Source of the DNA: Arthrobacter sp. CJ23
Lineage (GTDB): Bacteria > Actinomycetota > Actinomycetes > Actinomycetales > Micrococcaceae
Length of the DNA stretch: 64,000 nt
Direction of reading: 5' to 3'
Assembly: GCF_024741795.1 (NCBI RefSeq)
Contig: NZ_CP102950.1
Location: 3,720,001 to 3,784,000 of the forward strand
Part shown: one piece after another, positions 1 through 64,000 of the stretch
How the letters are laid out: each line of letters starts with the position of its first letter
Numbering within the stretch: position 1 is the first letter of the stretch
Notes under the pieces: model-generated
What the model was told of the DNA's origin: nothing
Seen by the model: only the letters and a program-made list of their open reading frames with translations
Databases searched by the model: none
Made by a program: the position numbers and the translations under genes

Positions 1-319
1 CCAGGCGGGTGCTGAGCGCCAAGACGTTTTTCGCCTTGGCCCGGAAGAAGCCGGTGGGCTGCAGGATGGCTTCCAGCTCGGCGGGCTCGGCCTCGGACAT
101 GGCGCGGGCGTCCGGGTAGCGGGCGAACAGGATCTTGGTGACCTGGTTGACCAGCACATCGGTGGTCTGGGCGGACAGCACCGTGGCCACGACGAGTTCG
201 AAAGGATTCCGGAAGTCCAGCTCGGCGTGCGCGTACGGGTACATCACGGCGAGGGCCTTGTTGATCCGGCGCGCCCGGCGCTTGAGGGCGAGCGGCGTTT
301 CGGCTCCGTCGGCGGCCAC
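1..319 (-). CDS. nth: Endonuclease III (N-terminal part, runs off the window)
   Basis: Base-excision-repair DNA glycosylase/AP lyase acting on oxidised pyrimidines. The readable 106 residues contain the family's N-terminal helices, with LDFRNPFELVVATVLSAQTT matching the Nth segment that precedes the helix-hairpin-helix, followed by DVLVNQVTKILFARYPD. The catalytic Lys/Asp and the FeS cluster lie beyond the window edge. I chose a GTG at 319 because it opens just after the stop of the upstream gene on the same strand; there is no strong ribosome binding site, so the start is uncertain. The family assignment is firm. The gene is cut by the window and not visibly broken. Confidence 0.88.
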   Translation of the reverse strand, partial: MAADGAETPLALKRRARRINKALAVMYPYAHAELDFRNPFELVVATVLSAQTTDVLVNQVTKILFARYPDARAMSEAEPAELEAILQPTGFFRAKAKNVLALSTRL

Positions 320-330
320 GGGCGGGCTGC

Positions 331-1587
331 CTAGCCGCGTTCGATGTGGCTGAGGTCGCGCAGGACGCCCACCTTGCCGTCGGTGTCCTGGACGAGGAAC
401 TCGTGGCCGCGGTCTTCCAGGGCGAGCACCCAGCCGCCGGGTTCGATCGTGAAGACGGGCTCCCCGGTCTGCTCACTGACGGCCGGGCGGGGCTGTGCGA
501 CGGCGAACCAGAAGGCCTCGTAGGCAGGGGCGTGCCCGGATTCCTCGGGGCGGCTGGCGGGGTCCACGGTGGCGCCGATGGATTCGCTGACGGCCCGGGT
601 GTCCGCGGAGACCACTGGCGTTGCCATGGTGGCCGCCAGCGGCTGGGGTGCGGCGGCTTCCGGTGCCGCCTCGGCAGGCTGGGCTGCTGCGGGATGGTCG
701 ACGACGGGCTCCGGGGTGACCGTTTGCGGGGCCGCGGACAGCGGGGCCGGGTGAACGGCCGCGGGCTGCGCCCCAGCCGGAGCAGGTGCTGCGGGAGGCA
801 CGACGGCGGCGGCCTGGGTGGCGGGGGCCGTGGGAGCGGCCGGGGCTGTGGAAGAAACCGGTGCGGCCTGGGTGGCCGGTGCGGTGCCGCCCGGCATTAC
901 CGGGCTCCAGGCTGCGGGCTTGCTTTCCTTGGGTGCCTTGGGGGCCTTGGGCGCCTTGGGGGCTGCCGGCTTGCGGCTGGGCACGGCGGCGTCGCGGGCC
1001 ACCACATGGGCCGGGGTTTCGGCGCGGCCCTTGAAGTCGTCGCAGAGCCACGGCAGGCGCGTCGCGAAGACGGTGGCGAGCAGGAGTCCCAGTGAACCGA
1101 CCAGTCCCAGGAGGGCGCTGCCGGTGAAGAACGAGGCCGTGGCGAGGAAGAACAGGGCCACGGCAAAGGAGGCGGTGACGGACGCGAACTGGTCCACTGA
1201 CAGGGAACCGATGCGCACCACGGCGTCCGGCTGCAGGCGGCGGGCCACGAACAGGGCGGCCACGATCAGGGGCAGGATGATGCCGATGCCCAGGAAGAAG
1301 AGGTTGTTGACGTTCCACAGGTTGTAGCGCCCGCCGAGCATGGGCAGCAGGGAGGCGACAAAAAGGATCGCCGTGGACCCAAAGACGGTGAGGTCACGGA
1401 TGGTGAAGGGGCCCAACACGGCATCGTACTTTGCAGGCGTAGTGGCACCTCCGGCTACTGGAGCGGTCCCAGCGGCACTTCCGGCTGCGGGAGGGGCTTC
1501 AGCGGCCAGTCCGCTTCCAGCTCCTGCTTCGGGGGCCGTTCCGTGCGGATCCGCACCTTTGTTCGGGCCTAGGCTGAGCTGGTTCAT
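331..1587 (-). CDS. Hypothetical Pro/Ala-rich membrane protein
   Basis: I do not recognise a named family. The 418-residue protein starts at ATG 1587 behind a clear AAGGAGA site; an upstream in-frame start has none. A Gly/Ala-rich cytoplasmic N-terminus of about 50 residues is followed by four hydrophobic segments in two pairs (about residues 60-110 and 130-175). Next comes a long low-complexity linker with repeated KAPKAP and Ala-Pro runs, then a compact C-terminal segment (EPVFTIEPGGWVLALEDRG...) that could be a small beta domain. It ends 11 bases before the putative nth start, so the two may be co-transcribed. The low-complexity linker explains the many open frames on both strands here. 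Confidence 0.7.
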   Translation of the reverse strand: MNQLSLGPNKGADPHGTAPEAGAGSGLAAEAPPAAGSAAGTAPVAGGATTPAKYDAVLGPFTIRDLTVFGSTAILFVASLLPMLGGRYNLWNVNNLFFLGIGIILPLIVAALFVARRLQPDAVVRIGSLSVDQFASVTASFAVALFFLATASFFTGSALLGLVGSLGLLLATVFATRLPWLCDDFKGRAETPAHVVARDAAVPSRKPAAPKAPKAPKAPKESKPAAWSPVMPGGTAPATQAAPVSSTAPAAPTAPATQAAAVVPPAAPAPAGAQPAAVHPAPLSAAPQTVTPEPVVDHPAAAQPAEAAPEAAAPQPLAATMATPVVSADTRAVSESIGATVDPASRPEESGHAPAYEAFWFAVAQPRPAVSEQTGEPVFTIEPGGWVLALEDRGHEFLVQDTDGKVGVLRDLSHIERG

Positions 1588-2020
1588 TGTGTATCTCCTT
1601 CGTGCGGCGGCGCCTTGCACGGGCTGGTCCGGCGGCTGCCACGGGCTGTTTCCCGCGGCGGGCCGGTGCCCGGTCGGTGCGTCTCAAGACTTCTTCAGCC
1701 TATGCCACGCCCCTGACAGTGTTCCAGCGGATGGACCCCTGATCCTCCAGGGGCGAAACCGGCGGCCCCGAATCTCCGAGCGCGCGGCCGCGGACGTCAT
1801 GAAACGCATAATTCAGCGCCACAGCGCCATTCGGCGCTAAAAATCGACCGTTCACTGGCGGCTTTGTGACAAGGCACACGTAGGACCTCCCGAAGCGCTA
1901 GTGTTTATGGCGGACAGCACTCTGCGGAACTTCCGCGGGACCGCACGACGCCGTGACCCCGGCGGCGGTCCGGCCGGCGGCCTCCGCGCAGCAAAAGATC
2001 GATGAATAATGAGGTTCACC
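1588..2020. promoter_or_regulatory. Divergent promoter region upstream of acs
   Basis: This 433-base gene-free stretch separates two divergent genes. It holds a short hairpin (AGCGCC-ATTC-GGCGCT, 1823-1838), a TGTG-N6-CACA dyad near 1865-1878 that loosely resembles a CRP/GlxR half-site pair, and a possible -10 (TAGTGT) near 1900. The spacing differs from the CRP consensus, so that reading is weak. No open frame here looks genuine. Confidence 0.35.
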
Positions 2021-4054
2021 ATGTCTCAGGACACCACCGGATCCCCGGCGCCCGCTGCAGCTACGTCGGCTGGACAGGAGCAGGCCCCGCACGTCGAAGC
2101 CCTCGAAAACCTTCTCCACGAGGACCGCAAGTTCGCCCCCTCGGAGGAATTCGCCGCCAACGCCGTCGTTTCCGCTGCCGACTACACCGAGGCCGCGGCG
2201 GACCGCCCCGCCTTTTGGGCCAGGCAGGCCCGTGAACTCCTCACCTGGGACAAGGCCTTCACTAAAGCCCTTGACTGGTCCAACCCGCCGTTCGCCAAAT
2301 GGTTCGTGGGCGGCGAGATCAACGCGGCCTACAACGCGCTGGACCGCCACGTTGAAAACGGCCTGGGCGACCGCGTGGCCATCTACTTCGAAGGCGAACC
2401 CGGCGACACCCGCACATATACCTACGCGCAGCTGACCGAAGAGGTCAAGAAGGCCGCCAACGCCTTCGAATCCCTCGGCGTGGCCAAGGGCGACCGCGTG
2501 GCCGTGTACCTGCCCATGATCCCCGAGGCCGTCATCACCATCCTGGCCTGCGCCCGCATCGGCGCTGTGCACTCCGTGGTGTTCGGCGGCTTCTCCGCCG
2601 ACGCCCTGCGCTCACGCATCGACGACGCCGAGGCCAAGCTGGTGGTCACCGCGGACGGCACCTACCGCCGCGGCAAGCCCAGCCCGCTCAAGCCCGCCGT
2701 GGACGAAGCCCTGTCCAAGGAAGGCCACACGGTCGAGAACGTGGTGGTGGTCAAGCGCAACGGCGAGACCGTCACCTGGGTCCAGGGACGCGACCTCTGG
2801 TGGGACGACACCGTCGGCGCCGCCGCAACGGAACACACCGCCGTCGGGCATGACTCCGAACACCCCCTGTTCATCCTCTACACCTCCGGCACCACCGGCA
2901 AGCCCAAGGGCATCCTGCACACCACCGGCGGCTACCTCACCCAGGGCGCGTACACGCACAAGGCCGTGTTCGACCTGCACCCGGAGACGGACGTGTACTG
3001 GTGCACCGCCGACGTCGGATGGGTCACCGGCCACTCCTACGTCGCCTATGCCCCGCTCATCAACGGCGCCACCCAGCTCATGTACGAGGGCACCCCGGAC
3101 TCCCCGCACCAGGGCCGCTGGTGGGAGCTGATCGAGAAGTACAAGGTCTCCATCCTGTACACCGCCCCCACGGCCATCCGCACGTTCATGAAGTGGGGCC
3201 GCGAGATCCCGGCCAAGTACGATCTCTCCTCCATCCGCCTGCTCGGCACGGTGGGCGAGCCCATCAACCCCGAGGCCTGGATGTGGTACCGCGAGGTCAT
3301 CGGCGGCAACGGCGGCACTAAGGAGAACCCGGCCCCGATCGTGGACACCTGGTGGCAGACCGAAACCGGCGCCCAGATGATCGCACCGCTCCCCGGCGTC
3401 ACCGTCACCAAGCCCGGCTCCGCGCAGGTCCCCCTGCCCGGCATCGCCGTGGACGTGGTGGACGAAGCCGGTGAATCGGTGGCCAACGGCGAGGGCGGCT
3501 ACCTGGTCATCCGCGAACCGTGGCCGGCCATGCTGCGCGGCATCTGGGGCGACCCGGAGCGTTTCAAGGACACCTACTGGTCCCGTTTCGAGACCATGTA
3601 CTTCGCCGGCGATGGCGCCAAAAAGGACGAGGACGGCGACGTCTGGCTCCTGGGCCGCGTGGACGACGTCATGAACGTCTCCGGCCACCGCCTCTCCACC
3701 ACGGAAATCGAATCCGCCCTCGTCTCGCACCCCTCCGTGGCCGAAGCCGCCGTGGTGGGGGCAGCGGACGAAACCACCGGCCAGGCCGTCGTCGCGTTCG
3801 TCATCCTGCGCGGTGACGCCGTCAACAAGGGCGAGGAAACCGTCCTCGAACTGCGCAATCACGTGGGCAAGGAAATCGGCCCGATCGCCAAGCCCAAGCA
3901 GCTGCTGGTGGTCCCCGAACTGCCCAAGACGCGCTCCGGCAAGATCATGCGGCGCCTCCTCAAGGACGTCGCCGAAGGCCGCGACCCCGGTGACGCCACC
4001 ACCCTCTCCGACCCCACGATCATGGCCCAGATCGCTGAGTCCCTGCGCAAGTAG
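2021..4054 (+). CDS. acs: Acetyl-CoA synthetase (AMP-forming)
   Basis: Converts acetate, ATP and CoA to acetyl-CoA, AMP and pyrophosphate in the cytoplasm. The 677-residue length is usual for bacterial Acs. The ATP-binding signature [15 protein letters not shown] lies near residue 287, WWQTETG follows, and the C-terminal domain has the SGKIMRRLL motif whose lysine (about residue 640) is catalytic and is the known acetylation site in this family. I chose ATG 2021 because GAGG sits correctly in front of it; an ATG four codons upstream lacks a site. The gene stands alone. Its last codons and stop are tandemly duplicated (see 4037-4072). Confidence is very high. Confidence 0.96.
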
Positions 4055-4072
4055 GAGTCGCTGCGCAAGTAG
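4037..4072 (+). repeat. 18-bp tandem duplication covering the acs stop codon
   Basis: GAGTCCCTGCGCAAGTAG at 4037-4054 is followed at once by GAGTCGCTGCGCAAGTAG at 4055-4072, with one mismatch. The first copy supplies the last five codons and stop of acs. The second is a post-stop duplicate in the same frame with its own TAG, so the protein is unchanged. Confidence 0.9.
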
Positions 4073-4089
4073 CGGACAAAGCAAACGCC

Positions 4090-4128
4090 CGACGGCGCCG
4101 CTCACCTTCCCGGTGTGCGGCGCCGTCG
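4090..4128 (+). terminator. Hairpin downstream of acs
   Basis: CGACGGCGCCGC (4090-4101) pairs with GCGGCGCCGTCG (4117-4128). Outer bases (GCAAACGCC / GGCGTCTGC) extend the stem imperfectly. There is no T-run, as is common for actinobacterial terminators. Confidence 0.6.
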
Positions 4129-4216
4129 GCGTCTGCCCGGCCAATTGGCTTCCCAACCCGGCCCCACCCATAGACTGGGGCTGATCAGTCGTCCCAAGCC
4201 CGAAGGTTGGCCCTCG

Positions 4217-5014
4217 ATGCTCCAGGCAGCACGCCACTCCGCAATCCTCGACGCCGTCCAGCGCGAGCGCGTGGTCCGCGTCTCCGAACTGGCCCTGCTG
4301 CTGGGCGTCTCCCCCATGACTGTCCGCCGGGACATCGAGGCGCTTGAAGAAACCGGCCGGGTGGAGCGCATCCACGGCGGTGCCAAGCTGCCCGGCGATG
4401 CGAGCACCCACGAGCCCGGCTTCGAGCTCAAGTCCACGCAGCTCACGGCCGAAAAGCATGCCATCGCCGTGGAGGCCGCGTCCATGGTCCACGAAGGCAT
4501 GGCAGTGGGCCTGAGCGCCGGAACCACCACGTGGGCACTGGCCAAGGAACTGGTGGACGGGCCGCGCATCACCGTGGTCACCAACTCCGTCCGGATCGCC
4601 GAGCTGTTCCACCACGGCGCGTCCTCGGGCCCGGCCCGCTTCGGCTCAACGGTCATCCTGATCGGCGGCGAGCGCACGCCGTCGGACGCCCTGGTGGGGC
4701 CCATCGCCACGTCGTCGCTCAAGCAGCTTCACCTGGATGTGCTGTTCCTGGGCGTCCACGGCATGGATGCCCGCGCCGGTTTCACCACCCCCAACCTCCT
4801 GGAAGCCGAGACGGACCGGGCGTTCATGGCCTCGGCCCGGAGCACCGTGGTCCTTGCCGACCACAGCAAATGGGGCATGGCGGGCATCGCCTCGATTGCA
4901 CCGCTCGAGGAAGCCGACGAACTCATCTCGGACGCCCTGCTAGGCGAGGACGCGCGCAGGATCCTGGGCGAGCGCGTTGGCAAGCTGCGGATCGCGCCCG
5001 GCGGGCCCATGTAA
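4217..5014 (+). CDS. DeoR/GlpR-family transcriptional regulator
   Basis: A 265-residue DeoR-type repressor. The N-terminal winged helix-turn-helix reads VVRVSELALLLGVSPMTVRRDIEALEE (about residues 18-45) followed by the family's RIHGGAKLP. The C-terminal sugar-phosphate-binding domain resembles a ribose-5-phosphate isomerase fold (VGLSAGTTTWALAKEL, then a region ending SARSTVVLADHSKWG). ATG 4217 gives the typical N-terminus (MLQAARHSAIL); earlier starts would add an Arg-rich tail overlapping the acs hairpin. The only downstream neighbour on this strand is the insertion sequence, so any operon partner may have been separated from it. The ligand cannot be told from sequence. Confidence 0.88.
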   Translation: MLQAARHSAILDAVQRERVVRVSELALLLGVSPMTVRRDIEALEETGRVERIHGGAKLPGDASTHEPGFELKSTQLTAEKHAIAVEAASMVHEGMAVGLSAGTTTWALAKELVDGPRITVVTNSVRIAELFHHGASSGPARFGSTVILIGGERTPSDALVGPIATSSLKQLHLDVLFLGVHGMDARAGFTTPNLLEAETDRAFMASARSTVVLADHSKWGMAGIASIAPLEEADELISDALLGEDARRILGERVGKLRIAPGGPM

Positions 5015-5059
5015 GTAGCCTTTGTGTCCCTTGCGGGACGCCCGTTCCGGGCTGAAAAT

Positions 5060-5248
5060 GTGCTTGTGGCCGCCTGCCAACGCCGTGCTTCCATGGTTCG
5101 TTGAGGCCGCTAAGTAGCCGGGCGTTGGGGGTCACGTTGTGGGCCCTTCATTGTTCCTTTCATCGAGAACGAGGACTAGATTCCCGTTGTCCCTGGTGAT
5201 CCCCACGGGCGGCCACTTCGATATTCAGAAGGGCCGCGCCGTGAGGAG
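5060..5248 (+). ncRNA. Candidate bridge RNA region of the IS110 element
   Basis: In IS110-group elements the non-coding end upstream of the transposase encodes a bridge RNA with target- and donor-binding loops. This segment has the right position and size. One visible stem is CCCGT (5183-5187) with ACGGG (5205-5209) closing a large loop, the kind of shape expected for a guide loop. This is inference from position and one stem; I could not fold the RNA. Confidence 0.35.
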
Positions 5249-6529
5249 ATGAGCAGGATCATGCTGGCTGAAACCCAGGATGAGGAACAGATCATTGCCA
5301 GGGTCGCCGGGATCGACATTGGCAAGGCCGAACTCGTGTGTTGCGTGCGGGTCCCCGCGGAGGGGAACCGAAAGAAACGGTTGCAGGAGGTGTCCACGCA
5401 TTCGACCATGACCCGTTCGTTGGCGGACCTGGCCAACCATCTCGTGGACCTGCGCATCGAGCGGGTGGTGATGGAGGCGACCAGCGACTACTGGAAGCCG
5501 GTGTTCTACCTCCTCGAGGCGCACGGGCTCGAACCGTGGCTGGTCAACGCCCGCGACGTGAAGCATCTGCCGGGACGTCCCAAAACCGATGTGCTGGATG
5601 CGGTGTGGCTGTGCAAGGTCGCCGAACGGCAGATGCTCCGGCCCAGCTTCGTCCCGCCCGCCCCGATCCGCAGGCTCCGGGACCTGACCCGGTACCGGAT
5701 TGACCTGGTCGGGACCCGGACCGCGGAGAAGAACCGGGTCGAGAAACTCCTCGAGGACGCCTGCATCAAACTCTCCTCGGTGGCCTCGGACACCTTCGGG
5801 GTGTCCGGCCGGGAAATGATGGCAGCGCTCATCGCCGGAGAACGCAACCCGGGCGTGCTCGCGCAGCTGGCACGCTCCAGCATGCGCAGGAAGATCAGCG
5901 AACTGGAGGAGGCGTTCACCGGCCGCTTCGATGACCACCACGGCTTCCTGCTCGCCCGGATGCTGGCAAGGATTGACGGCATCGACACCGATATCGCCGC
6001 GCTCGATGAACAGATCGAGGTCCAGCTGGCCCCTTTCGCCGCGGCGGCCAAACGCCTGGATGAGATCCCGGGCATCGGCCCCATCGCCGCCGCCGTAGTT
6101 CTGGCCGAAATCGGGGTCGACATGTCCCGGTTCCCGACCGCGGGGCACCTGTGTTCCTGGGCAAAGTTCTCCCCGGGCATCAACTCCTCCGCAGGCAAGA
6201 CCAAAGGAAACGGCTCGACCGGGCACGGCAACCGCTATCTCGCCCGGGCCCTTGGCGAGGCCGCCTTCGGAGCCGGCAAGACCAATACCTTCCTGGGCGA
6301 ACGCTACCGAAGGCTCGTCCGGCGGCGGGGCAAGAAACGCGCCATTGTCGCCATCGGACGTTCCATCCTCGTCATCGTCTGGCACCTCCTGCAGGGCCCG
6401 GACACACGGTTCCAGGATCTCGGCGCCGACCACTTCACCCGCCACACCAACCCCGAAACCAGGAAGCACAGCCACATCCGGCAACTCGAGGCCCTCGGCT
6501 ACACCGTCACCCTGACCCCTGCCGCCTGA
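5249..6529 (+). CDS. IS110-family transposase (DEDD recombinase)
   Basis: Full-length 426-residue transposase. The N-terminal RuvC-like DEDD domain shows GIDIGK (Asp about 23), VVMEATSDYW (Glu about 76) and KTDVLDAVWL (Asp about 114 and 117). The C-terminal Transposase_20 domain shows DEIPGIGPIAAAVVLAEIG and then FSPGINSSAGKTKGNGSTGHGN, carrying the serine-rich motif (about residues 310-320) that holds the catalytic serine in this family. No frameshift or stop is seen, so the element could be active. GAGGAG touches the ATG at 5249; a second in-frame ATG at 5261 could be the true start. Confidence 0.92.
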   Translation: MSRIMLAETQDEEQIIARVAGIDIGKAELVCCVRVPAEGNRKKRLQEVSTHSTMTRSLADLANHLVDLRIERVVMEATSDYWKPVFYLLEAHGLEPWLVNARDVKHLPGRPKTDVLDAVWLCKVAERQMLRPSFVPPAPIRRLRDLTRYRIDLVGTRTAEKNRVEKLLEDACIKLSSVASDTFGVSGREMMAALIAGERNPGVLAQLARSSMRRKISELEEAFTGRFDDHHGFLLARMLARIDGIDTDIAALDEQIEVQLAPFAAAAKRLDEIPGIGPIAAAVVLAEIGVDMSRFPTAGHLCSWAKFSPGINSSAGKTKGNGSTGHGNRYLARALGEAAFGAGKTNTFLGERYRRLVRRRGKKRAIVAIGRSILVIVWHLLQGPDTRFQDLGADHFTRHTNPETRKHSHIRQLEALGYTVTLTPAA

Positions 6530-6619
6530 CTCCAACATTCCCCGTCCACCGAGGGCTGCCTTTCGCCCCCGGATGCCCAAACACGCGCGCCAACGAACGC
6601 ACATCACCTCATTTTCGGA

Positions 6620-6676
6620 CTAGCAGTAACTGTCGTTTTGAAGGTTCATAACGACACCTGCTGCTACCTAGTTGGG
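6620..6676. repeat. Palindromic repeat, copy 1 (CCCAACT family)
   Basis: Imperfect hairpin: TAGCAG (6621-6626) with CTGCTA (6661-6666) and TGTCGTT (6631-6637) with AACGACA (6650-6656), loop core TTGAAGGTTCA. The right edge is CTACCTAGTTGGG. The same core and right edge recur near 43.95-44.02 kb and, with another outer stem, at 54.93-54.99 kb. It lies between convergent genes and may act as a two-way terminator. Confidence 0.75.
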
Positions 6677-6691
6677 CAGGCCCGGCAACAG

Positions 6692-7720
6692 TCAGGGGCA
6701 GCCGCAGGACTGCCGCACGATCAACTCCGTGGGGAAGATCCGGTGCTGCAGTTCCCCGCCCCGGCCCTCGCCGATGAGGGCCCGCACGGCCGACTCCGCC
6801 ATGACCCGCACCGGCTGCGCCACGGTGGTCAGGGCGGGCCACGTGTACTCGGACTCGGTGGATCCATCGAAGGAAACCATGGCGATGTCGCCCGGCACCG
6901 ACAGGCCGGCCTCGTGGATGGCCCGGAGGATGCCGACAGCCTGCATGTCGGAGCTGGCAAAAATGGCGGTGGGCCGGTTCACGGACGCCAGCAACCGCTT
7001 GCCGGCGGCATAGCCACCGGCGCGGTCAAACTCGCTGCGGGCCGTGGGGCCCTCCGGCAGGCCGGCATCACGCAGCGCGTTCAGCCAGCCGACCTCACGG
7101 CCATCGAGTTCGTTGCCCACATTGATGCCGATGGCCAGGCCGATGTTCTTGTGGCCGTGCGCGATCAAGTGTTCGACGGCGATCCGCGCCCCGGCTTCGA
7201 GGTCGACGCCCACGCTGTTGAACCCCGGGGACGCCGCTGCGTGGTTGAGCAGCACCGAGGGAATCTCCGAGGACTCCAGATCGGCCAGCTCGGGTTCAAA
7301 GACACAGCTGGCCAGGACCACGCCGTCCACCTGCCGGGCGGCGAGGTTGCGGATGTTGCGCTTTTCCTTGGCCAAGCTGCCGTCGGAGTTGGCCAGCACC
7401 ATGCCGTAGCCGAGCTCCGCCGCGGCGTCCTCCACGGCATGCGCCAAAAGTGCGAAGAAGGGGTTGCCGCTGTCCGGAACCACCAGCCCGATGGTTTCAC
7501 TGGAGCCCAGTTTCAGCGCCCGCGCGGCAGCGTTGGGCCGGTAGCCCAGGATGCTGATGGCGTCGCGGACCTTGGCTTCCGTGGCAGGCGCCACGTTCTT
7601 AGGCCCTCCGTTGACCACATAACTGACGACGGCGGTGCTCACCCCGGCGTACCGGGCCACGTCCTTGCGCGTCACGGGTCCACGCGGGGTGTGCACTGCC
7701 GAAGTAGTCATGGAGATCAT
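6692..7720 (-). CDS. LacI-family transcriptional regulator
   Basis: A 342-residue LacI/GalR-type repressor. The DNA-binding head VTRKDVARYAGVSTAVVSYVVNG is at about residues 16-38 with hinge RPNAAARALKLG. The periplasmic-binding-protein-like sensor domain follows, starting TIGLVVPDSGNPFF. ATG 7720 and ATG 7711 are both possible; neither has a good ribosome binding site. It lies immediately after the Gfo/Idh gene on the same strand (5 bases), so the two are one operon, divergent from the sugar ABC importer. Palindromes in the 8929-9119 promoter region are its likely operators. By context the inducer is probably an alpha-galactoside or galactose; this is inference. Confidence 0.92.
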   Translation of the reverse strand: MISMTTSAVHTPRGPVTRKDVARYAGVSTAVVSYVVNGGPKNVAPATEAKVRDAISILGYRPNAAARALKLGSSETIGLVVPDSGNPFFALLAHAVEDAAAELGYGMVLANSDGSLAKEKRNIRNLAARQVDGVVLASCVFEPELADLESSEIPSVLLNHAAASPGFNSVGVDLEAGARIAVEHLIAHGHKNIGLAIGINVGNELDGREVGWLNALRDAGLPEGPTARSEFDRAGGYAAGKRLLASVNRPTAIFASSDMQAVGILRAIHEAGLSVPGDIAMVSFDGSTESEYTWPALTTVAQPVRVMAESAVRALIGEGRGGELQHRIFPTELIVRQSCGCP

Positions 7721-7725
7721 GCTAA

Positions 7726-8928
7726 CTACAAAGACTCCGGGGCATCGCCGAAGTCGCGGATGGGCAGCCGCTCGCCGCCGCGCAGGGCGGACTCGTGCGC
7801 CACCACGCCGGGCAAGGTGAAGCGGGCCGCTACCCAGGCGTTGACCGGTGGGACGCTGCCGGTGTTGACGGCCGTGACGAAGTCGTCCACCAGGAACTGG
7901 TGGCTGCCCTCGTGCCCGGTGGGGGCTCCTTCGAATTCGGCGGGCAGCCGGCCGGCGTCGTGCACCGGAGCGAGGCCAGAGATGAAGGCGGTGCGAAGTT
8001 CGGGCGCCACATCCGCCAGGGACGGATCATCGGCGGACATGCTCGGCCTGGTCTCCACCTGGGCGGAGACGTCCAGCACGCCCTTCTTGTCCTGCCACAG
8101 CGTGGTGGTGGCCAGCTGCTCGAAGCTCGCCTCGGTGCCGAAGAAGCGGAAGCGCGATTCGCGGATGTGCGAGGGGTAGCCCACGCGGCGCATCTCGTTG
8201 GTACGCATCACGCCGCCGTCGTTCATTTCGAACAACGCCGTGGCGTTGGAGAAGTCGTTGCCGAACATGCTGACGTCTTTGTCGAAGACTCCGTCGCCGC
8301 GATCGTCCTTGACGCCGATGCAGCTGACGCTGACGGCATGGCCGGGGACGGCGCCCAGTACGCCGCCGATGGCGTGCGTGGGGTACAGCATGGGCGGGTA
8401 GCTGGCTGTGGCCTTCCAGTTTTCGCCGCCGCTGTACTGGTAGGCCTCGTAGAAGCCCAGGTCCATGTCGTGGACGTAGTCGCCCTCGGTGTAGAAGATG
8501 CGGCCGAATTTGCCGGCGGCGTGCTGCTTGCGGGCGTAGACGGTGGCCGGGTTGTAGTAGCTGGTCTCGCCCATGGCATAGACAAGTTTGGTTTCGCGGA
8601 CGGCGTCGATGATGCGCGAGATTTCCTCCTCGGAAATCGCCATCGGCACGGCGGAGTACACGTGCTTTCCGGCCCGCAGCGCCCGTTCCACCAGGGGTCC
8701 ATGCGTCCAACGCTGGGTGAAGATCGCGACGGCGTCCACCTTCGAGGCGAGCAGCTCATCGAAACTGTCCATCACGCCGTCGAGCCCCCAGCGCTGCTGC
8801 GCCGAGGCGGCACGCTCCGGCAGCTCATCCACTACGTAAACCTCGCTGACGCCGGGGTGGAGCTTGAACAGATGCGCGAACTGGCCGCCGAACTGGCCGA
8901 CACCCACCACGCCTATTGAAAACACCAT
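7726..8928 (-). CDS. Gfo/Idh/MocA-family oxidoreductase
   Basis: NAD(P)-dependent sugar or polyol dehydrogenase family, 400 residues. The N-terminal Rossmann fold opens at the start (MVFSIGVVGVGQFGGQFAHL). GKHVYSAVPMAISEEE matches the family's conserved lysine loop, in which EKP is normal; here the loop reads AVPMA, so the usual EKP signature is altered. The C-terminal alpha/beta domain follows. ATG 8928 was chosen for GAAGGAC just upstream; the longer frame runs back through the divergent promoter. It precedes lacI in one operon. The substrate is unknown, presumably a sugar released from the imported galactoside. Confidence 0.85.
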   Translation of the reverse strand: MVFSIGVVGVGQFGGQFAHLFKLHPGVSEVYVVDELPERAASAQQRWGLDGVMDSFDELLASKVDAVAIFTQRWTHGPLVERALRAGKHVYSAVPMAISEEEISRIIDAVRETKLVYAMGETSYYNPATVYARKQHAAGKFGRIFYTEGDYVHDMDLGFYEAYQYSGGENWKATASYPPMLYPTHAIGGVLGAVPGHAVSVSCIGVKDDRGDGVFDKDVSMFGNDFSNATALFEMNDGGVMRTNEMRRVGYPSHIRESRFRFFGTEASFEQLATTTLWQDKKGVLDVSAQVETRPSMSADDPSLADVAPELRTAFISGLAPVHDAGRLPAEFEGAPTGHEGSHQFLVDDFVTAVNTGSVPPVNAWVAARFTLPGVVAHESALRGGERLPIRDFGDAPESL

Positions 8929-8982
8929 TGTTTGTCCTTCATGATCGCTGGTTCTCGGAACGAATCGAGTCTTCCACTGGGA

Positions 8983-9076
8983 TCTACTCGAGTCAATCAA
9001 AACGAAAGAAGTCCAAGATAACCGAACAAAATTGCACACAAGGTCTTGACGCCTCCGAATCTACTCGTGTAGATTC
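8983..9076. promoter_or_regulatory. Promoter with LacI-type operators for the galactoside operon
   Basis: A perfect inverted repeat GAATCTAC-TCGT-GTAGATTC occupies 9057-9076. A related site, TCTACTCGAGTCAA, is at 8983-8996 with the palindrome ACTCGAGT inside. A forward promoter fits around the first: TTGACG (9046-9051), 18 bases, TAGATT (9070-9075), so the operator would block RNA polymerase. Two sites about 74 bp apart would allow looping and also cover the promoter of the Gfo/Idh-lacI operon. TGTTA-CCCACA-TCACA at 9086-9101 is one base from a CRP-type site. Confidence 0.65.
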
Positions 9077-9119
9077 AAGTCCAGTTGTTACCCACATCAC
9101 AGTCAGGAAAGGGTCGAAG

Positions 9120-10073
9120 ATGACCACCCTTACCAAACATTCAGGCCAGGCCGCTCGGTCACCGCGGCCCAAGGCCGGGAAAGGCGAAAAGCAGAGCCTG
9201 GCCCGCCGGTTCGGCGACCTGAAGATCGCACTGTTCTTCATCGCTCCGGCGATGATCGGATTGATCCTCTTCTACCTCGTGCCGACCATCCGGGGCATCT
9301 ACCTCAGCTTCACCGAGTACAGCATCCTGGGCGACCCGGAATGGATCGGGGCCAGGAACTACGAACGCATAGCCAAGGATCCGCTGTTCTGGAACGCCCT
9401 GGGGGTCACCTCTGAATACGTGGTGATCAACATCGTCCTTCAGACGGCGTTGGCCCTGGGCCTGGCACTTCTGATGCAGCGCGTGGCAAAGTCCACCCTC
9501 GTCCGGGGTGCGCTCCTGATGCCCTATCTGATGGCAAACGTCATCGCTGCCCTGCTGTGGTTCTGGATGCTTGACTACCAGATCGGCATCATCAACCAAA
9601 TCATCGAATGGACCGGGCTGCCCCGGGTGGCCTTCTTCGGCAGCGAGCAATGGGCTATCCCCACCCAGGCACTCATCAACACTTGGCGGCACATGGGCTA
9701 CACGGCACTCCTGATCTTCGCCGGCCTGCAGGCTATCCCCCACAGCGTCTACGAGGCAGCCAGCATCGACGGTTCCAAGGCCGCGAGCACCTTCTGGCGG
9801 ATCACCCTGCCGCTGCTGCGCCCCGTCCTGGTGCTGGTCCTCGTGGTGACCGTGATCGGTTCCTTCCAGGTCTTCGACACCGTTGCCGTCACCACCGCCG
9901 GCGGACCTGTCAATGCGACCCGCGTGCTGCAGTTCTACATCTACCAGCGCGCCTTCAATGAACAGGACTTCGGCTACGGATCAGCCCTGGCCGTCATCCT
10001 CTTCCTCATCCTCGCCATCGTGGCATTCATCCAGATGAAGTTCCTGCGCGGCAACCAGTCGGACCTGGACTAA
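9120..10073 (+). CDS. Carbohydrate ABC transporter permease (first subunit)
   Basis: Inner-membrane permease of the MalF/UgpA type, 317 residues with six hydrophobic spans. A basic N-terminal tail leads into the first span (ALFFIAPAMIGLILFYLVP). The ATPase-contact EAA loop reads EAASIDGSKAASTFWRITLP at about residues 210-230. ATG 9120 follows AGGAAAGGG; longer frames extend into the promoter. First gene of the forward operon with the second permease 9 bases later. No ATPase gene is nearby, so it presumably uses a shared MsiK-like ATPase, as in other actinobacterial sugar importers. Confidence 0.92.
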   Translation: MTTLTKHSGQAARSPRPKAGKGEKQSLARRFGDLKIALFFIAPAMIGLILFYLVPTIRGIYLSFTEYSILGDPEWIGARNYERIAKDPLFWNALGVTSEYVVINIVLQTALALGLALLMQRVAKSTLVRGALLMPYLMANVIAALLWFWMLDYQIGIINQIIEWTGLPRVAFFGSEQWAIPTQALINTWRHMGYTALLIFAGLQAIPHSVYEAASIDGSKAASTFWRITLPLLRPVLVLVLVVTVIGSFQVFDTVAVTTAGGPVNATRVLQFYIYQRAFNEQDFGYGSALAVILFLILAIVAFIQMKFLRGNQSDLD

Positions 10074-10082
10074 GGACACCCC

Positions 10083-11009
10083 ATGAGCACTCTCGCCTCC
10101 CCCAAGACCGGCGCCCGCCGTCGTCCCTTCTCCGGTCCCTTCAACTGGCGCCGCGCCATAGCGTTGACCCTCCTCGCCCTGGCCGTCGCCGTCAGCATCC
10201 TGCCCTTCTACTGGGTGCTGCGCACAGCCCTGTCCACCAACGGCTCCCTCGCCGCGAACTCCGCCAACCTGCTGCCGGCTGACTTCAACCTGGGCGCCTT
10301 CAAGCGGGTCTTTGGCCTGCAAAGCGCCTCCGAAGCCATCGCAGAAGGCGGCTCCGGGGCCTCGATCAATTTCTGGCAGTACCTGTGGAACTCGCTGCTC
10401 TTCTCCGGCATCACCACCGCCTGCGCCGTGTTCTTCAGCTCGATGGCCGCCTATGCCTTCTCCCGGCTGCGATGGAAGGGCCGCGACGCGGTCTTCTCCC
10501 TGTTCCTGGCCACCATGCTCGTGCCGCCGATCTTCACCGCACTGCCCAACTTCCTGCTCATCAAGAACCTGGGCCTGCTGAACTCCATGCTCGGACTCGT
10601 GCTGCCCTACCTGTTCATGACCCCGTTCGCGATCTTCTTCATGCGCCAGTTCTTCCTGAACATGTCCAGGGAGGTCGAAGAGGCGGCCATGCTCGACGGC
10701 GCCAAGCACTGGCGGATCTTCTTCCAGATCGTCATGCCCAACGCCGCCGCGCCGATCGCGACCCTCGCGCTGCTGACCTTCATGGGCCAGTGGAACGAAT
10801 ATTTCTGGCCCCTGCTCGTGGGCACCTCCGAGGAATCCCGCGTTCTCACCGTGGGACTGGGAGTCTTCAAGTCCCAGTCCCCGCAAGGCGCGCCGGACTG
10901 GTCCGGGCTCATGGCCGCCACACTCGTGTCCGCCACGCCCGTGCTGATCCTCTTCGCCATCTTCGGCAAACGGATCGTCAACTCCATCGGCTTCAACGGC
11001 ACCAAATAG
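10083..11009 (+). CDS. Carbohydrate ABC transporter permease (second subunit)
   Basis: MalG/UgpE-type permease, 308 residues with six spans. The EAA loop is EEAAMLDGAKHWRIFFQIVMP at about residues 200-220. ATG 10083 lies 9 bases after the first permease. Together the two form the channel for the substrate delivered by the lipoprotein encoded next. Family certain; the substrate, an alpha-galactoside such as raffinose or melibiose, is inferred from the neighbouring GH36 enzyme. Confidence 0.92.
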   Translation: MSTLASPKTGARRRPFSGPFNWRRAIALTLLALAVAVSILPFYWVLRTALSTNGSLAANSANLLPADFNLGAFKRVFGLQSASEAIAEGGSGASINFWQYLWNSLLFSGITTACAVFFSSMAAYAFSRLRWKGRDAVFSLFLATMLVPPIFTALPNFLLIKNLGLLNSMLGLVLPYLFMTPFAIFFMRQFFLNMSREVEEAAMLDGAKHWRIFFQIVMPNAAAPIATLALLTFMGQWNEYFWPLLVGTSEESRVLTVGLGVFKSQSPQGAPDWSGLMAATLVSATPVLILFAIFGKRIVNSIGFNGTK

Positions 11010-11084
11010 CTTTCTCCACCGCCCTCCCGCGGGAACCGGCACATGCCCGGCCCGCATCCCCATCCCGTCCTGAAAGGACCAACC

Positions 11085-12437
11085 ATGATGAACAAGAAGG
11101 CATTCGGCGCCGTCGCCGTAGCAGCGGCCGCCGCTCTCGCCCTGTCCGCCTGCTCGGGCGGAAGCGCCGGAGGAGATACTGCCAAAGGCGAGATCAGCTA
11201 CTGGCTCTGGGACGCCAACCAGCTCCCCGCCTACCAGCAGTGCGCCGCGGACTTCACCAAGGCCAACCCGGACATCACCGTCAAGATCACCCAGACCGGT
11301 TGGGATGACTACTGGTCCAAGATCACCAACGGCATGGCCTCCGGCACCGCACCGGACGTCTTCACCGACCACCTTTCCAAGTACCCGGACTTCCTCAAGA
11401 CCAAGCAGCTGGTGGCCCTTGACGACGCCGTCACCAAGGACAAGGTGGACCTTGCGCAGTACAACGAGGGCCTCGCCGACCTTTGGGTGGGCCAGGACGG
11501 CAAGCGCTACGGCCTGCCCAAGGACTGGGACACCATCGCACTGTTCTACAACCAGAAGATGGCCACCGACGCCGGCATCACCCCTGAACAGATGGGTTCC
11601 CTGAGCTGGAACCCGCAGGACGGCGGAAGCTACGAGAAGGCGATCGCCCGCCTCACCGTGGACAAGAACGGCAAGCGCGGCGACGAAGCGGGTTTCGACA
11701 AGAACAACGTTGCCGTCTACGGCCTGGGCCTGCCGGGCTCCGATGCCGAGAACGCCGGCCAGACGCAGTGGAGCTACCTGTCCGCCACCACGGGCTGGAC
11801 CACCACGGACAAGAACCCCTGGGGCACCCACTTCAACTACGATGACAAGAAGCTCCAGGAGACCATCGACTGGTGGGCCTCGCTCGCTGCGAAGGGCTAC
11901 ATGCCCAAGCTTGAAACCACCGTTGGCGCCAACGCTGCAGACAGCTTCGGTGCAGGGAAAGCTGCGATCAACAGCAACGGTTCCTGGATGATCGGCCAGT
12001 ACACAGGCTACAAGGGCATCAACGTCGGCATCGCCCCCACCCCCCAGGGCCCCGACGGCAAGCGCGCCTCCATGTTCAACGGCCTGGCCGATTCCATCTG
12101 GGCCGGCACCAAGAAGAAGGACGCCGCCATCAAGTGGGTCGAGTACCTCGGCTCCGCCGCCTGCCAGGACGTCGTCGCATCCAAGGCCGTCGTGTTCCCG
12201 GCCATCTCCACCTCCTCCGAGAAGGCCGCTGACGCCTTCAAGGCCAAGAACGTGGACGTCACCGCCTTCACCCAGCACGTGAAGGACAAGACCACCTTCA
12301 TGCTTCCGATCACGGACAACGCCTCCAAGGTTGCGGGAATCATGAAGCCGGCCATGGACGCGGTGCTCGCCGGCAAGTCCCCGGCCAGCTCCCTGACCGC
12401 CGCCAATGAACAGGTCAACGCCCTGTTCGCGAAGTAG
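11085..12437 (+). CDS. Sugar-binding lipoprotein of ABC transporter
   Basis: Extracytoplasmic solute-binding protein, family 1, about 450 residues. A lipoprotein signal peptide (KKAFGAVAVAAAAALALSAC) has its lipid-modified cysteine at about residue 24. The mature part begins EISYWLWDANQLPAYQQC. ATG 11085 is preceded by GAAAGGACC; a second ATG follows directly. Unusually, the binding-protein gene comes after both permeases. A strong terminator follows it, which should give it its own 3' end and reduce read-through into the galactosidase. Confidence 0.92.
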   Translation: MMNKKAFGAVAVAAAAALALSACSGGSAGGDTAKGEISYWLWDANQLPAYQQCAADFTKANPDITVKITQTGWDDYWSKITNGMASGTAPDVFTDHLSKYPDFLKTKQLVALDDAVTKDKVDLAQYNEGLADLWVGQDGKRYGLPKDWDTIALFYNQKMATDAGITPEQMGSLSWNPQDGGSYEKAIARLTVDKNGKRGDEAGFDKNNVAVYGLGLPGSDAENAGQTQWSYLSATTGWTTTDKNPWGTHFNYDDKKLQETIDWWASLAAKGYMPKLETTVGANAADSFGAGKAAINSNGSWMIGQYTGYKGINVGIAPTPQGPDGKRASMFNGLADSIWAGTKKKDAAIKWVEYLGSAACQDVVASKAVVFPAISTSSEKAADAFKAKNVDVTAFTQHVKDKTTFMLPITDNASKVAGIMKPAMDAVLAGKSPASSLTAANEQVNALFAK

Positions 12438-12466
12438 GCCTGGATCCCCACGGGGAACCCCTGACA

Positions 12467-12515
12467 GGTCCGGGCGCCGCTTGCTCCTCGGTGGCGGCGC
12501 CCGGACCCCTTTTTT
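12467..12515 (+). terminator. Intrinsic terminator after the binding-protein gene
   Basis: GGTCCGGGCGCCGC (12467-12480) pairs perfectly with GCGGCGCCCGGACC (12494-12507), followed by CCTTTTTT. It lies between the transporter genes and the alpha-galactosidase, so the latter may rely on read-through or its own promoter. Confidence 0.9.
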
Positions 12516-12547
12516 ACAATCAGCAACCACCACTGAAAGCGAACCCT

Positions 12548-14746
12548 ATGCGCCCCCTCCACCTCCGATCCGCCGGCACCAGCCTGGTGATGAGTTTCAG
12601 CAGCGGAGAGGCCGAGGTCATTCATTGGGGCGCCGATCTAGGCAGCACCCTTCCGGACCTGGCCATCCTAGGCGAACCGATCCCGCACTCCGCCATCGAT
12701 GCCACGGTCCCCTCCGGGCTCCTCCCGCAGGGCTCCTCTTCCTGGCAGGGCCGCCCGGGCCTGCGCGGCCACCGGATCGCCGACGGCGTGCCCGGTCTCG
12801 ACTTCTCCCTCCGCCTGCGCGTCGTTGACGCCACCGCGGACGGCACCACCGCCGTCGTCACCCAATCGGATCCCGACGCCGGGATCACCGTGACCTCGCA
12901 CCTCACCTTGCACCCGGGCGGGCTGCTGGAACTGCGGCACACGGCCAGCAACCACGGCACCTCACCGTTCCAGCTCGACGAACTCGCCACGATGCTCCCG
13001 GTGGCGCCGGACGCCGTCGAGCTCCTGGACCTGACCGGGCGCTGGTGCCGCGAGCGCCACCCGCAGCGCCGCGCCATCCAGCAGGGAACCTGGGTCCGCA
13101 CCGGCCGGCACGGCCGCACCGGGCACGACTCGTCTCTCCTTCTCGCTGCCGGGACGGCCGGCTTCGGCAACCGCCACGGCAAGGTCTGGGCCACGCACCT
13201 GGCGTGGAGCGGCAACCACGAACAGTTCGCGGACAATGTGGCGGACGGCCGCACCATGATCGGCGGCTCGGAGCTCCTGGGCTCGGCCGAGGTGGTGCTG
13301 CAGCCCGGCGAGGGCTACACCACGCCGGCCCTGTTCGCGGCCTATTCGGAGCGCGGCCTGGACGGCATCAGCGAGGCGTTCTACAGCTGGTTCCGCGCCC
13401 GCCCGCACCACGTCCTCCCCGCCGCTGCCGCCGGCACCGCCGGCAAGCCGCGCCCGGTGGTGCTCAACACCTGGGAAGCCGTGTATTTCGACCACAAGCT
13501 GGACACCCTGATCGAGCTGGCCGAGTCCGCCGCGGAGCTCGGCGTCGAACGCTTTGTGCTCGACGACGGCTGGTTCCGTGGGCGCCGCGACGACCACGCC
13601 GGGCTGGGCGACTGGTACGTGGACGAGACGCTGTGGCCGGAAGGCCTCACCCCGCTGATCGACGCCGTGACATCCCGCGGCATGGAGTTCGGGCTGTGGG
13701 TGGAGCCGGAAATGGTGAACCTCGACTCGGACATCGCGCGCGCCCACCCGGACTGGATCGTGGGCCCGTCTGCCGTGTCGCCCAAGGACGGCGGGCGGCT
13801 GGCACTCGAGTGGCGCAACCAGCACATCGTTGACCTGGTCAACCCGGAAGCATGGCAGTACATCTTCGACCGCATCGATGCGCTGCTGCGCGAAAACAAC
13901 ATCAGCTACCTGAAGTGGGACCAGAACCGCGACCTGCTGGAGCACGGCCACGGCGGCCGGGCCTCGGTCCACGAACAGACCCTCGCCGCCTACCGGCTCT
14001 TCGACGAGCTCCGCAAGGCCCACCCCGGAGTCGAGATTGAAAGCTGCTCCTCCGGCGGCGCGCGTGTGGACCTGGGCATCCTGGAGCGCACGGACCGGAT
14101 CTGGGGCTCGGACTGCAACGACGCCCTGGAACGGCAGACCATCCAGCGCTGGACCGGGCTGGTGGTCCCCCCGGAGCTGGTCGGAGGGCACATCGGACCC
14201 ACCACCTCGCACACCACGGCCCGCACCCACGACCTTTCCTTCCGCGCCATTACGGCCCTGTTCGGGCACTTCGGCATGGAATGGGATGTCCGCGGGGTCC
14301 GCGGCGCCGAGCGCGTCGAGCTCAAGCGCTTCATCGCCCTCTACAAGGAGCACCGGGAGCTCATCCACTCCGGCACCATGGTGCGCGCGGACCTGCCGGA
14401 CGAGTCGCTGATGCTGCACGGTGTGGTTTCTGCAACCCCCGACGGCGGTGTCCCGGCGGGTGCCACGGCGGCGCTGTTTGCGCTGGTCAGGACCCGGACG
14501 GCCTTCGCGGAGCAGCCCGGACGGGTGACCGTGCCCGGGCTGGATCCCGAGCGCAACTACCGTGTGGAGGCCATCTTCCCGGCCCCCGGCGACGCCGACT
14601 ACGCCCGCACCCACACCCAGGTGCAGCCTCCGGCCTGGCTCGCGGGCGGGGCAGAGGCCACGGGACGTTTCCTGGCCCAGGTGGGCCTGCCGATGCCGGT
14701 CCTCAACCCGGAACACGCCATCCTGCTGCGCTTCACGGCACTCTAG
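12548..14746 (+). CDS. Alpha-galactosidase, glycoside hydrolase family 36
   Basis: Cytoplasmic enzyme of 732 residues, the usual size for bacterial GH36, that removes terminal alpha-galactose from melibiose or raffinose. An N-terminal beta-sandwich precedes a TIM barrel. The nucleophile motif is YLKWDQNRDLLEHG (Asp about residue 457). The acid/base region is ESCSSGGARVDLGILERTDRIW followed by SDCND, where Asp-rich SD..D is the family signature. No signal peptide is present. ATG 12548 was preferred; an earlier frame overlaps the terminator. It has only a weak ribosome binding site. It completes the pathway of uptake, hydrolysis and LacI control. Confidence 0.93.
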   Translation: MRPLHLRSAGTSLVMSFSSGEAEVIHWGADLGSTLPDLAILGEPIPHSAIDATVPSGLLPQGSSSWQGRPGLRGHRIADGVPGLDFSLRLRVVDATADGTTAVVTQSDPDAGITVTSHLTLHPGGLLELRHTASNHGTSPFQLDELATMLPVAPDAVELLDLTGRWCRERHPQRRAIQQGTWVRTGRHGRTGHDSSLLLAAGTAGFGNRHGKVWATHLAWSGNHEQFADNVADGRTMIGGSELLGSAEVVLQPGEGYTTPALFAAYSERGLDGISEAFYSWFRARPHHVLPAAAAGTAGKPRPVVLNTWEAVYFDHKLDTLIELAESAAELGVERFVLDDGWFRGRRDDHAGLGDWYVDETLWPEGLTPLIDAVTSRGMEFGLWVEPEMVNLDSDIARAHPDWIVGPSAVSPKDGGRLALEWRNQHIVDLVNPEAWQYIFDRIDALLRENNISYLKWDQNRDLLEHGHGGRASVHEQTLAAYRLFDELRKAHPGVEIESCSSGGARVDLGILERTDRIWGSDCNDALERQTIQRWTGLVVPPELVGGHIGPTTSHTTARTHDLSFRAITALFGHFGMEWDVRGVRGAERVELKRFIALYKEHRELIHSGTMVRADLPDESLMLHGVVSATPDGGVPAGATAALFALVRTRTAFAEQPGRVTVPGLDPERNYRVEAIFPAPGDADYARTHTQVQPPAWLAGGAEATGRFLAQVGLPMPVLNPEHAILLRFTAL

Positions 14747-14766
14747 CTGAAGCTCCCGGGAACGTT

Positions 14767-14827
14767 GCGGGGCCCGCACTGGGTGCTGTGGAAACCATCC
14801 ACGCACGCAGGGCGGGCCCCGCATTTT
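14767..14827 (+). terminator. Terminator after alpha-galactosidase
   Basis: GCGGGGCCCGC (14767-14777) pairs with GCGGGCCCCGC (14812-14822), followed by ATTTTT. The loop is 34 bases and contains a smaller stem. Confidence 0.8.
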
Positions 14828-14971
14828 TCGTTATTACGCCCCACCGCGCGCGGTCCGGGGCCTCCGGGCGACGCCGCGCTCCTTGGGTTTTCCTAGCCCA
14901 CGCTCAGGCCACCGGGCTGCATTGTGTAAAGAACGCGCGGCCGGCCCCGCACCGGCTATAGATTGGGAGGC

Positions 14972-15436
14972 ATGACTGAAGCCTCCCCCACCACCGAAGC
15001 CGGCCGCGGAACCATCCTCGTTATCAACGGCCCCAACCTGAACCTGCTGGGCACCCGCGAGCCGGAAAAGTACGGCACGTCCACGCTCGCCGACGTCGAA
15101 CAGCTGGCCATGGACGCGGCCGGGGCGCACGGCTTCACCGTGGACTGCGTCCAGTCCAACCACGAGGGCGACCTCCTGGACGCCATCCACGCCGCACGGA
15201 CCACCGCCGTGGGGATCGTCATCAACGCCGGAGCCTACACGCACACGTCCGTGGCACTGCGCGACGCCCTGGCGGCCGTTCAGCTGCCCGCCGTCGAGGT
15301 CCACATCACCAATGTGCACCAGCGCGAGGAATTCCGGCACAACTCCTACCTGTCCCCCGTGTGCGCGGCCGTGATCGTGGGCGCAGGCGTGCTCGGCTAC
15401 AGGCTGGCCATCGAGTACCTGGCCGAAACGCTCTAG
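14972..15436 (+). CDS. aroQ: 3-dehydroquinate dehydratase, type II
   Basis: Shikimate-pathway enzyme dehydrating 3-dehydroquinate, forming dodecamers. The 154 residues match the family. [16 protein letters not shown] holds the catalytic tyrosine and arginine, [16 protein letters not shown] the substrate-binding segment, and [21 protein letters not shown] the catalytic histidine. ATG 14972 follows GGGAGG. It stands alone on the forward strand, convergent with marP. Confidence 0.97.
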
Positions 15437-15475
15437 GAACCAACGAGCGTCAGGCGGGCCTATTTCCGCGTGCCG

Positions 15476-16663
15476 CTACTTCTGGGTGCACTGTCCCGAG
15501 GACACCGGAGCGCTGAGGCCGGGCGCCTGGGCGGCCACGGGGCCGAGGTCTTCCATGGTGAGGGCGAAGCCAAGGGCAGCGTCCGTGGTGGTCTTGGCGA
15601 AGATCACGCCGGCCACCGCGCCGTCCGTGGTCAGCAGCGGCCCGCCGGAGTTGCCCGGCTGGACGTCGCCGGCCAGCCGGTAGACGAGTTCCGGGGCGGG
15701 GTTGCCACCGTAGATGTCCGGGACCATCAGCGTCGAAATATCCTGCACCGTGGCGGGTTTGGACTGGAACGGACCGCCGTGCGGGTAACCGGCAAAGGCC
15801 GCGGGGCTGCCCGGGCCGAGGTCCGGGCTCAGGGACAGCGGCGCCGTGGGAAGTCCGTCCACGGCCAGGACCGCCAGGTCATGCTGGCTGTCGAAGTACA
15901 CCACGCGGCCTGGAAGCGCCCCGCCGTCGAGAATCTCCACCACCGGCTGGGACACGCCGGCCACGACATGCGCGTTGGTGACCACGCGGCCGGGCGAGAC
16001 CACGAATCCGGAGCCGGTCTGGTTCTGGCCGCACTGGAAGGCCGTGCCGGCGATCTTCAGGACCGAGCGGGCAGCGTTGTTCAAGGCCGGGGTGTCCGTG
16101 CTGGCGTCCGGAACCGGAACCGGCGCCACGGGGCCGATGCCCTCAATGAGCTTCGGAATGCCGTTGCCGATCACTGTGGACCGGAGCTGCGCCATGGTGG
16201 TCTTGACGGGTGTGGGGGTGAGCGCGTCAATGAACCTGATGACCTTGGATTCGCCCAGCTGCTGGGACACGAACGGCACGCCGAGCGAGCTGATGCTGAA
16301 CGCCAGCATGGACATCACCAGGGCGGCAACAACCACGCTGACGGCGCCGCCCACCAGGCGGTCCACACCGTGCAGGGGCTTGATCTTCACCGCTCCGCGG
16401 ACCTTGTGACCGATCATCGTTCCCAGGCCATGGCCAAGGGCCACGAGCACGACGGCGGAACCGATGGTGGCGGTGAGCCTCCAGCCGCTGTCGCTGACCC
16501 AGCCACTCACCAGCGGCACGGCCATGAAGGCCGCGACTGCGCCCGCAGCGAAACCGGCGATGCCGCCGAGGGTCACCAGGAAACCGTTGCGCAGGCCATA
16601 GATCAGGTAGGAGACCAGCATCAGAACCAACGCCAAGTCCAGGATGGTCAAGCCAAACACCAT
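15476..16663 (-). CDS. MarP-type membrane serine protease (CvpA domain plus trypsin-like domain)
   Basis: A 395-residue protein with four N-terminal membrane segments of the CvpA type (about residues 5-160). An extracytoplasmic trypsin-like domain follows, with His in NAHVV (about 235), Asp in HDLAVLAV (about 270) and Ser in GDVQPGNSGGPLL (about 345). This is the architecture of Mycobacterium MarP (Rv3671c), which is needed for acid resistance. All three catalytic residues are present. ATG 16663 follows TGAGGAGCA. It is divergent from the CRP gene, and the intergenic region serves both promoters. Confidence 0.93.
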   Translation of the reverse strand: MVFGLTILDLALVLMLVSYLIYGLRNGFLVTLGGIAGFAAGAVAAFMAVPLVSGWVSDSGWRLTATIGSAVVLVALGHGLGTMIGHKVRGAVKIKPLHGVDRLVGGAVSVVVAALVMSMLAFSISSLGVPFVSQQLGESKVIRFIDALTPTPVKTTMAQLRSTVIGNGIPKLIEGIGPVAPVPVPDASTDTPALNNAARSVLKIAGTAFQCGQNQTGSGFVVSPGRVVTNAHVVAGVSQPVVEILDGGALPGRVVYFDSQHDLAVLAVDGLPTAPLSLSPDLGPGSPAAFAGYPHGGPFQSKPATVQDISTLMVPDIYGGNPAPELVYRLAGDVQPGNSGGPLLTTDGAVAGVIFAKTTTDAALGFALTMEDLGPVAAQAPGLSAPVSSGQCTQK

Positions 16664-16882
16664 TGCTCCTCACAGCCGGGTAAGCCCCAATTGTAGAGGC
16701 GTGATCTGACAATGAGCCGGGAGGGCCGGCCCGCAGGGCCCTCCGGGACGGTCCTGGGACGGCCCCACGGCGGCCCTTCCGTGTGATTTAGGGCGTTTCA
16801 GGTGCCAAGTACGTCACAGAAGCGCCAAAATTCTGAAACAATGGCTGAAGCGCCACGACCGAAACTTACTCAGGAGACTTTT

Positions 16883-17560
16883 ATGGACATCGAGGTATTG
16901 CGCCGCGCACCCCTCTTCGCCACCCTAGACGACGACGCCTTCCGCCTGCTGACGGACGAACTCACCGAGGTGGACCTTTCACGTGGAGCCTCCGTGTTCC
17001 GTGAAGGTGACCAGGGTGACCAGCTGTACTTCATCGTGTCCGGCAAGGTGAAGCTCGGCCGCACGTCCCCCGACGGCCGCGAGTCCCTGCTGGCCATCCT
17101 CGGCCCGGGCGAGCTCTTCGGCGAAATGGCCCTGTTCGATCCCAGCCCCCGCACCGCCACGGCCACCGCCGTGTCCGAGACCCGCCTGGCCGGCCTGCGC
17201 AACGAGAGCCTCAACGCCCTGCTGCGCACGCGCCCCGAGGTCTCCGCCCAGCTGCTGCAGGCCCTGGCCCGCCGCCTGCGCCGCACCAACGACTCCCTGT
17301 CCGACCTCGTGTTCTCGGACGTCCCCGGCCGCGTGGCCAAGGCCCTCCTGGACCTGGCAGACCGCTTCGGCCGCCCGGCAACCGACGGCGTCCTGGTGGC
17401 CCACGAGCTCACCCAGGAAGAACTGGCCCAGCTGGTGGGCGCTTCCCGCGAAACCGTGAACAAGGCCCTGGCCGAGTTCGTGCAGCGCGGCTGGCTCCGC
17501 CTGGAAGCCCGCGCCGTGGTCATCCTGGACATGCAGCGCCTCCGCCAGCGCTCCCGCTAA
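16883..17560 (+). CDS. CRP/FNR-family global regulator (GlxR-like)
   Basis: A 225-residue cAMP-receptor-type regulator. The cyclic-nucleotide-binding beta roll (about residues 15-120) includes GELFGEMALFDPSPRTATATA, where the Glu and Arg-Thr contacts for cAMP are present. A C-terminal winged helix has LTQEELAQLVGASRETVNKALAEF (about 170-195). ATG 16883 follows CAGGAGAC at good spacing. This is the single-gene arrangement of the actinobacterial GlxR/Crp regulator. A partial site (TGCCA-AGTACG-TCACA, 16803-16818) hints at autoregulation, and a closer match lies upstream of dctA. Confidence 0.93.
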   Translation: MDIEVLRRAPLFATLDDDAFRLLTDELTEVDLSRGASVFREGDQGDQLYFIVSGKVKLGRTSPDGRESLLAILGPGELFGEMALFDPSPRTATATAVSETRLAGLRNESLNALLRTRPEVSAQLLQALARRLRRTNDSLSDLVFSDVPGRVAKALLDLADRFGRPATDGVLVAHELTQEELAQLVGASRETVNKALAEFVQRGWLRLEARAVVILDMQRLRQRSR

Positions 17561-17569
17561 GCCAAGCAA

Positions 17570-17605
17570 GAAAGCCGCTCCGGTTCTGAACCGGAGCGGC
17601 TTTCT
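17570..17605 (+). terminator. Terminator after the CRP-family gene
   Basis: Nearly perfect stem GAAAGCCGCTCCGGTTC / GAACCGGAGCGGCTTTC with the TTTC arm acting as the T-tract, 10 bases after the stop. Confidence 0.9.
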
Positions 17606-17639
17606 GTTGCCTTCTTTGTGGTCACCTGAGACGCAGACA

Positions 17640-17855
17640 GCGGCCCTTCGCCGTCGCTTAGACACGGTGCATAGGGGCACCTACGGTCGCCGGGCGACCT
17701 CCGGCACCCGATGCACCGCGATGCGCTCCTTCGCGAAGGACCGCGGTCTGCTTGCGAGTCGGACAGTCAGGGACTGAAGTCCGGCGTCCGGCAGCGTGCG
17801 TCTAAGCGAGGAACGAGCGAGCACGCCGAGGACGGCGGACTTCAGTCCTCGGGGT
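17640..17855. other. Intergenic element with interleaved inverted repeats
   Basis: The 301-base gap between the CRP terminator and the NUDIX stop has no convincing gene but much symmetry. Stem A is TCGCTTAGAC (17654-17663) with GTCTAAGCGA (17800-17809). Stem B is GGACTGAAGTCCG (17771-17783) with CGGACTTCAGTCC (17836-17848). CGGTGCAT (17665-17672) pairs with ATGCACCG (17711-17718) around GGTCGC/GCGACC. TCCTTCGCGAAGGA (17727-17740) is self-complementary. CCGAGGAC (17826-17833) pairs with GTCCTCGG (17845-17852) and competes with stem B. The interleaving of A and B means a pseudoknot or alternative folds. It may be a structured RNA or a dispersed repeat. Confidence 0.6.
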
Positions 17856-17861
17856 AGCCGC

Positions 17862-18773
17862 TCAGCGCTCGCGCTGGGGCTCTCCGGCGACCGTCTTGGC
17901 CGCCTCGACTTCGAGCATCAGGATCCCGCCTTCGTCGACGAGCTTCGGCTGGTACACGTGGGCCTTGCGCTTGTAGCTGAGGTAGGCGATGCAGCCGTTG
18001 GCCGCGGCCATCTTCTCGAGCATGATCTCGGAACCTGGCACCAGCAGCTGGCCGAGGTTCAGCCCCATCGTGTTTTCCTGTGCCACCTCGTCGCCCAAGG
18101 CCGGAGTGTCGCGCAGGTCGATGGCCTGTTTGGCACAGACCCACCGGCCCCAGACGCCCTTGCTCTCCAGGAGGCTGGGCTGCTGGTTGATCGGCACGGT
18201 GGCGGCGAAGTAGCGGGTGTTGAAGCGGCGGTGCGTAAAGTCCGGGCTGAGCCAGTTGACCAGCGGCTTGAGCAGGTCGGTCCGCACGGACAGACCGCGC
18301 TTGGCCAAGACGTCCGTGAACGACTTCTCCTGTGCGGCGACGGCCTCGCGGGCCTTCATCCATTCGTGCGTGGACGTCGCTTCCACCGTGGAGGACTGGT
18401 CCGTCCCGGCCAGCAACACGCCGGTTTCCTCGAACAGCTCGCGGATGGCGCCCACCACGTGGCGGCGGGCGAGCCCGACGTCGGCGGTCCCCAGCGCCTC
18501 GGCCCAATGCTGCGGCGAGGGGCCCAGCCAGCCGACGGCGTCGTCGTCGGACGCCTCCAGGGAGCCGCCCGGGAACGCGAGGACGCCCAACGGCGAGGAG
18601 CCGGGCCGGTAGCCCAGCCACGTCTCCAGGCCGGTGGGCGAGTCCCTCAACAGGACAACAGAAGATGCATAGCGGGCGGCCCTGGGGGTCCGCTCACCGA
18701 GTTGAAGCCAGTTTTGCGCCGCACCTTCCAGTTCAGGAGGGAGGACAAACAGGCGCCGGGCAAGCTGAGGCAA
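17862..18773 (-). CDS. NUDIX hydrolase with expanded NUDIX box
   Basis: A 303-residue NUDIX-superfamily protein hydrolysing a nucleoside-diphosphate-linked substrate, possibly an acyl-CoA or nucleotide sugar. The box is split: GVLAFPGGSLEASDDDAVG is followed by about 25 extra residues before GAIRELFEETGVLL, which keeps the metal-binding RExxEE core. The long insertion is typical of the NUDT7/NUDT19-like group. The remaining C-terminal half (RRFNTRYFAATVP...) is a family extension. It ends the operon DUF4177-RidA-NUDIX. The substrate cannot be assigned. Confidence 0.85.
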   Translation of the reverse strand: MPQLARRLFVLPPELEGAAQNWLQLGERTPRAARYASSVVLLRDSPTGLETWLGYRPGSSPLGVLAFPGGSLEASDDDAVGWLGPSPQHWAEALGTADVGLARRHVVGAIRELFEETGVLLAGTDQSSTVEATSTHEWMKAREAVAAQEKSFTDVLAKRGLSVRTDLLKPLVNWLSPDFTHRRFNTRYFAATVPINQQPSLLESKGVWGRWVCAKQAIDLRDTPALGDEVAQENTMGLNLGQLLVPGSEIMLEKMAAANGCIAYLSYKRKAHVYQPKLVDEGGILMLEVEAAKTVAGEPQRER

Positions 18774-18790
18774 TTGAGTGAACCGGTTCC

Positions 18791-19327
18791 TTAGCTGAAT
18801 TCAGCGATCAGTTCGACCTCTACGGGAGAGTCGAGCGGAAGAACCGACACGCCGACGGCGGAACGGGCGTGCTGCCCGGCCTCACCGAAGACCTGGCCGA
18901 GGAGTTCGGACGCACCGTTGATGACGCCCGGCTGGCCCGTGAAGGAAGGATCGGAGGACACGAAGCCCACCACCTTGACGATGCGCGTGATGCGGTCGAG
19001 GTCGCCGATGACGCTCTTGATGGCGGCCAGCGCGTTGATGGCGCAGACGGCGGCGTAGGCCTTGGCGTCCTCAGGGGACACGGTGGGCTCGTCGGACGTG
19101 CCCTCGGTGCCAGTGGAAACCTTGCCCGAAGCTTCGAGTTTGCCGTTAATAAACGGCAGCTGCCCGGAGGTGTAAACGTGGTTGCCGGAGATGACCGCCG
19201 GCACGTAGGCGGCCACGGGTGCGGCCACCGCCGGAAGGGTCAGTCCGAGCTCGGCAAGACGCTGCTCGACGGCGGAGGCCGGAGCTGCGGATTCCGCGGC
19301 AGCAGTGGTTTCTGCGGGGGTTGTCAT
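18791..19327 (-). CDS. RidA/YjgF-family protein
   Basis: A 178-residue member of the Rid family of enamine/imine deaminases. After an Ala-rich N-terminal tail it shows YVPAVISGNHVYTSGQLPF, then CAINALAAIKSVIGDLDRITRIVKVVGFV, a trimerising fold typical of the longer actinobacterial RidA-like proteins. The arginine that defines active RidA (usually in an RS or R(T/V)T context near the C-terminus) is not where I would expect it, though HARSAVGVSVLP provides an Arg. Hence activity on 2-aminoacrylate is uncertain. It lies between DUF4177 and the NUDIX gene in one operon. Confidence 0.85.
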   Translation of the reverse strand: MTTPAETTAAAESAAPASAVEQRLAELGLTLPAVAAPVAAYVPAVISGNHVYTSGQLPFINGKLEASGKVSTGTEGTSDEPTVSPEDAKAYAAVCAINALAAIKSVIGDLDRITRIVKVVGFVSSDPSFTGQPGVINGASELLGQVFGEAGQHARSAVGVSVLPLDSPVEVELIAEFS

Positions 19328-19329
19328 GG

Positions 19330-19485
19330 TTACTGCTTCTCCCTTTTCAGGTATGCAACGAGGCCTTTTCCGTCCGGTCCGGTGACGACCTGAACCAGCT
19401 CCCAGCCGTCTTCACCCCACTGGTCCAGGATCTGCTTTGTGGCGTGGATAATGAGCGGAATCGTCGCGTACTCCCATTTGGTCAT
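19330..19485 (-). CDS. Small DUF4177-type protein
   Basis: A 51-residue protein starting MTKWEYATIPLIIHATKQIL and containing QWGEDGWELVQVV, the signature of the DUF4177 fold. Its function is unknown. It begins the reverse operon, ends 2 bases before ridA starts, and is divergent from the penicillin-binding-protein gene with a 37-base gap, so both promoters overlap the neighbouring coding ends. Confidence 0.8.
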   Translation of the reverse strand: MTKWEYATIPLIIHATKQILDQWGEDGWELVQVVTGPDGKGLVAYLKREKQ

Positions 19486-19522
19486 GACAGAAAGACTAGC
19501 CCTTGCCGGTAAAGTGGAAAAC

Positions 19523-21811
19523 ATGGCGACTCGTAAGAACCCCATATTCGACACTGCCACAACCCTCGGAAAGATCTTCGGTTTCCTTGGTGTGAGCGCA
19601 ATTTGTGGCGTCCTGGTGGCCGGCCTGCTGGTTCCGGCTGCCGCCGTCTCGGGCAGTGCCGCGAGCGGTTCCATCCAGTTCTTTGACACGCTTCCGGCGG
19701 AGCTCCAGGTGGACCCGCCGAGCCAGAACACCACCATTCTGGCGGCGGATGGCAGCAAGATCGCCTCGATCTACATGGAGAACCGCACCAAGGTTCCGTT
19801 GGACCAGATGAGCCCGTACATCAAGGACGCGGTCATCGCCATCGAGGACAGCCGCTTCTACGATCACGGCGGCATCGACACCACCGGCATCATGCGCGCG
19901 ATCGTCAGCACGGCCCGCGGCAACAAGCAGGGCGCCTCCACCATCACGCAGCAGTACGTCAACAACGTCATCAACGAGTCCCTGGTGGCCGAAGGCAAGG
20001 AAGCCGACGTCCAGCTCAACGGCAGCAAGAGCGTGGGCACCAAGCTGCGTGAAATGAAGCTCGCGATCGCCCTGGAGAAGCAGTTCTCCAAGGAGCAGAT
20101 CCTCGAGGGTTACCTCAACATCGTCTTCTTCAACACGGACGCCTACGGCATCGAAGCCGCAGCCAGGCTGTTCTTCAGCACCACGGCCAAGGACCTCACG
20201 CTGCCCCAGGCGGCCCTCCTTGCCGGCGTGGTCAACAGCCCGTCCTACTACGATCCCATCACCAACCCGGACCACGCCAAGCAGCGGCGCGACCTCGTCC
20301 TGGGCGCCATGCTGACGCAGGGCAAGATCCAGCAGGCCGACTACGATGCCGCAGTGGCCACGCCGGTCACCACGCAGGTCACCAGGCCGCGGCAAGGTTG
20401 CGCCTACGCCACCATGGCACCGTACTTCTGCGACTACGTGCTGCACCTGCTGTTCAACAACCCGGCCTACGGCGCCACGCAGGACGAGCGCACCAAGCGC
20501 ATCATGCGCGGCGGCATGACCATCACCACCACCCTGGATCCGAACGCCCAGAACGTTGCCCAGCAGCAGGTTGACGGCTCCACCGGCGCCAACCCGGACA
20601 AGTGGGGTGCTGCCCTGGTCTCGGTCCAGCCGAACACCGGCAAGATCGTCGCCATGGCGCAGAACACCGTGTGGCTGCCGCAAGAGGGCAAGTTCGACCA
20701 GACGCAGAACTTCAACGTCGACGTGATGGACGCGAACGGCAACGACCTCAACGGCATCGGCGGTTTCCAGCCCGGCTCCACCATGAAGCCCTTCACGTTC
20801 GCCGAGTGGCTGAACGAGGGCAAGTCGATGAACACCAACATCAACGCCGCCACCCGGCGCTATTCGCCGACCTTCCCGTGGCGGAACACCTGCCCTGAGC
20901 CCACCGTCGGCTGGTATGACGGCTCGGTTGCCGGCAGCTTCGACCTGCAGAACTCTGACGAGGGCTACTACCGGAACATGACCGTGCTGTACGGCCTCAT
21001 GAACTCCATCAACACCGCCACCTTCGCCTCGGCCTCCCAGGTTGACCTCTGCGGCATCCAGAAGATCGTGGACGCCACCGGCATCCACGCCGGCAACCCG
21101 GCCAAGAACCCGGACACCGGCGCAGTCATCCTCGACGCGTCCGGGGCTGTCGACGATCCGAACCCCAAGGTCAAGATGACCACCCTGGCCAACCTGATCG
21201 GTTCCACGCAGACCGCTCCGCTGACCATGGCCAGCGCCTTCGCAACGTTCGCCAATGACGGCAAGTACTGCGAGCCGATCGCCATCACCGCCGTCACGGA
21301 CCAGTCCGGCGCCACGCTGCCGGCCCAGTCGTCCAGCTGCCGCGACGCCGTCAAGCCCGAGGTCGCACGCGGCGTTGCCTACGCCATGCAGGAAGTCCTC
21401 AACGGCGGTTCCGGTTCCTTGATCCGGCCGGCACTGAGCACCAAGAACAACTTCCCGGTGGCTGCCAAGACCGGTACCAACGACAACAACAGCTCCACCT
21501 GGGTTGTCGGCTACACCACCGGCCTGGCCACGGCCACGTGGTTCGGTGACCCCCTGGGCAACCAGCAGCGCTTCGGCCGCAACCTCACGGTCAACGGCAC
21601 CTTCTACAAGAGCATCGACGGTTACATGATCGCCGGCCCGCAGTTCACCAGGTTCATGTCCGCCATTGCCCCGGCGTACGGCACCAACCCGTTCCCGGCA
21701 CCTCCGGCGAACCTGCTCGGCACGCCCACCACCACAAAGCCCGCGACGCCCAGCCCGGCGCCGTCCACCGCGCCCACCACGCCCGGGAACGGCGAGAAGA
21801 AGAACGGCTAG
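19523..21811 (+). CDS. Class A penicillin-binding protein (transglycosylase/transpeptidase)
   Basis: Bifunctional peptidoglycan synthase, 762 residues. One N-terminal membrane anchor (about 15-40) precedes a GT51 glycosyltransferase domain with catalytic Glu in AIEDSRFYDHGG (about residue 108) and QGASTITQQYVNN. The transpeptidase domain has the acylated serine in QPGSTMKPF (about 418), an SIN motif (YGLMNSINTATF) and KTG in AAKTGTNDNN (about 648). A Pro/Thr-rich C-terminal tail of about 40 residues is wall-exposed. ATG 19523 follows GTGGAAAAC. All catalytic motifs are intact. The metallophosphoesterase gene follows after 7 bases and is likely co-transcribed. Confidence 0.95.
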   Translation: MATRKNPIFDTATTLGKIFGFLGVSAICGVLVAGLLVPAAAVSGSAASGSIQFFDTLPAELQVDPPSQNTTILAADGSKIASIYMENRTKVPLDQMSPYIKDAVIAIEDSRFYDHGGIDTTGIMRAIVSTARGNKQGASTITQQYVNNVINESLVAEGKEADVQLNGSKSVGTKLREMKLAIALEKQFSKEQILEGYLNIVFFNTDAYGIEAAARLFFSTTAKDLTLPQAALLAGVVNSPSYYDPITNPDHAKQRRDLVLGAMLTQGKIQQADYDAAVATPVTTQVTRPRQGCAYATMAPYFCDYVLHLLFNNPAYGATQDERTKRIMRGGMTITTTLDPNAQNVAQQQVDGSTGANPDKWGAALVSVQPNTGKIVAMAQNTVWLPQEGKFDQTQNFNVDVMDANGNDLNGIGGFQPGSTMKPFTFAEWLNEGKSMNTNINAATRRYSPTFPWRNTCPEPTVGWYDGSVAGSFDLQNSDEGYYRNMTVLYGLMNSINTATFASASQVDLCGIQKIVDATGIHAGNPAKNPDTGAVILDASGAVDDPNPKVKMTTLANLIGSTQTAPLTMASAFATFANDGKYCEPIAITAVTDQSGATLPAQSSSCRDAVKPEVARGVAYAMQEVLNGGSGSLIRPALSTKNNFPVAAKTGTNDNNSSTWVVGYTTGLATATWFGDPLGNQQRFGRNLTVNGTFYKSIDGYMIAGPQFTRFMSAIAPAYGTNPFPAPPANLLGTPTTTKPATPSPAPSTAPTTPGNGEKKNG

Positions 21812-21818
21812 AAGGCCT

Positions 21819-22766
21819 GTGAGCGTCACGAACACCTTGGCAAGCCGCGTCCGGAGCATCGGGCGCGGCTTCGCCGTTACCGCGGCCCTGGGGGCTACTG
21901 CGGGGGCGGCGGCCGCCGCCTACGGCCTGTGGGAGAAGGAGCAGTTCGGCGTCCGCGAGGAGTCCCTGCCGATCCTGCCGGAGGGCTCGGCCCCGTTCCG
22001 CGTGCTGCACCTGAGCGACATCCACTTTGTACCCGGCCAGCACCGGAAGGCCGCCTGGCTCGAGTCCCTGGCCGGGCTTCAGCCGGACCTTGTGGTCAAC
22101 ACGGGCGACAACCTCAGCCACGCACATGCCATCGATCCTCTGCTGGCTGCCCTGCGTCCGCTGCTGGAGTTCCCGGGCGTCTTCGTGCCGGGCTCCAACG
22201 ACTACTTCGCACCGCGCCTCAAGAACCCGGCAACGTATTTCCTGGGCCCGTCCAAGCTCAAGCGGGATGCACAGGCGCTGGACTGGCCGCGGCTGCGCTC
22301 CGGCTTCGGCATGTCCGGCTGGGTGGATCTCACCAACCGCTGCCAGTCCGTGGTCCATAACGGCATTCGCTTCGACTTCTCCGGCGTCGACGATCCGCAC
22401 CTCAACCGGGAACGCTACGCCGGCTGGCCGCGCGGCACAGCGGACCAGGATTCACGTCCGCACCTTCGCGTCGCCGCCATCCACGCGCCCTACCAGCGCG
22501 TCCTGGACCACTTCACAGAGGACGCCGCGGACCTCATCCTGGCCGGCCACACCCATGGCGGGCAGATCTGCATCCCCGGCTACGGCGCCCTCGTCTCCAA
22601 CTGCGATCTCCCCACCTGGCGGGCCAAGGGCCTGCACGATTGGGAAAGCAAGGGACGCACGACGCCGGTCAACGTCTCGGGCGGGATCGGCACCTCACGC
22701 TTCGCCCCGGTCCGCATCGCGTGCCGGCCCGAGGCCGTGCTGCTGACGCTGACCGCCCGCGCGTAG
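21819..22766 (+). CDS. Calcineurin-like metallophosphoesterase, membrane-anchored
   Basis: A 315-residue phosphoesterase of the YkuE type. An N-terminal hydrophobic segment (FAVTAALGATAGAAAAAYGL) is followed by metal-binding motifs HLSDIHF, NTGDN, PGSNDYF and GHTHGGQI. The usual GNHD is SND here, as in this subfamily. GTG 21819 lies 7 bases after the penicillin-binding protein stop, and the reading frame continues upstream only inside that gene. The placement next to a cell-wall synthase suggests action at the envelope, but the substrate is unknown. Confidence 0.88.
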   Translation: MSVTNTLASRVRSIGRGFAVTAALGATAGAAAAAYGLWEKEQFGVREESLPILPEGSAPFRVLHLSDIHFVPGQHRKAAWLESLAGLQPDLVVNTGDNLSHAHAIDPLLAALRPLLEFPGVFVPGSNDYFAPRLKNPATYFLGPSKLKRDAQALDWPRLRSGFGMSGWVDLTNRCQSVVHNGIRFDFSGVDDPHLNRERYAGWPRGTADQDSRPHLRVAAIHAPYQRVLDHFTEDAADLILAGHTHGGQICIPGYGALVSNCDLPTWRAKGLHDWESKGRTTPVNVSGGIGTSRFAPVRIACRPEAVLLTLTARA

Positions 22767-22882
22767 GACTCTCCAACGCCCTACGTTTCCCGGCGCCCGA
22801 CTCTGATTACGAAACGCAATATCTGGTAGAACATTTCACCGACGCCGCTATGCCCTGTGAACCCCGTCACCCCATGGCATAG

Positions 22883-22905
22883 GGTAGTTGCTACGGGAAA
22901 CTACC
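22883..22905 (+). promoter_or_regulatory. Hairpin in the leader of the ABC exporter operon
   Basis: GGTAGTT (22883-22889) pairs with AACTACC (22899-22905). It lies about 40 bases before the first exporter start and is a possible operator or leader hairpin. No -10/-35 pair is obvious. Confidence 0.35.
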
Positions 22906-22943
22906 TCCGCACCGTCTGAAGATCCAGCTGTTGAGAAGCGGGC

Positions 22944-24758
22944 ATGTCCAAGCAAACATCATTCTTCACCTCCGTCGGCCGCCTCTACCCTCATGTGCGG
23001 CCCATCCTCCCCCGGCTGTTCATGGGCCTTGTCTGCGCCCTGCTGGCCAGCATCGTGGCCCTGGCCATCCCGCAGGTGCTGCGGGTCCTGATCAACGATT
23101 CGCTCCGCCCCGGCGGTGCCACGGACGCCGTCTGGGCCGCCGCCGTCGTGATCCTCCTCCTCGGCCTCGCCGAGGCAGGCCTGGTGGCGCTGCGCCGCCA
23201 GTTCGTCATCAACCCGGCCACCACGGTGGAAACCAGGATGCGCGTCTCGCTCTACGGCCACCTGCAGGACCTCACCGTGTCCTTCCACGACCGCTGGGGT
23301 TCCGGGCAGCTGCTCTCGCGCGCCATGAGCGATCTCGCGTTCCTGCGCCGCTGGATGGCCTTCGGCGCCATCATGCTGGTGGTCACCACCCTGACCGTGG
23401 CGATCGGCGTGGTGGTGATGTTCTCCATGAGCTGGCAGCTGGCGCTGATCTTCCTCGCCGCCGCCGTGCCGATCATGGTCTACTCGTTCCGTTTCCGCCG
23501 CCGCTTCAGCCAGGTGGCGCGGCTCAGCCAGGACCAGGCCGGCGACCTGGCTACCACGGTGGAGGAATCCGTCCACGGCATCCGCGTGCTCAAGGCCTTC
23601 GGCCGCAGCCGCGAAGCGCTGGAGAACTTCAACGGGCAGGCCGAGGAACTGCGGCAGACAGAAATCACCAAGGCCAAGCAGCAGGCCAGCTTCACGCTGG
23701 TGGTGACGCTGCTGCCGGAACTCGCGCTCGGCGTCGGGCTGGTGGTGGGCATCATGCTCGCGGCCAGCGGACAGCTGAGCATCGGCGCGCTGGTGGCGTT
23801 CTTCGCCACGGCGGCCGTAGTGGCGGCGCCGGTCGAATTCTCCGGCATGCTCCTGGCCATGGCCCTCACCGCCAAGACCGCCCTGGACCGGCATTTCGAG
23901 GTCATGGACTCCGCCAACACCATCACCAGCCCGGAGCTTCCCGCGCGGCCCGCGGCTGTGCAGGGCGCCCTGAGCTTCAACGGCGCCGGATTCGGCTTCG
24001 ACGACGGCGGCCGGCTGCTGGAGGACATCACCCTGGACATCCGGCCGGGCGAGACCATGGCCCTGGTGGGCATCACGGGCAGCGGCAAGAGTGCGCTCCT
24101 GCAGCTTGTCCCCCGCCTGTACGACGTCACGGAGGGTTCCGTGACCATCGACGGCACCGACGTCCGCGACTTCGCCCTGGATGAGCTCCGCACCGTTGTG
24201 GCGGTCGCGTTCGAGGACACCACGCTGTTCTCCAGTTCGGTCCGGGACAATGTGCTGCTCGGCGCCCCGGACCCCAGCGACGCCGCCCTGGACGAGGCGC
24301 TCGACGTCGCCCAGGCGCACTTCGCGTACTCGCTGCCCGACGGAGTGGACACCTTGATCGGAGAGGAGGGCCTCAGCCTGTCCGGCGGCCAGCGCCAGCG
24401 CATCGCCCTGGCCCGGGCCATCGCGGCCAAGCCCAAGGTGCTGGTCCTGGACGATCCGCTGTCCGCGCTGGACGTCAACACCGAGGAACTGGTCGAGGCC
24501 CGGCTCCGCGTGGTGCTGCGGGACACCACCACGCTGATCGTGGCGCACCGGCCCTCCACCGTGGCTCTCGCGGACCGCGTGGCCCTGCTCGAGGACGGCA
24601 GGATCAGCGCCGTCGGGACCCACACGGAACTGCTGGCCGGGAACGACCATTACCGCTATGTGATCGCCAGCCTGGACACGGACCCCAAGGACCTGGACAG
24701 TGATCTCGACACCGAGCTGCACGAGCTGGAAGCCGACGCCAAGGAGGCCCGCCGATGA
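22944..24758 (+). CDS. ABC exporter, subunit with degenerate Walker B
   Basis: A 604-residue half-transporter with six membrane helices (about 15-310) and an ATPase domain. Walker A is [12 protein letters not shown] (about 375), the signature [12 protein letters not shown] (about 478) and the H-loop IVAHRPST. In Walker B ([12 protein letters not shown], about 501) aspartate replaces the catalytic glutamate. It overlaps the next gene by ATGA and surely forms a heterodimer with it, as in TM287/288-type exporters. Its own Walker motifs make the degenerate ATP site and its LSGGQ completes the active one. The cargo is unknown (lipid or drug). Confidence 0.92.
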
Positions 24759-26587
24759 GCACGACCGCATTCGGAACCGCCGATGAAGACAACGCCCACC
24801 TCACCCGCGCGGACAGCAAAGCCGTACGACGCCGGTCGCTCGCCCTGCTGGCCTCGCTGATCCGCCCCGTGCGGCTGAGGTTCTGGCTGACCATCGGCAT
24901 GGTGGTGGTCTCGCAGCTCACCCGCGTGGCCGGGCCCGCCCTGATCGCCTTCGGCATAGACCATGCCCTGCCCGCGCTCCAGGCCGGCGACAACGCGCCG
25001 CTGGTCCTCGGCGGCGTGCTATACCTGGCGGCGGCCATCGCCACCGCCGCCACCACGGCCCTGTATGTGACCTCCACGGCGCGCCTGAGCCAGGCCATGC
25101 TGCTGGACCTGCGGCTCCGGGTCTTCCGCCACACCCAGCGGCTGAGCCTGGAGTTCCACGAAAAGTACACCTCCGGGCGCATCATCGCCCGGCAGACCTC
25201 GGACCTTGAGGCCCTGCGCGAGCTGCTCGATTCCGGCGTGAGCTCCCTGGCCTCCGGGCTGCTGTTCATGGTGTTCACCGCCGTCACGGTGTTCATCCTG
25301 GACTGGCGCACCGGGTTGGTCATGCTCTGCGCCGGCGTCCCCATGTTCTTCCTGGCCCGCTGGTACCAGAAGCATTCCCAGATCGCCTTCCGCGAGTCCC
25401 GGGTGGTCTCGGCGCGGCTGATCGTCCACTTCGTGGAGACCATGACCGGCATCCGCGCCGTGAAGGCCTTCCGCAAGGAACGCGAAAACGCCGCGCGCTA
25501 CGGGCAGCTCTCGGAGGACTACCGGAAGAACACGGTCCGGTCCATCAACCTCAACGGCGTCTTCCAGCCGGGGCTGGTGCTGATCGGCAACGTGTGCGTG
25601 GCCGTGGTGCTCCTGCTGGGCGGCTTCCGGGTGCTCTCCGGCGGGCTGGCCGTGGGCGTGCTGCTGGCCCTCATCCTGTCCACCAAGCGCTTCTTCCAGC
25701 CGGTGGACCAGATGGCCATGTTCTACAACTCCTTCCAGAGCGCCCAGGCGGCGCTGGAGAAGGTCTCGGGGCTGCTGCAGGAGGTTCCCACCGTGCGCCC
25801 GCCCAGGAACCCCGTGGCCCTCAGGAATCCGCGGGGCAAGATCGAATTCCGCGGCGTCGAGTTCGGCTACGGTGACGGCCGCCTGGTGGTCCCGCACCTG
25901 GACCTGCACATCCCGGCAGGCCAGACCGTGGCCCTGGTGGGCCAGACGGGCGCCGGCAAGTCGACGCTCGCCAAGCTCGTGGCCCGCTTCTACGATGTCA
26001 CCTCGGGTTCCCTGGCGCTCGACGGCGTGGACCTGCGGCAACTCTCGACGACGGACCTGCGCCGCGCGGTGGTGATGGTCACCCAAGAGGCGTTCCTGTT
26101 CAGCGGTTCCGTGGCGGACAACATCGCCCTCGGCCGGCCGGAGGCATCGCGTGAGGAGATCGAGGCCGCCGCCCGCGCCGTGGGCGCCCACGAGTTCATC
26201 TCGGCGCTGCCCGAAGGCTACGACACGGACGTCAACAAGCGCGGCGGCCGGGTTTCCGCCGGCCAGCGGCAACTGATCGGCTTTGCCCGGGCGTTCCTGG
26301 CGGCTCCGGCGGTGCTGATCCTGGACGAGGCGACGTCCTCCCTGGACATCCCCTCGGAGCGGATGGTCCAGTCCGGCCTGGCGAGGCTTCTGGAGGGCTC
26401 CGCCTCCTCCGACGCCGGGCGCACGGCCATCATCATCGCGCACCGCCTCTCCACGGTGGAGACGGCGGATAGGGTCCTGGTGGTGCACGACGGCCGCGTG
26501 GTGGAGGACGGCACGCCGGCGGAACTGATCAGCGGCGGGGGCAGGTTCGCCCGGCTGCACGGGGCCTGGCGCGATTCACTCGTCTGA
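24755..26587 (+). CDS. ABC exporter, catalytic partner subunit
   Basis: A 610-residue half-transporter. It has six membrane helices, Walker [13 protein letters not shown] (about 396) and a Walker B with the catalytic glutamate ([12 protein letters not shown], about 522). The signature motif is changed to [12 protein letters not shown] (about 499) in place of LSGGQ. This is the exact complement of the defects in the upstream subunit, so a single consensus ATP site forms in the pair. Translation is probably coupled through the ATGA overlap. Confidence 0.93.
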
Positions 26588-26687
26588 GGGATGGCGCCGG
26601 CGGGCCGGATGTGAGCAGCGACACTCTCCTCGATTTCGCATCACGGGCCGTTTCAGCTATTCTTGAACAGTTGCTTTCGCAGCGGAT

Positions 26688-26764
<77 letters not shown>

Positions 26765-26765
26765 A

Positions 26766-26801
26766 AGAAAGAGGGTCTTCCATTTTGGAAGGCCCTCTTT
26801 T
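26766..26801 (+). terminator. Terminator of the tRNA-Pro gene
   Basis: AGAGGGTCTTCC pairs with GGAAGGCCCTCT around ATTTT, followed by TTTT, starting just after the CCA end. Confidence 0.88.
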
Positions 26802-26942
26802 GCATGCCCTGTGAGGTCAGGGGCCACCGTGGGCCCACCCTTCGCACGGCCGGCTGGCCACGGTTGTCCAGGGCCACCGGTCAAGGACCCCCAGCCACAG
26901 AACCCCATGTCAAGCGGATCTGACAAGCCCGTCGAGCATGAA

Positions 26943-26981
26943 GAAACCCCAGGACATTGCTTGTCAATGTCCTGGGGTTTC
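26943..26981. terminator. Two-way terminator downstream of the peptide gene
   Basis: A perfect 17-bp stem (GAAACCCCAGGACATTG with CAATGTCCTGGGGTTTC), loop CTTGT, with T-rich flanks on both strands. It lies 57 bases beyond the stop of the IGNWPDPM peptide gene. The rest of 26802-27038 shows nothing else. Confidence 0.85.
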
Positions 26982-27038
26982 TTTCAAAACTTGTAATTCA
27001 TCCGGTCCGCCTCTGTGGAGGCAACCCCGGGGAATTGC

Positions 27039-27302
27039 TTACATCGGGTCCGGCCAGTTACCGATCCCGGAGTTGGTGGAGCTCATCGGGTCCGGCCAGT
27101 TGCCGATGGCGCTGCTGGAGCGCATGGGATCAGGCCAGTTGCCAATGGCATTGCTGACCCGCATGGGATCAGGCCAGTTGCCGATAGCAACCACACTGCT
27201 GACAACATTTGCGACGGGGGCTGCGGACACAACGGCCGGAGCCGCCGCGGAGAATGCAAGCGCGCCAGCCAAGGCGACGGACGCTGCGATCTTCTTGAAC
27301 AT
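27039..27302 (-). CDS. Secreted repeat peptide precursor (four IGNWPDPM copies), putative pheromone
   Basis: An 87-residue protein I do not recognise. It starts at ATG 27302 behind GAGGAAAATC. A Sec signal peptide (MFKKIAASVALAGALAFSAA...) has likely cleavage near VSA-AP (residues 26-28). The mature part is almost only repeats: IGNWPDPM at residues 40-47, 53-60, 66-73 and 80-87, the last ending the protein, separated by RVSNA, RSSSA and SSTNSG. This layout recalls multi-copy pheromone precursors. The copies differ in DNA only at silent positions. It is divergent from an HTH-TPR regulator across 128 bases. The signalling role is inference from layout. Confidence 0.85.
   Translation of the reverse strand: MFKKIAASVALAGALAFSAAAPAVVSAAPVANVVSSVVAIGNWPDPMRVSNAIGNWPDPMRSSSAIGNWPDPMSSTNSGIGNWPDPM
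27042..27185 (-). repeat. Four-copy octapeptide-coding repeat
   Basis: Units of 24 bases at 27162-27185, 27123-27146, 27084-27107 and 27042-27065, at periods of 39, 39 and 42 bases. Copies 1 and 2 share one codon set (CCT GAT CCC) and copies 3 and 4 another (CCG GAC CCG); every difference is silent. Confidence 0.92.
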
Positions 27303-27346
27303 GATTTTCCTCAATGCGAGTCGGATTCGTTACTGAAAGTGGCGCG

Positions 27347-27393
27347 GTCCCTGTTGACATACATTGTAAAATGTTTTCCACAGGGACTGTCAA
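27347..27393. promoter_or_regulatory. Shared operator/promoter between peptide gene and regulator
   Basis: GTCCCTGT (27347-27354) and ACAGGGAC (27380-27387) form a perfect inverted repeat. Centred on almost the same point is ACATT-GTAA-AATGT (27361-27374). On the reverse strand TTGACA (27393-27388) and TACAAT (27368-27363), 19 bases apart, make a plausible promoter for the peptide gene that the dyad would overlap. This is a likely binding site for the divergent regulator. Confidence 0.6.
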
Positions 27394-27430
27394 GGTCTTG
27401 GCTTTAAAGACTCGATTTCAGGAGGCATCC

Positions 27431-28726
27431 GTGGGAAACGGATTCGGCGAAAAGCTCCGTGCCGAACGGCTCGAACGCGGGTTAACACAAGCAGAGCTCG
27501 GCAAGAACCTCTACTCGCCAAGCTACATCTCCCTCCTCGAAACCGGCAGGCGCGAACCCACTGCGGAGGTCATCGAGGAACTGGCCCGGAGGCTGGAACT
27601 GGCCCCGAAAGCCCTGGAAGCCTGGAGCCAGCCCGTTTCGGTCAGCGATGCCGAGTATGTGCTTGCAGGACTGTATGCGCGGCAGGCCTGGGATCTGCGC
27701 GACTACCCCCTGGCGGCCAGCCACGCGGCCACTGCGGCCCAGATTGCCCTTGAAGGCAAGAACACCAGCGCGTGGTGGAACATGACGTACATGCAGGCCG
27801 AATGCCTCATGAAGCAGGGGCAGCTGAAGGAATGCCAGCAGATCATCCAGCACCTTTTGGAACACCCCATGGCAACGGAGTCCGCGGGCCTGGGCGTACG
27901 CGCCCGGCAGATGCTTGCCGCCGTCTGCCACGGCCAGGGCGAGCTGTCCACCGCCGTCGAGTACGCCAAGGAGGCGGTGGAGCTCTCCGAGCAGCTGCCC
28001 AAGGGCTCAACGCTCATCATCGGCGCCCACCGTGCGCTGATCGGTGCCCTGGCCGAGAGCGGCAAGCTGGACGAGGCGTGGAAGTACTGCGAGGCCATGA
28101 TGGAGCACATGGACGAACACGCCATGTCGCAGCTGGCCGGCGAGGTCGCCTGGGTGGTGGGCAACGTTGCCTTCATGCGCCACGACTACGCCGAAGGCAT
28201 CAAGCACCATGAGCGGGCAGCGAAGCTCCTCTCCCCTGCCAACGACATCGAGCTGTGGGCCCGGTTCAACAAGGCATCGGCAGCCGTCCGGCTGTCCTCG
28301 GGCATCGTGGAGCCGGAGACGCTCTCATCGATCGAACGCGCCGAGCTGGCGTTGTCGATCGTCGGAGGCAACCTGACGGACCAGCTCGAGGTCGCCTTCA
28401 TCCGTGCCCGGTGGCTGTACCTGACCGGCGACATCCTGGCCGCCGTCGCCAAGCTCCGCGAAATCCATGCCGACCGCAAGGCCCTGGCCCGGCACACCGC
28501 CGGCGAGGTCTCCCTGCTGCTGGGCAAGGCCCTCAAGGCGGCCGGCGAAAGCGAGGACGCCTTGGTCCACCTCGAGGAGGCCCAGCGCGACTTCAGCGCC
28601 GCCGGCGCCCAGGACCGGGTTCAGCAGGCCATGGACGCCGTCCTGGAAATCCGGCTGGCGGAACGCCGTGCAGCCGCGGCACGCGGCAACGCGTCCAGCC
28701 CCGGCAACGCGTCCATGGCGAGCTAG
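27431..28726 (+). CDS. HTH-TPR transcriptional regulator, RRNPP-like
   Basis: A 431-residue protein starting at GTG 27431 behind AGGAGG. Residues 4-58 form an XRE-type helix-turn-helix (FGEKLRAERLERGLTQAELG, SPSYISLLETGRREP). The rest is alpha-helical with tetratricopeptide character, e.g. AWWNMTYMQAECLMKQGQL, GVRARQMLAAVCHGQGELSTAVEYAKEAVEL, and LLLGKALKAAGESEDALVHLEEAQRDF. This layout and length match peptide receptors of the RRNPP group (PlcR, NprR, Rap, AimR), best known in Firmicutes. The divergent secreted repeat peptide is the obvious ligand candidate. The HTH and helical repeats are seen directly; peptide binding is inferred. Confidence 0.85.
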   Translation: MGNGFGEKLRAERLERGLTQAELGKNLYSPSYISLLETGRREPTAEVIEELARRLELAPKALEAWSQPVSVSDAEYVLAGLYARQAWDLRDYPLAASHAATAAQIALEGKNTSAWWNMTYMQAECLMKQGQLKECQQIIQHLLEHPMATESAGLGVRARQMLAAVCHGQGELSTAVEYAKEAVELSEQLPKGSTLIIGAHRALIGALAESGKLDEAWKYCEAMMEHMDEHAMSQLAGEVAWVVGNVAFMRHDYAEGIKHHERAAKLLSPANDIELWARFNKASAAVRLSSGIVEPETLSSIERAELALSIVGGNLTDQLEVAFIRARWLYLTGDILAAVAKLREIHADRKALARHTAGEVSLLLGKALKAAGESEDALVHLEEAQRDFSAAGAQDRVQQAMDAVLEIRLAERRAAAARGNASSPGNASMAS

Positions 28727-28740
28727 GCACCGCACGTACA

Positions 28741-28776
28741 GAGGGAGCCCCGGACCAGGTGGTCCGGGGCTCCCTC
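28741..28776. terminator. Two-way terminator between regulator and purC
   Basis: GAGGGAGCCCCGGACCA pairs with TGGTCCGGGGCTCCCTC around a one- to three-base turn. It lies between two convergent genes. Confidence 0.88.
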
Positions 28777-28798
28777 AGCATGTAGTGCGTGCCGCTGG

Positions 28799-29737
28799 CT
28801 AGGCGAACGTGCGTCCGGTCAGCTTCTCGTACGCTTCCACGTAACGGCCGCGGGTGCGGGCCACGACGTCGGCCGGCAGTGCCGGGGGCGGCGTGTCCGA
28901 GGACCTGTCCCAGCCGGATTCAGCAGAGGTCAGCCAGTCGCGGACGTACTGCTTGTCGTAGGAAGGCTGCGCCTGGCCCGGCGCATAGGTGGCGGCGTCC
29001 CAGAAGCGGGAGGAATCCGGCGTCAGGACCTCATCGCCGAGCGTGATCACGCCGGTGGCGGCGTCAATGCCGAACTCCACCTTGGTATCGGCCAGGATGA
29101 TGCCGCGTTCGCGGGCGATTTCCTCGGCGCGGGTGTAGATCTTCAGGGTCAGCTCGCTGAGGCGCGCGGCGATGTCGTCGCCCACCATGGCCACGACGTC
29201 GTCGTAAGTGATGTTCACATCGTGCTCGCCCACATCAGCCTTGGCGGAAGGCGTGAAAAGAGCCTCCTCCAGGCGCGAGCCGTCAACCAGGCCCTCGGGC
29301 AGCGGGATGCTGCAGACCGTGCGGGATTCCTTGTACTCAGCCAGGCCCGAACCGGTCAAGTAGCCGCGGGCGATGCATTCCACGGGGAACATGTCCAGCT
29401 TCTTGCAGATCATGGCCCGGCCTTCGACGGCTGCGGGCACGCCGGCGGCCGCGGTGGACGCCAGGACGTGGTGCTCCACGCCGAGCTGCTCGAACCACCA
29501 CAGGCTCAGCTGGGTGAGGATGCGGCCCTTGTCCGGGATTTCGCTGCTCAGGACATGGTCGAAGGCGCTGATGCGGTCGCTGGCAACCACCAGCACGCAG
29601 TCCTGGCCGACCATTTCCTTCGTCGCGTCGTCCGCGGGGACGTAGAGGTCGCGGACCTTGCCGGAGTAGACGTGCGTCCAGCCCGGCAGGTCCGGCGTCT
29701 CGGTGTCGAAGCCTGCGGCGGAGTTGAATTCAGTCAT
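28799..29737 (-). CDS. purC: Phosphoribosylaminoimidazole-succinocarboxamide synthase
   Basis: SAICAR synthase of purine biosynthesis, joining CAIR and aspartate with ATP; 312 residues, the longer actinobacterial/eukaryotic-like form. Motifs seen are YSGKVRDLY (ATP loop), VASDRISAFDHVL, ECIARGYLTGSGLAEY and LADTKVEFG. It starts 2 bases after the purD stop, so purD and purC are one operon. Confidence 0.97.
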   Translation of the reverse strand: MTEFNSAAGFDTETPDLPGWTHVYSGKVRDLYVPADDATKEMVGQDCVLVVASDRISAFDHVLSSEIPDKGRILTQLSLWWFEQLGVEHHVLASTAAAGVPAAVEGRAMICKKLDMFPVECIARGYLTGSGLAEYKESRTVCSIPLPEGLVDGSRLEEALFTPSAKADVGEHDVNITYDDVVAMVGDDIAARLSELTLKIYTRAEEIARERGIILADTKVEFGIDAATGVITLGDEVLTPDSSRFWDAATYAPGQAQPSYDKQYVRDWLTSAESGWDRSSDTPPPALPADVVARTRGRYVEAYEKLTGRTFA

Positions 29738-29739
29738 GC

Positions 29740-31050
29740 TCAGGCCTGCACTTTCGGGATGGTGCCGGTGTTGGCGGAGGACACGCGGATCTCGCCGCGG
29801 GCCGCCTTCCCACCGATGTCCGTGCGGAACTGGGAGCCGTCCAGCTGGACCAGCTCCACGCCGTCGTAGGCTTTTTCGCGGGCCTCCACGAGGTCCGAGC
29901 CCAGCGCGACAACCGCCAGAACGCGGCCGCCGGCCGAAACCACCTTGCCTTCGGCGTCCAGCTTGGTGCCGGCGTGGATGACGTGGACGCCCTCCAGCGC
30001 TTCGGCCTTCTTCAGGCCGCGGATGCGGTCGCCCGTGCGGGGGGTGTCCGGGTAGTTTTCAGCAGCCACGACGACGGCGACAGCGGTGTCCTTGGACCAA
30101 CGCAGCTCTTCTGCCTTGTCCAGTTCGCCCTTGGCGGCTGCCAGCAGCAGCGCACCGAGCGGGGTCTTGAGGCGGGCCAGCACGGCCTGGGTCTCCGGGT
30201 CGCCGAAGCGGACGTTGAACTCGATGACGCGCGTGCCGCGCGAGGTCAGGGCGAGGCCGACGAACAGCACGCCCACGAACGGGGTGCCGCGGCGGGCCAT
30301 CTCGTCAACGGTGGGCTGCGCCACGCGGTCGATGACTTCCTGGACCAGGCCCTCGGGGGCCCACTCGAGCGGGGTGTAGGCACCCATGCCCCCGGTGTTG
30401 GGGCCCTCGTCGTTGTCGAAGATGCGCTTGAAGTCCTGGGCCGGGGACAGGGCCACGGTGGTGCGGCCGTCGCACAGGACGAAGATGGAGACCTCGGGGC
30501 CGTCCAGGAATTCCTCGATCACCACGGTTCCGCCGGCGTCGAAGCAGCTCCGGGCGTGGGCCAGGGCTTCGTCGCGGTTGTTGGTGACCACCACGCCCTT
30601 GCCGGCGGCCAGGCCGTCATCCTTGACCACGTACGGGGCACCGAAGGTGTCCAGGGCGTCCGCGGCTTCCTCGGCGTTGATGGCCACGCGGGCCATGGCG
30701 GTGGGGACGCCGGCCTCGGCCATGATCTGCTTGGCGAAAGCCTTGGAGGCTTCCAGCTGCGCGGCGGCCTTGCTGGGGCCGAACACCGGGATGCCGGCTT
30801 CGCGGACGGCGTCGGAAACGCCCGCGGCAAGCGGGGCCTCGGGGCCTACAACCACCAGGTCGACGGCCAGCTTGGTGGCCAGCCCGGCGACGGCGGCGGG
30901 ATCATTGCCGTCGATCCCGTACGTGGGGACGAGCCTGCTGATGCCGGCGTTGCCCGGAGCCGCGTGGACCTCGGAAACATTCGGATCTTCGAGCAGGGAA
31001 CGGACAATGGCGTGTTCGCGGCCACCGGGGCCAATGACGAGTACCTTCAC
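29740..31050 (-). CDS. purD: Phosphoribosylamine-glycine ligase
   Basis: GAR synthetase of purine biosynthesis, 436 residues. The N-domain starts VKVLVIGPGGREHAI. The ATP-grasp domain includes VVKDDGLAAGKGVVV, and IEEFLDGPEVSIFVLCDG and the family signature RFGDPETQ are present. The start is GTG 31050; no ATG lies in frame before the motif, and the longer frame runs into the divergent asparaginase gene. Promoter space toward that gene is 96 bases. Confidence 0.96.
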   Translation of the reverse strand: MKVLVIGPGGREHAIVRSLLEDPNVSEVHAAPGNAGISRLVPTYGIDGNDPAAVAGLATKLAVDLVVVGPEAPLAAGVSDAVREAGIPVFGPSKAAAQLEASKAFAKQIMAEAGVPTAMARVAINAEEAADALDTFGAPYVVKDDGLAAGKGVVVTNNRDEALAHARSCFDAGGTVVIEEFLDGPEVSIFVLCDGRTTVALSPAQDFKRIFDNDEGPNTGGMGAYTPLEWAPEGLVQEVIDRVAQPTVDEMARRGTPFVGVLFVGLALTSRGTRVIEFNVRFGDPETQAVLARLKTPLGALLLAAAKGELDKAEELRWSKDTAVAVVVAAENYPDTPRTGDRIRGLKKAEALEGVHVIHAGTKLDAEGKVVSAGGRVLAVVALGSDLVEAREKAYDGVELVQLDGSQFRTDIGGKAARGEIRVSSANTGTIPKVQA

Positions 31051-31146
31051 AGTCTTCAAGGGTACTTTGTGCAGGGCGCGGACTCCTAAGGCGTTCAGCC
31101 CGTGGTCTTGATCGGCGCGGGACACGCCGAGCCATAGACTTACCTC

Positions 31147-32163
31147 ATGCCCTTGAGTCCGCATGAAACGTTCAGCGTGGAGTCCGCCGTGGAACTGGCC
31201 GTCATCGAGCGCAGCGGATTCATCGAGTCGCGGCACATCGGCTCCGCAGTGGTCCTTTCCGGCGACGGCACCGTGGTCACGCAGCTCGGCGACATCACCA
31301 CCCCGATCTTCGCCCGTTCCACCCTCAAACCGTTCCAGGCGCTGGCCTCCATGCAGTCCGGAGTGCCCCTGCGCGGCGCCCAGGTGGCCATTGCGTGCGG
31401 CAGCCATGTCGGATCCCTGGACCACATGGACGTGGTGGAGGGCATGCTCAAGGCAGCCGGCGTCCGCGAGGAGCAACTCCAGTGCCCGCCGGCCTGGCCG
31501 CAGGACGAAACAGCACGCAACTGGCTGGTGCGCTCCGAGCACGGGCAGTCGCGGCTGGCCTACAACTGTTCCGGCAAGCACGCGGCGTTCCTGTGGGCCT
31601 GCACCCAGAACGGCTGGGACACGCGCAGCTACCTCGAACCCAACCACCCCCTGCAGCAGCGCGTCCGCTCCGTGATCCAGGAATACAGCGAGGAAAAGAT
31701 CGCCCACCTAGGCATCGACGGCTGCGGCGCCCCCGTGGCCGCGATCTCGCTGACCGGCCTGGCGCGCGCCTACTCCACGCTGGCCAAGGCGCCGCGGGAC
31801 CCTGGCTCCAATGCCCGTGCGGCCACCATCGCCACGTCCATGCTCGACTACCCCTGGGCCGTGCAGGGCAGGGGCGAGGCCAACACCATCGTCATGGACG
31901 AGCTGGGGGTCATCGCCAAGATCGGCGCCGAGGGCGTGCTGGTCCTGGCAACGCCCAAGGGCGCCACCGCGGCCGTAAAAATGCTGGACGGCAACCTGCG
32001 TGCCACCACCTTGGTGGGCCTGACCCTGCTGGCGGTGGCCGGCGCCGTGGACATCCCGGGCGTCTCCAGCGTGCTGGAAAAGGTGGTGGAGCCCGTGCTG
32101 GGCGGTGGCCGCCCGGTCGGCAAGATCCGCCTGGGACACGCCGTGTCCGCGATGCTCGACTGA
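31147..32163 (+). CDS. L-asparaginase, type II-like (AnsA/ReAII family)
   Basis: A 338-residue member of the asparaginase_II family (Rhizobium etli type), unrelated to E. coli asparaginases. RSTLKPFQALA carries the serine and lysine, CGSHVGS a conserved segment, and NCSGKHAAFLWAC the second catalytic Ser-Lys and metal-linked cysteines known in this group. It hydrolyses asparagine to aspartate and ammonia. The next gene begins 30 bases later and may be co-transcribed. Confidence 0.88.
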   Translation: MPLSPHETFSVESAVELAVIERSGFIESRHIGSAVVLSGDGTVVTQLGDITTPIFARSTLKPFQALASMQSGVPLRGAQVAIACGSHVGSLDHMDVVEGMLKAAGVREEQLQCPPAWPQDETARNWLVRSEHGQSRLAYNCSGKHAAFLWACTQNGWDTRSYLEPNHPLQQRVRSVIQEYSEEKIAHLGIDGCGAPVAAISLTGLARAYSTLAKAPRDPGSNARAATIATSMLDYPWAVQGRGEANTIVMDELGVIAKIGAEGVLVLATPKGATAAVKMLDGNLRATTLVGLTLLAVAGAVDIPGVSSVLEKVVEPVLGGGRPVGKIRLGHAVSAMLD

Positions 32164-32192
32164 GCCAGTAGCAGTAAGGGAAGGGCCGAACC

Positions 32193-32609
32193 ATGGCTGT
32201 TGCACGGCGCCGGATCGACGTCGAAGAGGGCCGCGCCGCGCTCGCGGCGTGGCAGGCCGCCGTCGGGCAGTCCGCCTCCGGGCAGTCCACCGCCGGGGGC
32301 GCTGCCTCCGGGGCCGGCACCCCGCCGTCGCGCACTGTCATGGCGACGGCGGTCCGCTACACCCTTGAGGAAGTCACCGCCCGCGCGCCCGGGAATTCCG
32401 TGGAGGTCCGGGTGCCGCCGTTCGGCGTCACGCAGTGCGTGGAGGGCCCGCGGCACACGCGCGGCACTCCCCCCAACGTCATAGAGTGCGACGCCGGTAC
32501 CTGGCTTGAGCTGGTGATCGGCCGCTTGGCCTGGGCGGACGCCGTGAACGCCGGCCGGGTTGCCGCCTCCGGTCTGCGCGCGGACCTGTCCGGGCTCCTG
32601 CCACTCTGA
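32193..32609 (+). CDS. Sterol-carrier-type (SCP_3) small protein
   Basis: A 138-residue protein of the bacterial sterol-carrier-related family common in actinobacteria. An N-terminal helix ([20 protein letters not shown]) and an Ala/Gly-rich linker are followed by [32 protein letters not shown], then the lipid-binding-like [24 protein letters not shown]. The ligand is unknown. ATG 32193 follows AAGGGAAGGG. Confidence 0.8.
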
Positions 32610-32636
32610 AGCCGGCCCCGCCCTGAACTGCGCAAA

Positions 32637-32678
32637 CGCGGCAACGCCCCTCGGAATCTCCTGAGGGGCGTTGCCGCG
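32637..32678. terminator. Two-way terminator between SCP gene and dctA
   Basis: A perfect 16-bp stem, CGCGGCAACGCCCCTC (32637-32652) with GAGGGGCGTTGCCGCG (32663-32678). Confidence 0.88.
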
Positions 32679-32698
32679 TCACAGCGGTTGCGGGACGG

Positions 32699-34186
32699 TT
32701 AGTCCGGTAAGTCGGCGCCGTCCTTCTGCCCGGGCCTGCTCATCTCGAACTGCGGGATCTCGTCCGCTTTGGGGCCCCCGCGGAACTTCGGCGAGGGAGA
32801 CTGGCCTTCGCTGATGCGCTCGAGTTCCTGTTCCTCGAAGACCTCCTCGGCGCCCAGCATGATGGCCGAGTCCTCGTTGGTGATCTCGCCGCGGAAGGCG
32901 CGGAGCATGACGGAGCGGTCGAACTGGCCTTCCCATTTGGCGACGACGAACGTTGCCACGCAGTTGCCCAGCAGGTTGACCACGACGCGCATGGAGTCCA
33001 TGAGGCGGTCCGCACCCAGGAGCAGGGCGACGCCGGCAACCGGGAAGATGCCGAGGGCGGCGGCCGTTGCCGAGAGGGCCAGGAAGGACGAGCCGGGGAC
33101 GCCGGCCATGCCCTTGGAGGTCAGGAGCAGCACGCCGAGCGCTGCCAGCTGCTGGCCGAGATCAAGGTTGTGGCCGAAGGCCTGGGCCAGGAAGAGCAGC
33201 GAAATGGAGAGGTAGATCGCGGCGCCGTCCAGGTTGAAGGAGTACCCCGTGGGGACCACCAGGCCTGTGGTGGCGCGGGAGCAGCCGGCGTTGGTCAGCT
33301 TGGTCATGATGCGCGGCATCACGGCTTCCGTGGACGCCGTGCCCAGTGCCAGGAGGAATTCCTCGCGGGTGTACTTGAGGAAGTGCCACAGCGGAACGCG
33401 GGCGAAGCCCCAGGCCACCAGGAACAGCAGGCCGATGAAGACGATGGCCGCGCCGTAGCAGGCCGCGATCAGCAGGGCGTAGGTTCCGAGGGTGCCGAGT
33501 CCGTACTGGCCGATGATGAACGCCATGGCTCCGAAGGCCCCGATGGGCGCCACCTTCATGATCCAGGACATGATCTTGAAGATGAGCTCCAGGACGGTTT
33601 CCATGAGGCTGATGACCGGCATGCAGCGTTCGCGGCCGATGACCACAATGGCCGCACCGAAGAAGACGGAGAAGAACAGGACCTGGAGCAGGCTGTTGCT
33701 GGCGAAGGCGCCGATGACGGACGTGGGGATGACGTCCAGGATGAAGGACGCGGCATCCTTGGGCACTGCGTGGCCGGTCTTGGCGTCCAGGGCTTCCTGG
33801 GACAGCGTGCTCGGATCGATGTGCAGTCCTGCACCGGGCTGGACCAGGTTTCCGACAATCAGGCCGAAGACCAGGGCAAAGAGGGTGGCGCCGGTGAAGT
33901 ACAGCAGGGCCTTGACCCCGACTCGTCCGACCGCCTTGACGTCGCCCACTGCCGAAATGCCGGTGACAATCACCAGGAAGATCAGCGGGGCAATGATCAT
34001 CTTGATGAGTTGGATGAAACCATCGCCCAGTGGCCGGAGCGTGGACCCGATGTTCGGCCAGAAGTGGCCGATGAGCACGCCTGCGACGACGGCGATCAGG
34101 ATTTGAAAGAAGAGCGACTTATACAGTGGCTTCTTCTTCTGCGGGGCCGAACTCGCCTTCAGCGCCGCGGAGTCTGGGATCTTCAT
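32699..34186 (-). CDS. dctA: C4-dicarboxylate:cation symporter
   Basis: A DAACS-family carrier, 495 residues, importing succinate, fumarate and malate. Hydrophobic spans start at LFFQILIAVVAGVLIGHFWP. Hairpin and substrate motifs include SSTEAVMPRIMTKL-type (TASTEAVMPR), PTGYSFNLDGAAIYL and the MAGVPGSSF loop. ATG 34186 starts MKIPDS; an earlier GTG at 34219 also lacks a binding site, so the start is uncertain. Upstream lie a CRP-like site and two 15-bp operators shared with the purine genes, implying control by both. It supplies malate, the intermediate of the glyoxylate route encoded at 58-61 kb. Confidence 0.93.
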   Translation of the reverse strand: MKIPDSAALKASSAPQKKKPLYKSLFFQILIAVVAGVLIGHFWPNIGSTLRPLGDGFIQLIKMIIAPLIFLVIVTGISAVGDVKAVGRVGVKALLYFTGATLFALVFGLIVGNLVQPGAGLHIDPSTLSQEALDAKTGHAVPKDAASFILDVIPTSVIGAFASNSLLQVLFFSVFFGAAIVVIGRERCMPVISLMETVLELIFKIMSWIMKVAPIGAFGAMAFIIGQYGLGTLGTYALLIAACYGAAIVFIGLLFLVAWGFARVPLWHFLKYTREEFLLALGTASTEAVMPRIMTKLTNAGCSRATTGLVVPTGYSFNLDGAAIYLSISLLFLAQAFGHNLDLGQQLAALGVLLLTSKGMAGVPGSSFLALSATAAALGIFPVAGVALLLGADRLMDSMRVVVNLLGNCVATFVVAKWEGQFDRSVMLRAFRGEITNEDSAIMLGAEEVFEEQELERISEGQSPSPKFRGGPKADEIPQFEMSRPGQKDGADLPD

Positions 34187-34238
34187 TGATCTGTACCAAT
34201 CAGTTGGGAACAGCCCCACATTTGGGGGATGTTTTCAA

Positions 34239-34254
34239 TGTAATCCCAGTCACA
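34239..34254. promoter_or_regulatory. CRP/GlxR-like site upstream of dctA
   Basis: TGTAA-TCCCAG-TCACA differs at one base from TGTGA-N6-TCACA. The regulator encoded at 16883-17560 would be the natural ligand. Confidence 0.5.
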
Positions 34255-34257
34255 TCA

Positions 34258-34293
34258 TTCCGCAAGGGGAAAATGAATTTCCATATTGCGGAA
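34258..34293. promoter_or_regulatory. Tandem 15-bp operators upstream of dctA
   Basis: TTCCGCAAGGGGAAA (34258-34272) and TTCCATATTGCGGAA (34279-34293) start 21 bp apart. The second is close to the perfect palindrome at the NCS1 permease gene. They belong to the set proposed for the IclR regulon. Confidence 0.7.
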
Positions 34294-34354
34294 GTCACAT
34301 TTGGTGTGAAGCTCACTGATGGTGGCTTTCCGACCCTCTTTGACGGTTAAACGC

Positions 34355-34387
34355 CTGCGACACGCCCTTGGTCAGGGCGTGTCGCAG
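34355..34387. terminator. Terminator of the NCS1-racemase-SDR operon
   Basis: CTGCGACACGCCCT (34355-34368) pairs with AGGGCGTGTCGCAG (34374-34387). On the reverse strand it lies 64 bases after the SDR stop. Confidence 0.85.
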
Positions 34388-34450
34388 TCAGGGGGAAGCC
34401 AATGAAGGTCAGGACGGAAGCCGGGCGGCTGGGCGGCGGCGCTCCGGAGC

Positions 34451-35215
34451 CTAGCCGCGGCCAACGAAGGGCATGCCGGCGGCCGTGACCACCACGGAGC
34501 CGACGCTCGCCGTGGCCGGCATGTTGGCCATCATGAGGACGGCACGGGCGGCGTCCTCCACCGGGAACATGGGTTCCACGCGGCGGCTGCCGTCGGCCTG
34601 GAGGGCACCGGAACCGACGCCGATGGTGTCCATGATCTCGGTGCGTGTGTTGCCGATGTCGATCTGGCCGCACGTGATGCCGAAGGGCCGCCCGTCCAGT
34701 TCGATGCTCTTGGTCAGGCCGGACATGGCGTGCTTGCTCACCGTGTACGCCACGGACAGTGGCCGCGGCGAATGCGCCGAGATGGAGCCGTTGTTGATGA
34801 TCCGCCCGCCCTGCGGTTCCTGCGCCTTCATGGTCCGCACGGCCTCCGCCGCGCACAGCATGGACCCGGTGACGTTTACGGCCAGGGTGGACTCCCAGTC
34901 GGCAACGCTGATCTGGTCCACGCTGCCGGAGGGGCCGAAGATGCCGGCGTTGTTGAAGAGCACATCCACCCTCCCCCAGCGCTGGCGGGCCGCGGCGAAA
35001 AGCCGCCCGACGTCGTCGGGCACCGTGACATCGCACGGCACCGCAAGGGCGTCCGGGTGCCCGTCCGCCGTCTCAACGAGCTGCGCCTCGCGGCGCCCGG
35101 CGAGGGCCACGCGGTAGCCCTCGGCCAGGAGGAGCCGGGCGACCGCCCGACCGATCCCGGAGCCGGCTCCGGTCACGACGGCGACGCGGGGCGCGGCAGC
35201 GGCTGTTTGGTTCAC
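34451..35215 (-). CDS. Short-chain dehydrogenase/reductase
   Basis: A classical SDR of 254 residues. The NAD(P) motif is [14 protein letters not shown], the structural motif [10 protein letters not shown], and the catalytic set is Ser in NGSISAHS with Tyr-Lys in YTVSK. GTG 35215 follows CAGGAGA at ideal spacing and is better than the ATG at 35242. It ends the operon begun by the NCS1 permease. The substrate is unknown; by context it could be an aldehyde or hydroxyacid formed in ureide or hydantoin breakdown. Confidence 0.88.
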
Positions 35216-35262
35216 GTGGTTCTCCTGGCGGATCGGCTGCACGGACTGCTTGGCCGCATGGC

Positions 35263-36006
35263 TTAGTGGGCCGCGGGGACGTCCACCGCGGTCAGGGGCC
35301 AGCCTATGACAGTCTTGGGGCGCGGTGCGGCGTACGTGCGGACCTTGGACGTGGACAAGCCCAGGCGGACCAGGGATTCGGCGATGGTGACGGCGGCGGC
35401 GACGCCGTCCACCACCGGGACGCCGGCGCGCTGGCGGATCTGCTCGTCGAGCCCGGCCATGCCGCCGCAGCCGAGGACGATGACCTCGGCCTTGTCGTCA
35501 CGGACGGCGGCCAGCGCCTGCTGGACGATCGCTTCCACGGCGCGGTCGGGGTGCTCCTCCAGCTCCAGCACGGCCATGCCGCTGGCACGCACGGAGGCGC
35601 AACGGGCGTCGAGGCCGGCCAGCTTGAGCCGGTCTTCAATCAGGGGGACGGCCCGGTCCAGGGTGGTAACCACGGAATATTTGTGGCCGAGGAACATGGC
35701 CGTGCTCGCGGCTGCCTCGGTGATATCCACCACCGGGACGTCCAGGAGTTCCTGGAGGCCTTCGCGGCCGTGTTCGCCGTAGCCTGCCTGGATGACGGCG
35801 TCGAACGGTTCCGGGTAGTTGACCACGCGGTCCATAACGGCGATGGCGGCGAGGTAGCTTTCGAAGTTCCCCTCGCAGGAATCGGCACCGAAGCGCGGGG
35901 TAATGCCGATGATTTCCGTGCCGGGGGCGGCCGCACCGCGGGCCTGGGCTGCGATGGAATCGGTCATGGACTGCGTGGTGTTCACGTTTGCGACAAGGAT
36001 GCGCAT
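35263..36006 (-). CDS. Asp/Glu (hydantoin/allantoin) racemase-family protein with one catalytic cysteine
   Basis: A 247-residue member of the Asp/Glu/hydantoin racemase superfamily ([15 protein letters not shown] start). The second catalytic cysteine is present ([11 protein letters not shown]). At the first, where racemases have a cysteine in an IACFGD-like motif, this protein reads IQAGYGEHG, with glycine in place of Cys. The one-cysteine pattern is known from arylmalonate decarboxylase, so the reaction may not be a two-base racemisation. The gene sits after an NCS1 permease, like the hydantoin and allantoin clusters where such proteins occur. Allantoin or hydantoin as substrate is inference. 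Confidence 0.8.
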
Positions 36007-36104
36007 GGTGTCCTCTCAATCAATGCAGGCGCCCGCCCGTTCCGGATTCACGGGGAAGGACGGGCACCGGCTTGATGGTGCTTGGGTCTTGCTGGGGGGT
36101 GTTG

Positions 36105-37667
36105 TCAGTGGGTGCTGACGATGGCGATCGGCTCACCGGAGACGTCGTCGTGGAGCTGCTTCTTGTCGGCGATCCAGTAGTAGGTCACGGCGGCAAGGCC
36201 GGCACCGATGAACCAGGCGAACGGCGCTGCGGAGGCGAGGCCGGGGATGAAGGCGATGAGGATCGCGACGGCGGCGGCAGGAACCATGGCAATGATCGCC
36301 TTGGGGTTGACTCCGCGCTTGTAGAAGTAGGCGCCGGCCGGGTCCTCGGTGTAGAGCTCGGGGACATTGACCTTGCCGCGGCGCAGCAGCCAGTAGTCGG
36401 CCATGACCACGCCGAACAGCGGGCCGAGGAGGGCACCGAGACCGCCGAGGAAGTAGACGATGACCAGCGGGTTGTTGTAGAGGTTCCACGGCAGGATGAC
36501 CAGGCCGATGATGCCGCTGACCCAGGCTGCCCGGCGGAAGTTCAGGTGCTTGGGGAAGAGGTTGGTGAGGGCGTAGACCGGGGCCACGAAGTTGGCCATG
36601 AGGTTCACGGCGACCGTGAGGATGAGCAACGCCAGGCAGGCCAGGACAAGGAAGAGGGTGTTGGGGATGCTCTGGACGATGTCCGAGGGGCTTTCGATGA
36701 CGGTGCCGTTGATCTTGTACTGTCCGCCGGCCATGATGACCACGATGGCGCCGAAGACGAGCATGTTGATCGGGATGCCCCAGAAGTTGCCGCGGACCAC
36801 AGACTTCTTGGAGGTGGAGGAGCGGGTGAAGTCGCAGAAGTTCAGGACGAAGGTGCCGTAGATGGAGACCCACAGGGCGCCGCCTGCGAAGATGGTCAGC
36901 CACATGTCGCCGCCTTCCAGGCCCTTGATGCCGGACCACTGGATGGCTCCGCCTGCTTCGACGAAGACCCAGATGGCGAGGGCAGCCATGGTGACCAGGA
37001 TGATGGGGCCGGCGAAGGCCTCGTACTTGCGGATCATCTCCATGCCGAAGCTGACGATGACGAGCTGGATGATCCAGAGGGCCACGAAGGCGATCCAGCC
37101 CAGCGTGGACAGGCCAAGGATGGAGTTGCTGTCCAGGTCCTTGAGGCCGGGGGCCATAGCGACGAGCATGACGCGCAGCACCACGGAGGCAAGGTAGGTC
37201 TGGATGCCGAACCAGGCGACGGCGACGGCGCCTCGGATCAGGCTGGAGATCTGGGCTCCCCGGATGCCGAAGCTGATGCGGCTCATGACGGGGAAGGGAA
37301 CACCGGTCTTCTGTCCCATGAAGCCGGAGAAGTTCAGGAGGGCGAAGAGCAGCACGGCTCCGATGCCGAGGGCCACGAGGATCTGCCAGCCGCCGAGGCC
37401 GAGCGAGAAGAGTCCGATGGCGAACGCGTAGTTACCCAGGCTGTGGACGTCATTGGCCCAGAGGGTAAAGATGCTGTAACTGGTCCAGCGGCGCCCCGCG
37501 ATCTTGGTCGGGGCAAGGTCGAGGTTGTACAGGCTGGGGCTGATGGTACGGCCTGATGCTTCGGAAGCGATCTCGCAGAGGGCTGCACTGCCCACGGACG
37601 GGTGGGTACCCGCCACTGCCACATGTTCCGGAGTCTCAGTGACGCTGACTGGTGAGGTCTTCTGCAT
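36105..37667 (-). CDS. NCS1-family nucleobase/allantoin/hydantoin permease
   Basis: A 520-residue sodium- or proton-coupled symporter of the Mhp1/PucI type with 12 predicted spans. Conserved segments are the N-terminal PSLYNLDLAPTKIAGRRW, WFGIQTYL (substrate-site Trp and Gln), FGMEMIRKYE and LNFCDFTRSS. ATG 37667 follows GTGGAGATC; upstream starts lack a site. It heads an operon with the racemase-like and SDR genes. The perfect palindrome TTCCACATTGTGGAA lies 24 bases upstream, so the operon belongs to the purine/glyoxylate regulon. That favours allantoin or a related ureide as substrate. Confidence 0.9.
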   Translation of the reverse strand: MQKTSPVSVTETPEHVAVAGTHPSVGSAALCEIASEASGRTISPSLYNLDLAPTKIAGRRWTSYSIFTLWANDVHSLGNYAFAIGLFSLGLGGWQILVALGIGAVLLFALLNFSGFMGQKTGVPFPVMSRISFGIRGAQISSLIRGAVAVAWFGIQTYLASVVLRVMLVAMAPGLKDLDSNSILGLSTLGWIAFVALWIIQLVIVSFGMEMIRKYEAFAGPIILVTMAALAIWVFVEAGGAIQWSGIKGLEGGDMWLTIFAGGALWVSIYGTFVLNFCDFTRSSTSKKSVVRGNFWGIPINMLVFGAIVVIMAGGQYKINGTVIESPSDIVQSIPNTLFLVLACLALLILTVAVNLMANFVAPVYALTNLFPKHLNFRRAAWVSGIIGLVILPWNLYNNPLVIVYFLGGLGALLGPLFGVVMADYWLLRRGKVNVPELYTEDPAGAYFYKRGVNPKAIIAMVPAAAVAILIAFIPGLASAAPFAWFIGAGLAAVTYYWIADKKQLHDDVSGEPIAIVSTH

Positions 37668-37690
37668 CGTGGATCTCCACTTCGTACTGA

Positions 37691-37726
37691 TTCCACATTG
37701 TGGAATCAAGTTATTGAATAGTGAAA
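37691..37726. promoter_or_regulatory. Tandem operators upstream of the NCS1 permease
   Basis: TTCCACATTGTGGAA (37691-37705), a perfect palindrome extended to GATTCCAC-ATT-GTGGAATC, and TATTGAATAGTGAAA (37712-37726), starting 21 bp later. The second closely resembles TATTGTTATGTGGAA at 53677-53691. Confidence 0.75.
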
Positions 37727-37866
37727 TTACTTTATGATCCAGGTCACTCCCGCGTCAAGGGGGCATCTATCGGCCCCGGGGTCACAATCGGTCGATTGGC
37801 GCGCCGCGACCCTTCTTGCGCTTAGGGCGGGGCTGCCTTGTTGACGCTGCCCAAGTGTGCGGATAA

Positions 37867-37902
37867 TCTCGAATTACAGAATTTTATTCTCACAATACGA
37901 AA
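37867..37902. promoter_or_regulatory. Tandem operators upstream of aceE
   Basis: TCTCGAATTACAGAA (37867-37881) and TCTCACAATACGAAA (37888-37902), 21 bp apart. They overlap the inverted repeat AGAATTTT (37878-37885) / AAAATTCT (37900-37907), about 55 bases before the aceE start. The remainder of the 37668-37958 gap holds no other recognisable signal. Confidence 0.65.
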
Positions 37903-37958
37903 ATTCTTGAGCGCCCCACATAGCAAGCGCCCTGACATTCAATGAAGAGAGGTTGGAC

Positions 37959-40699
37959 GTGGCTGCAGGAGAAGAGACCTCCCATATCCTCAGCGGGTTG
38001 ACTGCCCAGCTGCCTGATCGTGATCCGGAAGAGACCGCGGAGTGGATCGAGTCCCTGGATGCGTTGATCCAGGAGCAGGGCACGGAGCGTGCCCAGTACA
38101 TCATGCGCAGCCTGCTGCAGCGGGCCGGTGCCCGTTCGGTGGGCGTGCCGATGGTGACCACCACGGACTACGTGAACACGATCCCGGTGGACCAGGAAGC
38201 GCCGTTCCCCGGGAACGAGGAGTACGAGCGCCGCTACCGGGCGTACATGCGCTGGAACGCGGCGGTCATGGTGCACCGGGCCCAGCGGGCCGACATCGGC
38301 GTGGGCGGGCACATCTCGACCTATGCCGGGGCCGCGACCCTGTACGAGGTCGGCTTCAACCACTTCTTCCGCGGCAAGGACCACGCCACGGGCGGGGACC
38401 AGGTCTTCTTCCAGGGCCATGCCTCCCCGGCATGTACGCCCGGGCGTTCATGGAGGGCCGGCTGACGGAGGAGGACCTGGACGGCTTCCGGCAGGAGAAG
38501 TCCAAGGAAGGCCACGCCCTGTCCTCCTACCCGCACCCGCGGCTGATGCCCGGGTTCTGGGAGTTCCCCACGGTGTCCATGGGCATCGGCCCGATGAACG
38601 CGATCTACCAGGCCCAGTCCAACCGCTACCTGGCCGACCGGGGCATCAAGGACACCTCCGGCCAGCAGGTCTGGGCGTTCCTGGGCGACGGCGAGATGGA
38701 CGAGCCCGAGTCCCGCGGCCTGCTCCAGCTCGCCGCGAACGAGAACCTGGACAACCTGAACTTCGTCATCAACTGCAACCTCCAGCGCCTGGACGGCCCG
38801 GTCCGGGGCAACGGCAAGATCATGCAGGAACTGGAGGCGTTCTTCCGCGGCGCGGGCTGGAACGTGATCAAGGTCGTCTGGGGCCGGGAGTGGGATGCCC
38901 TGCTCGAGAAGGACCAGGACGGCTCCCTGGTGCAGATCATGAACGAGACCGTGGACGGGGACTACCAGACCTACAAGGCCGAGTCCGGCGGCTTCGTCCG
39001 CGAGCACTTCTTCGGCAAGACCCCGCAGACCAAGGACATGGTCGCGGACCTGTCCGACGAGCAGATCTGGCAGCTCAAGCGCGGCGGCCACGACTACCGC
39101 AAGGTCTACGCCGCGTACAAGGCCGCCACCGAGTTCAAGGGCAAGCCCACCGTCATCCTCGCCAAGACCGTCAAGGGCTACGGCCTCGGACCCAGGTTTG
39201 AAGCGCGCAATGCCACGCACCAGATGAAGAAGCTCACCATCGAGGACCTGAAGGAATTCAGGGACTACCTCCGGATTCCGATTTCCGATGAGCAGCTGGA
39301 CGCGGATCCGTACCGCCCGCCGTACTACCACCCGGGCCCCGATGCACCAGAGATTGCCTACCTCCTCGACCGGAGGCGTGAGCTCGGTGGCTTCGTGCCG
39401 GAGCGCAGGCCCGGGCACACCGACGTCGAGCTTCCCGCCGCAAAGTCATATGAAACGGCAGCCCGTGGTTCGGGCAAGCAGCAGGCCGCCACCACCATGG
39501 CGTTTGTCAGGCTCCTGAAGGATCTCCTCCGCGACAAGAACTTCGGCCACCGGCTGGTCCCGATCGTTCCGGATGAGTCGCGGACCTTCGGGATGGACGC
39601 GTTCTTCCCCACCGCGAAGATCTACAACCCCAAGGGACAGAACTACCTCTCCGTGGACCGCGACCTCGTCCTGGCCTACAAGGAATCCCCCCTGGGCCAG
39701 CTCATCCACCCCGGCATCAACGAAGCCGGCGCCGTCGCGGCCTTCACCGCCGCCGGCACCGCCTACGCCACCCACGGCGAACCCCTGGTCCCGATCTACG
39801 TCTTCTACTCCATGTTCGGCTTCCAGCGCACCGGCGACGCCTTCTGGGCCGCCGCGGACCAGATGACCCGCGGCTTCATCATCGGCGCCACCGCAGGACG
39901 GACCACCCTCACCGGCGAAGGACTCCAGCACGCCGACGGCCACTCCCCCCTGCTCGCCTCCACCAACCCGGCCGTCCTCACCTACGACCCCGCCTACGGC
40001 TACGAAATCGGCCACATCATCCGCGACGGCCTCGAACGCATGTACGGGCCCGCCTCCGGAGACCGGAACCTCATGTACTACCTCACCGTGTACAACGAGC
40101 CGATCACCCAGCCCAAGGAGCCGGAGAACCTGGACCTGGAAGGCGTGCTCAAGGGCATCTACCTGCTGGCCCCGGCCAAGACCGAAGGCCCCCGCGCCCA
40201 GCTCCTGGCCTCCGGCGTGTCCGTGCCCTGGGCCCTGGACGCCCAGGCCATCCTCGCCAACGACTGGGGCGTCTCGGCCGACGTCTGGTCCGTGACCTCC
40301 TGGAACGAACTGCGCCGCGACGGCCTCGCCGCCGAGGAAGAGGCCTTCCTCAACCCCGGCGCCCCGGCCCGGACCCCCTTCGTGGCCCGGCAGCTCGCCG
40401 GCGCCACCGGACCCGTCGTGGCCGTCTCGGACTACATGAAGGCCGTCCCGGACCAGATCCGCCAGTTCCTCCCGAACGAGTTCGCCTCCCTCGGCGCGGA
40501 CGGCTTCGGCTTCTCCGACACCCGCCAGGCAGCCCGCCGCTTCTTCAAGAACGACACCCACTCCATCGTCGTGAAGACCCTGCAGCTCCTGGCCGCCAAG
40601 GGAGAGGTGGATTCCGGCGCCCCGGCGTACGCCATTGACCGCTACAAGCTGCTTGATGTCAACGCCGGCACCACCGGCGGCTCGGGCGGCGACGCCTAA
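37959..40699 (+). pseudogene. aceE: Pyruvate dehydrogenase E1 component (homodimeric), interrupted by a frameshift
   Basis: Together the two frames encode a full-length AceE of about 913 residues. The first frame runs from GTG 37959 (site AGAGAGG) to [19 protein letters not shown]. The second resumes with [20 protein letters not shown]. Around 38425-38431 TCCCCGGCATG would be TCCCCGGGCATG in the intact gene, so one G is missing. The thiamine-diphosphate motif [10 protein letters not shown]...NCN (about residue 242) and the transketolase-like C-terminal half are intact. Either a natural mutation or a read error is possible. AceE oxidises pyruvate to acetyl-CoA with E2/E3, which are not in this window. 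Upstream operators tie it to glyoxylate metabolism. Confidence 0.9.
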
Positions 40700-40727
40700 G
40701 CACCGGCCACGGCAAAGGCGTCCACAT

Positions 40728-40772
40728 GACAGTTGGCGGCAGTGTTCTTCGTGAACACTGCCGCCAACTGTC
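40728..40772. terminator. Two-way terminator after aceE
   Basis: A perfect 20-bp stem: GACAGTTGGCGGCAGTGTTC (40728-40747) and its complement (40753-40772), loop TTCGT. It resembles the hairpin at 56.60 kb in sequence as well as shape. Confidence 0.9.
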
Positions 40773-40796
40773 GTTTCGACGGGAAACCGACAGGAC

Positions 40797-40988
40797 TCAC
40801 GTGCCCAAATTCCGCCGATCCACTACGAATCCCGTTGCCGCATTTTCACGCACTGCGTTGATTCCCGCCACCACAGCGCTAATGCTGGGAAACCGGGGGG
40901 ACACCGCAACCAGGGTGCCGTCGTCGGCTGTCAGCCTGAACCGGAAAGTGTCTGTCCCTGCGTTGACGATTTCGAAACTGCCCGCCAT
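40797..40988 (-). CDS. YegP-type DUF1508 protein, single repeat
   Basis: A 63-residue one-unit DUF1508 protein. It has FEIVNAGTDTFRFRLTADDGTLVAVSPRF and a GINAVRENA segment, matching the beta-alpha unit that is often doubled in YegP. Its role is unknown. It is convergent with aceE across a shared terminator. The region up to the next gene (40989-41176) shows no further feature. Confidence 0.85.
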   Translation of the reverse strand: MAGSFEIVNAGTDTFRFRLTADDGTLVAVSPRFPSISAVVAGINAVRENAATGFVVDRRNLGT

Positions 40989-41176
40989 ATTTCTCTTTAC
41001 CCTCCACGCATCGTTGCACCAGAGCTGTCTTGCACAATTCCCTACAGACCCTAGCCGCCGATGGGGAGCTTCAAAAGGCTTACCGGCGGGTAATTTTCAA
41101 CCTTTTTCGGTAGAACTGGGACGATGGCGGGCCTGGAGCTAGAGACCCCGGAGAGACCCGCGGGTATGGTGAGTTC

Positions 41177-41785
41177 ATGAGCGATTCCAGCGTGGCCGCA
41201 ACCACCGGGGTGCTGCTCGCCGCGGGGGCCGGCACGCGGCTCGGCCGGGGTCCCAAGGCCCTGCTTCCTTTTCAGGGACGGACCCTTGTGGAGGTCCTCT
41301 CGGATGTACTGCTCGACGGCGGCTGCACCGACGTCGTGGTGGTGCTCGGTGCGGAAGCCGAACGGGTGCGCGCCACCGTGGACCTGGGCCAGCACCGCAC
41401 CGTGGAAAACACCGACTGGGCCAAGGGCATGGCAGGCTCCTTCCGTGCCGGAGTGGCAGCGGCCGCGAATGGCAGCAACGTCCTAGTGGCCCTCGTGGAC
41501 CAGCCGGGGCTCACCCCCGAGGCCGTGTCCAGGTTGCTCGAACGGCACCATCCCGGCCGCGTCACTGCCGCAGCCTACCCCGATGTTTCCGGCAAGCTGC
41601 ACCGCCGGCATCCCGTAATCATCGACGCCGGCCTCCGGGCCGAAGCGGCAGAAGCCGCCAACGGCGACACCGGAGCCCGCTCCTTCCTCAAGGCACACCC
41701 AGGGCTGGTTGACCTCGTCGATTGCAGCGATCTATGTTCCGGCGACGACCTCGACACCAAGGACCAGCTGCACCTGCTGGGCTGA
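41177..41785 (+). CDS. MobA/MocA-like nucleotidyltransferase for molybdenum cofactor
   Basis: A 202-residue NTP transferase. The signature VLLAAGAGTRLGRGPKALLPF binds the nucleotide and VALVDQPGL resembles the metal-binding VDQP of MocA. MocA makes molybdopterin cytosine dinucleotide, the cofactor form used by xanthine-dehydrogenase-family enzymes. The xanthine dehydrogenase genes lie 2.2 kb downstream on the opposite strand, which supports this role. The exact nucleotide (CTP rather than GTP) is inferred. Confidence 0.85.
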   Translation: MSDSSVAATTGVLLAAGAGTRLGRGPKALLPFQGRTLVEVLSDVLLDGGCTDVVVVLGAEAERVRATVDLGQHRTVENTDWAKGMAGSFRAGVAAAANGSNVLVALVDQPGLTPEAVSRLLERHHPGRVTAAAYPDVSGKLHRRHPVIIDAGLRAEAAEAANGDTGARSFLKAHPGLVDLVDCSDLCSGDDLDTKDQLHLLG

Positions 41786-41833
41786 GGCCTCACGGGGGCG
41801 CGCGGTCGGGGGACGTCAGGCGAAAGGTTTCAC

Positions 41834-43093
41834 ATGGTTGCGGCTCGCGTCTGCGGATCGCCCAAGCGGGCGGGCAGGTTGTTGGGCAGCGGCGCATTGC
41901 TGGCCGGCGTGTTCCTGGGCGGCTGCACCGGAGTACCGGAGCCTGCGCCGTTCCTGCCAAGCCCACCGCCGACGACGGCGACAGCACCGGCGGCGACAGC
42001 ACCGGCGTCGGGGTCGTCCTCCTTCCGCGAGCTGCAGGCGATGCTTGAGCTGTACAGCGGGGAAGTGCTCCAGGAGGGAGCGCCGGCCGTTCTGATCGAG
42101 GCGAAAGTGGGACGCGAGAAGTGGTCCCATGCGGCGGGCGTCAGGAGCCGCGACGGCGGCGTGCCCGTCCAAGCGGGCGATCCCGTGCAGGTGGGCGGCA
42201 TTACCCGGACCATGGTGGCGGTTTCCGTGCTGAAGCTCGTGGACGAGGGCCGGCTGGCGCTTGACGAACCCGTCGGCAGGCATCTGCCGGAGTTGGAGGG
42301 ACTCCTGCGGCCCCCCACGCCCGTTACAGTGCGCCAGCTCCTTGGCCACACCTCCGGCATGCCCGACTACTACGCTCCCCTGCTGGAATCGGCCCCGCTC
42401 GGGCAAGTACTGGCCACCCCGCTGACGCCGGAGAAGCGCCTGGCACTGGCCGGGACTGTCCCCTGGCAGCTGGGCGAGCCGCAGGGGTTCAGCTTTTCCC
42501 GCTCGGACTACGTGGCCCTGGGGCTGTTGGTGGAGCGGCTCCGCGGCCGGCCACTCGCCGACGTCCTCAGGGCCGACATTGTGGAGCCGCTGGGTCTTCG
42601 CTCCACGTCGATGATTGGCGACGGCCCGGCCCCGGCCAACCTCGTCCACGGCTACACGCTGGCCGACGGCGGGCTGGTGGACGTAGCGTACCCGGCCCTG
42701 CAGGACGGGTCCGCGTCCGACGGCATGATTTCCACCGTGGAGGACGTCAACACTTTCTACGCCGCGCTGCTGCGGGGCGAGCTGCTGTCTCCAGCCGGCC
42801 TCATTGAGATGAAAGGCCGCATCTACGCCGACTACGGCCTGGGCTTGGATCAATGGAACGACAGGTGTACCAACGGCTTTTACCATGGCCATTCCGGCGA
42901 CATGCCAGGCTACGGGGCGATCGCGATCAGCAGCGCCGACGGCCATCGCCAGCTCGCAATGTCGGTTGCTTACCCGCCATCGGCTGTGCCGGAGCGGTCC
43001 CATGCCATCGTGCTGGAGATGACCGTACTCGCTCAGCGCGCACTGAACGCAAGCTGCAGCTTCCAGTTCTGGTGGACACCTCCGGGCGATTAG
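41834..43093 (+). CDS. Serine beta-lactamase-fold lipoprotein lacking catalytic residues
   Basis: A 419-residue secreted protein with a lipoprotein signal (LLAGVFLGGC) and a Pro/Ala/Thr linker, then a beta-lactamase/class C penicillin-binding-like domain. Around the expected Ser-x-x-Lys (usually GSITKT) it reads VGGITRTMVAVSVL, so Ser is Gly and Lys is Arg. The Tyr-x-Asn motif (usually YSN) reads FSR in FSFSRSDYVALG. Structural motifs LLGHTSGMPDYY and GHSGDMPGYG are intact. It is probably a non-hydrolytic, perhaps muropeptide-binding, pseudo-enzyme. ATG 41834 follows GAAAGG. Confidence 0.85.
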   Translation: MVAARVCGSPKRAGRLLGSGALLAGVFLGGCTGVPEPAPFLPSPPPTTATAPAATAPASGSSSFRELQAMLELYSGEVLQEGAPAVLIEAKVGREKWSHAAGVRSRDGGVPVQAGDPVQVGGITRTMVAVSVLKLVDEGRLALDEPVGRHLPELEGLLRPPTPVTVRQLLGHTSGMPDYYAPLLESAPLGQVLATPLTPEKRLALAGTVPWQLGEPQGFSFSRSDYVALGLLVERLRGRPLADVLRADIVEPLGLRSTSMIGDGPAPANLVHGYTLADGGLVDVAYPALQDGSASDGMISTVEDVNTFYAALLRGELLSPAGLIEMKGRIYADYGLGLDQWNDRCTNGFYHGHSGDMPGYGAIAISSADGHRQLAMSVAYPPSAVPERSHAIVLEMTVLAQRALNASCSFQFWWTPPGD

Positions 43094-43237
43094 GGCTCTC
43101 TTGGGAGAAACGAAAGCTGCGGGTGCTGCTGGGTCTGCGGCTGCGCCGTGGCATGTCGGCGGCGCAGCACGGCCCACTGCTAGGCTCTGAGCATCCTGCA
43201 TGCATTTGCTGCACGGACTCGTTGGGGGGAACTGGTT

Positions 43238-43396
43238 TTGGTGTCATTCGGGCTTTTTGGGATTCTCTACGCCATCGTCGTATCGGTCATTGCCGTACTC
43301 GCTGTGTACGCCTTGGTCCTGCTCGTGATTTTTCTGCGCCTCCGCATCAAGGAACTGAAAGCAGCACAGCACCCTGGAGCTGAAGACTCCCGCTGA
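43238..43396 (+). CDS. Small single-span membrane protein
   Basis: A 51-52-residue product starting at TTG 43238 or GTG 43241, with GGGGGA upstream. It reads VSFGLFGILYAIVVSVIAVL then a basic turn (RLRIKELK) and a short charged tail, i.e. one membrane helix with the tail inside the cell. The function is unknown. It could be a small regulatory or scaffold peptide of the neighbouring lipoprotein. Confidence 0.55.
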   Translation: MVSFGLFGILYAIVVSVIAVLAVYALVLLVIFLRLRIKELKAAQHPGAEDSR

Positions 43397-43451
43397 AGTG
43401 CTCCCTCCCGCGGTTCCTTGGAGATCCGCGCGGGCCGGTAGATTATGGCCC

Positions 43452-43940
43452 ATGATTCTCATTGACCGCGATGACCCCACGCGCGGGGACGTCCACCAGC
43501 TCCTGAGTGAACACCTCGCGGATATGTTCGCCACCTCGCCGGCCGAAAGTGTGCACGCCCTGGACCCGTCGGCGCTGTCCGGACCGTCGATCACCTTCTG
43601 GACGGCCCGCGAGGACGGCGAGCTCCTGGGATGCGGCGCGCTCAAGGAACTCGGGTCCGGGCAGGATGGGGCGGGTCAGGACAAAACCAAGCACGGCGAA
43701 ATCAAGTCCATGCGCACCACGGAAAGTGCCCGCGGGCGCGGCGTCGCCAGCCTCATGCTCAACCACATCCTGGAGGACGCCCGAAGCCGGGGCTTCGGGC
43801 GCATCTGTCTTGAAACCGGAACAGAGGAGTACTTCGCTCCTGCGCGGCGGCTGTACGAACGGCACGGCTTCGCCGAGTGCCCGCCCTTCGCGGATTATGC
43901 CCTGGACCCCAACAGCGTCTTCATGGAACTCCGCCTCTGA
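43452..43940 (+). CDS. GNAT-family N-acetyltransferase
   Basis: A 162-residue acetyltransferase. The acetyl-CoA loop is RTTESARGRGVASLMLNHILEDARSRG and the C-terminal strand FAPARRLYERHGFAEC is typical of the YjaB/PanM-like putative acetyltransferases. It lacks a strong ribosome binding site; ATG 43452 gives the natural N-terminus MILIDRDD. The substrate is unknown. A palindromic repeat follows its stop. Confidence 0.85.
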   Translation: MILIDRDDPTRGDVHQLLSEHLADMFATSPAESVHALDPSALSGPSITFWTAREDGELLGCGALKELGSGQDGAGQDKTKHGEIKSMRTTESARGRGVASLMLNHILEDARSRGFGRICLETGTEEYFAPARRLYERHGFAECPPFADYALDPNSVFMELRL

Positions 43941-43952
43941 GCCATGACCTGG

Positions 43953-44018
43953 CCCATGTAGGTAGCAGCATCTGTCGTTTTGAAGGCTCAAAACGACAGT
44001 TACTGCTACCTAGTTGGG
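43953..44018. repeat. Palindromic repeat, copy 2 (CCCAACT family)
   Basis: TAGGTAGCAG (43959-43968) pairs with CTGCTACCTA (44003-44012), and CTGTCGTTTT (43972-43981) with AAAACGACAG (43990-43999). The loop core is TTGAAGGCTCA and the edges are CCCAT...GTTGGG. It lies between the convergent GNAT and xanthine dehydrogenase genes and is nearly the same as the copy at 6.62 kb. Confidence 0.85.
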
Positions 44019-44030
44019 ATTGGGCAGCCC

Positions 44031-46847
44031 CTACCCAGCCGCAGCCTCCTGCAGGGCGAGGTAGATCTTGTCGCGGGCGATGGGCAGCTCGCCGAAGCGG
44101 ACCCCGGTGGCGTTCCGGATGGCGTTGGCCAGGGCCGGGGCCACGGGGTTGAAGGGGCTTTCGCTCATGGACTTGGCACCGAGCGGGCCCATCTGGTCGT
44201 TGGTTGAGGCGAAGTAGACCTCGCTGCGCGGCACGTCCGCGAAGGACGGGATGTGGTACTGCCGCAGGATGTCCGTGGTGACCCGGCCGGCGTCGTCCAC
44301 CCTGACTTCCTCGTACAGCGCAGCACCCAGCGCCTGCGCGATGCCGCCTTCGATTTGGCCGCGGCACTGCCGCGGGTTGACCACCACGCCGGCGTCGGCG
44401 GCCTGCACGCTCTGCAGGATCCGCAGCTCGCCCGTGCCGGTGTTGACCGCCACCCGGAAGCCGTGGACGTTGAACGCCACCGATCGCGGCGTGCCGTCCC
44501 AGCTGCCCTCGGCGGCGAGGTGCACGCCCCGGTGCCGCGCGGCGTCGTGGATGTCAGCGAGCGGAAGCCGCCGCCCGGCACAGTCCACGCCGCCGTCGTC
44601 GAGCACGCAGTCCGCCTCCGGAACGCCGGCCAGGACCGCCGCCACGGAAACGATCCGCGAGGCGAGCTCGGTGGCGGCCAGAAGCGTCGCCTTGCCGGCC
44701 ACCACGGTGCCGGCCGAGCCGAACGCGCCGGTGTCGTGCTCCACCAGGTCCGTGTCGGACTGCCGCACGGCCACCTTCCCGGCGGTCGTGGAGAGCGCCG
44801 TCGCGGCCAGCTGGGCGTGCACGGTGGTGGTGCCGTTGCCGAATTCGGCGGTCCCGACGTCGGCCGCGAACGTGCCGTCCGGAAGCAGGCTCACGCGGGT
44901 ATGGGCGAAGTGGCCGCGCGGCGGGACGGTGTCGATCATGGACAGCGCGGCGCCCTGGCCCGTGACCCAGTCCGGGCCGAGGTCATCGAGCCCGGCGGCG
45001 GCGTAGCGCTCCTTGCCGCGGTCCAGGGCATCGCGCACCAGGGCGATGCACTGGTCCAGGCCGTAGCTGCCGTAGTGCACGTCCTCCTCGGGCTCGGGGG
45101 TGGTGGAGAGCATGTCGTCGCCCTCGCGCACCATGTTCCGGAGCCGGAATTCGAGCGGATCCATGCCGATGCCCACGGCCAGCTCGTCGATGGCCGACTC
45201 GATCGCGAAGATCATCTGGCTCAGCCCGTAGCCCCGGAACGCCCCGGCGGGCACGGTGTTGGTGTACACGGCGTGCGCGTCCACCTTCTTGTTGGCGCAC
45301 TTGTACACGGCCAGCGATTCGCCGCAGCCGTGGAACATCACGCCGGGGGCGTGGTTGCCGTAGGCGCCGGTGTTGGTGACCACATCCAACTGCAGCGCGG
45401 TGAGGAGTCCGTCCTTGCTGGCGCCGGCCTTGAGCTTGATGGTGAAGGGGTGCCGGGTGGTGGTGGCGGTGAACTGTTCCGTACGGGTGAACTCCAGCTG
45501 CACGGGCCGGCGCAGGGTGAGCGCCGCGAGGGCCACGAGGTCCTCGGTGAGTACTTCCTGCTTGCCGCCGAAGCCTCCGCCCACACGTCCGGCGACCACG
45601 CGGATGCGGTCCTCGGGGAGGTCGAACACGCGGCCCAGCGTGCGCCGGACCAGGAACGGGACCTGGCTGGAGGAGCGGACCACCAGGCGGTCCTCCTCGT
45701 CGAGCCAGGCGATGGAGGAGTGCGTTTCCATGGCGACATGCTGCACGCGCTGGGTCCGGTACGTGTGCTCGTGGATGAAGTCGGCCGATCCGAAACCATC
45801 CGCCACGCTGCCCAGTTCCGAATGGAGCTCGGCCACCACGTTCTGCCGCGGGCGCGAGATCCGGGCCTTTTCAGGATCCTTGTCCCCGTGCAGGGCAGGG
45901 GCGCCGGGAAGCATGGCGTCCTGCGGGCTGAAGACGGCGTCCAGCAGTTCGTATTCCACGCGCAGGGCGCGGGCACCGGCCTCTGCGGCGCCCACGGATT
46001 CGGCCACGACGGCGGCCACCCGCTGCCCGATGAACCGCACCACGTCATCCAGCACGCGGGTATCGTCCGGATCGTCCGTGTAGAGCTCATGCTGGGCGGT
46101 GGAGAAGTGCTGCGCCGGGGCGTCCTCGTGCGTGAAGACCGCGACGACGCCGGGCACCTGGAGCGCGGCGGTCTTGTCGATGGAGACGATCCGCGCGTGG
46201 GCGTGGGGCGAGCGGAGCAGTTTCAGGTGCAGCAGGCCCTGGAGCTCCTCGCCGGGGACGTCCAGGGTGTAGCGGGCGGTGCCGGTGACGACGGCGGTGC
46301 CGGCGGGTGCGGGCACGTTGTCGCCGAGCCGCCCGGCGGAGCGTGCGGCGGCCGCTGGCGCGCTACTCCCCAAAGCCGCCGCACCGCCGTCGTGCGCGTG
46401 GCTCCCCTGACTCCCGCACACGGCGTCCGCGATGGAACGGTACCCGGTGCAGCGGCAAAGGTTGCCCTTGAGGCTGCGGGGCAGGTTGGCCTTCTGCTCG
46501 TCGTCGAACGTGGCTGCGGTCATCATCATGCCGGCGGTGCAGAAGCCGCACTGGAAGCCCTGTTCGGCCAGGAACTGCTCCTGCACGGGATGCAGTCCGC
46601 CGTCCGTTGCACCGGACGTCCCGGCGAGCCCTTCGATGGTGGTGACGGCCTTGCCCTCGGCGCGGACGGCCGGGTAGATGCAGCTGTGGACCGGGGTGCC
46701 GTCCACGTGGACGGTGCAGGCTCCGCAGTCGCCGCCGTCGCAGCCCTTTTTGACGCCAAAATTGCCCTGTTCGCGCAGGAACGTGCGCAGGCACTGGCCG
46801 GGGCGCGGGGTGGCCGGGGTGGCGGTGCCGTTGATTTCGGTTGCCAT
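44031..46847 (-). CDS. Xanthine dehydrogenase, fused [2Fe-2S] and molybdopterin-binding subunit
   Basis: A 938-residue fusion. Residues 1-150 are the two-[2Fe-2S] domain (Cys 36, 41, 44, 56; then Cys 100, 103, 131, 133). Residues from about 170 are the Moco-binding subunit, with [27 protein letters not shown] and the C-terminal [17 protein letters not shown] region holding the catalytic glutamate. It hydroxylates xanthine to urate, or a related purine. ATG 46847 follows AAGGAGG. The stop of the FAD subunit gene is 2 bases upstream, so the three Xdh genes are one operon. Confidence 0.93.
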
Positions 46848-46849
46848 GC

Positions 46850-47794
46850 TCAGGCCTCCTTCTGCTGCTTGTTCTGTGTTGTTTCGGGTTGCGCGCTCGG
46901 CTGCGGCGAGGTGGCGTGCGGCCGCCCGGAGGGTCCTGTCCAGAAGTCGCCCGAGACCACCAGCCGTTCGCCGAGCAGTTCGCCGCGGATTTCCTCCGCG
47001 AGCCGCAGGGTCATGTCCCGCCGCCAGGCCGGGAGCCCGTGGATGTCGTCGTGGTACAGCTCCTCCGGGATGGCCTTCCCGACGGCGGCCGCCAGGGCCG
47101 CGGGGCCAGCCATCTTGGCGGCGGCGAACCGCAGCTGCACGGGGCGCTTGGTGGCGGCGGTGACGGTGATGACCAGGCTGCCATCGGCGTCGAGCCGGCC
47201 GATCAGCAGCACCCCGGAACGGCCGAGATTGCTGAGCGAAAGCCGCCGGAAGGCCACCTTCGCGGACAACGCCGACGCCGGCAGCTGGATGCTGCGCAGG
47301 AGCTCGCCGGGTGCCAGGCTGTTTTGCCCGTCCCCGGTGATGAAGGCGGCCACCGGGACGGTGCGGCTGCTGCCGCCGGGGCCGAGGATGGTGGCGGTGG
47401 CGTCCAGCCCGGCGCAGAGCGAAATCATGGGCCCGGCCGGGAGCGAGGTGCAGAGGTTGCCGCCCACGGTGGACATGTTCCAGACCTTGAAGGACGCCAC
47501 GAAGGAGTCGCAGCACGGGCGGAACAGGTCCAGCCCCGGCCACTGGCTGCCGGCCACGGCATCCGAACCCGGCAGGGCGTAGAGCTCGGCCACGGTACAG
47601 GTAGCGGCCAGTTCGATCCCGGCGTCGCTCACGGTGACGGCGGGCCAGCCGGCCTGGCCCAGGTCCAGCAATCGTTTGAGGACGGTGCTGCCGTAGGAGA
47701 AGAGGACCGTGCCGCCGGCCAGCCAGGCATCGCCGTCGCGCCAATCGGCGGGGTCCGTGGTGGGGACGACGGCCTCGATGGTGTTCATGTCCAT
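46850..47794 (-). CDS. Xanthine dehydrogenase FAD-binding subunit
   Basis: A 314-residue FAD domain (CoxM/XdhB type) with [24 protein letters not shown] (pyrophosphate loop) and a C-terminal CO_deh_flav_C-like region ([16 protein letters not shown]). It carries electrons from the FeS clusters to NAD or another acceptor. ATG 47794 follows AGGAGGA. It overlaps the end of the xdhC-like gene by 10 bases and ends with a Gln/Pro-rich tail. Confidence 0.92.
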
Positions 47795-49068
47795 GGGTCC
47801 TCCTGGCGGGGATCGTGCGTGGAGCGCAGTTCGTGCGAGCGGGGTTCGAATGTGGAAAGTTCGTGCGGGCGGGTTTCGTGCGTGCGGTGGATGGGGCCGG
47901 CACCGTCCCTCAGCGAGGATGCAGCAAGCGGCGCCAGCGGGGCGTATCCACGGCCGGCGCGGCCGCGGGAGGCGACGATCTCGGCCGTGATGGACACCGC
48001 CACTTCGGCGGGCGTGACGGCACCGAGGTCCAGGCCGATGGGCGAGTGCAGCCGTTCCAGCGCCTCGGCCGGGGTGCCGTCCGCGAGCAGGGCGTCGATC
48101 CGCTGGCGGTGGCTGCGGCGCGAGCCCATGGCGCCCACGTAGGCCAGCCGCAGCCGGAGCGCGGTTTCCAGCAGCGGGATGTCGAATTTGGGGTCGTGGG
48201 TCAGGACGCACACCACGGTGCGGCCGTCCACGCGGCCCGCGGCGGCTTCGGCCGCCAGGTAGCGGTGCGGCCAGTCCGTGACGAGCCGGTCCGCTGCGTC
48301 GAAGCGGCTTTGCCGGGAGAAGGCGGGGCGGGCATCGCAGAGCGTGACGTCGTAGCCGAGGAGTTTGCCCGCAGGGAGGAGTGCGGCGCCGAAGTCGTTG
48401 GCCCCGAAAATGAGCATGCGCGCGGAAGGGAGCCGGCTTTCCACGAAGAGGGTGATGGGTTCGGGCTCGAGCTCCGAGCCGGTGCAGCCCTCGGGCGGCG
48501 CCAGCCGGACGAGGCCGGCGCGGCCGCCTTGGAGCAGCGGCTCCAGCTGGGCGGCTGCCGCGTAGACGGTGGCGGGATGGTCACCCACCAGCCGGGCAAG
48601 GTCCGGGGATTCCATGGCGCGGAAGCGCACGGGGTCATGCACCACCACGGCTCCCCCGCCGGCGTCGAGCCTGCGGATCAGTGCCACGGCCGCGGTGGAA
48701 TGGTGGCCCGCCAGGCTGTGCAGCAGGGCGAAATCCATGGCCTCGGGCGAGGAGCCGAGCGGCTGGATGTGGACTTCCAGCTCCCCTCCACACGTCAGCC
48801 CGACGGCGAACGCGTCCTCGGCGCTGTAGCCGAACAACTCGCGGCGCGTGCCGCCGTCGCGCAGTGTTTCCAGGGCGGAGTCCACCACCGCGCCCTCCAC
48901 GCAGCCGCCGGAGAGGCTGCCCAACACGTCGCCGTTCTCGGAGACCAGCATGGAGGTGCCGAGGGGCCGGGGCACGGAGCCGCCGGTGCCCACGATGGTG
49001 GCTACGGCACAGCGCTGGCCGGAGACCGCAGGCTGCCAGTTGCCCAGCGAAGGCATCAGATCCAGCAT
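47785..49068 (-). CDS. XdhC-family molybdenum cofactor maturation protein
   Basis: A 427-residue XdhC/CoxI protein that inserts sulfurated Moco into xanthine dehydrogenase. The N-terminal domain has [20 protein letters not shown] and [13 protein letters not shown]. The C-terminal Rossmann domain includes [31 protein letters not shown] and [14 protein letters not shown]. An unusual tail ([20 protein letters not shown]) repeats short HEL/RS units and overlaps the next gene. First gene of the operon; ATG 49068 follows AAGGACG. Confidence 0.92.
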
Positions 49069-49386
49069 GGCTACACGTCCTTATTTTCCGAAGGTCCGGA
49101 CGGACGGGCCGACCGGAGAGTGCGCGATCTTGCCCCATCGTCTCACTGCTTGAGCCTGTGGAGGGGAAGTCGCGGTAAATGAAGTCATAGGACCGGGGAC
49201 GGGGTTCACCATCCCCGTCCCCGGTCCATAGCGGAGCAAACACACCCGTCCCTGGGAACCAGGGCCGCCGCCCGCCGTCGTGGATCCGGTGCTGCGGACC
49301 ACGGCGGCGGACGCCTATTCAATGCGGTGGGTGCGGATGGACCGCCGTCTTGAGGCGCCCCCTGAAGGGGCGGATTGCGGCCCGGG
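49069..49386. other. Gene-free region between xdhC and the NCS2 permease
   Basis: This 318-base stretch holds the perfect hairpin at 49190-49227 and a shorter stem near 49351-49369 (GCGCCCC-CTGA-GGGGCG type). TTCCGAAGGTCCGGA at 49086-49100 is a weak match to the operator set. No open frame looks genuine. The promoter of the xdh operon must lie within 49069-49189. Confidence 0.5.
49190..49227. terminator. Terminator of the guaD-NCS2 operon
   Basis: GGACCGGGGACGGGG (49190-49204) pairs perfectly with CCCCGTCCCCGGTCC (49213-49227). On the reverse strand it follows the permease stop by about 160 bases. Confidence 0.75.
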
Positions 49387-50955
49387 CTACACGCCCATCA
49401 GGGCGTTGATGGGTCCGCGGGCGAAGTAGATGATGAAGCCCGCCGTGACCACCCACATCAGCGGATGGACTTTCCTGCCCCGGCCCGACGCCGCGCTGAT
49501 GACGGCGAAGGAGATGAAGCCGACGCCGATGCCGTTGGCGATCGAGTAGGTCAGCGGCATGGTGACGATGGTCAGGAAGGCCGGCAGTGCGATGGAGAAC
49601 TTGCTGAACTTGATCTCGCGGATCTGCGCCATCATCATCGCGCCCACCACCACCAGGGCGGCTGCTGCCACTTCCAGCGGTACCACCGAGGTCAGCGGCG
49701 TGAAGAACATCGAGCCCAGGAACAGCACGCCGGTGACCACGGAGGCCAGGCCCGTGCGGGCACCTTCGCCGATCCCCGCCGCGGAGTCGATGTACACCGT
49801 GTTGGAGGACCCGGACGTCCCGCCGCCCACTACTGCGCCCAGGCCTTCGACGATGAAGGCGGACTTCAGCTTGGGGAACGTGCCGTCCTTGTGGGCCACG
49901 CCGGCGCTCTTGGCGAGGCCGGTCATGGTGCCCATGGCGTCGAAGAAGTTGGTGAACACCAGGGTGAACACCAGCATGGTGGCGGCCAGGCCGCCGATCC
50001 GGGCGAACGAGCCGAACAGGTCGAACTGCCCCACCAGGCTGAGGTCCGGGACGGAGACCAGCTGGCTCGAAAGGATCGGCACGTTCAGGTGCCAGCCGCC
50101 GGGGTTGTCCGCGGAGCCCGGGCCGATGTGGAACACGGCCTCGGCAACAGCGGCGAGGACGGTGGTGGCGACGATGCCGATGAGCAGGCCACCCTGGATC
50201 CTGCGGGCCACGAGGATGCCCATGACCAGCAGACCGATGATGAAGACGAGCGTGGGGATGGACGTGATGGAGCCATCCGTGCCGAGCTGGACCGGCGGGC
50301 CGCCCTTTGTGGGGCGGACAAAGCCGGAGTCGACAAAGCCGATGAAGGCGATGAACAGGCCGATGCCGACGGTGATGGCGGCCTTGAGTTCCTTGGGGAC
50401 TGCCTTGAAGATCGCCGTCCGGGCGCCGGTGGCACCGAAGAGGACGATCAGGATGCCGTTGATGACCACCAGGCCCATGGCTTCCGGCCATGTGACTTCC
50501 TGGATGACCGCCACGGCGAGGAAGGAGTTGATGCCCAGGCCGGCTGCGAGGCCGAAGGGCAGGTTGGCGACGAGACCGAAAACGATGGTCATGACGCCGG
50601 CGGTGAGGCCGGTGACCGCGCCTACCTGTGCTGCCGAGAGCCAGCCGCCCGCGACGTCGGTGGGGGCGTTGTCTGCGGAGAAGCCGCCCAGGATGAGCGG
50701 GTTGAGGATCACGATGTACGCCATCGTGAAGAAGGTGACCAGGCCGCCTCGGAACTCGCGGGCCAGCGTGGAGCCACGCTTGGTGATCTGGAAGAAACCA
50801 TCCAGGAAGGAGTTCGACGCCGGGGGCTTGGGGCCGTTGCCCTGTGCCAGTCCGGTTGCCGTGTGCATTTCGCGTGCCGCTGTCTGCTCCGCGCCGGAGA
50901 GCGCGGCCTGCTTTTCAGCTGCCGTTTGCATTTCTGCGGGGTCCAGGATTGTCAT
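49387..50955 (-). CDS. NCS2-family purine permease (AzgA type)
   Basis: A 522-residue proton symporter of the AzgA/PbuG branch, for adenine, guanine or hypoxanthine. It has LAREFRGGLVTFFTMAYIVILNP, GLAAGLGINSFLA, TNFFDAMGTMTGLAK and GTSGSSNTVYIDSAAGI. The guanine deaminase gene is immediately upstream (15 bases), so uptake and deamination of guanine are coupled. ATG 50955 was chosen over a GTG at 50964. Confidence 0.92.
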   Translation of the reverse strand: MTILDPAEMQTAAEKQAALSGAEQTAAREMHTATGLAQGNGPKPPASNSFLDGFFQITKRGSTLAREFRGGLVTFFTMAYIVILNPLILGGFSADNAPTDVAGGWLSAAQVGAVTGLTAGVMTIVFGLVANLPFGLAAGLGINSFLAVAVIQEVTWPEAMGLVVINGILIVLFGATGARTAIFKAVPKELKAAITVGIGLFIAFIGFVDSGFVRPTKGGPPVQLGTDGSITSIPTLVFIIGLLVMGILVARRIQGGLLIGIVATTVLAAVAEAVFHIGPGSADNPGGWHLNVPILSSQLVSVPDLSLVGQFDLFGSFARIGGLAATMLVFTLVFTNFFDAMGTMTGLAKSAGVAHKDGTFPKLKSAFIVEGLGAVVGGGTSGSSNTVYIDSAAGIGEGARTGLASVVTGVLFLGSMFFTPLTSVVPLEVAAAALVVVGAMMMAQIREIKFSKFSIALPAFLTIVTMPLTYSIANGIGVGFISFAVISAASGRGRKVHPLMWVVTAGFIIYFARGPINALMGV

Positions 50956-50970
50956 GTCAGCCACCGGGCC

Positions 50971-51465
50971 CTAGTAGTCAATCCTGGAGTCGAGCGCGTT
51001 CCAGGTGTTGAACGGTTCAAGGATGGCGGGGGCCTGGGGATCGCCCAGTTCCAGCTTGGAGACCGGCATGAGTGCATCCCGGTTCTCGTTCTCGAAGTAC
51101 TCGTAGAAGACGGCGTCGTCGAAACCGACCGACGCGGCGTCGTGCCGGTCCGCGGCGAAGACAACGCGGCTGATCCGGGCCCAGAGTGCGGAGGCCAGGC
51201 ACATGGGGCACGGCTCGCAGCTGGTGTAGAGGGTGGCGCCGCTCAGATCGAACGTGCCCAGTTCGCGGCAGGCGGTACGGATGGCCGTGACTTCTGCGTG
51301 GGCGGTGGGATCGTTGGTGGCGGTGACGCGGTTGACGCCTTCGAAGGTCTGTCCGTCCGCGGTGACAATGACGGCGCCGAAGGGCCCGCCGCTGTTGAGG
51401 ACATTGGCTGTTGCCAGCTCAATGGAAGTGGCCAGATAGTGCTCGGCCGTGACGGTTGTACTCAT
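50971..51465 (-). CDS. guaD: Guanine deaminase (cytidine-deaminase fold)
   Basis: A 164-residue zinc deaminase of the Bacillus GuaD type, converting guanine to xanthine. Motifs are PTAHAEVTAIR (zinc His and catalytic Glu) and TSCEPCPMCLASALW (two zinc Cys). The C-terminal NTWNALDSRIDY is a domain-swapped tail typical of GuaD. ATG 51465 follows TAAGGAAG, but that site can pair with CTTCCT upstream in the leader (51473-51492). Followed by the NCS2 permease. Confidence 0.9.
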   Translation of the reverse strand: MSTTVTAEHYLATSIELATANVLNSGGPFGAVIVTADGQTFEGVNRVTATNDPTAHAEVTAIRTACRELGTFDLSGATLYTSCEPCPMCLASALWARISRVVFAADRHDAASVGFDDAVFYEYFENENRDALMPVSKLELGDPQAPAILEPFNTWNALDSRIDY

Positions 51466-51639
51466 GTTGCGACTTCCTTAGTGCTGAGGAAGCCAGGTGA
51501 CCCCGAGACGTGACGTGCCAGTGCGACGGTTACCAGGCTTCAGCATGTGCTTTTGAAGGTTCGCCTGGTAGATAGCTTCCCGGAGTCCGGTGCCCGCCTT
51601 TGGCAAGATCGAGAATAGCACCGGACCTGTGAGCCGCGC
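51466..51639 (-). promoter_or_regulatory. Structured 5' leader of guaD, riboswitch-like
   Basis: The 394-base gap 51466-51859 has no sure gene. On the reverse strand the guaD leader shows GTCCGGTG/CACCGGAC (51619-51626 with 51585-51592), then TACCAGGC/GCCTGGTA (51563-51570 with 51531-51538). The latter's second arm can instead pair with GGTCACCTGGC (51492-51502). A last stem pairs CTTCCT with AGGAAG (51473-51492), hiding the ribosome binding site. Mutually exclusive stems plus a masked site are riboswitch-like. A 54-residue open frame (51478-51642, no ribosome binding site) also runs through it. Confidence 0.45.
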
Positions 51640-51675
51640 CATAGTTTTTTGAAAACTTAATTTCGTGATGTGAAA
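51640..51675. promoter_or_regulatory. Tandem operators between guaD and 8-oxoguanine deaminase
   Basis: TTTCGTGATGTGAAA (51661-51675; TTTCACATCACGAAA on the other strand) and, 21 bp away, the weaker CATAGTTTTTTGAAA (51640-51654). They are placed to control both divergent units. Confidence 0.6.
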
Positions 51676-51859
51676 TTCATGCTGCGAGCGGGTTGGCGGC
51701 CGAATGTGACCGGTACGTCCCCACATGCGTTGACTGCCGCCGTCGGGCATCCTACGCTGGCCGAACCAAAAGGCGGCAGCCTCGCGGCACAACCTGGATC
51801 AGCAGACAGGGCCTAACTGAGCTGGAACGCAACCATGCCGACCAGACAAGGAGCCATCC

Positions 51860-53236
51860 ATGGCCCACCCGCACACCCCGTCCCTGTCCCCGTCCAGGCT
51901 CTGGATCAAGAACCCGCTCGCCGTTTTCACGGCCAACCAGCTCGACGCCGGCGGCGGCCTGGTGGTCCGCGGCGGGGAGATCGCCGAGCTCGTCCCCGCC
52001 GGCGGGCAGCCATCCTCAGCCGTTGATTCGGTGTTTGATGCCTCGGCGCACGTCCTCATGCCGGGCCTGATCAACACGCACCACCACTTCTACCAAACGC
52101 TCACCCGCGCCTGGGGACCGGTGGCCAACGCCCCGCTGTTCCCGTGGCTGCAGAACCTCTACCCCGTGTGGGCGCGGCTGAGCCCGCGGAGCCTGGAGCT
52201 CGCCGTCGAGGTGGCCCTCGCGGAACTGCTGCTCTCCGGCTGCACCACCGCCGCGGACCACCACTACCTGTTCCCGGCCGGCATGGAGGACGCGATCGAC
52301 ATCGAGGCCGGGGTGGTGCGCCGGATGGGCATGCGGGCCACCCTGACCCGCGGCTCCATGACGCTCGGCGAGGACGACGGCGGGCTGCCGCCGCGTTCCA
52401 CGGTCCAGCCGCCGGAGGTGATCCTTGCCGACAGCGAGCGGCTCATCCGCGAGTACCACGAGGCCGGCGACGGCGCCGTGATCCAGATTGCGCTGGCGCC
52501 GTGCTCGCCCTTCTCCGTGACCAAGGAGATCATGGCCGAAAGCGCCGCACTGGCGGAGCGTTTCGACGTCCGGCTGCATACGCACCTCGCCGAGACCATC
52601 GACGAGGAGGACTTCTGCCAGTCGATGTTCGGGCTGCGCACCGTGGACTACCTGGACAGCGTCGGCTGGCTGGGCAACCGCACCTGGCTGGGCCACGGCA
52701 TCCACTTCAACGACGAGGAGATCGCCCGGCTGGGTGCCGCGGGCACCGCCGTCGCGCACTGCCCGACGTCGAACATGCGGCTAGCGTCCGGCACCGCACG
52801 CGTGCTGGAACTGGAGGCGGCCGGGGTGCCGGTGGGGCTGGGCGTGGACGGATCGGCGTCGAACGATGCCTCCAACATGATCCTGGAGGCACGGCAGGCA
52901 CTATATCTCCAGCGGCTGCGGTACGGGGCGGACGTGCCGGTGGAGCGGGCGCTTGGCTGGGCGACGCGGGGCTCCGCAGCCGTCCTGGGCCGTTCGGACA
53001 TCGGCCAGCTGGCGCCCGGGCTACAGGCTGACCTGGCACTGTTCAAGCCTGACGAGCTGCGATTCTCCGGCAGCCACGACCCGGTGGCGGCGCTGCTGCT
53101 GTGCGGGGCGGACCGCGCGGACCGCGTCATGGTGGGCGGGCAGTGGCGCGTGGTGGACAGCGCCATTCCGGGGCTCGACGTGGCCGGGCTCATCGCGGAG
53201 CACACGGCCGCTGCGCGGAAGCTGATCAGCGGGTAG
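51860..53236 (+). CDS. 8-oxoguanine deaminase (amidohydrolase superfamily)
   Basis: A 458-residue amidohydrolase. PGLINTHHHFYQTLTRAW, with the extra His/Gln typical of 8-oxoguanine deaminases, is at about residue 70. HTHLAETIDEE and LGHGIHFNDEEIARL, then GLGVDGSASNDASNMILEAR, supply metal and catalytic residues. It deaminates 8-oxoguanine (or guanine) to urate (xanthine). ATG 51860 follows ACAAGGAG. It is divergent from guaD with shared operators. An inverted repeat (53271-53281 with 53320-53330) and a terminator follow. Confidence 0.9.
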   Translation: MAHPHTPSLSPSRLWIKNPLAVFTANQLDAGGGLVVRGGEIAELVPAGGQPSSAVDSVFDASAHVLMPGLINTHHHFYQTLTRAWGPVANAPLFPWLQNLYPVWARLSPRSLELAVEVALAELLLSGCTTAADHHYLFPAGMEDAIDIEAGVVRRMGMRATLTRGSMTLGEDDGGLPPRSTVQPPEVILADSERLIREYHEAGDGAVIQIALAPCSPFSVTKEIMAESAALAERFDVRLHTHLAETIDEEDFCQSMFGLRTVDYLDSVGWLGNRTWLGHGIHFNDEEIARLGAAGTAVAHCPTSNMRLASGTARVLELEAAGVPVGLGVDGSASNDASNMILEARQALYLQRLRYGADVPVERALGWATRGSAAVLGRSDIGQLAPGLQADLALFKPDELRFSGSHDPVAALLLCGADRADRVMVGGQWRVVDSAIPGLDVAGLIAEHTAAARKLISG

Positions 53237-53270
53237 GCCCGCGGGCGGGGTGCGCGCCTCCATCCGCCGC

Positions 53271-53330
53271 TTCGATGGTTCCGCGCGCACCCGGTGGTTC
53301 GAATCATCGTTTGCGCAGGGAACCATCGAA
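53271..53330. repeat. Inverted repeat after 8-oxoguanine deaminase
   Basis: TTCGATGGTTC (53271-53281) and GAACCATCGAA (53320-53330), a perfect 11-bp pair with 38 bases between. It may serve as the forward terminator. Confidence 0.65.
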
Positions 53331-53371
53331 TCGGTGCGTGGACCGGCGCCGGCAGCTCCCGGGCACGCAAA

Positions 53372-53408
53372 AGCGGGCGGCACCTCCCCAGGTGCCGCCC
53401 GCTCTTTG
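53372..53408. terminator. Two-way terminator before the small gene
   Basis: AGCGGGCGGCACCT (53372-53385) pairs with AGGTGCCGCCCGCT (53390-53403), loop CCCC, then CTTT. Confidence 0.88.
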
Positions 53409-53448
53409 GCTCTGTTGCGCAGAGGCCGCGTCCTTCGGGGCAGGAACC

Positions 53449-53625
53449 TTAGGGACGCTGCCGGCCGAACACCGGGAGCGCGCGGAGCCAGCGGGAGAAC
53501 CCGCCGCTCTTGCGGTCGCAGTCGGCCGGAATGTAGAAGTCGGGGTCCGTGGCACCGAACGGCAGGTACAGCACCTGGCCCGGGGCCGGGAATTCCACGA
53601 CGTTGTTCTTGTCCTTCGAGTCCAT
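53449..53625 (-). CDS. Small hypothetical protein next to uricase
   Basis: A 58-residue protein of unknown family starting MDSKDKNNVVEFPAPGQVLY; ATG 53625 is well placed behind GAGGAGGAA. It has a hydrophilic N-terminus, LPFGATDPDFYIPADCDRKSG in the middle, and a basic-hydrophobic end (FSRWLRALPVFG) that could lie on a membrane. Tandem operators of the regulon type lie 31-66 bases upstream, so it is probably induced with the purine genes. I cannot propose a reaction. Confidence 0.65.
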   Translation of the reverse strand: MDSKDKNNVVEFPAPGQVLYLPFGATDPDFYIPADCDRKSGGFSRWLRALPVFGRQRP

Positions 53626-53655
53626 CTGTTCCTCCTCATTCACCTTGCTTGGCTT

Positions 53656-53785
53656 TTCCGCACTTCGGAAAACTTTTATTGTTATGTGGAAATACTAAGG
53701 CCGGATGGGAACGGGCGTCAAGACCTCCAATGGGCGGCAACCACAGGGCCGGTCACAATCGAAAAGTACATAACGATTCGTGGAA
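53656..53785. promoter_or_regulatory. Two tandem operator pairs between the small gene and uricase
   Basis: Pair 1: TTCCGCACTTCGGAA (53656-53670, perfect palindrome) and TATTGTTATGTGGAA (53677-53691), 21 bp apart. Pair 2, weaker and with mainly right halves conserved: CGGTCACAATCGAAA (53750-53764) and TAACGATTCGTGGAA (53771-53785), again 21 bp apart. GTACAT (53766-53771) / ATGTAC (53789-53794) overlaps pair 2. Pair 1 faces the small gene and pair 2 faces uricase. Confidence 0.6.
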
Positions 53786-53875
53786 GTGATGTACACCACT
53801 GGCGGACGTGGGCTACGCTTTCATCAATTCGTGGCCCAGGTCACGTAACCTGGGAGCAGCAGGCAGGGTCGTAAT

Positions 53876-53907
53876 GAGCTGGCATCAATGGATGCCGGCT
53901 CTTTTTT
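53876..53907 (+). terminator. Intrinsic terminator in front of uricase
   Basis: GAGCTGGCATC pairs with GATGCCGGCTC, then TTTTTT. It is 90 bases upstream of the uricase start and in the same direction, with the smaller stem CCAGGT/ACCTGG (53836-53853) before it. No gene precedes it on this strand within 600 bases, so it must end a short RNA or act as an attenuator. Confidence 0.8.
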
Positions 53908-53997
53908 GTTGGGGTCGGCTCCACCAGAAACGCGTGGGAAACACGCGCTTAATTTCATTGGTGGACCTTAGGGGTTCCACCTCGCAGAAGTTGGGAT

Positions 53998-54912
53998 ATG
54001 ACCATGAGCAACAAGATCGTCCTCGGCGACAACCAGTACGGCAAGGCAGAAGTCCGCGTCGTCAAAGTCACCCGCGACACCGACCGCCACCAGATCGAAG
54101 ACCTGAACGTCACCTCGCAGCTGCGCGGCGATTTCCAGGCAGCGCACCTGCAGGGCGACAACGCCCACGTCGTGGCCACCGACACCCAGAAGAACACCAT
54201 CTACGCGTTCGCCCGTGAAGGCGTCGGCTCCCCCGAGGCCTTCCTGCTGCGCCTCAGCGAGCACTTCACCTCGGGCTTCGAATGGGTCACCGGCGGCCGC
54301 TGGGAAGCCGAGTCCTACAGCTGGGACCGCATCCACGCGCACGGCGCCGAACACGACCACAGCTTTGTCCGCAACGGCCAGGAAGTCCGCACCGCCGTCG
54401 TTGTCCGCGACGGAAACACGACGCACGTGGTCTCCGGCCTCAAGGACCTCACCGTCCTGAAGACCACGCAGTCCGGCTTTGTCGGCTACCCGCGCGACAA
54501 ATACACCACCCTGCCCGAGACCACGGACCGCATCCTGGCCACGGACGTCTCTGCCCGCTGGCGCTACAGCACGGGCCTGGACCTCGCCGCCACGGACTTC
54601 AACAAGAGCTACGAGGACATCAAGGCGCTGCTCCTGGAGGGCTTCACCGAGAACTACTCCCACGCCCTGCAGCAGACCCTCTTCGACATGGGCAAGAAGG
54701 TCCTCGAGGCTCACAGCGAAGTGGACGAGATCAAGTTCTCGATGCCCAACAAGCACCACTTCCTGGTTGACCTCTCGCCGTTCGGCCTGGACAACCCCAA
54801 CGAGGTCTTCTTCGCCGCGGACCGCCCCTACGGCCTGATCGAGGCCACAGTGCAGCGTGAAAACTCAGGCTCGGCCCCGGCCGCCTGGAACGGCATCGCC
54901 GGCTTCTGCTAG
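53998..54912 (+). CDS. Urate oxidase (uricase)
   Basis: Oxidises urate to 5-hydroxyisourate with O2. The 304 residues align by eye with Arthrobacter globiformis uricase: NQYGKAEVRVVKVTRDTDRH with the catalytic Lys, DNAHVVATDTQKNTIYAFA with the catalytic Thr, and SMPNKHHFLVDLSPFGLDNPNEVFFAADRPYGLI with the active-site His and Asn region. No targeting tail is seen. ATG 53998 or 54004 may start it; neither has a strong site. Next come the palindromic repeat and the urate/xanthine permease. Hydroxyisourate hydrolase and decarboxylase genes are not in this window. Confidence 0.95.
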   Translation: MTMSNKIVLGDNQYGKAEVRVVKVTRDTDRHQIEDLNVTSQLRGDFQAAHLQGDNAHVVATDTQKNTIYAFAREGVGSPEAFLLRLSEHFTSGFEWVTGGRWEAESYSWDRIHAHGAEHDHSFVRNGQEVRTAVVVRDGNTTHVVSGLKDLTVLKTTQSGFVGYPRDKYTTLPETTDRILATDVSARWRYSTGLDLAATDFNKSYEDIKALLLEGFTENYSHALQQTLFDMGKKVLEAHSEVDEIKFSMPNKHHFLVDLSPFGLDNPNEVFFAADRPYGLIEATVQRENSGSAPAAWNGIAGFC

Positions 54913-54926
54913 GCCACCCGCGCACG

Positions 54927-54992
54927 CCCAACTGACTCGCAGTAGTGGTTGTTTTGGAGGCTCAGAACAACCACAAATGCGAGTCAGTTGGG
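54927..54992. repeat. Palindromic repeat, copy 3 (CCCAACT family)
   Basis: CCCAACTGACTCGC (54927-54940) pairs perfectly with GCGAGTCAGTTGGG (54979-54992), and GTGGTTGTT (54945-54953) with AACAACCAC (54966-54974), loop core TTGGAGGCTCA. The edges and core match copies 1 and 2; the outer stem sequence differs but keeps pairing. Confidence 0.85.
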
Positions 54993-55088
54993 CCAGCAAC
55001 CCCAAAACCAGCAACCCCAAAAACCCAATTGTTAGCCAGACATTGTTAGCCAGACGAAGGCGTCTGCCATGAACCAAGAAGGTCTGCC

Positions 55089-56585
55089 ATGAACAGCAAG
55101 AAGAAGTCACGCCCCGCGTCGATCAGATCCGCGGAAGCCCGCCCCGAGGACAAGCGCCTCTCCCTGGGCAGCACGTTCGCCTACGGATTCCAGCACGTCC
55201 TGACCATGTACGGGGGCATCATCGCCCCGCCGCTCATCATCGGAGCAGCCGCCGGAATGTCCTCGCAGGACATCGGCCTCCTGATCGCCGCCTGCCTGTT
55301 CGTCGGCGGCCTCGCGACCATCCTGCAGACCATCGGCATCCCGTTCTTCGGCTCCCAGCTGCCGCTCGTCCAGGGCGTGTCCTTCGCCGGCGTCTCCACC
55401 ATGGTGGCGATCGTGAACGGCGGCGGAGGCATCCAGGCTGTCTTCGGATCGGTCATCGTGGCATCCCTGATCGGCCTGGCCATCACGCCGCTCTTCTCCA
55501 AGATCATCAAGTTCTTCCCGCCCGTGGTCACCGGCACGGTCATCACCACGATCGGCCTGACGCTCATGCCCGTGGCCGCCAACTGGGCCATGGGCGGCAA
55601 CGCCAAGGCCGAGAACTACGGCAGCATCGCCAACATCGGGCTCGCCGCGGCCACCATGGGCGTGGTCCTGCTCCTCAGCAAGGTCGGCAACGCCGCCATC
55701 TCGCGCCTGTCCATCCTGCTCGCCATGGTGATCGGCACCGCGATCGCCCTGGTTACCGGCATGGCGGACTTCTCCAAGGTGGGCCAGGGCGACATCGTGG
55801 CCTTCCCCACGCCGTTCGCCTTCGGCGCGCCGACCTTTGAGATCGCGGCCATCGTGTCCATGCTGATCGTCATCCTGGTGACCCTCACGGAAACCTCGGC
55901 GGACATCATCGCCGTCGGCGAGATCGTGGACACCAAGGTGGACTCCCGCCGCATCGGCGACGGGCTCCGCGCGGACATGCTCTCCAGCGCGATCTCCCCG
56001 CTGTTCAACTCCTTCACCCAGAGCGCCTTCGCCCAGAACGTGGGCCTCGTGGCCATCACCGGCATCAAGAGCCGCTTCGTGGTCAGCGCCGGCGGGCTCA
56101 TCCTGGTGGTCCTCGGCCTGCTGCCCATCCTGGGCCGGGTGGTCGCAGCGGTGCCGACGCCCGTCCTGGGCGGCGCCGGCGTCGTGCTCTTCGGTACGGT
56201 GGCCGCAAGCGGCATCCGGACGCTCGCCAAGGTGGAATACCGCAACAACATGAACCTGATCGTGGTGGCGGCCTCCATCGGCTTCGGCATGATCCCCATC
56301 GCCGCCCCGAAGTTCTACGATCAGTTCCCGTCCTGGTTCGGCACGATCTTCCACTCCGGCATCAGCTCGGCCGCCATCATGGCGATCCTCCTGAACCTGC
56401 TCTTCAACCACCTCAAGGCGGGCAACTCGGACAACCAGTCGGTGTTCGTGGCCGGCACCGGCCGTGTGGTCAGCGAGCAGGACCTCGCCTGCCTGGCCGA
56501 CGGCGACCGCTTCGAGAACGGCAAGCTGATCGACGCCGACGGCAAGGAAGTGCCGCTCAAGGCGTCCACCGTCGCGGAGCACTAG
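55089..56585 (+). CDS. NCS2-family urate/xanthine permease
   Basis: A 498-residue proton symporter of the PucJ/UapA branch. AYGFQHVLTMYGGIIAPPLI holds the conserved His of helix 1, TLTETSADIIAVGE the helix 8 Glu, and SFTQSAFAQNVGLVAITGIKSR the NCS2 signature. With uricase just upstream it presumably imports urate or xanthine. ATG 55089 follows AAGAAGG. A C-terminal cytoplasmic tail of about 60 residues follows the last span. Confidence 0.93.
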   Translation: MNSKKKSRPASIRSAEARPEDKRLSLGSTFAYGFQHVLTMYGGIIAPPLIIGAAAGMSSQDIGLLIAACLFVGGLATILQTIGIPFFGSQLPLVQGVSFAGVSTMVAIVNGGGGIQAVFGSVIVASLIGLAITPLFSKIIKFFPPVVTGTVITTIGLTLMPVAANWAMGGNAKAENYGSIANIGLAAATMGVVLLLSKVGNAAISRLSILLAMVIGTAIALVTGMADFSKVGQGDIVAFPTPFAFGAPTFEIAAIVSMLIVILVTLTETSADIIAVGEIVDTKVDSRRIGDGLRADMLSSAISPLFNSFTQSAFAQNVGLVAITGIKSRFVVSAGGLILVVLGLLPILGRVVAAVPTPVLGGAGVVLFGTVAASGIRTLAKVEYRNNMNLIVVAASIGFGMIPIAAPKFYDQFPSWFGTIFHSGISSAAIMAILLNLLFNHLKAGNSDNQSVFVAGTGRVVSEQDLACLADGDRFENGKLIDADGKEVPLKASTVAEH

Positions 56586-56600
56586 CTCCCGTCCCCAGGC

Positions 56601-56650
56601 ATGACAGCTGACGGCAGTGTTTCCTTGGGGGACACTGCCGTCTTTTGTCA
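56601..56650. terminator. Terminator after the urate/xanthine permease
   Basis: GACGGCAGTGT (56610-56620) pairs with ACACTGCCGTC (56632-56642), followed by TTTT; outer TGACA/TGTCA extends it. The left arm, CATGACAGCTGACGGCAGTGTT, is close to that of the aceE terminator at 40.73 kb. Confidence 0.85.
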
Positions 56651-56729
56651 TGTCGCGCAGAACGTACGACGGCGGCACTCGCCACCCAGCCTTGTGCCGC
56701 TGCAAGGGAACGCCAAATAGGATCAGGTC

Positions 56730-57191
56730 ATGACCGAACAGCTGCCCTGCTTCCGTTCGCTCGCCCTCCGCGAGATCCCCCGGCCCGACTACGCAGACGT
56801 TTGCCTGGCCGCCCTCCCTGCCGGCGCCGGCACGGACCCCGCGGAGTGGGCAAAGCGGCTCTTCTCCGTGGAATCAATGCCACCGTGGATCGCGGGAGCC
56901 ATGCGCCTGCGCCAGGTCCTGGTGCCATTGCTTGGCATTCCAAAGGCACCGCGGGACACATTCACCGTGAGCGAGCAGTCGGGCGAAGAAGCCCTGATCT
57001 TCATCCGCGACCGGCACCTGGACTGCGCAATCGCCGTCGGGGTCGATCCGGTGAGCCGGATCATCCGGGTGACTACCGCCGTCGAACTCAAGGGGTGGCG
57101 TGGGCGGCTGTACTTTGGCGTCGTGCGCCCTGTTCACCCCATGGTGGTGGACTCCATGCTCAAGCGGCACACCCGGCCACCGCGGCGCTGA
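56730..57191 (+). CDS. DUF2867-type protein
   Basis: A 153-residue protein resembling DUF2867: PDYADVCLAALPAGAGTDPAEWAKRLF, then MPPWIAGAMRLRQVLVPLLGIP and a beta-rich second half ending FGVVRPVHPMVVDSMLKR. Its function is unknown. It is convergent with iclR (3-base gap) and has its own start (ATG 56730). Confidence 0.75.
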   Translation: MTEQLPCFRSLALREIPRPDYADVCLAALPAGAGTDPAEWAKRLFSVESMPPWIAGAMRLRQVLVPLLGIPKAPRDTFTVSEQSGEEALIFIRDRHLDCAIAVGVDPVSRIIRVTTAVELKGWRGRLYFGVVRPVHPMVVDSMLKRHTRPPRR

Positions 57192-57194
57192 AAG

Positions 57195-57950
57195 CTAGCT
57201 CTGGTTGAGCTCCATGGAGATGGCCAGGGCGGCCTGGCGCAGCAGCGGCACGGCTCGGTCGGCGAAGGCCTTGTCCACGCGGGTGATCGGCCCGGAGACC
57301 GAGATCGCGGTGGGGGTCGGAGCATTGGGCACGGCCATGGCGAAGCAGCGCACGCCGAGCTCCTGCTCTTCCTCGTCGATTGAGTAGCCGCGTTCGCGGA
57401 TCAGCTTGAGGTCGGCAAGGAGGGACTCGATGTCGCCGATGCTCTTGTTCGTGGGGGTGGGCATGCCGGTGCGGGCCACGATGCCGCGGACCACGTCGTC
57501 GTCCAGCTGGGCCAGGATGGCCTTGCCCACGCCGGTGTCGTGCGTGTGGGCGCGGCGGCCGACCTCGGTGAACATGCGCATGGAGTGCATGGACGGCACC
57601 TGGGCCACGTAGATGACCATGTCCGAGTCCAGCACGGCCATGTTGGAGGTTTCGCCGAGCCGTTCCACGAGGGACTTCAGCTGCGGGCGGGCCACGGCGC
57701 CGAGCTGCTTGCTGGCGCCTTCGCCGAGCCGGATCAGCCGGGGGCCCAGCGCGTAGCGGCGGTTGGGCAGCTGGCGGATGTAGCCGAGCGAGACCAGCGT
57801 GCGCAGCAGGCGGTGGATGGTGGGCAGGGGCAGGTCCGTGGAGGAGGACAGTTCACTGAGCGTGACGTCTCCGCCGGCGTCCGTGATGAGTTCCAGCAGT
57901 TCGAAGACGCGCTCGACGGACTGCACGCCTCCGGAGGCTTTTTCAGCCAT
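57195..57950 (-). CDS. IclR-family regulator (AllR/glyoxylate-type)
   Basis: A 251-residue IclR protein. The N-terminal winged helix is GGDVTLSELSSSTDLPLPTIHRLLRTLVSLGYIRQ (about 25-60). The C-terminal effector domain (about 75-250) has RRAHTHDTGVGKAILA and DEEEQELGVRCFAMAVPN, the conserved ligand loops. AllR of enteric bacteria, in this family, senses glyoxylate and allantoin. It is divergent from the malic-enzyme operon and has operators in its own promoter. It is the best candidate for binding the tandem 15-bp sites throughout 34-58 kb; that assignment is inference. Confidence 0.92.
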   Translation of the reverse strand: MAEKASGGVQSVERVFELLELITDAGGDVTLSELSSSTDLPLPTIHRLLRTLVSLGYIRQLPNRRYALGPRLIRLGEGASKQLGAVARPQLKSLVERLGETSNMAVLDSDMVIYVAQVPSMHSMRMFTEVGRRAHTHDTGVGKAILAQLDDDVVRGIVARTGMPTPTNKSIGDIESLLADLKLIRERGYSIDEEEQELGVRCFAMAVPNAPTPTAISVSGPITRVDKAFADRAVPLLRQAALAISMELNQS

Positions 57951-57966
57951 TCCCTTGTCTCCAATG

Positions 57967-58002
57967 ACTCAGATTCCGACAACTCTTATCCACATCGTGA
58001 AA
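57967..58002. promoter_or_regulatory. Tandem operators at the iclR promoter
   Basis: ACTCAGATTCCGACA (57967-57981, weak) and ATCCACATCGTGAAA (57988-58002, strong), 21 bp apart and 17 bases upstream of the iclR start. They suggest autoregulation. Confidence 0.55.
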
Positions 58003-58081
58003 AAAATTGCTTAGAACACTCAAGATACAGCACATCCGGGCCGCGGGCGATGCCCCAAACATGACCGTCAGGGGGTTGTGT

Positions 58082-58117
58082 TTCCACTTTGTAGATAATA
58101 ATATCCATAATACGAAA
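58082..58117. promoter_or_regulatory. Tandem operators at the malic-enzyme promoter
   Basis: TTCCACTTTGTAGAT (58082-58096) and ATCCATAATACGAAA (58103-58117), 21 bp apart, 53 bases before the malic enzyme start. The A+T-rich run between them probably includes the promoter. Confidence 0.7.
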
Positions 58118-58169
58118 ACATTTAGTTGGACTGGTGGTCCGGGAACGGACCCTATGAGGAGGAATTTCA

Positions 58170-59564
58170 ATGGCGAACCCGAGCCCCGGTAACTCGATCA
58201 CCCTGCGCGTTGCCGCGCCGTCTAGCTTCACCGCCACGAGTGAACTCGCCGCCGCCGTCGGCGCAGCCGGCGCAGCCATCACCGCGCTTGACGTCACGGA
58301 ATCCCACCACGACACCCTTGTTGTCGACGTCACCTGCAACACCACCGACGACGACCACGCCGCCCGCGTCAAAGACGCCCTGAACGCGCTCGACGGCGTC
58401 ACGGTCCAGCACGTCTCGGACCGCACCTTCCTCATGCACCTCGGCGGCAAGCTCGAAGTGGTCCCCAAGGTGGCCCTGCGCAACCGCGACGATCTCTCCC
58501 GCGCCTACACGCCCGGCGTCGCACGCGTCTGCCTCGCCATCGCCGAAGACCCGGCCGCGGCCCGCAATCTGACCGTCAAGCGCAACACCATCGCCGTCCT
58601 CACCGACGGTTCGGCCGTCCTAGGCCTGGGCAACATCGGCCCCGCCGCGGCCCTGCCCGTCATGGAAGGCAAGGCCGCGCTGTTCAAGCAGTTCGCCAAT
58701 GTTGACGCCTGGCCGGTCTGCCTGGACACCCAGGACACCGAGGAAATCATCATGATCGCCAAGGCCATGGCCCCCGTCTACGGCGGCATCAACCTCGAGG
58801 ACATTGCTGCGCCGCGCTGCTTTGAAATCGAGAAGCGCCTGCGCGATGAACTCGACATCCCCGTCTTCCACGACGACCAGCACGGCACCGCAATCGTCAC
58901 CCTGGCAGCCCTCGTCAACGCCCTGCGCGTGGTGGACAAGAAGCTCTCCGAGGTCAAGATCGTGGTCTCGGGCGTGGGCGCTGCCGGCTCGGCCATCATC
59001 CAGCTCCTCAAGGCCCAGGGCGCGCAGCACATCGTCGCCGCCGGCCGCTCGGGCGCCATCCACTCCGGCCAGCAGTACGACGACGAGCACCGCTCCTGGA
59101 TCGCCGAGAACACCAACGAGGAAGGCTTCTCCGGCACCCTGCACGAAGCCATGGCCGGTGCCGACGTCTTCATCGGCGTCAGCGCCCCGCACGTGATCGG
59201 CGAGGAGCAGGTTGCTGCCATGGCCGAGAACGCGATCGTCTTCGCCATGGCCAACCCGACGCCGGAAATCGACCCGGTGCTCGCCTCCAAGCACGCCGCC
59301 GTGGTGGCCACGGGCCGCAGCGACTTCCCGAACCAGATCAACAACGTCCTGGCCTTCCCGGGCTTCTTCCGCGGTCTGCTGGACGCCGGAGCATCGGACA
59401 TCACGCCGGACATGCTGGTGGCAGCCGCAGACGCTATTGCCAACCGGGTGGCTGACGACGAGCTCAACGCGAGCTACATTATCCCCAGCGTCTTCGATCC
59501 GCATGTCGCCGCTGATGTGGCCGCCGCAGTGGCAGCCGCAGCGCACGCCGCCCGCGCTCTCTAG
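58170..59564 (+). CDS. NAD(P)-dependent malic enzyme with ACT domain
   Basis: Oxidatively decarboxylates malate to pyruvate. The 464 residues begin with an ACT-like regulatory domain (about 10-90), followed by the malic enzyme core. [13 protein letters not shown] and the catalytic lysine region [25 protein letters not shown] precede [12 protein letters not shown] (metal site) and the Rossmann motif [15 protein letters not shown] 58170 follows GAGGAGGAA. First gene of the four-gene operon. With malate synthase and AceE it can close an oxidation cycle for glyoxylate. Confidence 0.94.
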
Positions 59565-59580
59565 TAAAGGACTTACCAAT

Positions 59581-61179
59581 ATGGCTATCACTGTCACGGA
59601 CCGCCAGCCGGTCGAACGCGCCGAAGAGATCCTCACCCCCAAAGCGCTGGCCTTCGTCGAGGAGCTCCACAAGCGCTTCGCCGGCACCCGCAACGAACTG
59701 CTCGAGGCCCGAAAGGCCAAGCGCGACGGCGTCGCGCGCACCAGCCGCCTGGACTTCCTCCCGGAGACCCAGGAAATCCGCGACGGCGACTGGAAGGTCG
59801 CCGAGGCACCCGCCGCGCTGCAGGACCGCCGCGTCGAAATGACCGGCCCGGCCACGCCGGCCAAAATGGCCATCAACGCGCTGAACTCGGGCGCCAAGGT
59901 GTGGCTGGCGGACCTCGAGGACGCCAGCACCCCCACGTGGCCCAACGTCATCGACGCCATCCTGAACCTGCGCGACGCCGCCGCCGGCACCCTCGCGTAC
60001 ACCTCTCCGGAGGGCAAGGAATACAAGCTCCGCACCGACGCGCCGCTCGCCGTCGTGGTGGCCCGCCCGCGCGGCTGGCACATGGAAGAGCGCCACCTGC
60101 TGATCGACGGTGCCCCCGCCGTGGGCGCGCTGGTGGACTTCGGCCTGCACTTCTTCCACACCGCCAAGCAGCTGCTGCTCAACGGCCACGGACCGTACTA
60201 CTACCTTCCCAAGATGGAGTCCCACCTCGAGGCCCGCCTTTGGAACGAGATCTTCGTGTTCGCCCAGGACTTCCTCGGCATCCCGCAGGGCAGCGTCCGC
60301 GCCACGATGCTGATCGAAACCATCCCGGCCGCCTTCGAAATGGACGAGTTCCTCTACGAACTGCGTGACCACGCCTCCGGCCTGAACGCCGGACGCTGGG
60401 ACTACCTCTTCAGCATCATCAAGTACTTCCGCGACGCCGGCGAGGAATTCGTGCTGCCGGACCGCGCCACCGTGGCCATGACCGCACCGTTCATGCGCGC
60501 CTACACCGAGCTCCTGGTCAAGACCTGCCACAAGCGCGGCGCCTTCGCCATGGGCGGCATGGCCGCCGTCATCCCCAACCGCAAGCAGCCCGAGGTCACG
60601 GCCGCGGCCTTCGACAAGGTCCGCGCCGACAAGACCCGCGAGGCCAACGACGGATTCGACGGCTCCTGGGTCGCCCACCCGGACCTCGTCTCCACGTGCC
60701 GTGAAGTGTTCGACTCCGTCCTGGGCGACCGTCCGAACCAGCTGGACAAGCAGCGCCCGGAGGTCAGCGTCACGGCCGAGCAGCTGATCGACGTCGCATC
60801 CGCCGGCGGGGACGTCACCGAGGCGGGCATGCGGCTGAACCTGTACGTCGCCGTCGCGTACACCGGTGTATGGATCTCCGGCAGCGGTGCCGTGGCCATC
60901 CACAACCTCATGGAAGACGCCGCAACCGCGGAAATCTCCCGCTCGCAGGTGTGGCAGCAGATCCGCAACAAGTCGGTCCTCGCGGATACGGGCAACACCG
61001 TGACCCGCGAACTCGTCAGCCGCATCCTCGGCGAAGAGACCGAGCGGCTGCGCATCGAGTTCGGCGACGAGAACTTCAAGGCGTACTACGAGCCGGCGTC
61101 GAAGCTGATCGAGGACATCTGCCTGTCTGACGACTACACGGACTTCCTCACCACGCCTGCTTACGAACTGGTGGGCTGA
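59581..61179 (+). CDS. aceB: Malate synthase A
   Basis: Condenses glyoxylate with acetyl-CoA to malate. The 532 residues have form-A motifs: ARPRGWHMEERHLLIDG with the active-site Arg, YYYLPKMESHLEARLWNEIF, LIETIPAAFEMDEFLYELRDHASGLNAGRWDY (Glu and Asp metal ligands) and GGMAAVIP. The catalytic aspartate sits in the C-terminal plug (SGSGAVAIHNLMEDAATAEISR). ATG 59581 follows AAAGGAC, 17 bases after the malic enzyme. No isocitrate lyase gene is in the window, so glyoxylate comes from ureide breakdown here. Confidence 0.95.
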   Translation: MAITVTDRQPVERAEEILTPKALAFVEELHKRFAGTRNELLEARKAKRDGVARTSRLDFLPETQEIRDGDWKVAEAPAALQDRRVEMTGPATPAKMAINALNSGAKVWLADLEDASTPTWPNVIDAILNLRDAAAGTLAYTSPEGKEYKLRTDAPLAVVVARPRGWHMEERHLLIDGAPAVGALVDFGLHFFHTAKQLLLNGHGPYYYLPKMESHLEARLWNEIFVFAQDFLGIPQGSVRATMLIETIPAAFEMDEFLYELRDHASGLNAGRWDYLFSIIKYFRDAGEEFVLPDRATVAMTAPFMRAYTELLVKTCHKRGAFAMGGMAAVIPNRKQPEVTAAAFDKVRADKTREANDGFDGSWVAHPDLVSTCREVFDSVLGDRPNQLDKQRPEVSVTAEQLIDVASAGGDVTEAGMRLNLYVAVAYTGVWISGSGAVAIHNLMEDAATAEISRSQVWQQIRNKSVLADTGNTVTRELVSRILGEETERLRIEFGDENFKAYYEPASKLIEDICLSDDYTDFLTTPAYELVG

Positions 61180-61180
61180 G

Positions 61181-62449
61181 ATGACCGAACCGTCCTTCAG
61201 CGCCGCGGACCTCGCCCGGATCGAGGAACAGCTGGCCGCCACCGACCAGCTCCTGGACCAGGGCTACCCCGGCGACGACGGCAGCCGCCAGCCCATCCAC
61301 ACCGTCTACGTGCCGGCCGACCGTTTCACGCCGCAGCTCGCCGCCGAATGGGGCGCCCAGGCGCTCGCGGCGGCGGAGGCCCACGGCGGGCTTGCCCGCC
61401 TGGGTTCGCTGCTCGGCCAGGAGCCTGAGCTGGCCGCTGCCGTTGCGGAGCGGGTCGCGGCGAAGCTCGCCAGCGAGCCGATCGAAGACCTGCGCCTGGA
61501 CTTTGAGGACGGCTACGGCAACCGCGGCGACGAGGCAGAAGACGCCGACGCCGTTGCTGCCGCCAAGCAGGTGGCCGCGGCGGTCGCCGCCGGCACCGCG
61601 CCGCCCTTCATCGGCATCCGCTTCAAGTGCTTCGAGGCCCCCACCCGGGCCCGCGGCCTGCGGACCCTGGACCTGTTCGTCTCCACGCTGGCCAAGGCCG
61701 GCGAACTGCCGGCCGGGCTGATCCTGACCCTGCCCAAGGTCACCACCGTGGCGCAGGTCCAGGCCATGGACTTCGCCGTGTCCCGGCTGGAGGAGGTCCA
61801 CGGGCTTCCCGCCGGCCGGCTCCGCTTCGAGGTCCAGGTGGAAACGCCGCAGCTGATCCTCGGCGCCGACGGCACCTCGCCGCTGGCACGGCTGCCGCAC
61901 GTGGTCCCGGGCCGCATCAGTGGCCTGCACTACGGCACCTACGACTACAGCGCCTCGCTGCAGATCTCGGCCGAGTACCAGTCCATGGAGCACCCGGTGG
62001 CCGACTTCGCCAAAGAAGTCATGCAGCTGGCCGTCGCCGGAACGGGCATCCGCCTCTCCGACGGCTCCACCAACATCATCCCCGTGGGCGACGCCGTCGA
62101 GGATGCCTGGAAGCTGCACGGCCGGCTGGTCCGCCGCTCCCTGGAAAACGGCTACTACCAGGGCTGGGACCTGCACGCAGCCCAGCTGCCCAGCCGCTAC
62201 GCGGCCAGCTACGCGTTCTACCGCGAGGGCCTGCCCGCAGCGGCACTGCGCCTGCGCAACTACGTGGAACGCACGGAAGGCGGGGTCATGGACGAGCCCG
62301 CCACCGCCCGGGCCCTGGCCGCCTTCGTCCTGCGCGGCGTCCAGTGCGGCGCCGTGGGGACCGAAGAGGTCCACGCGCTCGCCGGCGTCGAACTTTCCCA
62401 GCTGACCGCACTGGCGCACCCGCGGCTGGCCAACTCCACTTCGAAGTAA
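61181..62449 (+). CDS. HpcH/HpaI aldolase/citrate-lyase-like protein (DUF6986 type)
   Basis: A 422-residue TIM-barrel protein related to the citrate lyase beta subunit/malyl-CoA lyase group. Conserved segments are IEDLRLDFEDGYGNRGDEAEDADA (metal-binding Glu/Asp), ILTLPKVTTVAQVQAM, RLRFEVQVETPQLIL and GRISGLHYGTYDYSASL. It starts 1 base after aceB. Homologues accompany ureide-degradation genes in actinobacteria, but I do not know the reaction. Cleavage or formation of a glyoxylate-linked bond would fit. Confidence 0.8.
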   Translation: MTEPSFSAADLARIEEQLAATDQLLDQGYPGDDGSRQPIHTVYVPADRFTPQLAAEWGAQALAAAEAHGGLARLGSLLGQEPELAAAVAERVAAKLASEPIEDLRLDFEDGYGNRGDEAEDADAVAAAKQVAAAVAAGTAPPFIGIRFKCFEAPTRARGLRTLDLFVSTLAKAGELPAGLILTLPKVTTVAQVQAMDFAVSRLEEVHGLPAGRLRFEVQVETPQLILGADGTSPLARLPHVVPGRISGLHYGTYDYSASLQISAEYQSMEHPVADFAKEVMQLAVAGTGIRLSDGSTNIIPVGDAVEDAWKLHGRLVRRSLENGYYQGWDLHAAQLPSRYAASYAFYREGLPAAALRLRNYVERTEGGVMDEPATARALAAFVLRGVQCGAVGTEEVHALAGVELSQLTALAHPRLANSTSK

Positions 62450-62459
62450 GGATCCCATC

Positions 62460-63290
62460 ATGGGCAACTACTACTACCCCCAGGGCGGCCTGCCGCCGCA
62501 GACCCACCTCACCACGGAGCGTGCGATCGTCAAGGAGGCCTACACGGTCATCCCCAAGGGCGTGATGACGGACATCGTCACCAGCAACCTGCCGGGCTTC
62601 ACCAACACCCGCTCCTGGATCATTGCCCGGCCGATCTCGGGCTTCGCCACCACCTTCTCGCAGCTGATCGTCGAGATCGCCGCGGGCGGCGGCGCCCCGA
62701 AGGCCGAGTTCGAGGCCGGCGTCGAAGGCGTCATCTTCGTCACCAAGGGCAAGGTCAACCTGAGCCTCGAGGGGGAACTGCACCAACTCGAAGAAGGCGG
62801 CTACGCCTACCTCGCCGCCGGTTCGGAGTGGGGCCTGGAGAACGTCTCGGACGACATCGTCTCCTTCCACTGGATCCGCAAGGCCTACGAGCGCCTCGAA
62901 GGGTACGAGGCCAAGTCCTTCGTCACCAACGAGAAGGACGTGGAGCCGACCTCCATGCCGGACACCGACGACGTCTGGAAGACCACCCGCTTCACGGACT
63001 CCAACGACCTGGCCCACGACATGCAGGTCAACATCGTCACCTTCCAGCCGGGCGGCGTCATCCCCTTCCCGGAGACCCACGTCATGGAGCACGGCCTGTA
63101 CGTGCTCGAGGGCAAGGCCATGTACTTGCTCAACAACGACTGGGTGGAGGTTGAGGCGGGCGACTTCATGTGGCTGCGCGCGTTCTGCCCGCAGGCGTGC
63201 TACGCCGGCGGTCCCGGCCAGTTCCGCTACCTGCTCTACAAGGACATGAACCGCCAGGTCCGCCTCACCGGGGCCCCGCTGCCGGGCTAA
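62460..63290 (+). CDS. allE: (S)-ureidoglycine aminohydrolase
   Basis: A 276-residue bicupin releasing ammonia from ureidoglycine to form ureidoglycolate in the allantoin pathway. The metal site in the second cupin is visible: FPETHVMEHGLYVLEG (Glu, His, His) and FCPQACYAGG (Gln). The N-terminal cupin is degenerate. It is the last gene of the operon, 10 bases after the lyase-like gene, and a strong terminator follows. It is the most specific marker that this region handles allantoin. Confidence 0.94.
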   Translation: MGNYYYPQGGLPPQTHLTTERAIVKEAYTVIPKGVMTDIVTSNLPGFTNTRSWIIARPISGFATTFSQLIVEIAAGGGAPKAEFEAGVEGVIFVTKGKVNLSLEGELHQLEEGGYAYLAAGSEWGLENVSDDIVSFHWIRKAYERLEGYEAKSFVTNEKDVEPTSMPDTDDVWKTTRFTDSNDLAHDMQVNIVTFQPGGVIPFPETHVMEHGLYVLEGKAMYLLNNDWVEVEAGDFMWLRAFCPQACYAGGPGQFRYLLYKDMNRQVRLTGAPLPG

Positions 63291-63308
63291 TCCCGGGCTC
63301 CCTTAGAT

Positions 63309-63376
63309 CGAAACCGTGGCTGCGGCCCGGTTGCTGGGTTCCAGAACGCAGCAACCGGGCCGCACCCACGGTTTCG
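63309..63376. terminator. Terminator of the malic enzyme-allE operon
   Basis: CGAAACCGTGG (63309-63319) pairs with CCACGGTTTCG (63366-63376), continued inward by GCGGCCCGGTTGCTG with CAGCAACCGGGCCGC. This is a very long near-perfect hairpin shared with the convergent gene. Confidence 0.88.
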
Positions 63377-63380
63377 TCGT

Positions 63381-63695
63381 TTAAGGGTCTCGCCGAGCGG
63401 GGCGCTGCCTGCCGATCCGGTACCCCGCCCAAAACGCCAGGAGCAGCAGGCCCAGGGCCGCGACAACGATGCCGATCTGTGTCCCTTGGCTGACGAAGAT
63501 CGTGCCGTTCCCCGTGACGATCTTGTTGCTGAGCGGCGCATACGCAAACCAGCCGATGTCGCTCGTTGCGCTGTTCCACGCGAATACGCAGCCCGCCAGC
63601 ACCGCTGCCAGTCCCAGTATGGGCACGACGGCGGCAGAGGCCCTGCGGGCAGGCTTCGGTGTGGCATGTTCCCCATGAATGTTGTGTTCCCCCAT
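63381..63695 (-). CDS. Small two-span membrane protein
   Basis: A 104-residue hypothetical protein. A hydrophilic, His-rich N-terminus (MGEHNIHGEH) precedes one membrane segment (VVPILGLAAVLAGCVFAW). An extracellular loop of about 30 residues follows, then a second span (IGIVVAALGLLLLAFWAGYRIG) and a basic tail. The Cys falls inside the first span. Its function is unknown. It is divergent from the DinB-type gene. Confidence 0.7.
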   Translation of the reverse strand: MGEHNIHGEHATPKPARRASAAVVPILGLAAVLAGCVFAWNSATSDIGWFAYAPLSNKIVTGNGTIFVSQGTQIGIVVAALGLLLLAFWAGYRIGRQRPARRDP

Positions 63696-63769
63696 GCGCG
63701 CCAGCTTAGCCGTCTGTTCCCGCCGTCCGGCTCGCGGGTCTTGTCGGACCCCTTCGGTAGAGTGCAGCC

Positions 63770-64000
63770 ATGGATGACAAAGCGACGTTGCTCAGCTATT
63801 TGCGCCTGCGCCGGGCGGACCTGCTCGGCAAGCTCGATGGCCTGGGCGAATACGATGCCCGCAGGCCGATGACGCCCACGGGAACCAATCTGCTGGGCCT
63901 GGTGAAACATGTGGCCAGCGTGGAACTGGGGTACTTCGGGGAAACGTTCGGGCGTCCGAGCGGCCGGGACTTGCCGTGGTTTGCGGAGGATGCGGAGCCG
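63770..64000 (+). CDS. DinB-type (DUF664) protein, N-terminal part
   Basis: The first 77 residues of a DinB-superfamily four-helix-bundle protein: LLSYLRLRRADLLGKLDGLGEYDARRPMTPTGTNLLGLVKHVASVELGYFGETFGRPSG. The metal ligand His in VKHVA is present; the other ligands are beyond the window. Family members include thiol-dependent enzymes, but the role here cannot be set. It is cut by the window end. Confidence 0.85.
   Translation, partial: MDDKATLLSYLRLRRADLLGKLDGLGEYDARRPMTPTGTNLLGLVKHVASVELGYFGETFGRPSGRDLPWFAEDAEP

Follow-up and report, generated by a model that had tools for sequence, protein, structure and literature searches.

The window analyzed here, a stretch of 64,000 nucleotides from the genome of Arthrobacter sp. 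CJ23, contains a pair of divergently transcribed genes, one of which codes for a small repeat protein and the other for a regulator. The former, a peptide precursor gene on the reverse strand (27039..27302), specifies 87 aa with a predicted Sec-type signal peptide and four octapeptides IGNWPDPM. Its start was placed at the ATG at 27302, rather than at the TTG of a 91-aa form, on the basis of the ribosome-binding site GAGGAAAA upstream of this ATG and of the alignment with relatives. The putative signal peptide region (27216..27302, reverse strand; approximately residues 1–29, MFKKIAAS...VSAAP), delineated from the sequence with a crude hydrophobicity filter, begins with a Lys-Lys pair followed by a hydrophobic stretch and then by an Ala-x-Ala-like site. 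The octapeptides lie on the same strand at 27162..27185, 27123..27146, 27084..27107 and 27042..27065, with spacers of 5, 5 and 6 residues between them, and the last of them ends the protein; a DNA pattern for GNWPDPM matches these four copies only in the entire 4.63-Mb genome. A 16-bp perfect inverted repeat with a 5-base loop (26944..26980), which the terminator scan did not call, might from its sequence be the terminator of the precursor gene. No Pfam or NCBIfam family is matched over the cut-off by this precursor, and the same holds for three precursors tested from other branches of the family described below. Six ORFs of the window pass the signal-peptide filter, and two of these contain the dipeptide WP, namely the precursor and a long ORF at 58778-59467; since the latter also passes, WP by itself is not proof of a precursor.

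The forward gene (27431..28726) codes for a 431-aa receptor-regulator with a GTG start, 5 bp before which lies an AGGAGG ribosome-binding site (27420..27425, forward strand). An XRE-type HTH domain recognized by Pfam (residues 5–64; 27443..27622, forward strand) is followed by a predicted TPR superhelix (residues 71–421; 27641..28693, forward strand). The matches in Pfam are to HTH_31 (E 1e-11), HTH_3 (E 8e-11) and TPR_12 (E 1e-8), and over the cut-offs of Pfam and NCBIfam only such general HTH and TPR models, and no specific family, are recovered for this receptor and for four others from further branches. The match to RNPP_C (E 0.065) is below the cut-off and not significant, PlcR matches the receptor through the HTH only (profile E 6.6e-7), and no significant sequence match of the TPR region to known RRNPP receptors is present among the matches listed. 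An RRNPP-type fold, as proposed in the earlier note, is compatible with the structure model, which is a TPR superhelix, with the HTH part at pLDDT <50, and whose structural matches include Rap-peptide complexes and NprR; however, this is a common fold for which generic TPR proteins score higher, and the peptide groove has been weakly tested. RRNPP receptors use conserved peptide-contacting Asn residues in successive TPR A helices. In the model of our receptor, N245 and N280 each sit on the first helix of a repeat, the two repeats being consecutive, and both are kept in 81/85 peptide-linked receptors versus 25/43 unlinked ones (Fisher p 4e-7, uncorrected for relatedness).

The two genes share a promoter region of 128 bp (27303..27430), within which lies an operator-like 17-bp dyad, TTGACA-N5-TGTAAA (27354..27370); matches to ACATTGTAAAATGT with up to 2 mismatches are expected 0.01 times in shuffled windows. 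An alignment of 25 intergenic regions shows one almost invariant block, TTGACAnACATTGTAAA...TGTCAAG, between variable flanks. The conserved TGTCAAG (27388..27394, reverse strand) might be a third half-site or, read as CTTGACA on the minus strand, the −35 element of the precursor promoter, and the sigma-70 scan found no match. Thus, the anatomy of the locus given in the earlier note, i.e., a Sec-type precursor ending in the last of four IGNWPDPM copies and an XRE-HTH/TPR regulator divergent from it across a 128-base shared promoter with a strong dyad, is borne out by the ORFs, the Pfam matches and the shuffled windows.

Relatives of the pair were obtained by genome scans. Within the family, 116/245 genomes have a relative at E 1e-20 or better, and a divergent precursor is present at 30/30 of the best genome loci (the window's own included) and at 80/80 of the named loci, which are the best 80 of 130 found in a scan of genome contigs and are all titled Arthrobacter, Paenarthrobacter or Pseudarthrobacter. 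As all 80 named relatives have a divergent precursor, the pair is not a chance arrangement. The inheritance of the IGNWPDPM locus looks vertical from its kept neighbours, purC being found downstream in 78/80 named loci and the nearer of two ABC exporter genes upstream in 79/80. In the window, two adjacent ABC exporter half-transporters (TMD-NBD) occupy 22944-26587, upstream of the pair, and a tRNA-Pro (CGG) lies between them and the precursor at 26688-26764. Among 50,697 phage records no full-length relative was found and two partial matches cover the HTH only; scanning of viral contigs with two short patterns confirmed no relative; and 45 plasmid records, 40 of them from Streptomyces, have distant matches, those listed being 25–27% identical.

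Purifying selection on the octapeptide is strong, whereas the spacers and the copy number vary. The 81 precursors (the 80 named loci and the window) hold 213 near-intact octapeptide copies, 1 to 4 per gene, in the variants IGNWPDPM (140), VGNWPDPM (51), IGNWPDPA (14) and others (8), and in 78/81 of them the octapeptide is the C-terminal end. A lack of conservation between neighbours, which the earlier note had held to speak against its proposal, is thus not observed. Codon differences between the copies within a gene amount to 508 synonymous versus 24 nonsynonymous, when random mutation would yield 81% nonsynonymous, in a count that covers near-intact copies from strains that are not independent and underestimates nonsynonymous change by excluding degenerate copies (e.g., in L098). 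By comparison, 100 of the 132 spacers between copies are distinct. In the 80 named loci a copy is preceded by Ala in 119/209 cases and followed by the stop in 77, Arg in 52 and Ser in 45 of 209.

A profile of 14 receptors, used for order- and class-wide genome searches at a cut-off of E 1e-25, matches 23/347 genomes of the order (20 in the own family and 3 in family f17) and 8/296 genomes of the class, 3 of which are outside the order; the peptide-receptor system is mainly confined to one family. HTH-TPR genes divergent from small secreted Trp-Pro proteins, for which the earlier note had suggested a search, recur among relatives, and they belong to a broader family in which homologous receptors, down to 30–45% identity, stand divergent from small precursors that are variable except for a core [V/I]-G-x-W-P-x. 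Three kinds of precursors occur with this one receptor family: secreted multi-copy, secreted single-copy and leaderless ORFs of ~20 aa. Stretches were fetched in sets of 60, then 40 (39 usable), then 20, and at the distant loci L115-L214 a script looked for a precursor at each of 103 receptor rows, with the presence of the HTH determined by tblastn. At 44 HTH-less and 19 HTH rows there is a signal-like ORF, divergent from the receptor, whose mature part contains WP; no such ORF, a class called by a crude signal filter plus a search for WP near the stop and not firm, is found at 37 HTH rows and 3 others, one of the latter being a piece of the broken HTH receptor of L183. After hand checks, a secreted Trp-Pro precursor is present at 45/46 HTH-less rows and at 20 HTH rows; the signal-peptide filter, a crude hydrophobicity rule, had missed L142 and L182, and both were recovered by eye. 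As a control, 525 kb from these loci contain 91 signal-like small ORFs, among which the WP-bearing ones are 63 at the divergent place and 1 elsewhere.

In these 63 precursors, whose mode of selection fixed the W and the P of the core, the last WP has V/I three before the W in 53, G two before it in 48, and N, D, H, Y or F after the P in 55, with 36 ending there. Peptide types follow the branches of the receptor tree and include VGNWPDPS/F, VGIWPNS, VGNWPDA, TGNWPN, VWIWPD, VGDWPH, VGEWPH, VGNWPDRF, VGWWPN, VNWWPN, VNNWPF, VGSWPF and IGNWPY, among others. L171, L177 and L180 are single, divergent cases that may be due to chance. In family f17, where receptors are rare (6/186 genomes, and 5/149 in a second set), 6 of the 10 receptor loci read fit the Trp-Pro rule: VGGSWP occurs in two or three copies in 3 genomes of one genus group, ARGDWP stands at the stop in two genomes of another genus group, and DTWPA is found in one; at L263-L266 among the ten loci no precursor was seen.

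The dyad, in the form TTKACA-N5-TGTMAA, is present at 80/80 named loci and, with TTAACA allowed (4 of 14), at 14/16 of the other HTH loci with a secreted precursor that entered the test, from which L175, L177, L180 and L214 were left out. This amounts to 94/96 tested HTH loci with secreted precursors, the two in which a secreted precursor is present and the dyad absent being L169 and L174. It was found at 0/26 tested HTH loci with leaderless or no precursor and at 0/17 tested HTH-less loci. A site of the type TTGACA-N5-TGTAAA is present in 19/19 genomes of the genus, exactly once in 18 of them and twice in G833, with further symmetric sites in some, as against 2/19 for a backward control pattern; its position 5' of the receptor was confirmed by coordinates in G000, G009 and G177. 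From these patterns the dyad can be read as the predicted operator of the receptor; it could instead represent promoter elements of the precursor gene. A regulon beyond the locus is not claimed, the dyad being nearly private to this locus in the genome and in the 19 genus genomes. TTKACA-N5-TGTMAA occurs in two places in the whole genome, and the other site (3506113; L215 1501-1517) is a perfect TTGACA-N5-TGTCAA palindrome 5' of a GH109/Gfo-Idh-MocA gene.

The interpretation of the pair as a pheromone and its receptor, as proposed in the earlier note, is supported by this wider survey. With a probability of roughly 80%, the pair may be seen as a self-contained RRNPP-like peptide signalling module, in which an IGNWPDPM-type peptide is read by the HTH-TPR receptor and transcription is autoregulated. 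All RRNPP receptors but Rap have an N-terminal XRE-type HTH, and the window's pair combines this feature with a TPR superhelix in the structure model, an adjacent precursor with an export signal (as judged by the crude filter and by eye) and a peptide that is both C-terminal and repeated. The sequences show the gene pairing, the conservation of the peptide and the selection on it, the core common to divergent pairs, the dyad, the kept Asn residues and the GGDEF linkage; by analogy with RRNPP systems, we infer the processing, re-import and binding of the peptide, the binding of DNA, the direction of regulation and the dependence on density. Under this scheme, the precursor would be exported via Sec and cleaved on both sides of each repeat, with one cut sufficing for the last copy, to release a Trp-Pro peptide of ~6–8 residues with the core [V/I]-G-x-W-P-x, here IGNWPDPM. 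The peptide would return through one of the oligopeptide permeases of the genome, in which SBP_bac_5 (oligopeptide-permease-type binding proteins) is over the cut-off at 11 places, none of them at the window's pair, to which neither a permease nor a protease was seen linked. It would then be bound in the concave TPR groove, anchored partly by N245 and N280, and this would alter how the XRE domain binds the TTGACA-N5-TGTAAA dyad, resulting in autoregulation in step with the peptide level. Each homologous receptor would likewise read its own Trp-Pro peptide.

At the HTH receptors of genus group g32 no signal-peptide ORF was seen, and 10/16 loci (L167, L168, L183, L185, L236, L237, L241, L243, L244 and L246) have an ORF of 19–23 aa with a plausible ribosome-binding site that ends VGDWPD or VGNWPD at the stop; no leaderless ORF was seen at the remaining 6/16 (L166, L238, L239, L240, L242 and L245). 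Between these ORFs the pairwise identity is 94% over the last six residues and 16% over the preceding ten. In genus group g10, two 32-aa ORFs (L159, L247) end GIGDWPHA[A/D] and a 16-aa ORF at L163 ends NWPF, with none seen at L157. At L183, the HTH receptor is broken into two frames, yet the leaderless ORF ending VGDWPD is present. The leaderless ORFs of the VG[D/N]WPD kind, with no visible export signal, might suggest that sensing by the receptor takes place intracellularly, prior to export, with the precursor or fragments of it as the ligand. In this case the module would report the cell's own efficiency of translation or secretion and not cell density, with no need for re-import; that no permease was seen linked to the pair points the same way. 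We nevertheless regard this as unlikely: a Sec-like signal is present in the precursors at the named loci and at most of the distant loci linked to a peptide, the repetition is best understood if the copies are separated by cleavage, and leaderless peptides acting between cells are reported in Firmicutes in the available part of a study of RopB (PMC10518010).

Not every receptor of the family has an HTH. In a quick tree built from 122 receptors, the Rap-like ones that lack the HTH fall into a single group of 43 (SH-aLRT 98), L130 having been counted as HTH-less only because its alignment began late, which is a labelling artefact. The fetched flanks of 44 HTH-less loci contain both GGDEF and DUF7793 at 26, GGDEF only at 10, DUF7793 only at 1 and neither at 7. 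A GGDEF gene is thus near the receptor at 36/44 HTH-less versus 0/135 HTH loci, DUF7793 is found at 0/135 of the latter, and all the GGDEF matches at HTH-less loci run in the direction of the receptor. One such system is the second one in the window's own genome (L115, 979300-985300, at ~982 kb), where an HTH-less TPR receptor, divergent from a precursor with VGWWPN twice, adjoins genes for DUF7793 and for a HAMP-GGDEF-EAL protein (Pfam; EAL E 1e-74). Therefore, a single genome has both kinds of receptors with different peptides, IGNWPDPM and VGWWPN. This gene linkage suggests that the HTH-less sister clade probably acts on the adjoining GGDEF-type enzyme and not on DNA, with c-di-GMP probably being its output.

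The same receptors speak to a further alternative, namely that the precursor is a small secreted effector, a bacteriocin or a multi-core RiPP, merely repressed by the HTH-TPR protein. Multi-copy secreted repeats are also known in RiPP precursors, and the two ABC exporter genes upstream, with the nearer one so widely kept, would suit such a role. Against this, neither of the two neighbours tested for conservation (purC and the nearer exporter gene) is a RiPP modification enzyme, the core changes with the receptor clade, a conserved core of 6 residues is short for an effector, and HTH-less receptors, which are not expected to repress via DNA, have the same kind of partner. We hence consider this quite improbable and retain the reading of the precursor as the source of a signalling peptide.

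Regulators lacking the repeat gene, whose random occurrence the earlier note had held to speak against its own proposal, are numerous but clustered on the tree. In the extended set 41 loci are classed as without a precursor, and they are not randomly spread, because the label 'HTH, none' requires 11 changes on the tree versus 32.6 when shuffled. The 12 purC-linked receptors of g24 without a precursor make up a single clade (SH-aLRT 99), suggesting a single loss, and further such clusters are the second copies in g7 and the HTH receptors of g31; L204, where no precursor was seen, was recovered in two pieces. It is hardly credible that the two genes form a toxin-antitoxin-like pair, with a toxic signal-peptide protein under the control of the XRE-TPR protein. 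A small divergent protein with a hydrophobic segment does adjoin an XRE regulator, but conservation falls on the C-terminal peptide, where purifying selection is strong, and the 12-receptor clade without a detected precursor has retained its receptors.

A parallel for the proposed signalling module is offered by the RRNPP(A) systems of Bacillota (PlcR-PapR, NprR-NprX, Rap-Phr), which also have a TPR receptor with or without an XRE HTH and an adjacent small exported precursor with a short linear C-terminal peptide. The pairs described here differ from them in belonging to Actinomycetota, in their family-wide Trp-Pro core and divergent gene order, in showing no significant TPR sequence match, in having an HTH-less branch beside GGDEF genes, and in combining leaderless and secreted precursors within one receptor family. 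Rap partners are Spo0F or ComA, whereas the partner of the HTH-less receptors here is predicted to be a c-di-GMP enzyme. RopB is a receptor of the HTH-TPR type. Known actinobacterial signalling by gamma-butyrolactones, which are small molecules made by enzymes, and by cyclic or modified peptides has in common with the present pairs a proposed role between cells. The leaderless communication peptides of RopB, as described in the available part of their report (PMC10518010), similarly come from a short peptide gene without a signal sequence; that system is in another phylum, and here the core is VG[D/N]WPD and the receptor family is the same as that of the Sec-type precursors. Accessible portions of two further papers state that RRNPP(A) peptides are sometimes in several copies per precursor (PMC9765709) and describe the processing of duplicated propeptides (PMC11343458). 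A review on quorum sensing in actinobacteria lists, in its accessible part, butyrolactones along with cyclic or modified peptides, with no mention there of linear peptides read by TPR receptors (PMC4748050), and a large survey of RRNPP systems, in the part available, regards them as characteristic of Firmicutes and the signals of actinobacteria as usually being small molecules (PMC10075063). No description of a Trp-Pro peptide-receptor system was found in Pfam, NCBIfam or among the papers listed from the literature searched, outside which lie bioRxiv and most subscription journals; the Trp-Pro pairs seem to represent a kind of bacterial peptide signalling outside Firmicutes that has yet to be described.

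The family-wide Trp-Pro core, the leaderless precursors and the HTH-less receptors beside c-di-GMP genes could not be seen from the window alone, and they incline us, with somewhat better than even confidence, towards a broader view. This actinobacterial family, together with outlying cases in at least one other family of its order, would have its own Trp-Pro pheromone system, drawing on secreted multi-copy, secreted single-copy and leaderless precursors, with two outputs, transcription in the case of the HTH-TPR receptors and direct control of c-di-GMP turnover in that of the HTH-less ones beside GGDEF-EAL and DUF7793. If true, common soil actinobacteria would possess a conserved, chromosomal, gene-encoded code of linear peptides that is open to direct tests, which are feasible because each peptide can be purchased and each receptor is encoded by one gene only. 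If true, the association of HTH-less receptors with GGDEF genes would allow a peptide signal to be passed directly to a second messenger. As a single receptor family has secreted as well as leaderless precursors, the evolution of pheromone export can also be studied in it.

Two minor observations concern individual HTH-less loci. L128 and L129 each contain HTH-less receptors in tandem, and every one of these receptors is accompanied by a precursor of its own with a distinct Trp-Pro peptide (IDDWPH and VGNWPG in one case, IDNWPN and VGNWPD in the other). Upstream of the HTH-less receptors at L120 (967-2652) and L122 (956-2599) lie genes for GAF-histidine kinases, that of L120 with a receiver domain, which are possible further partners of such receptors.
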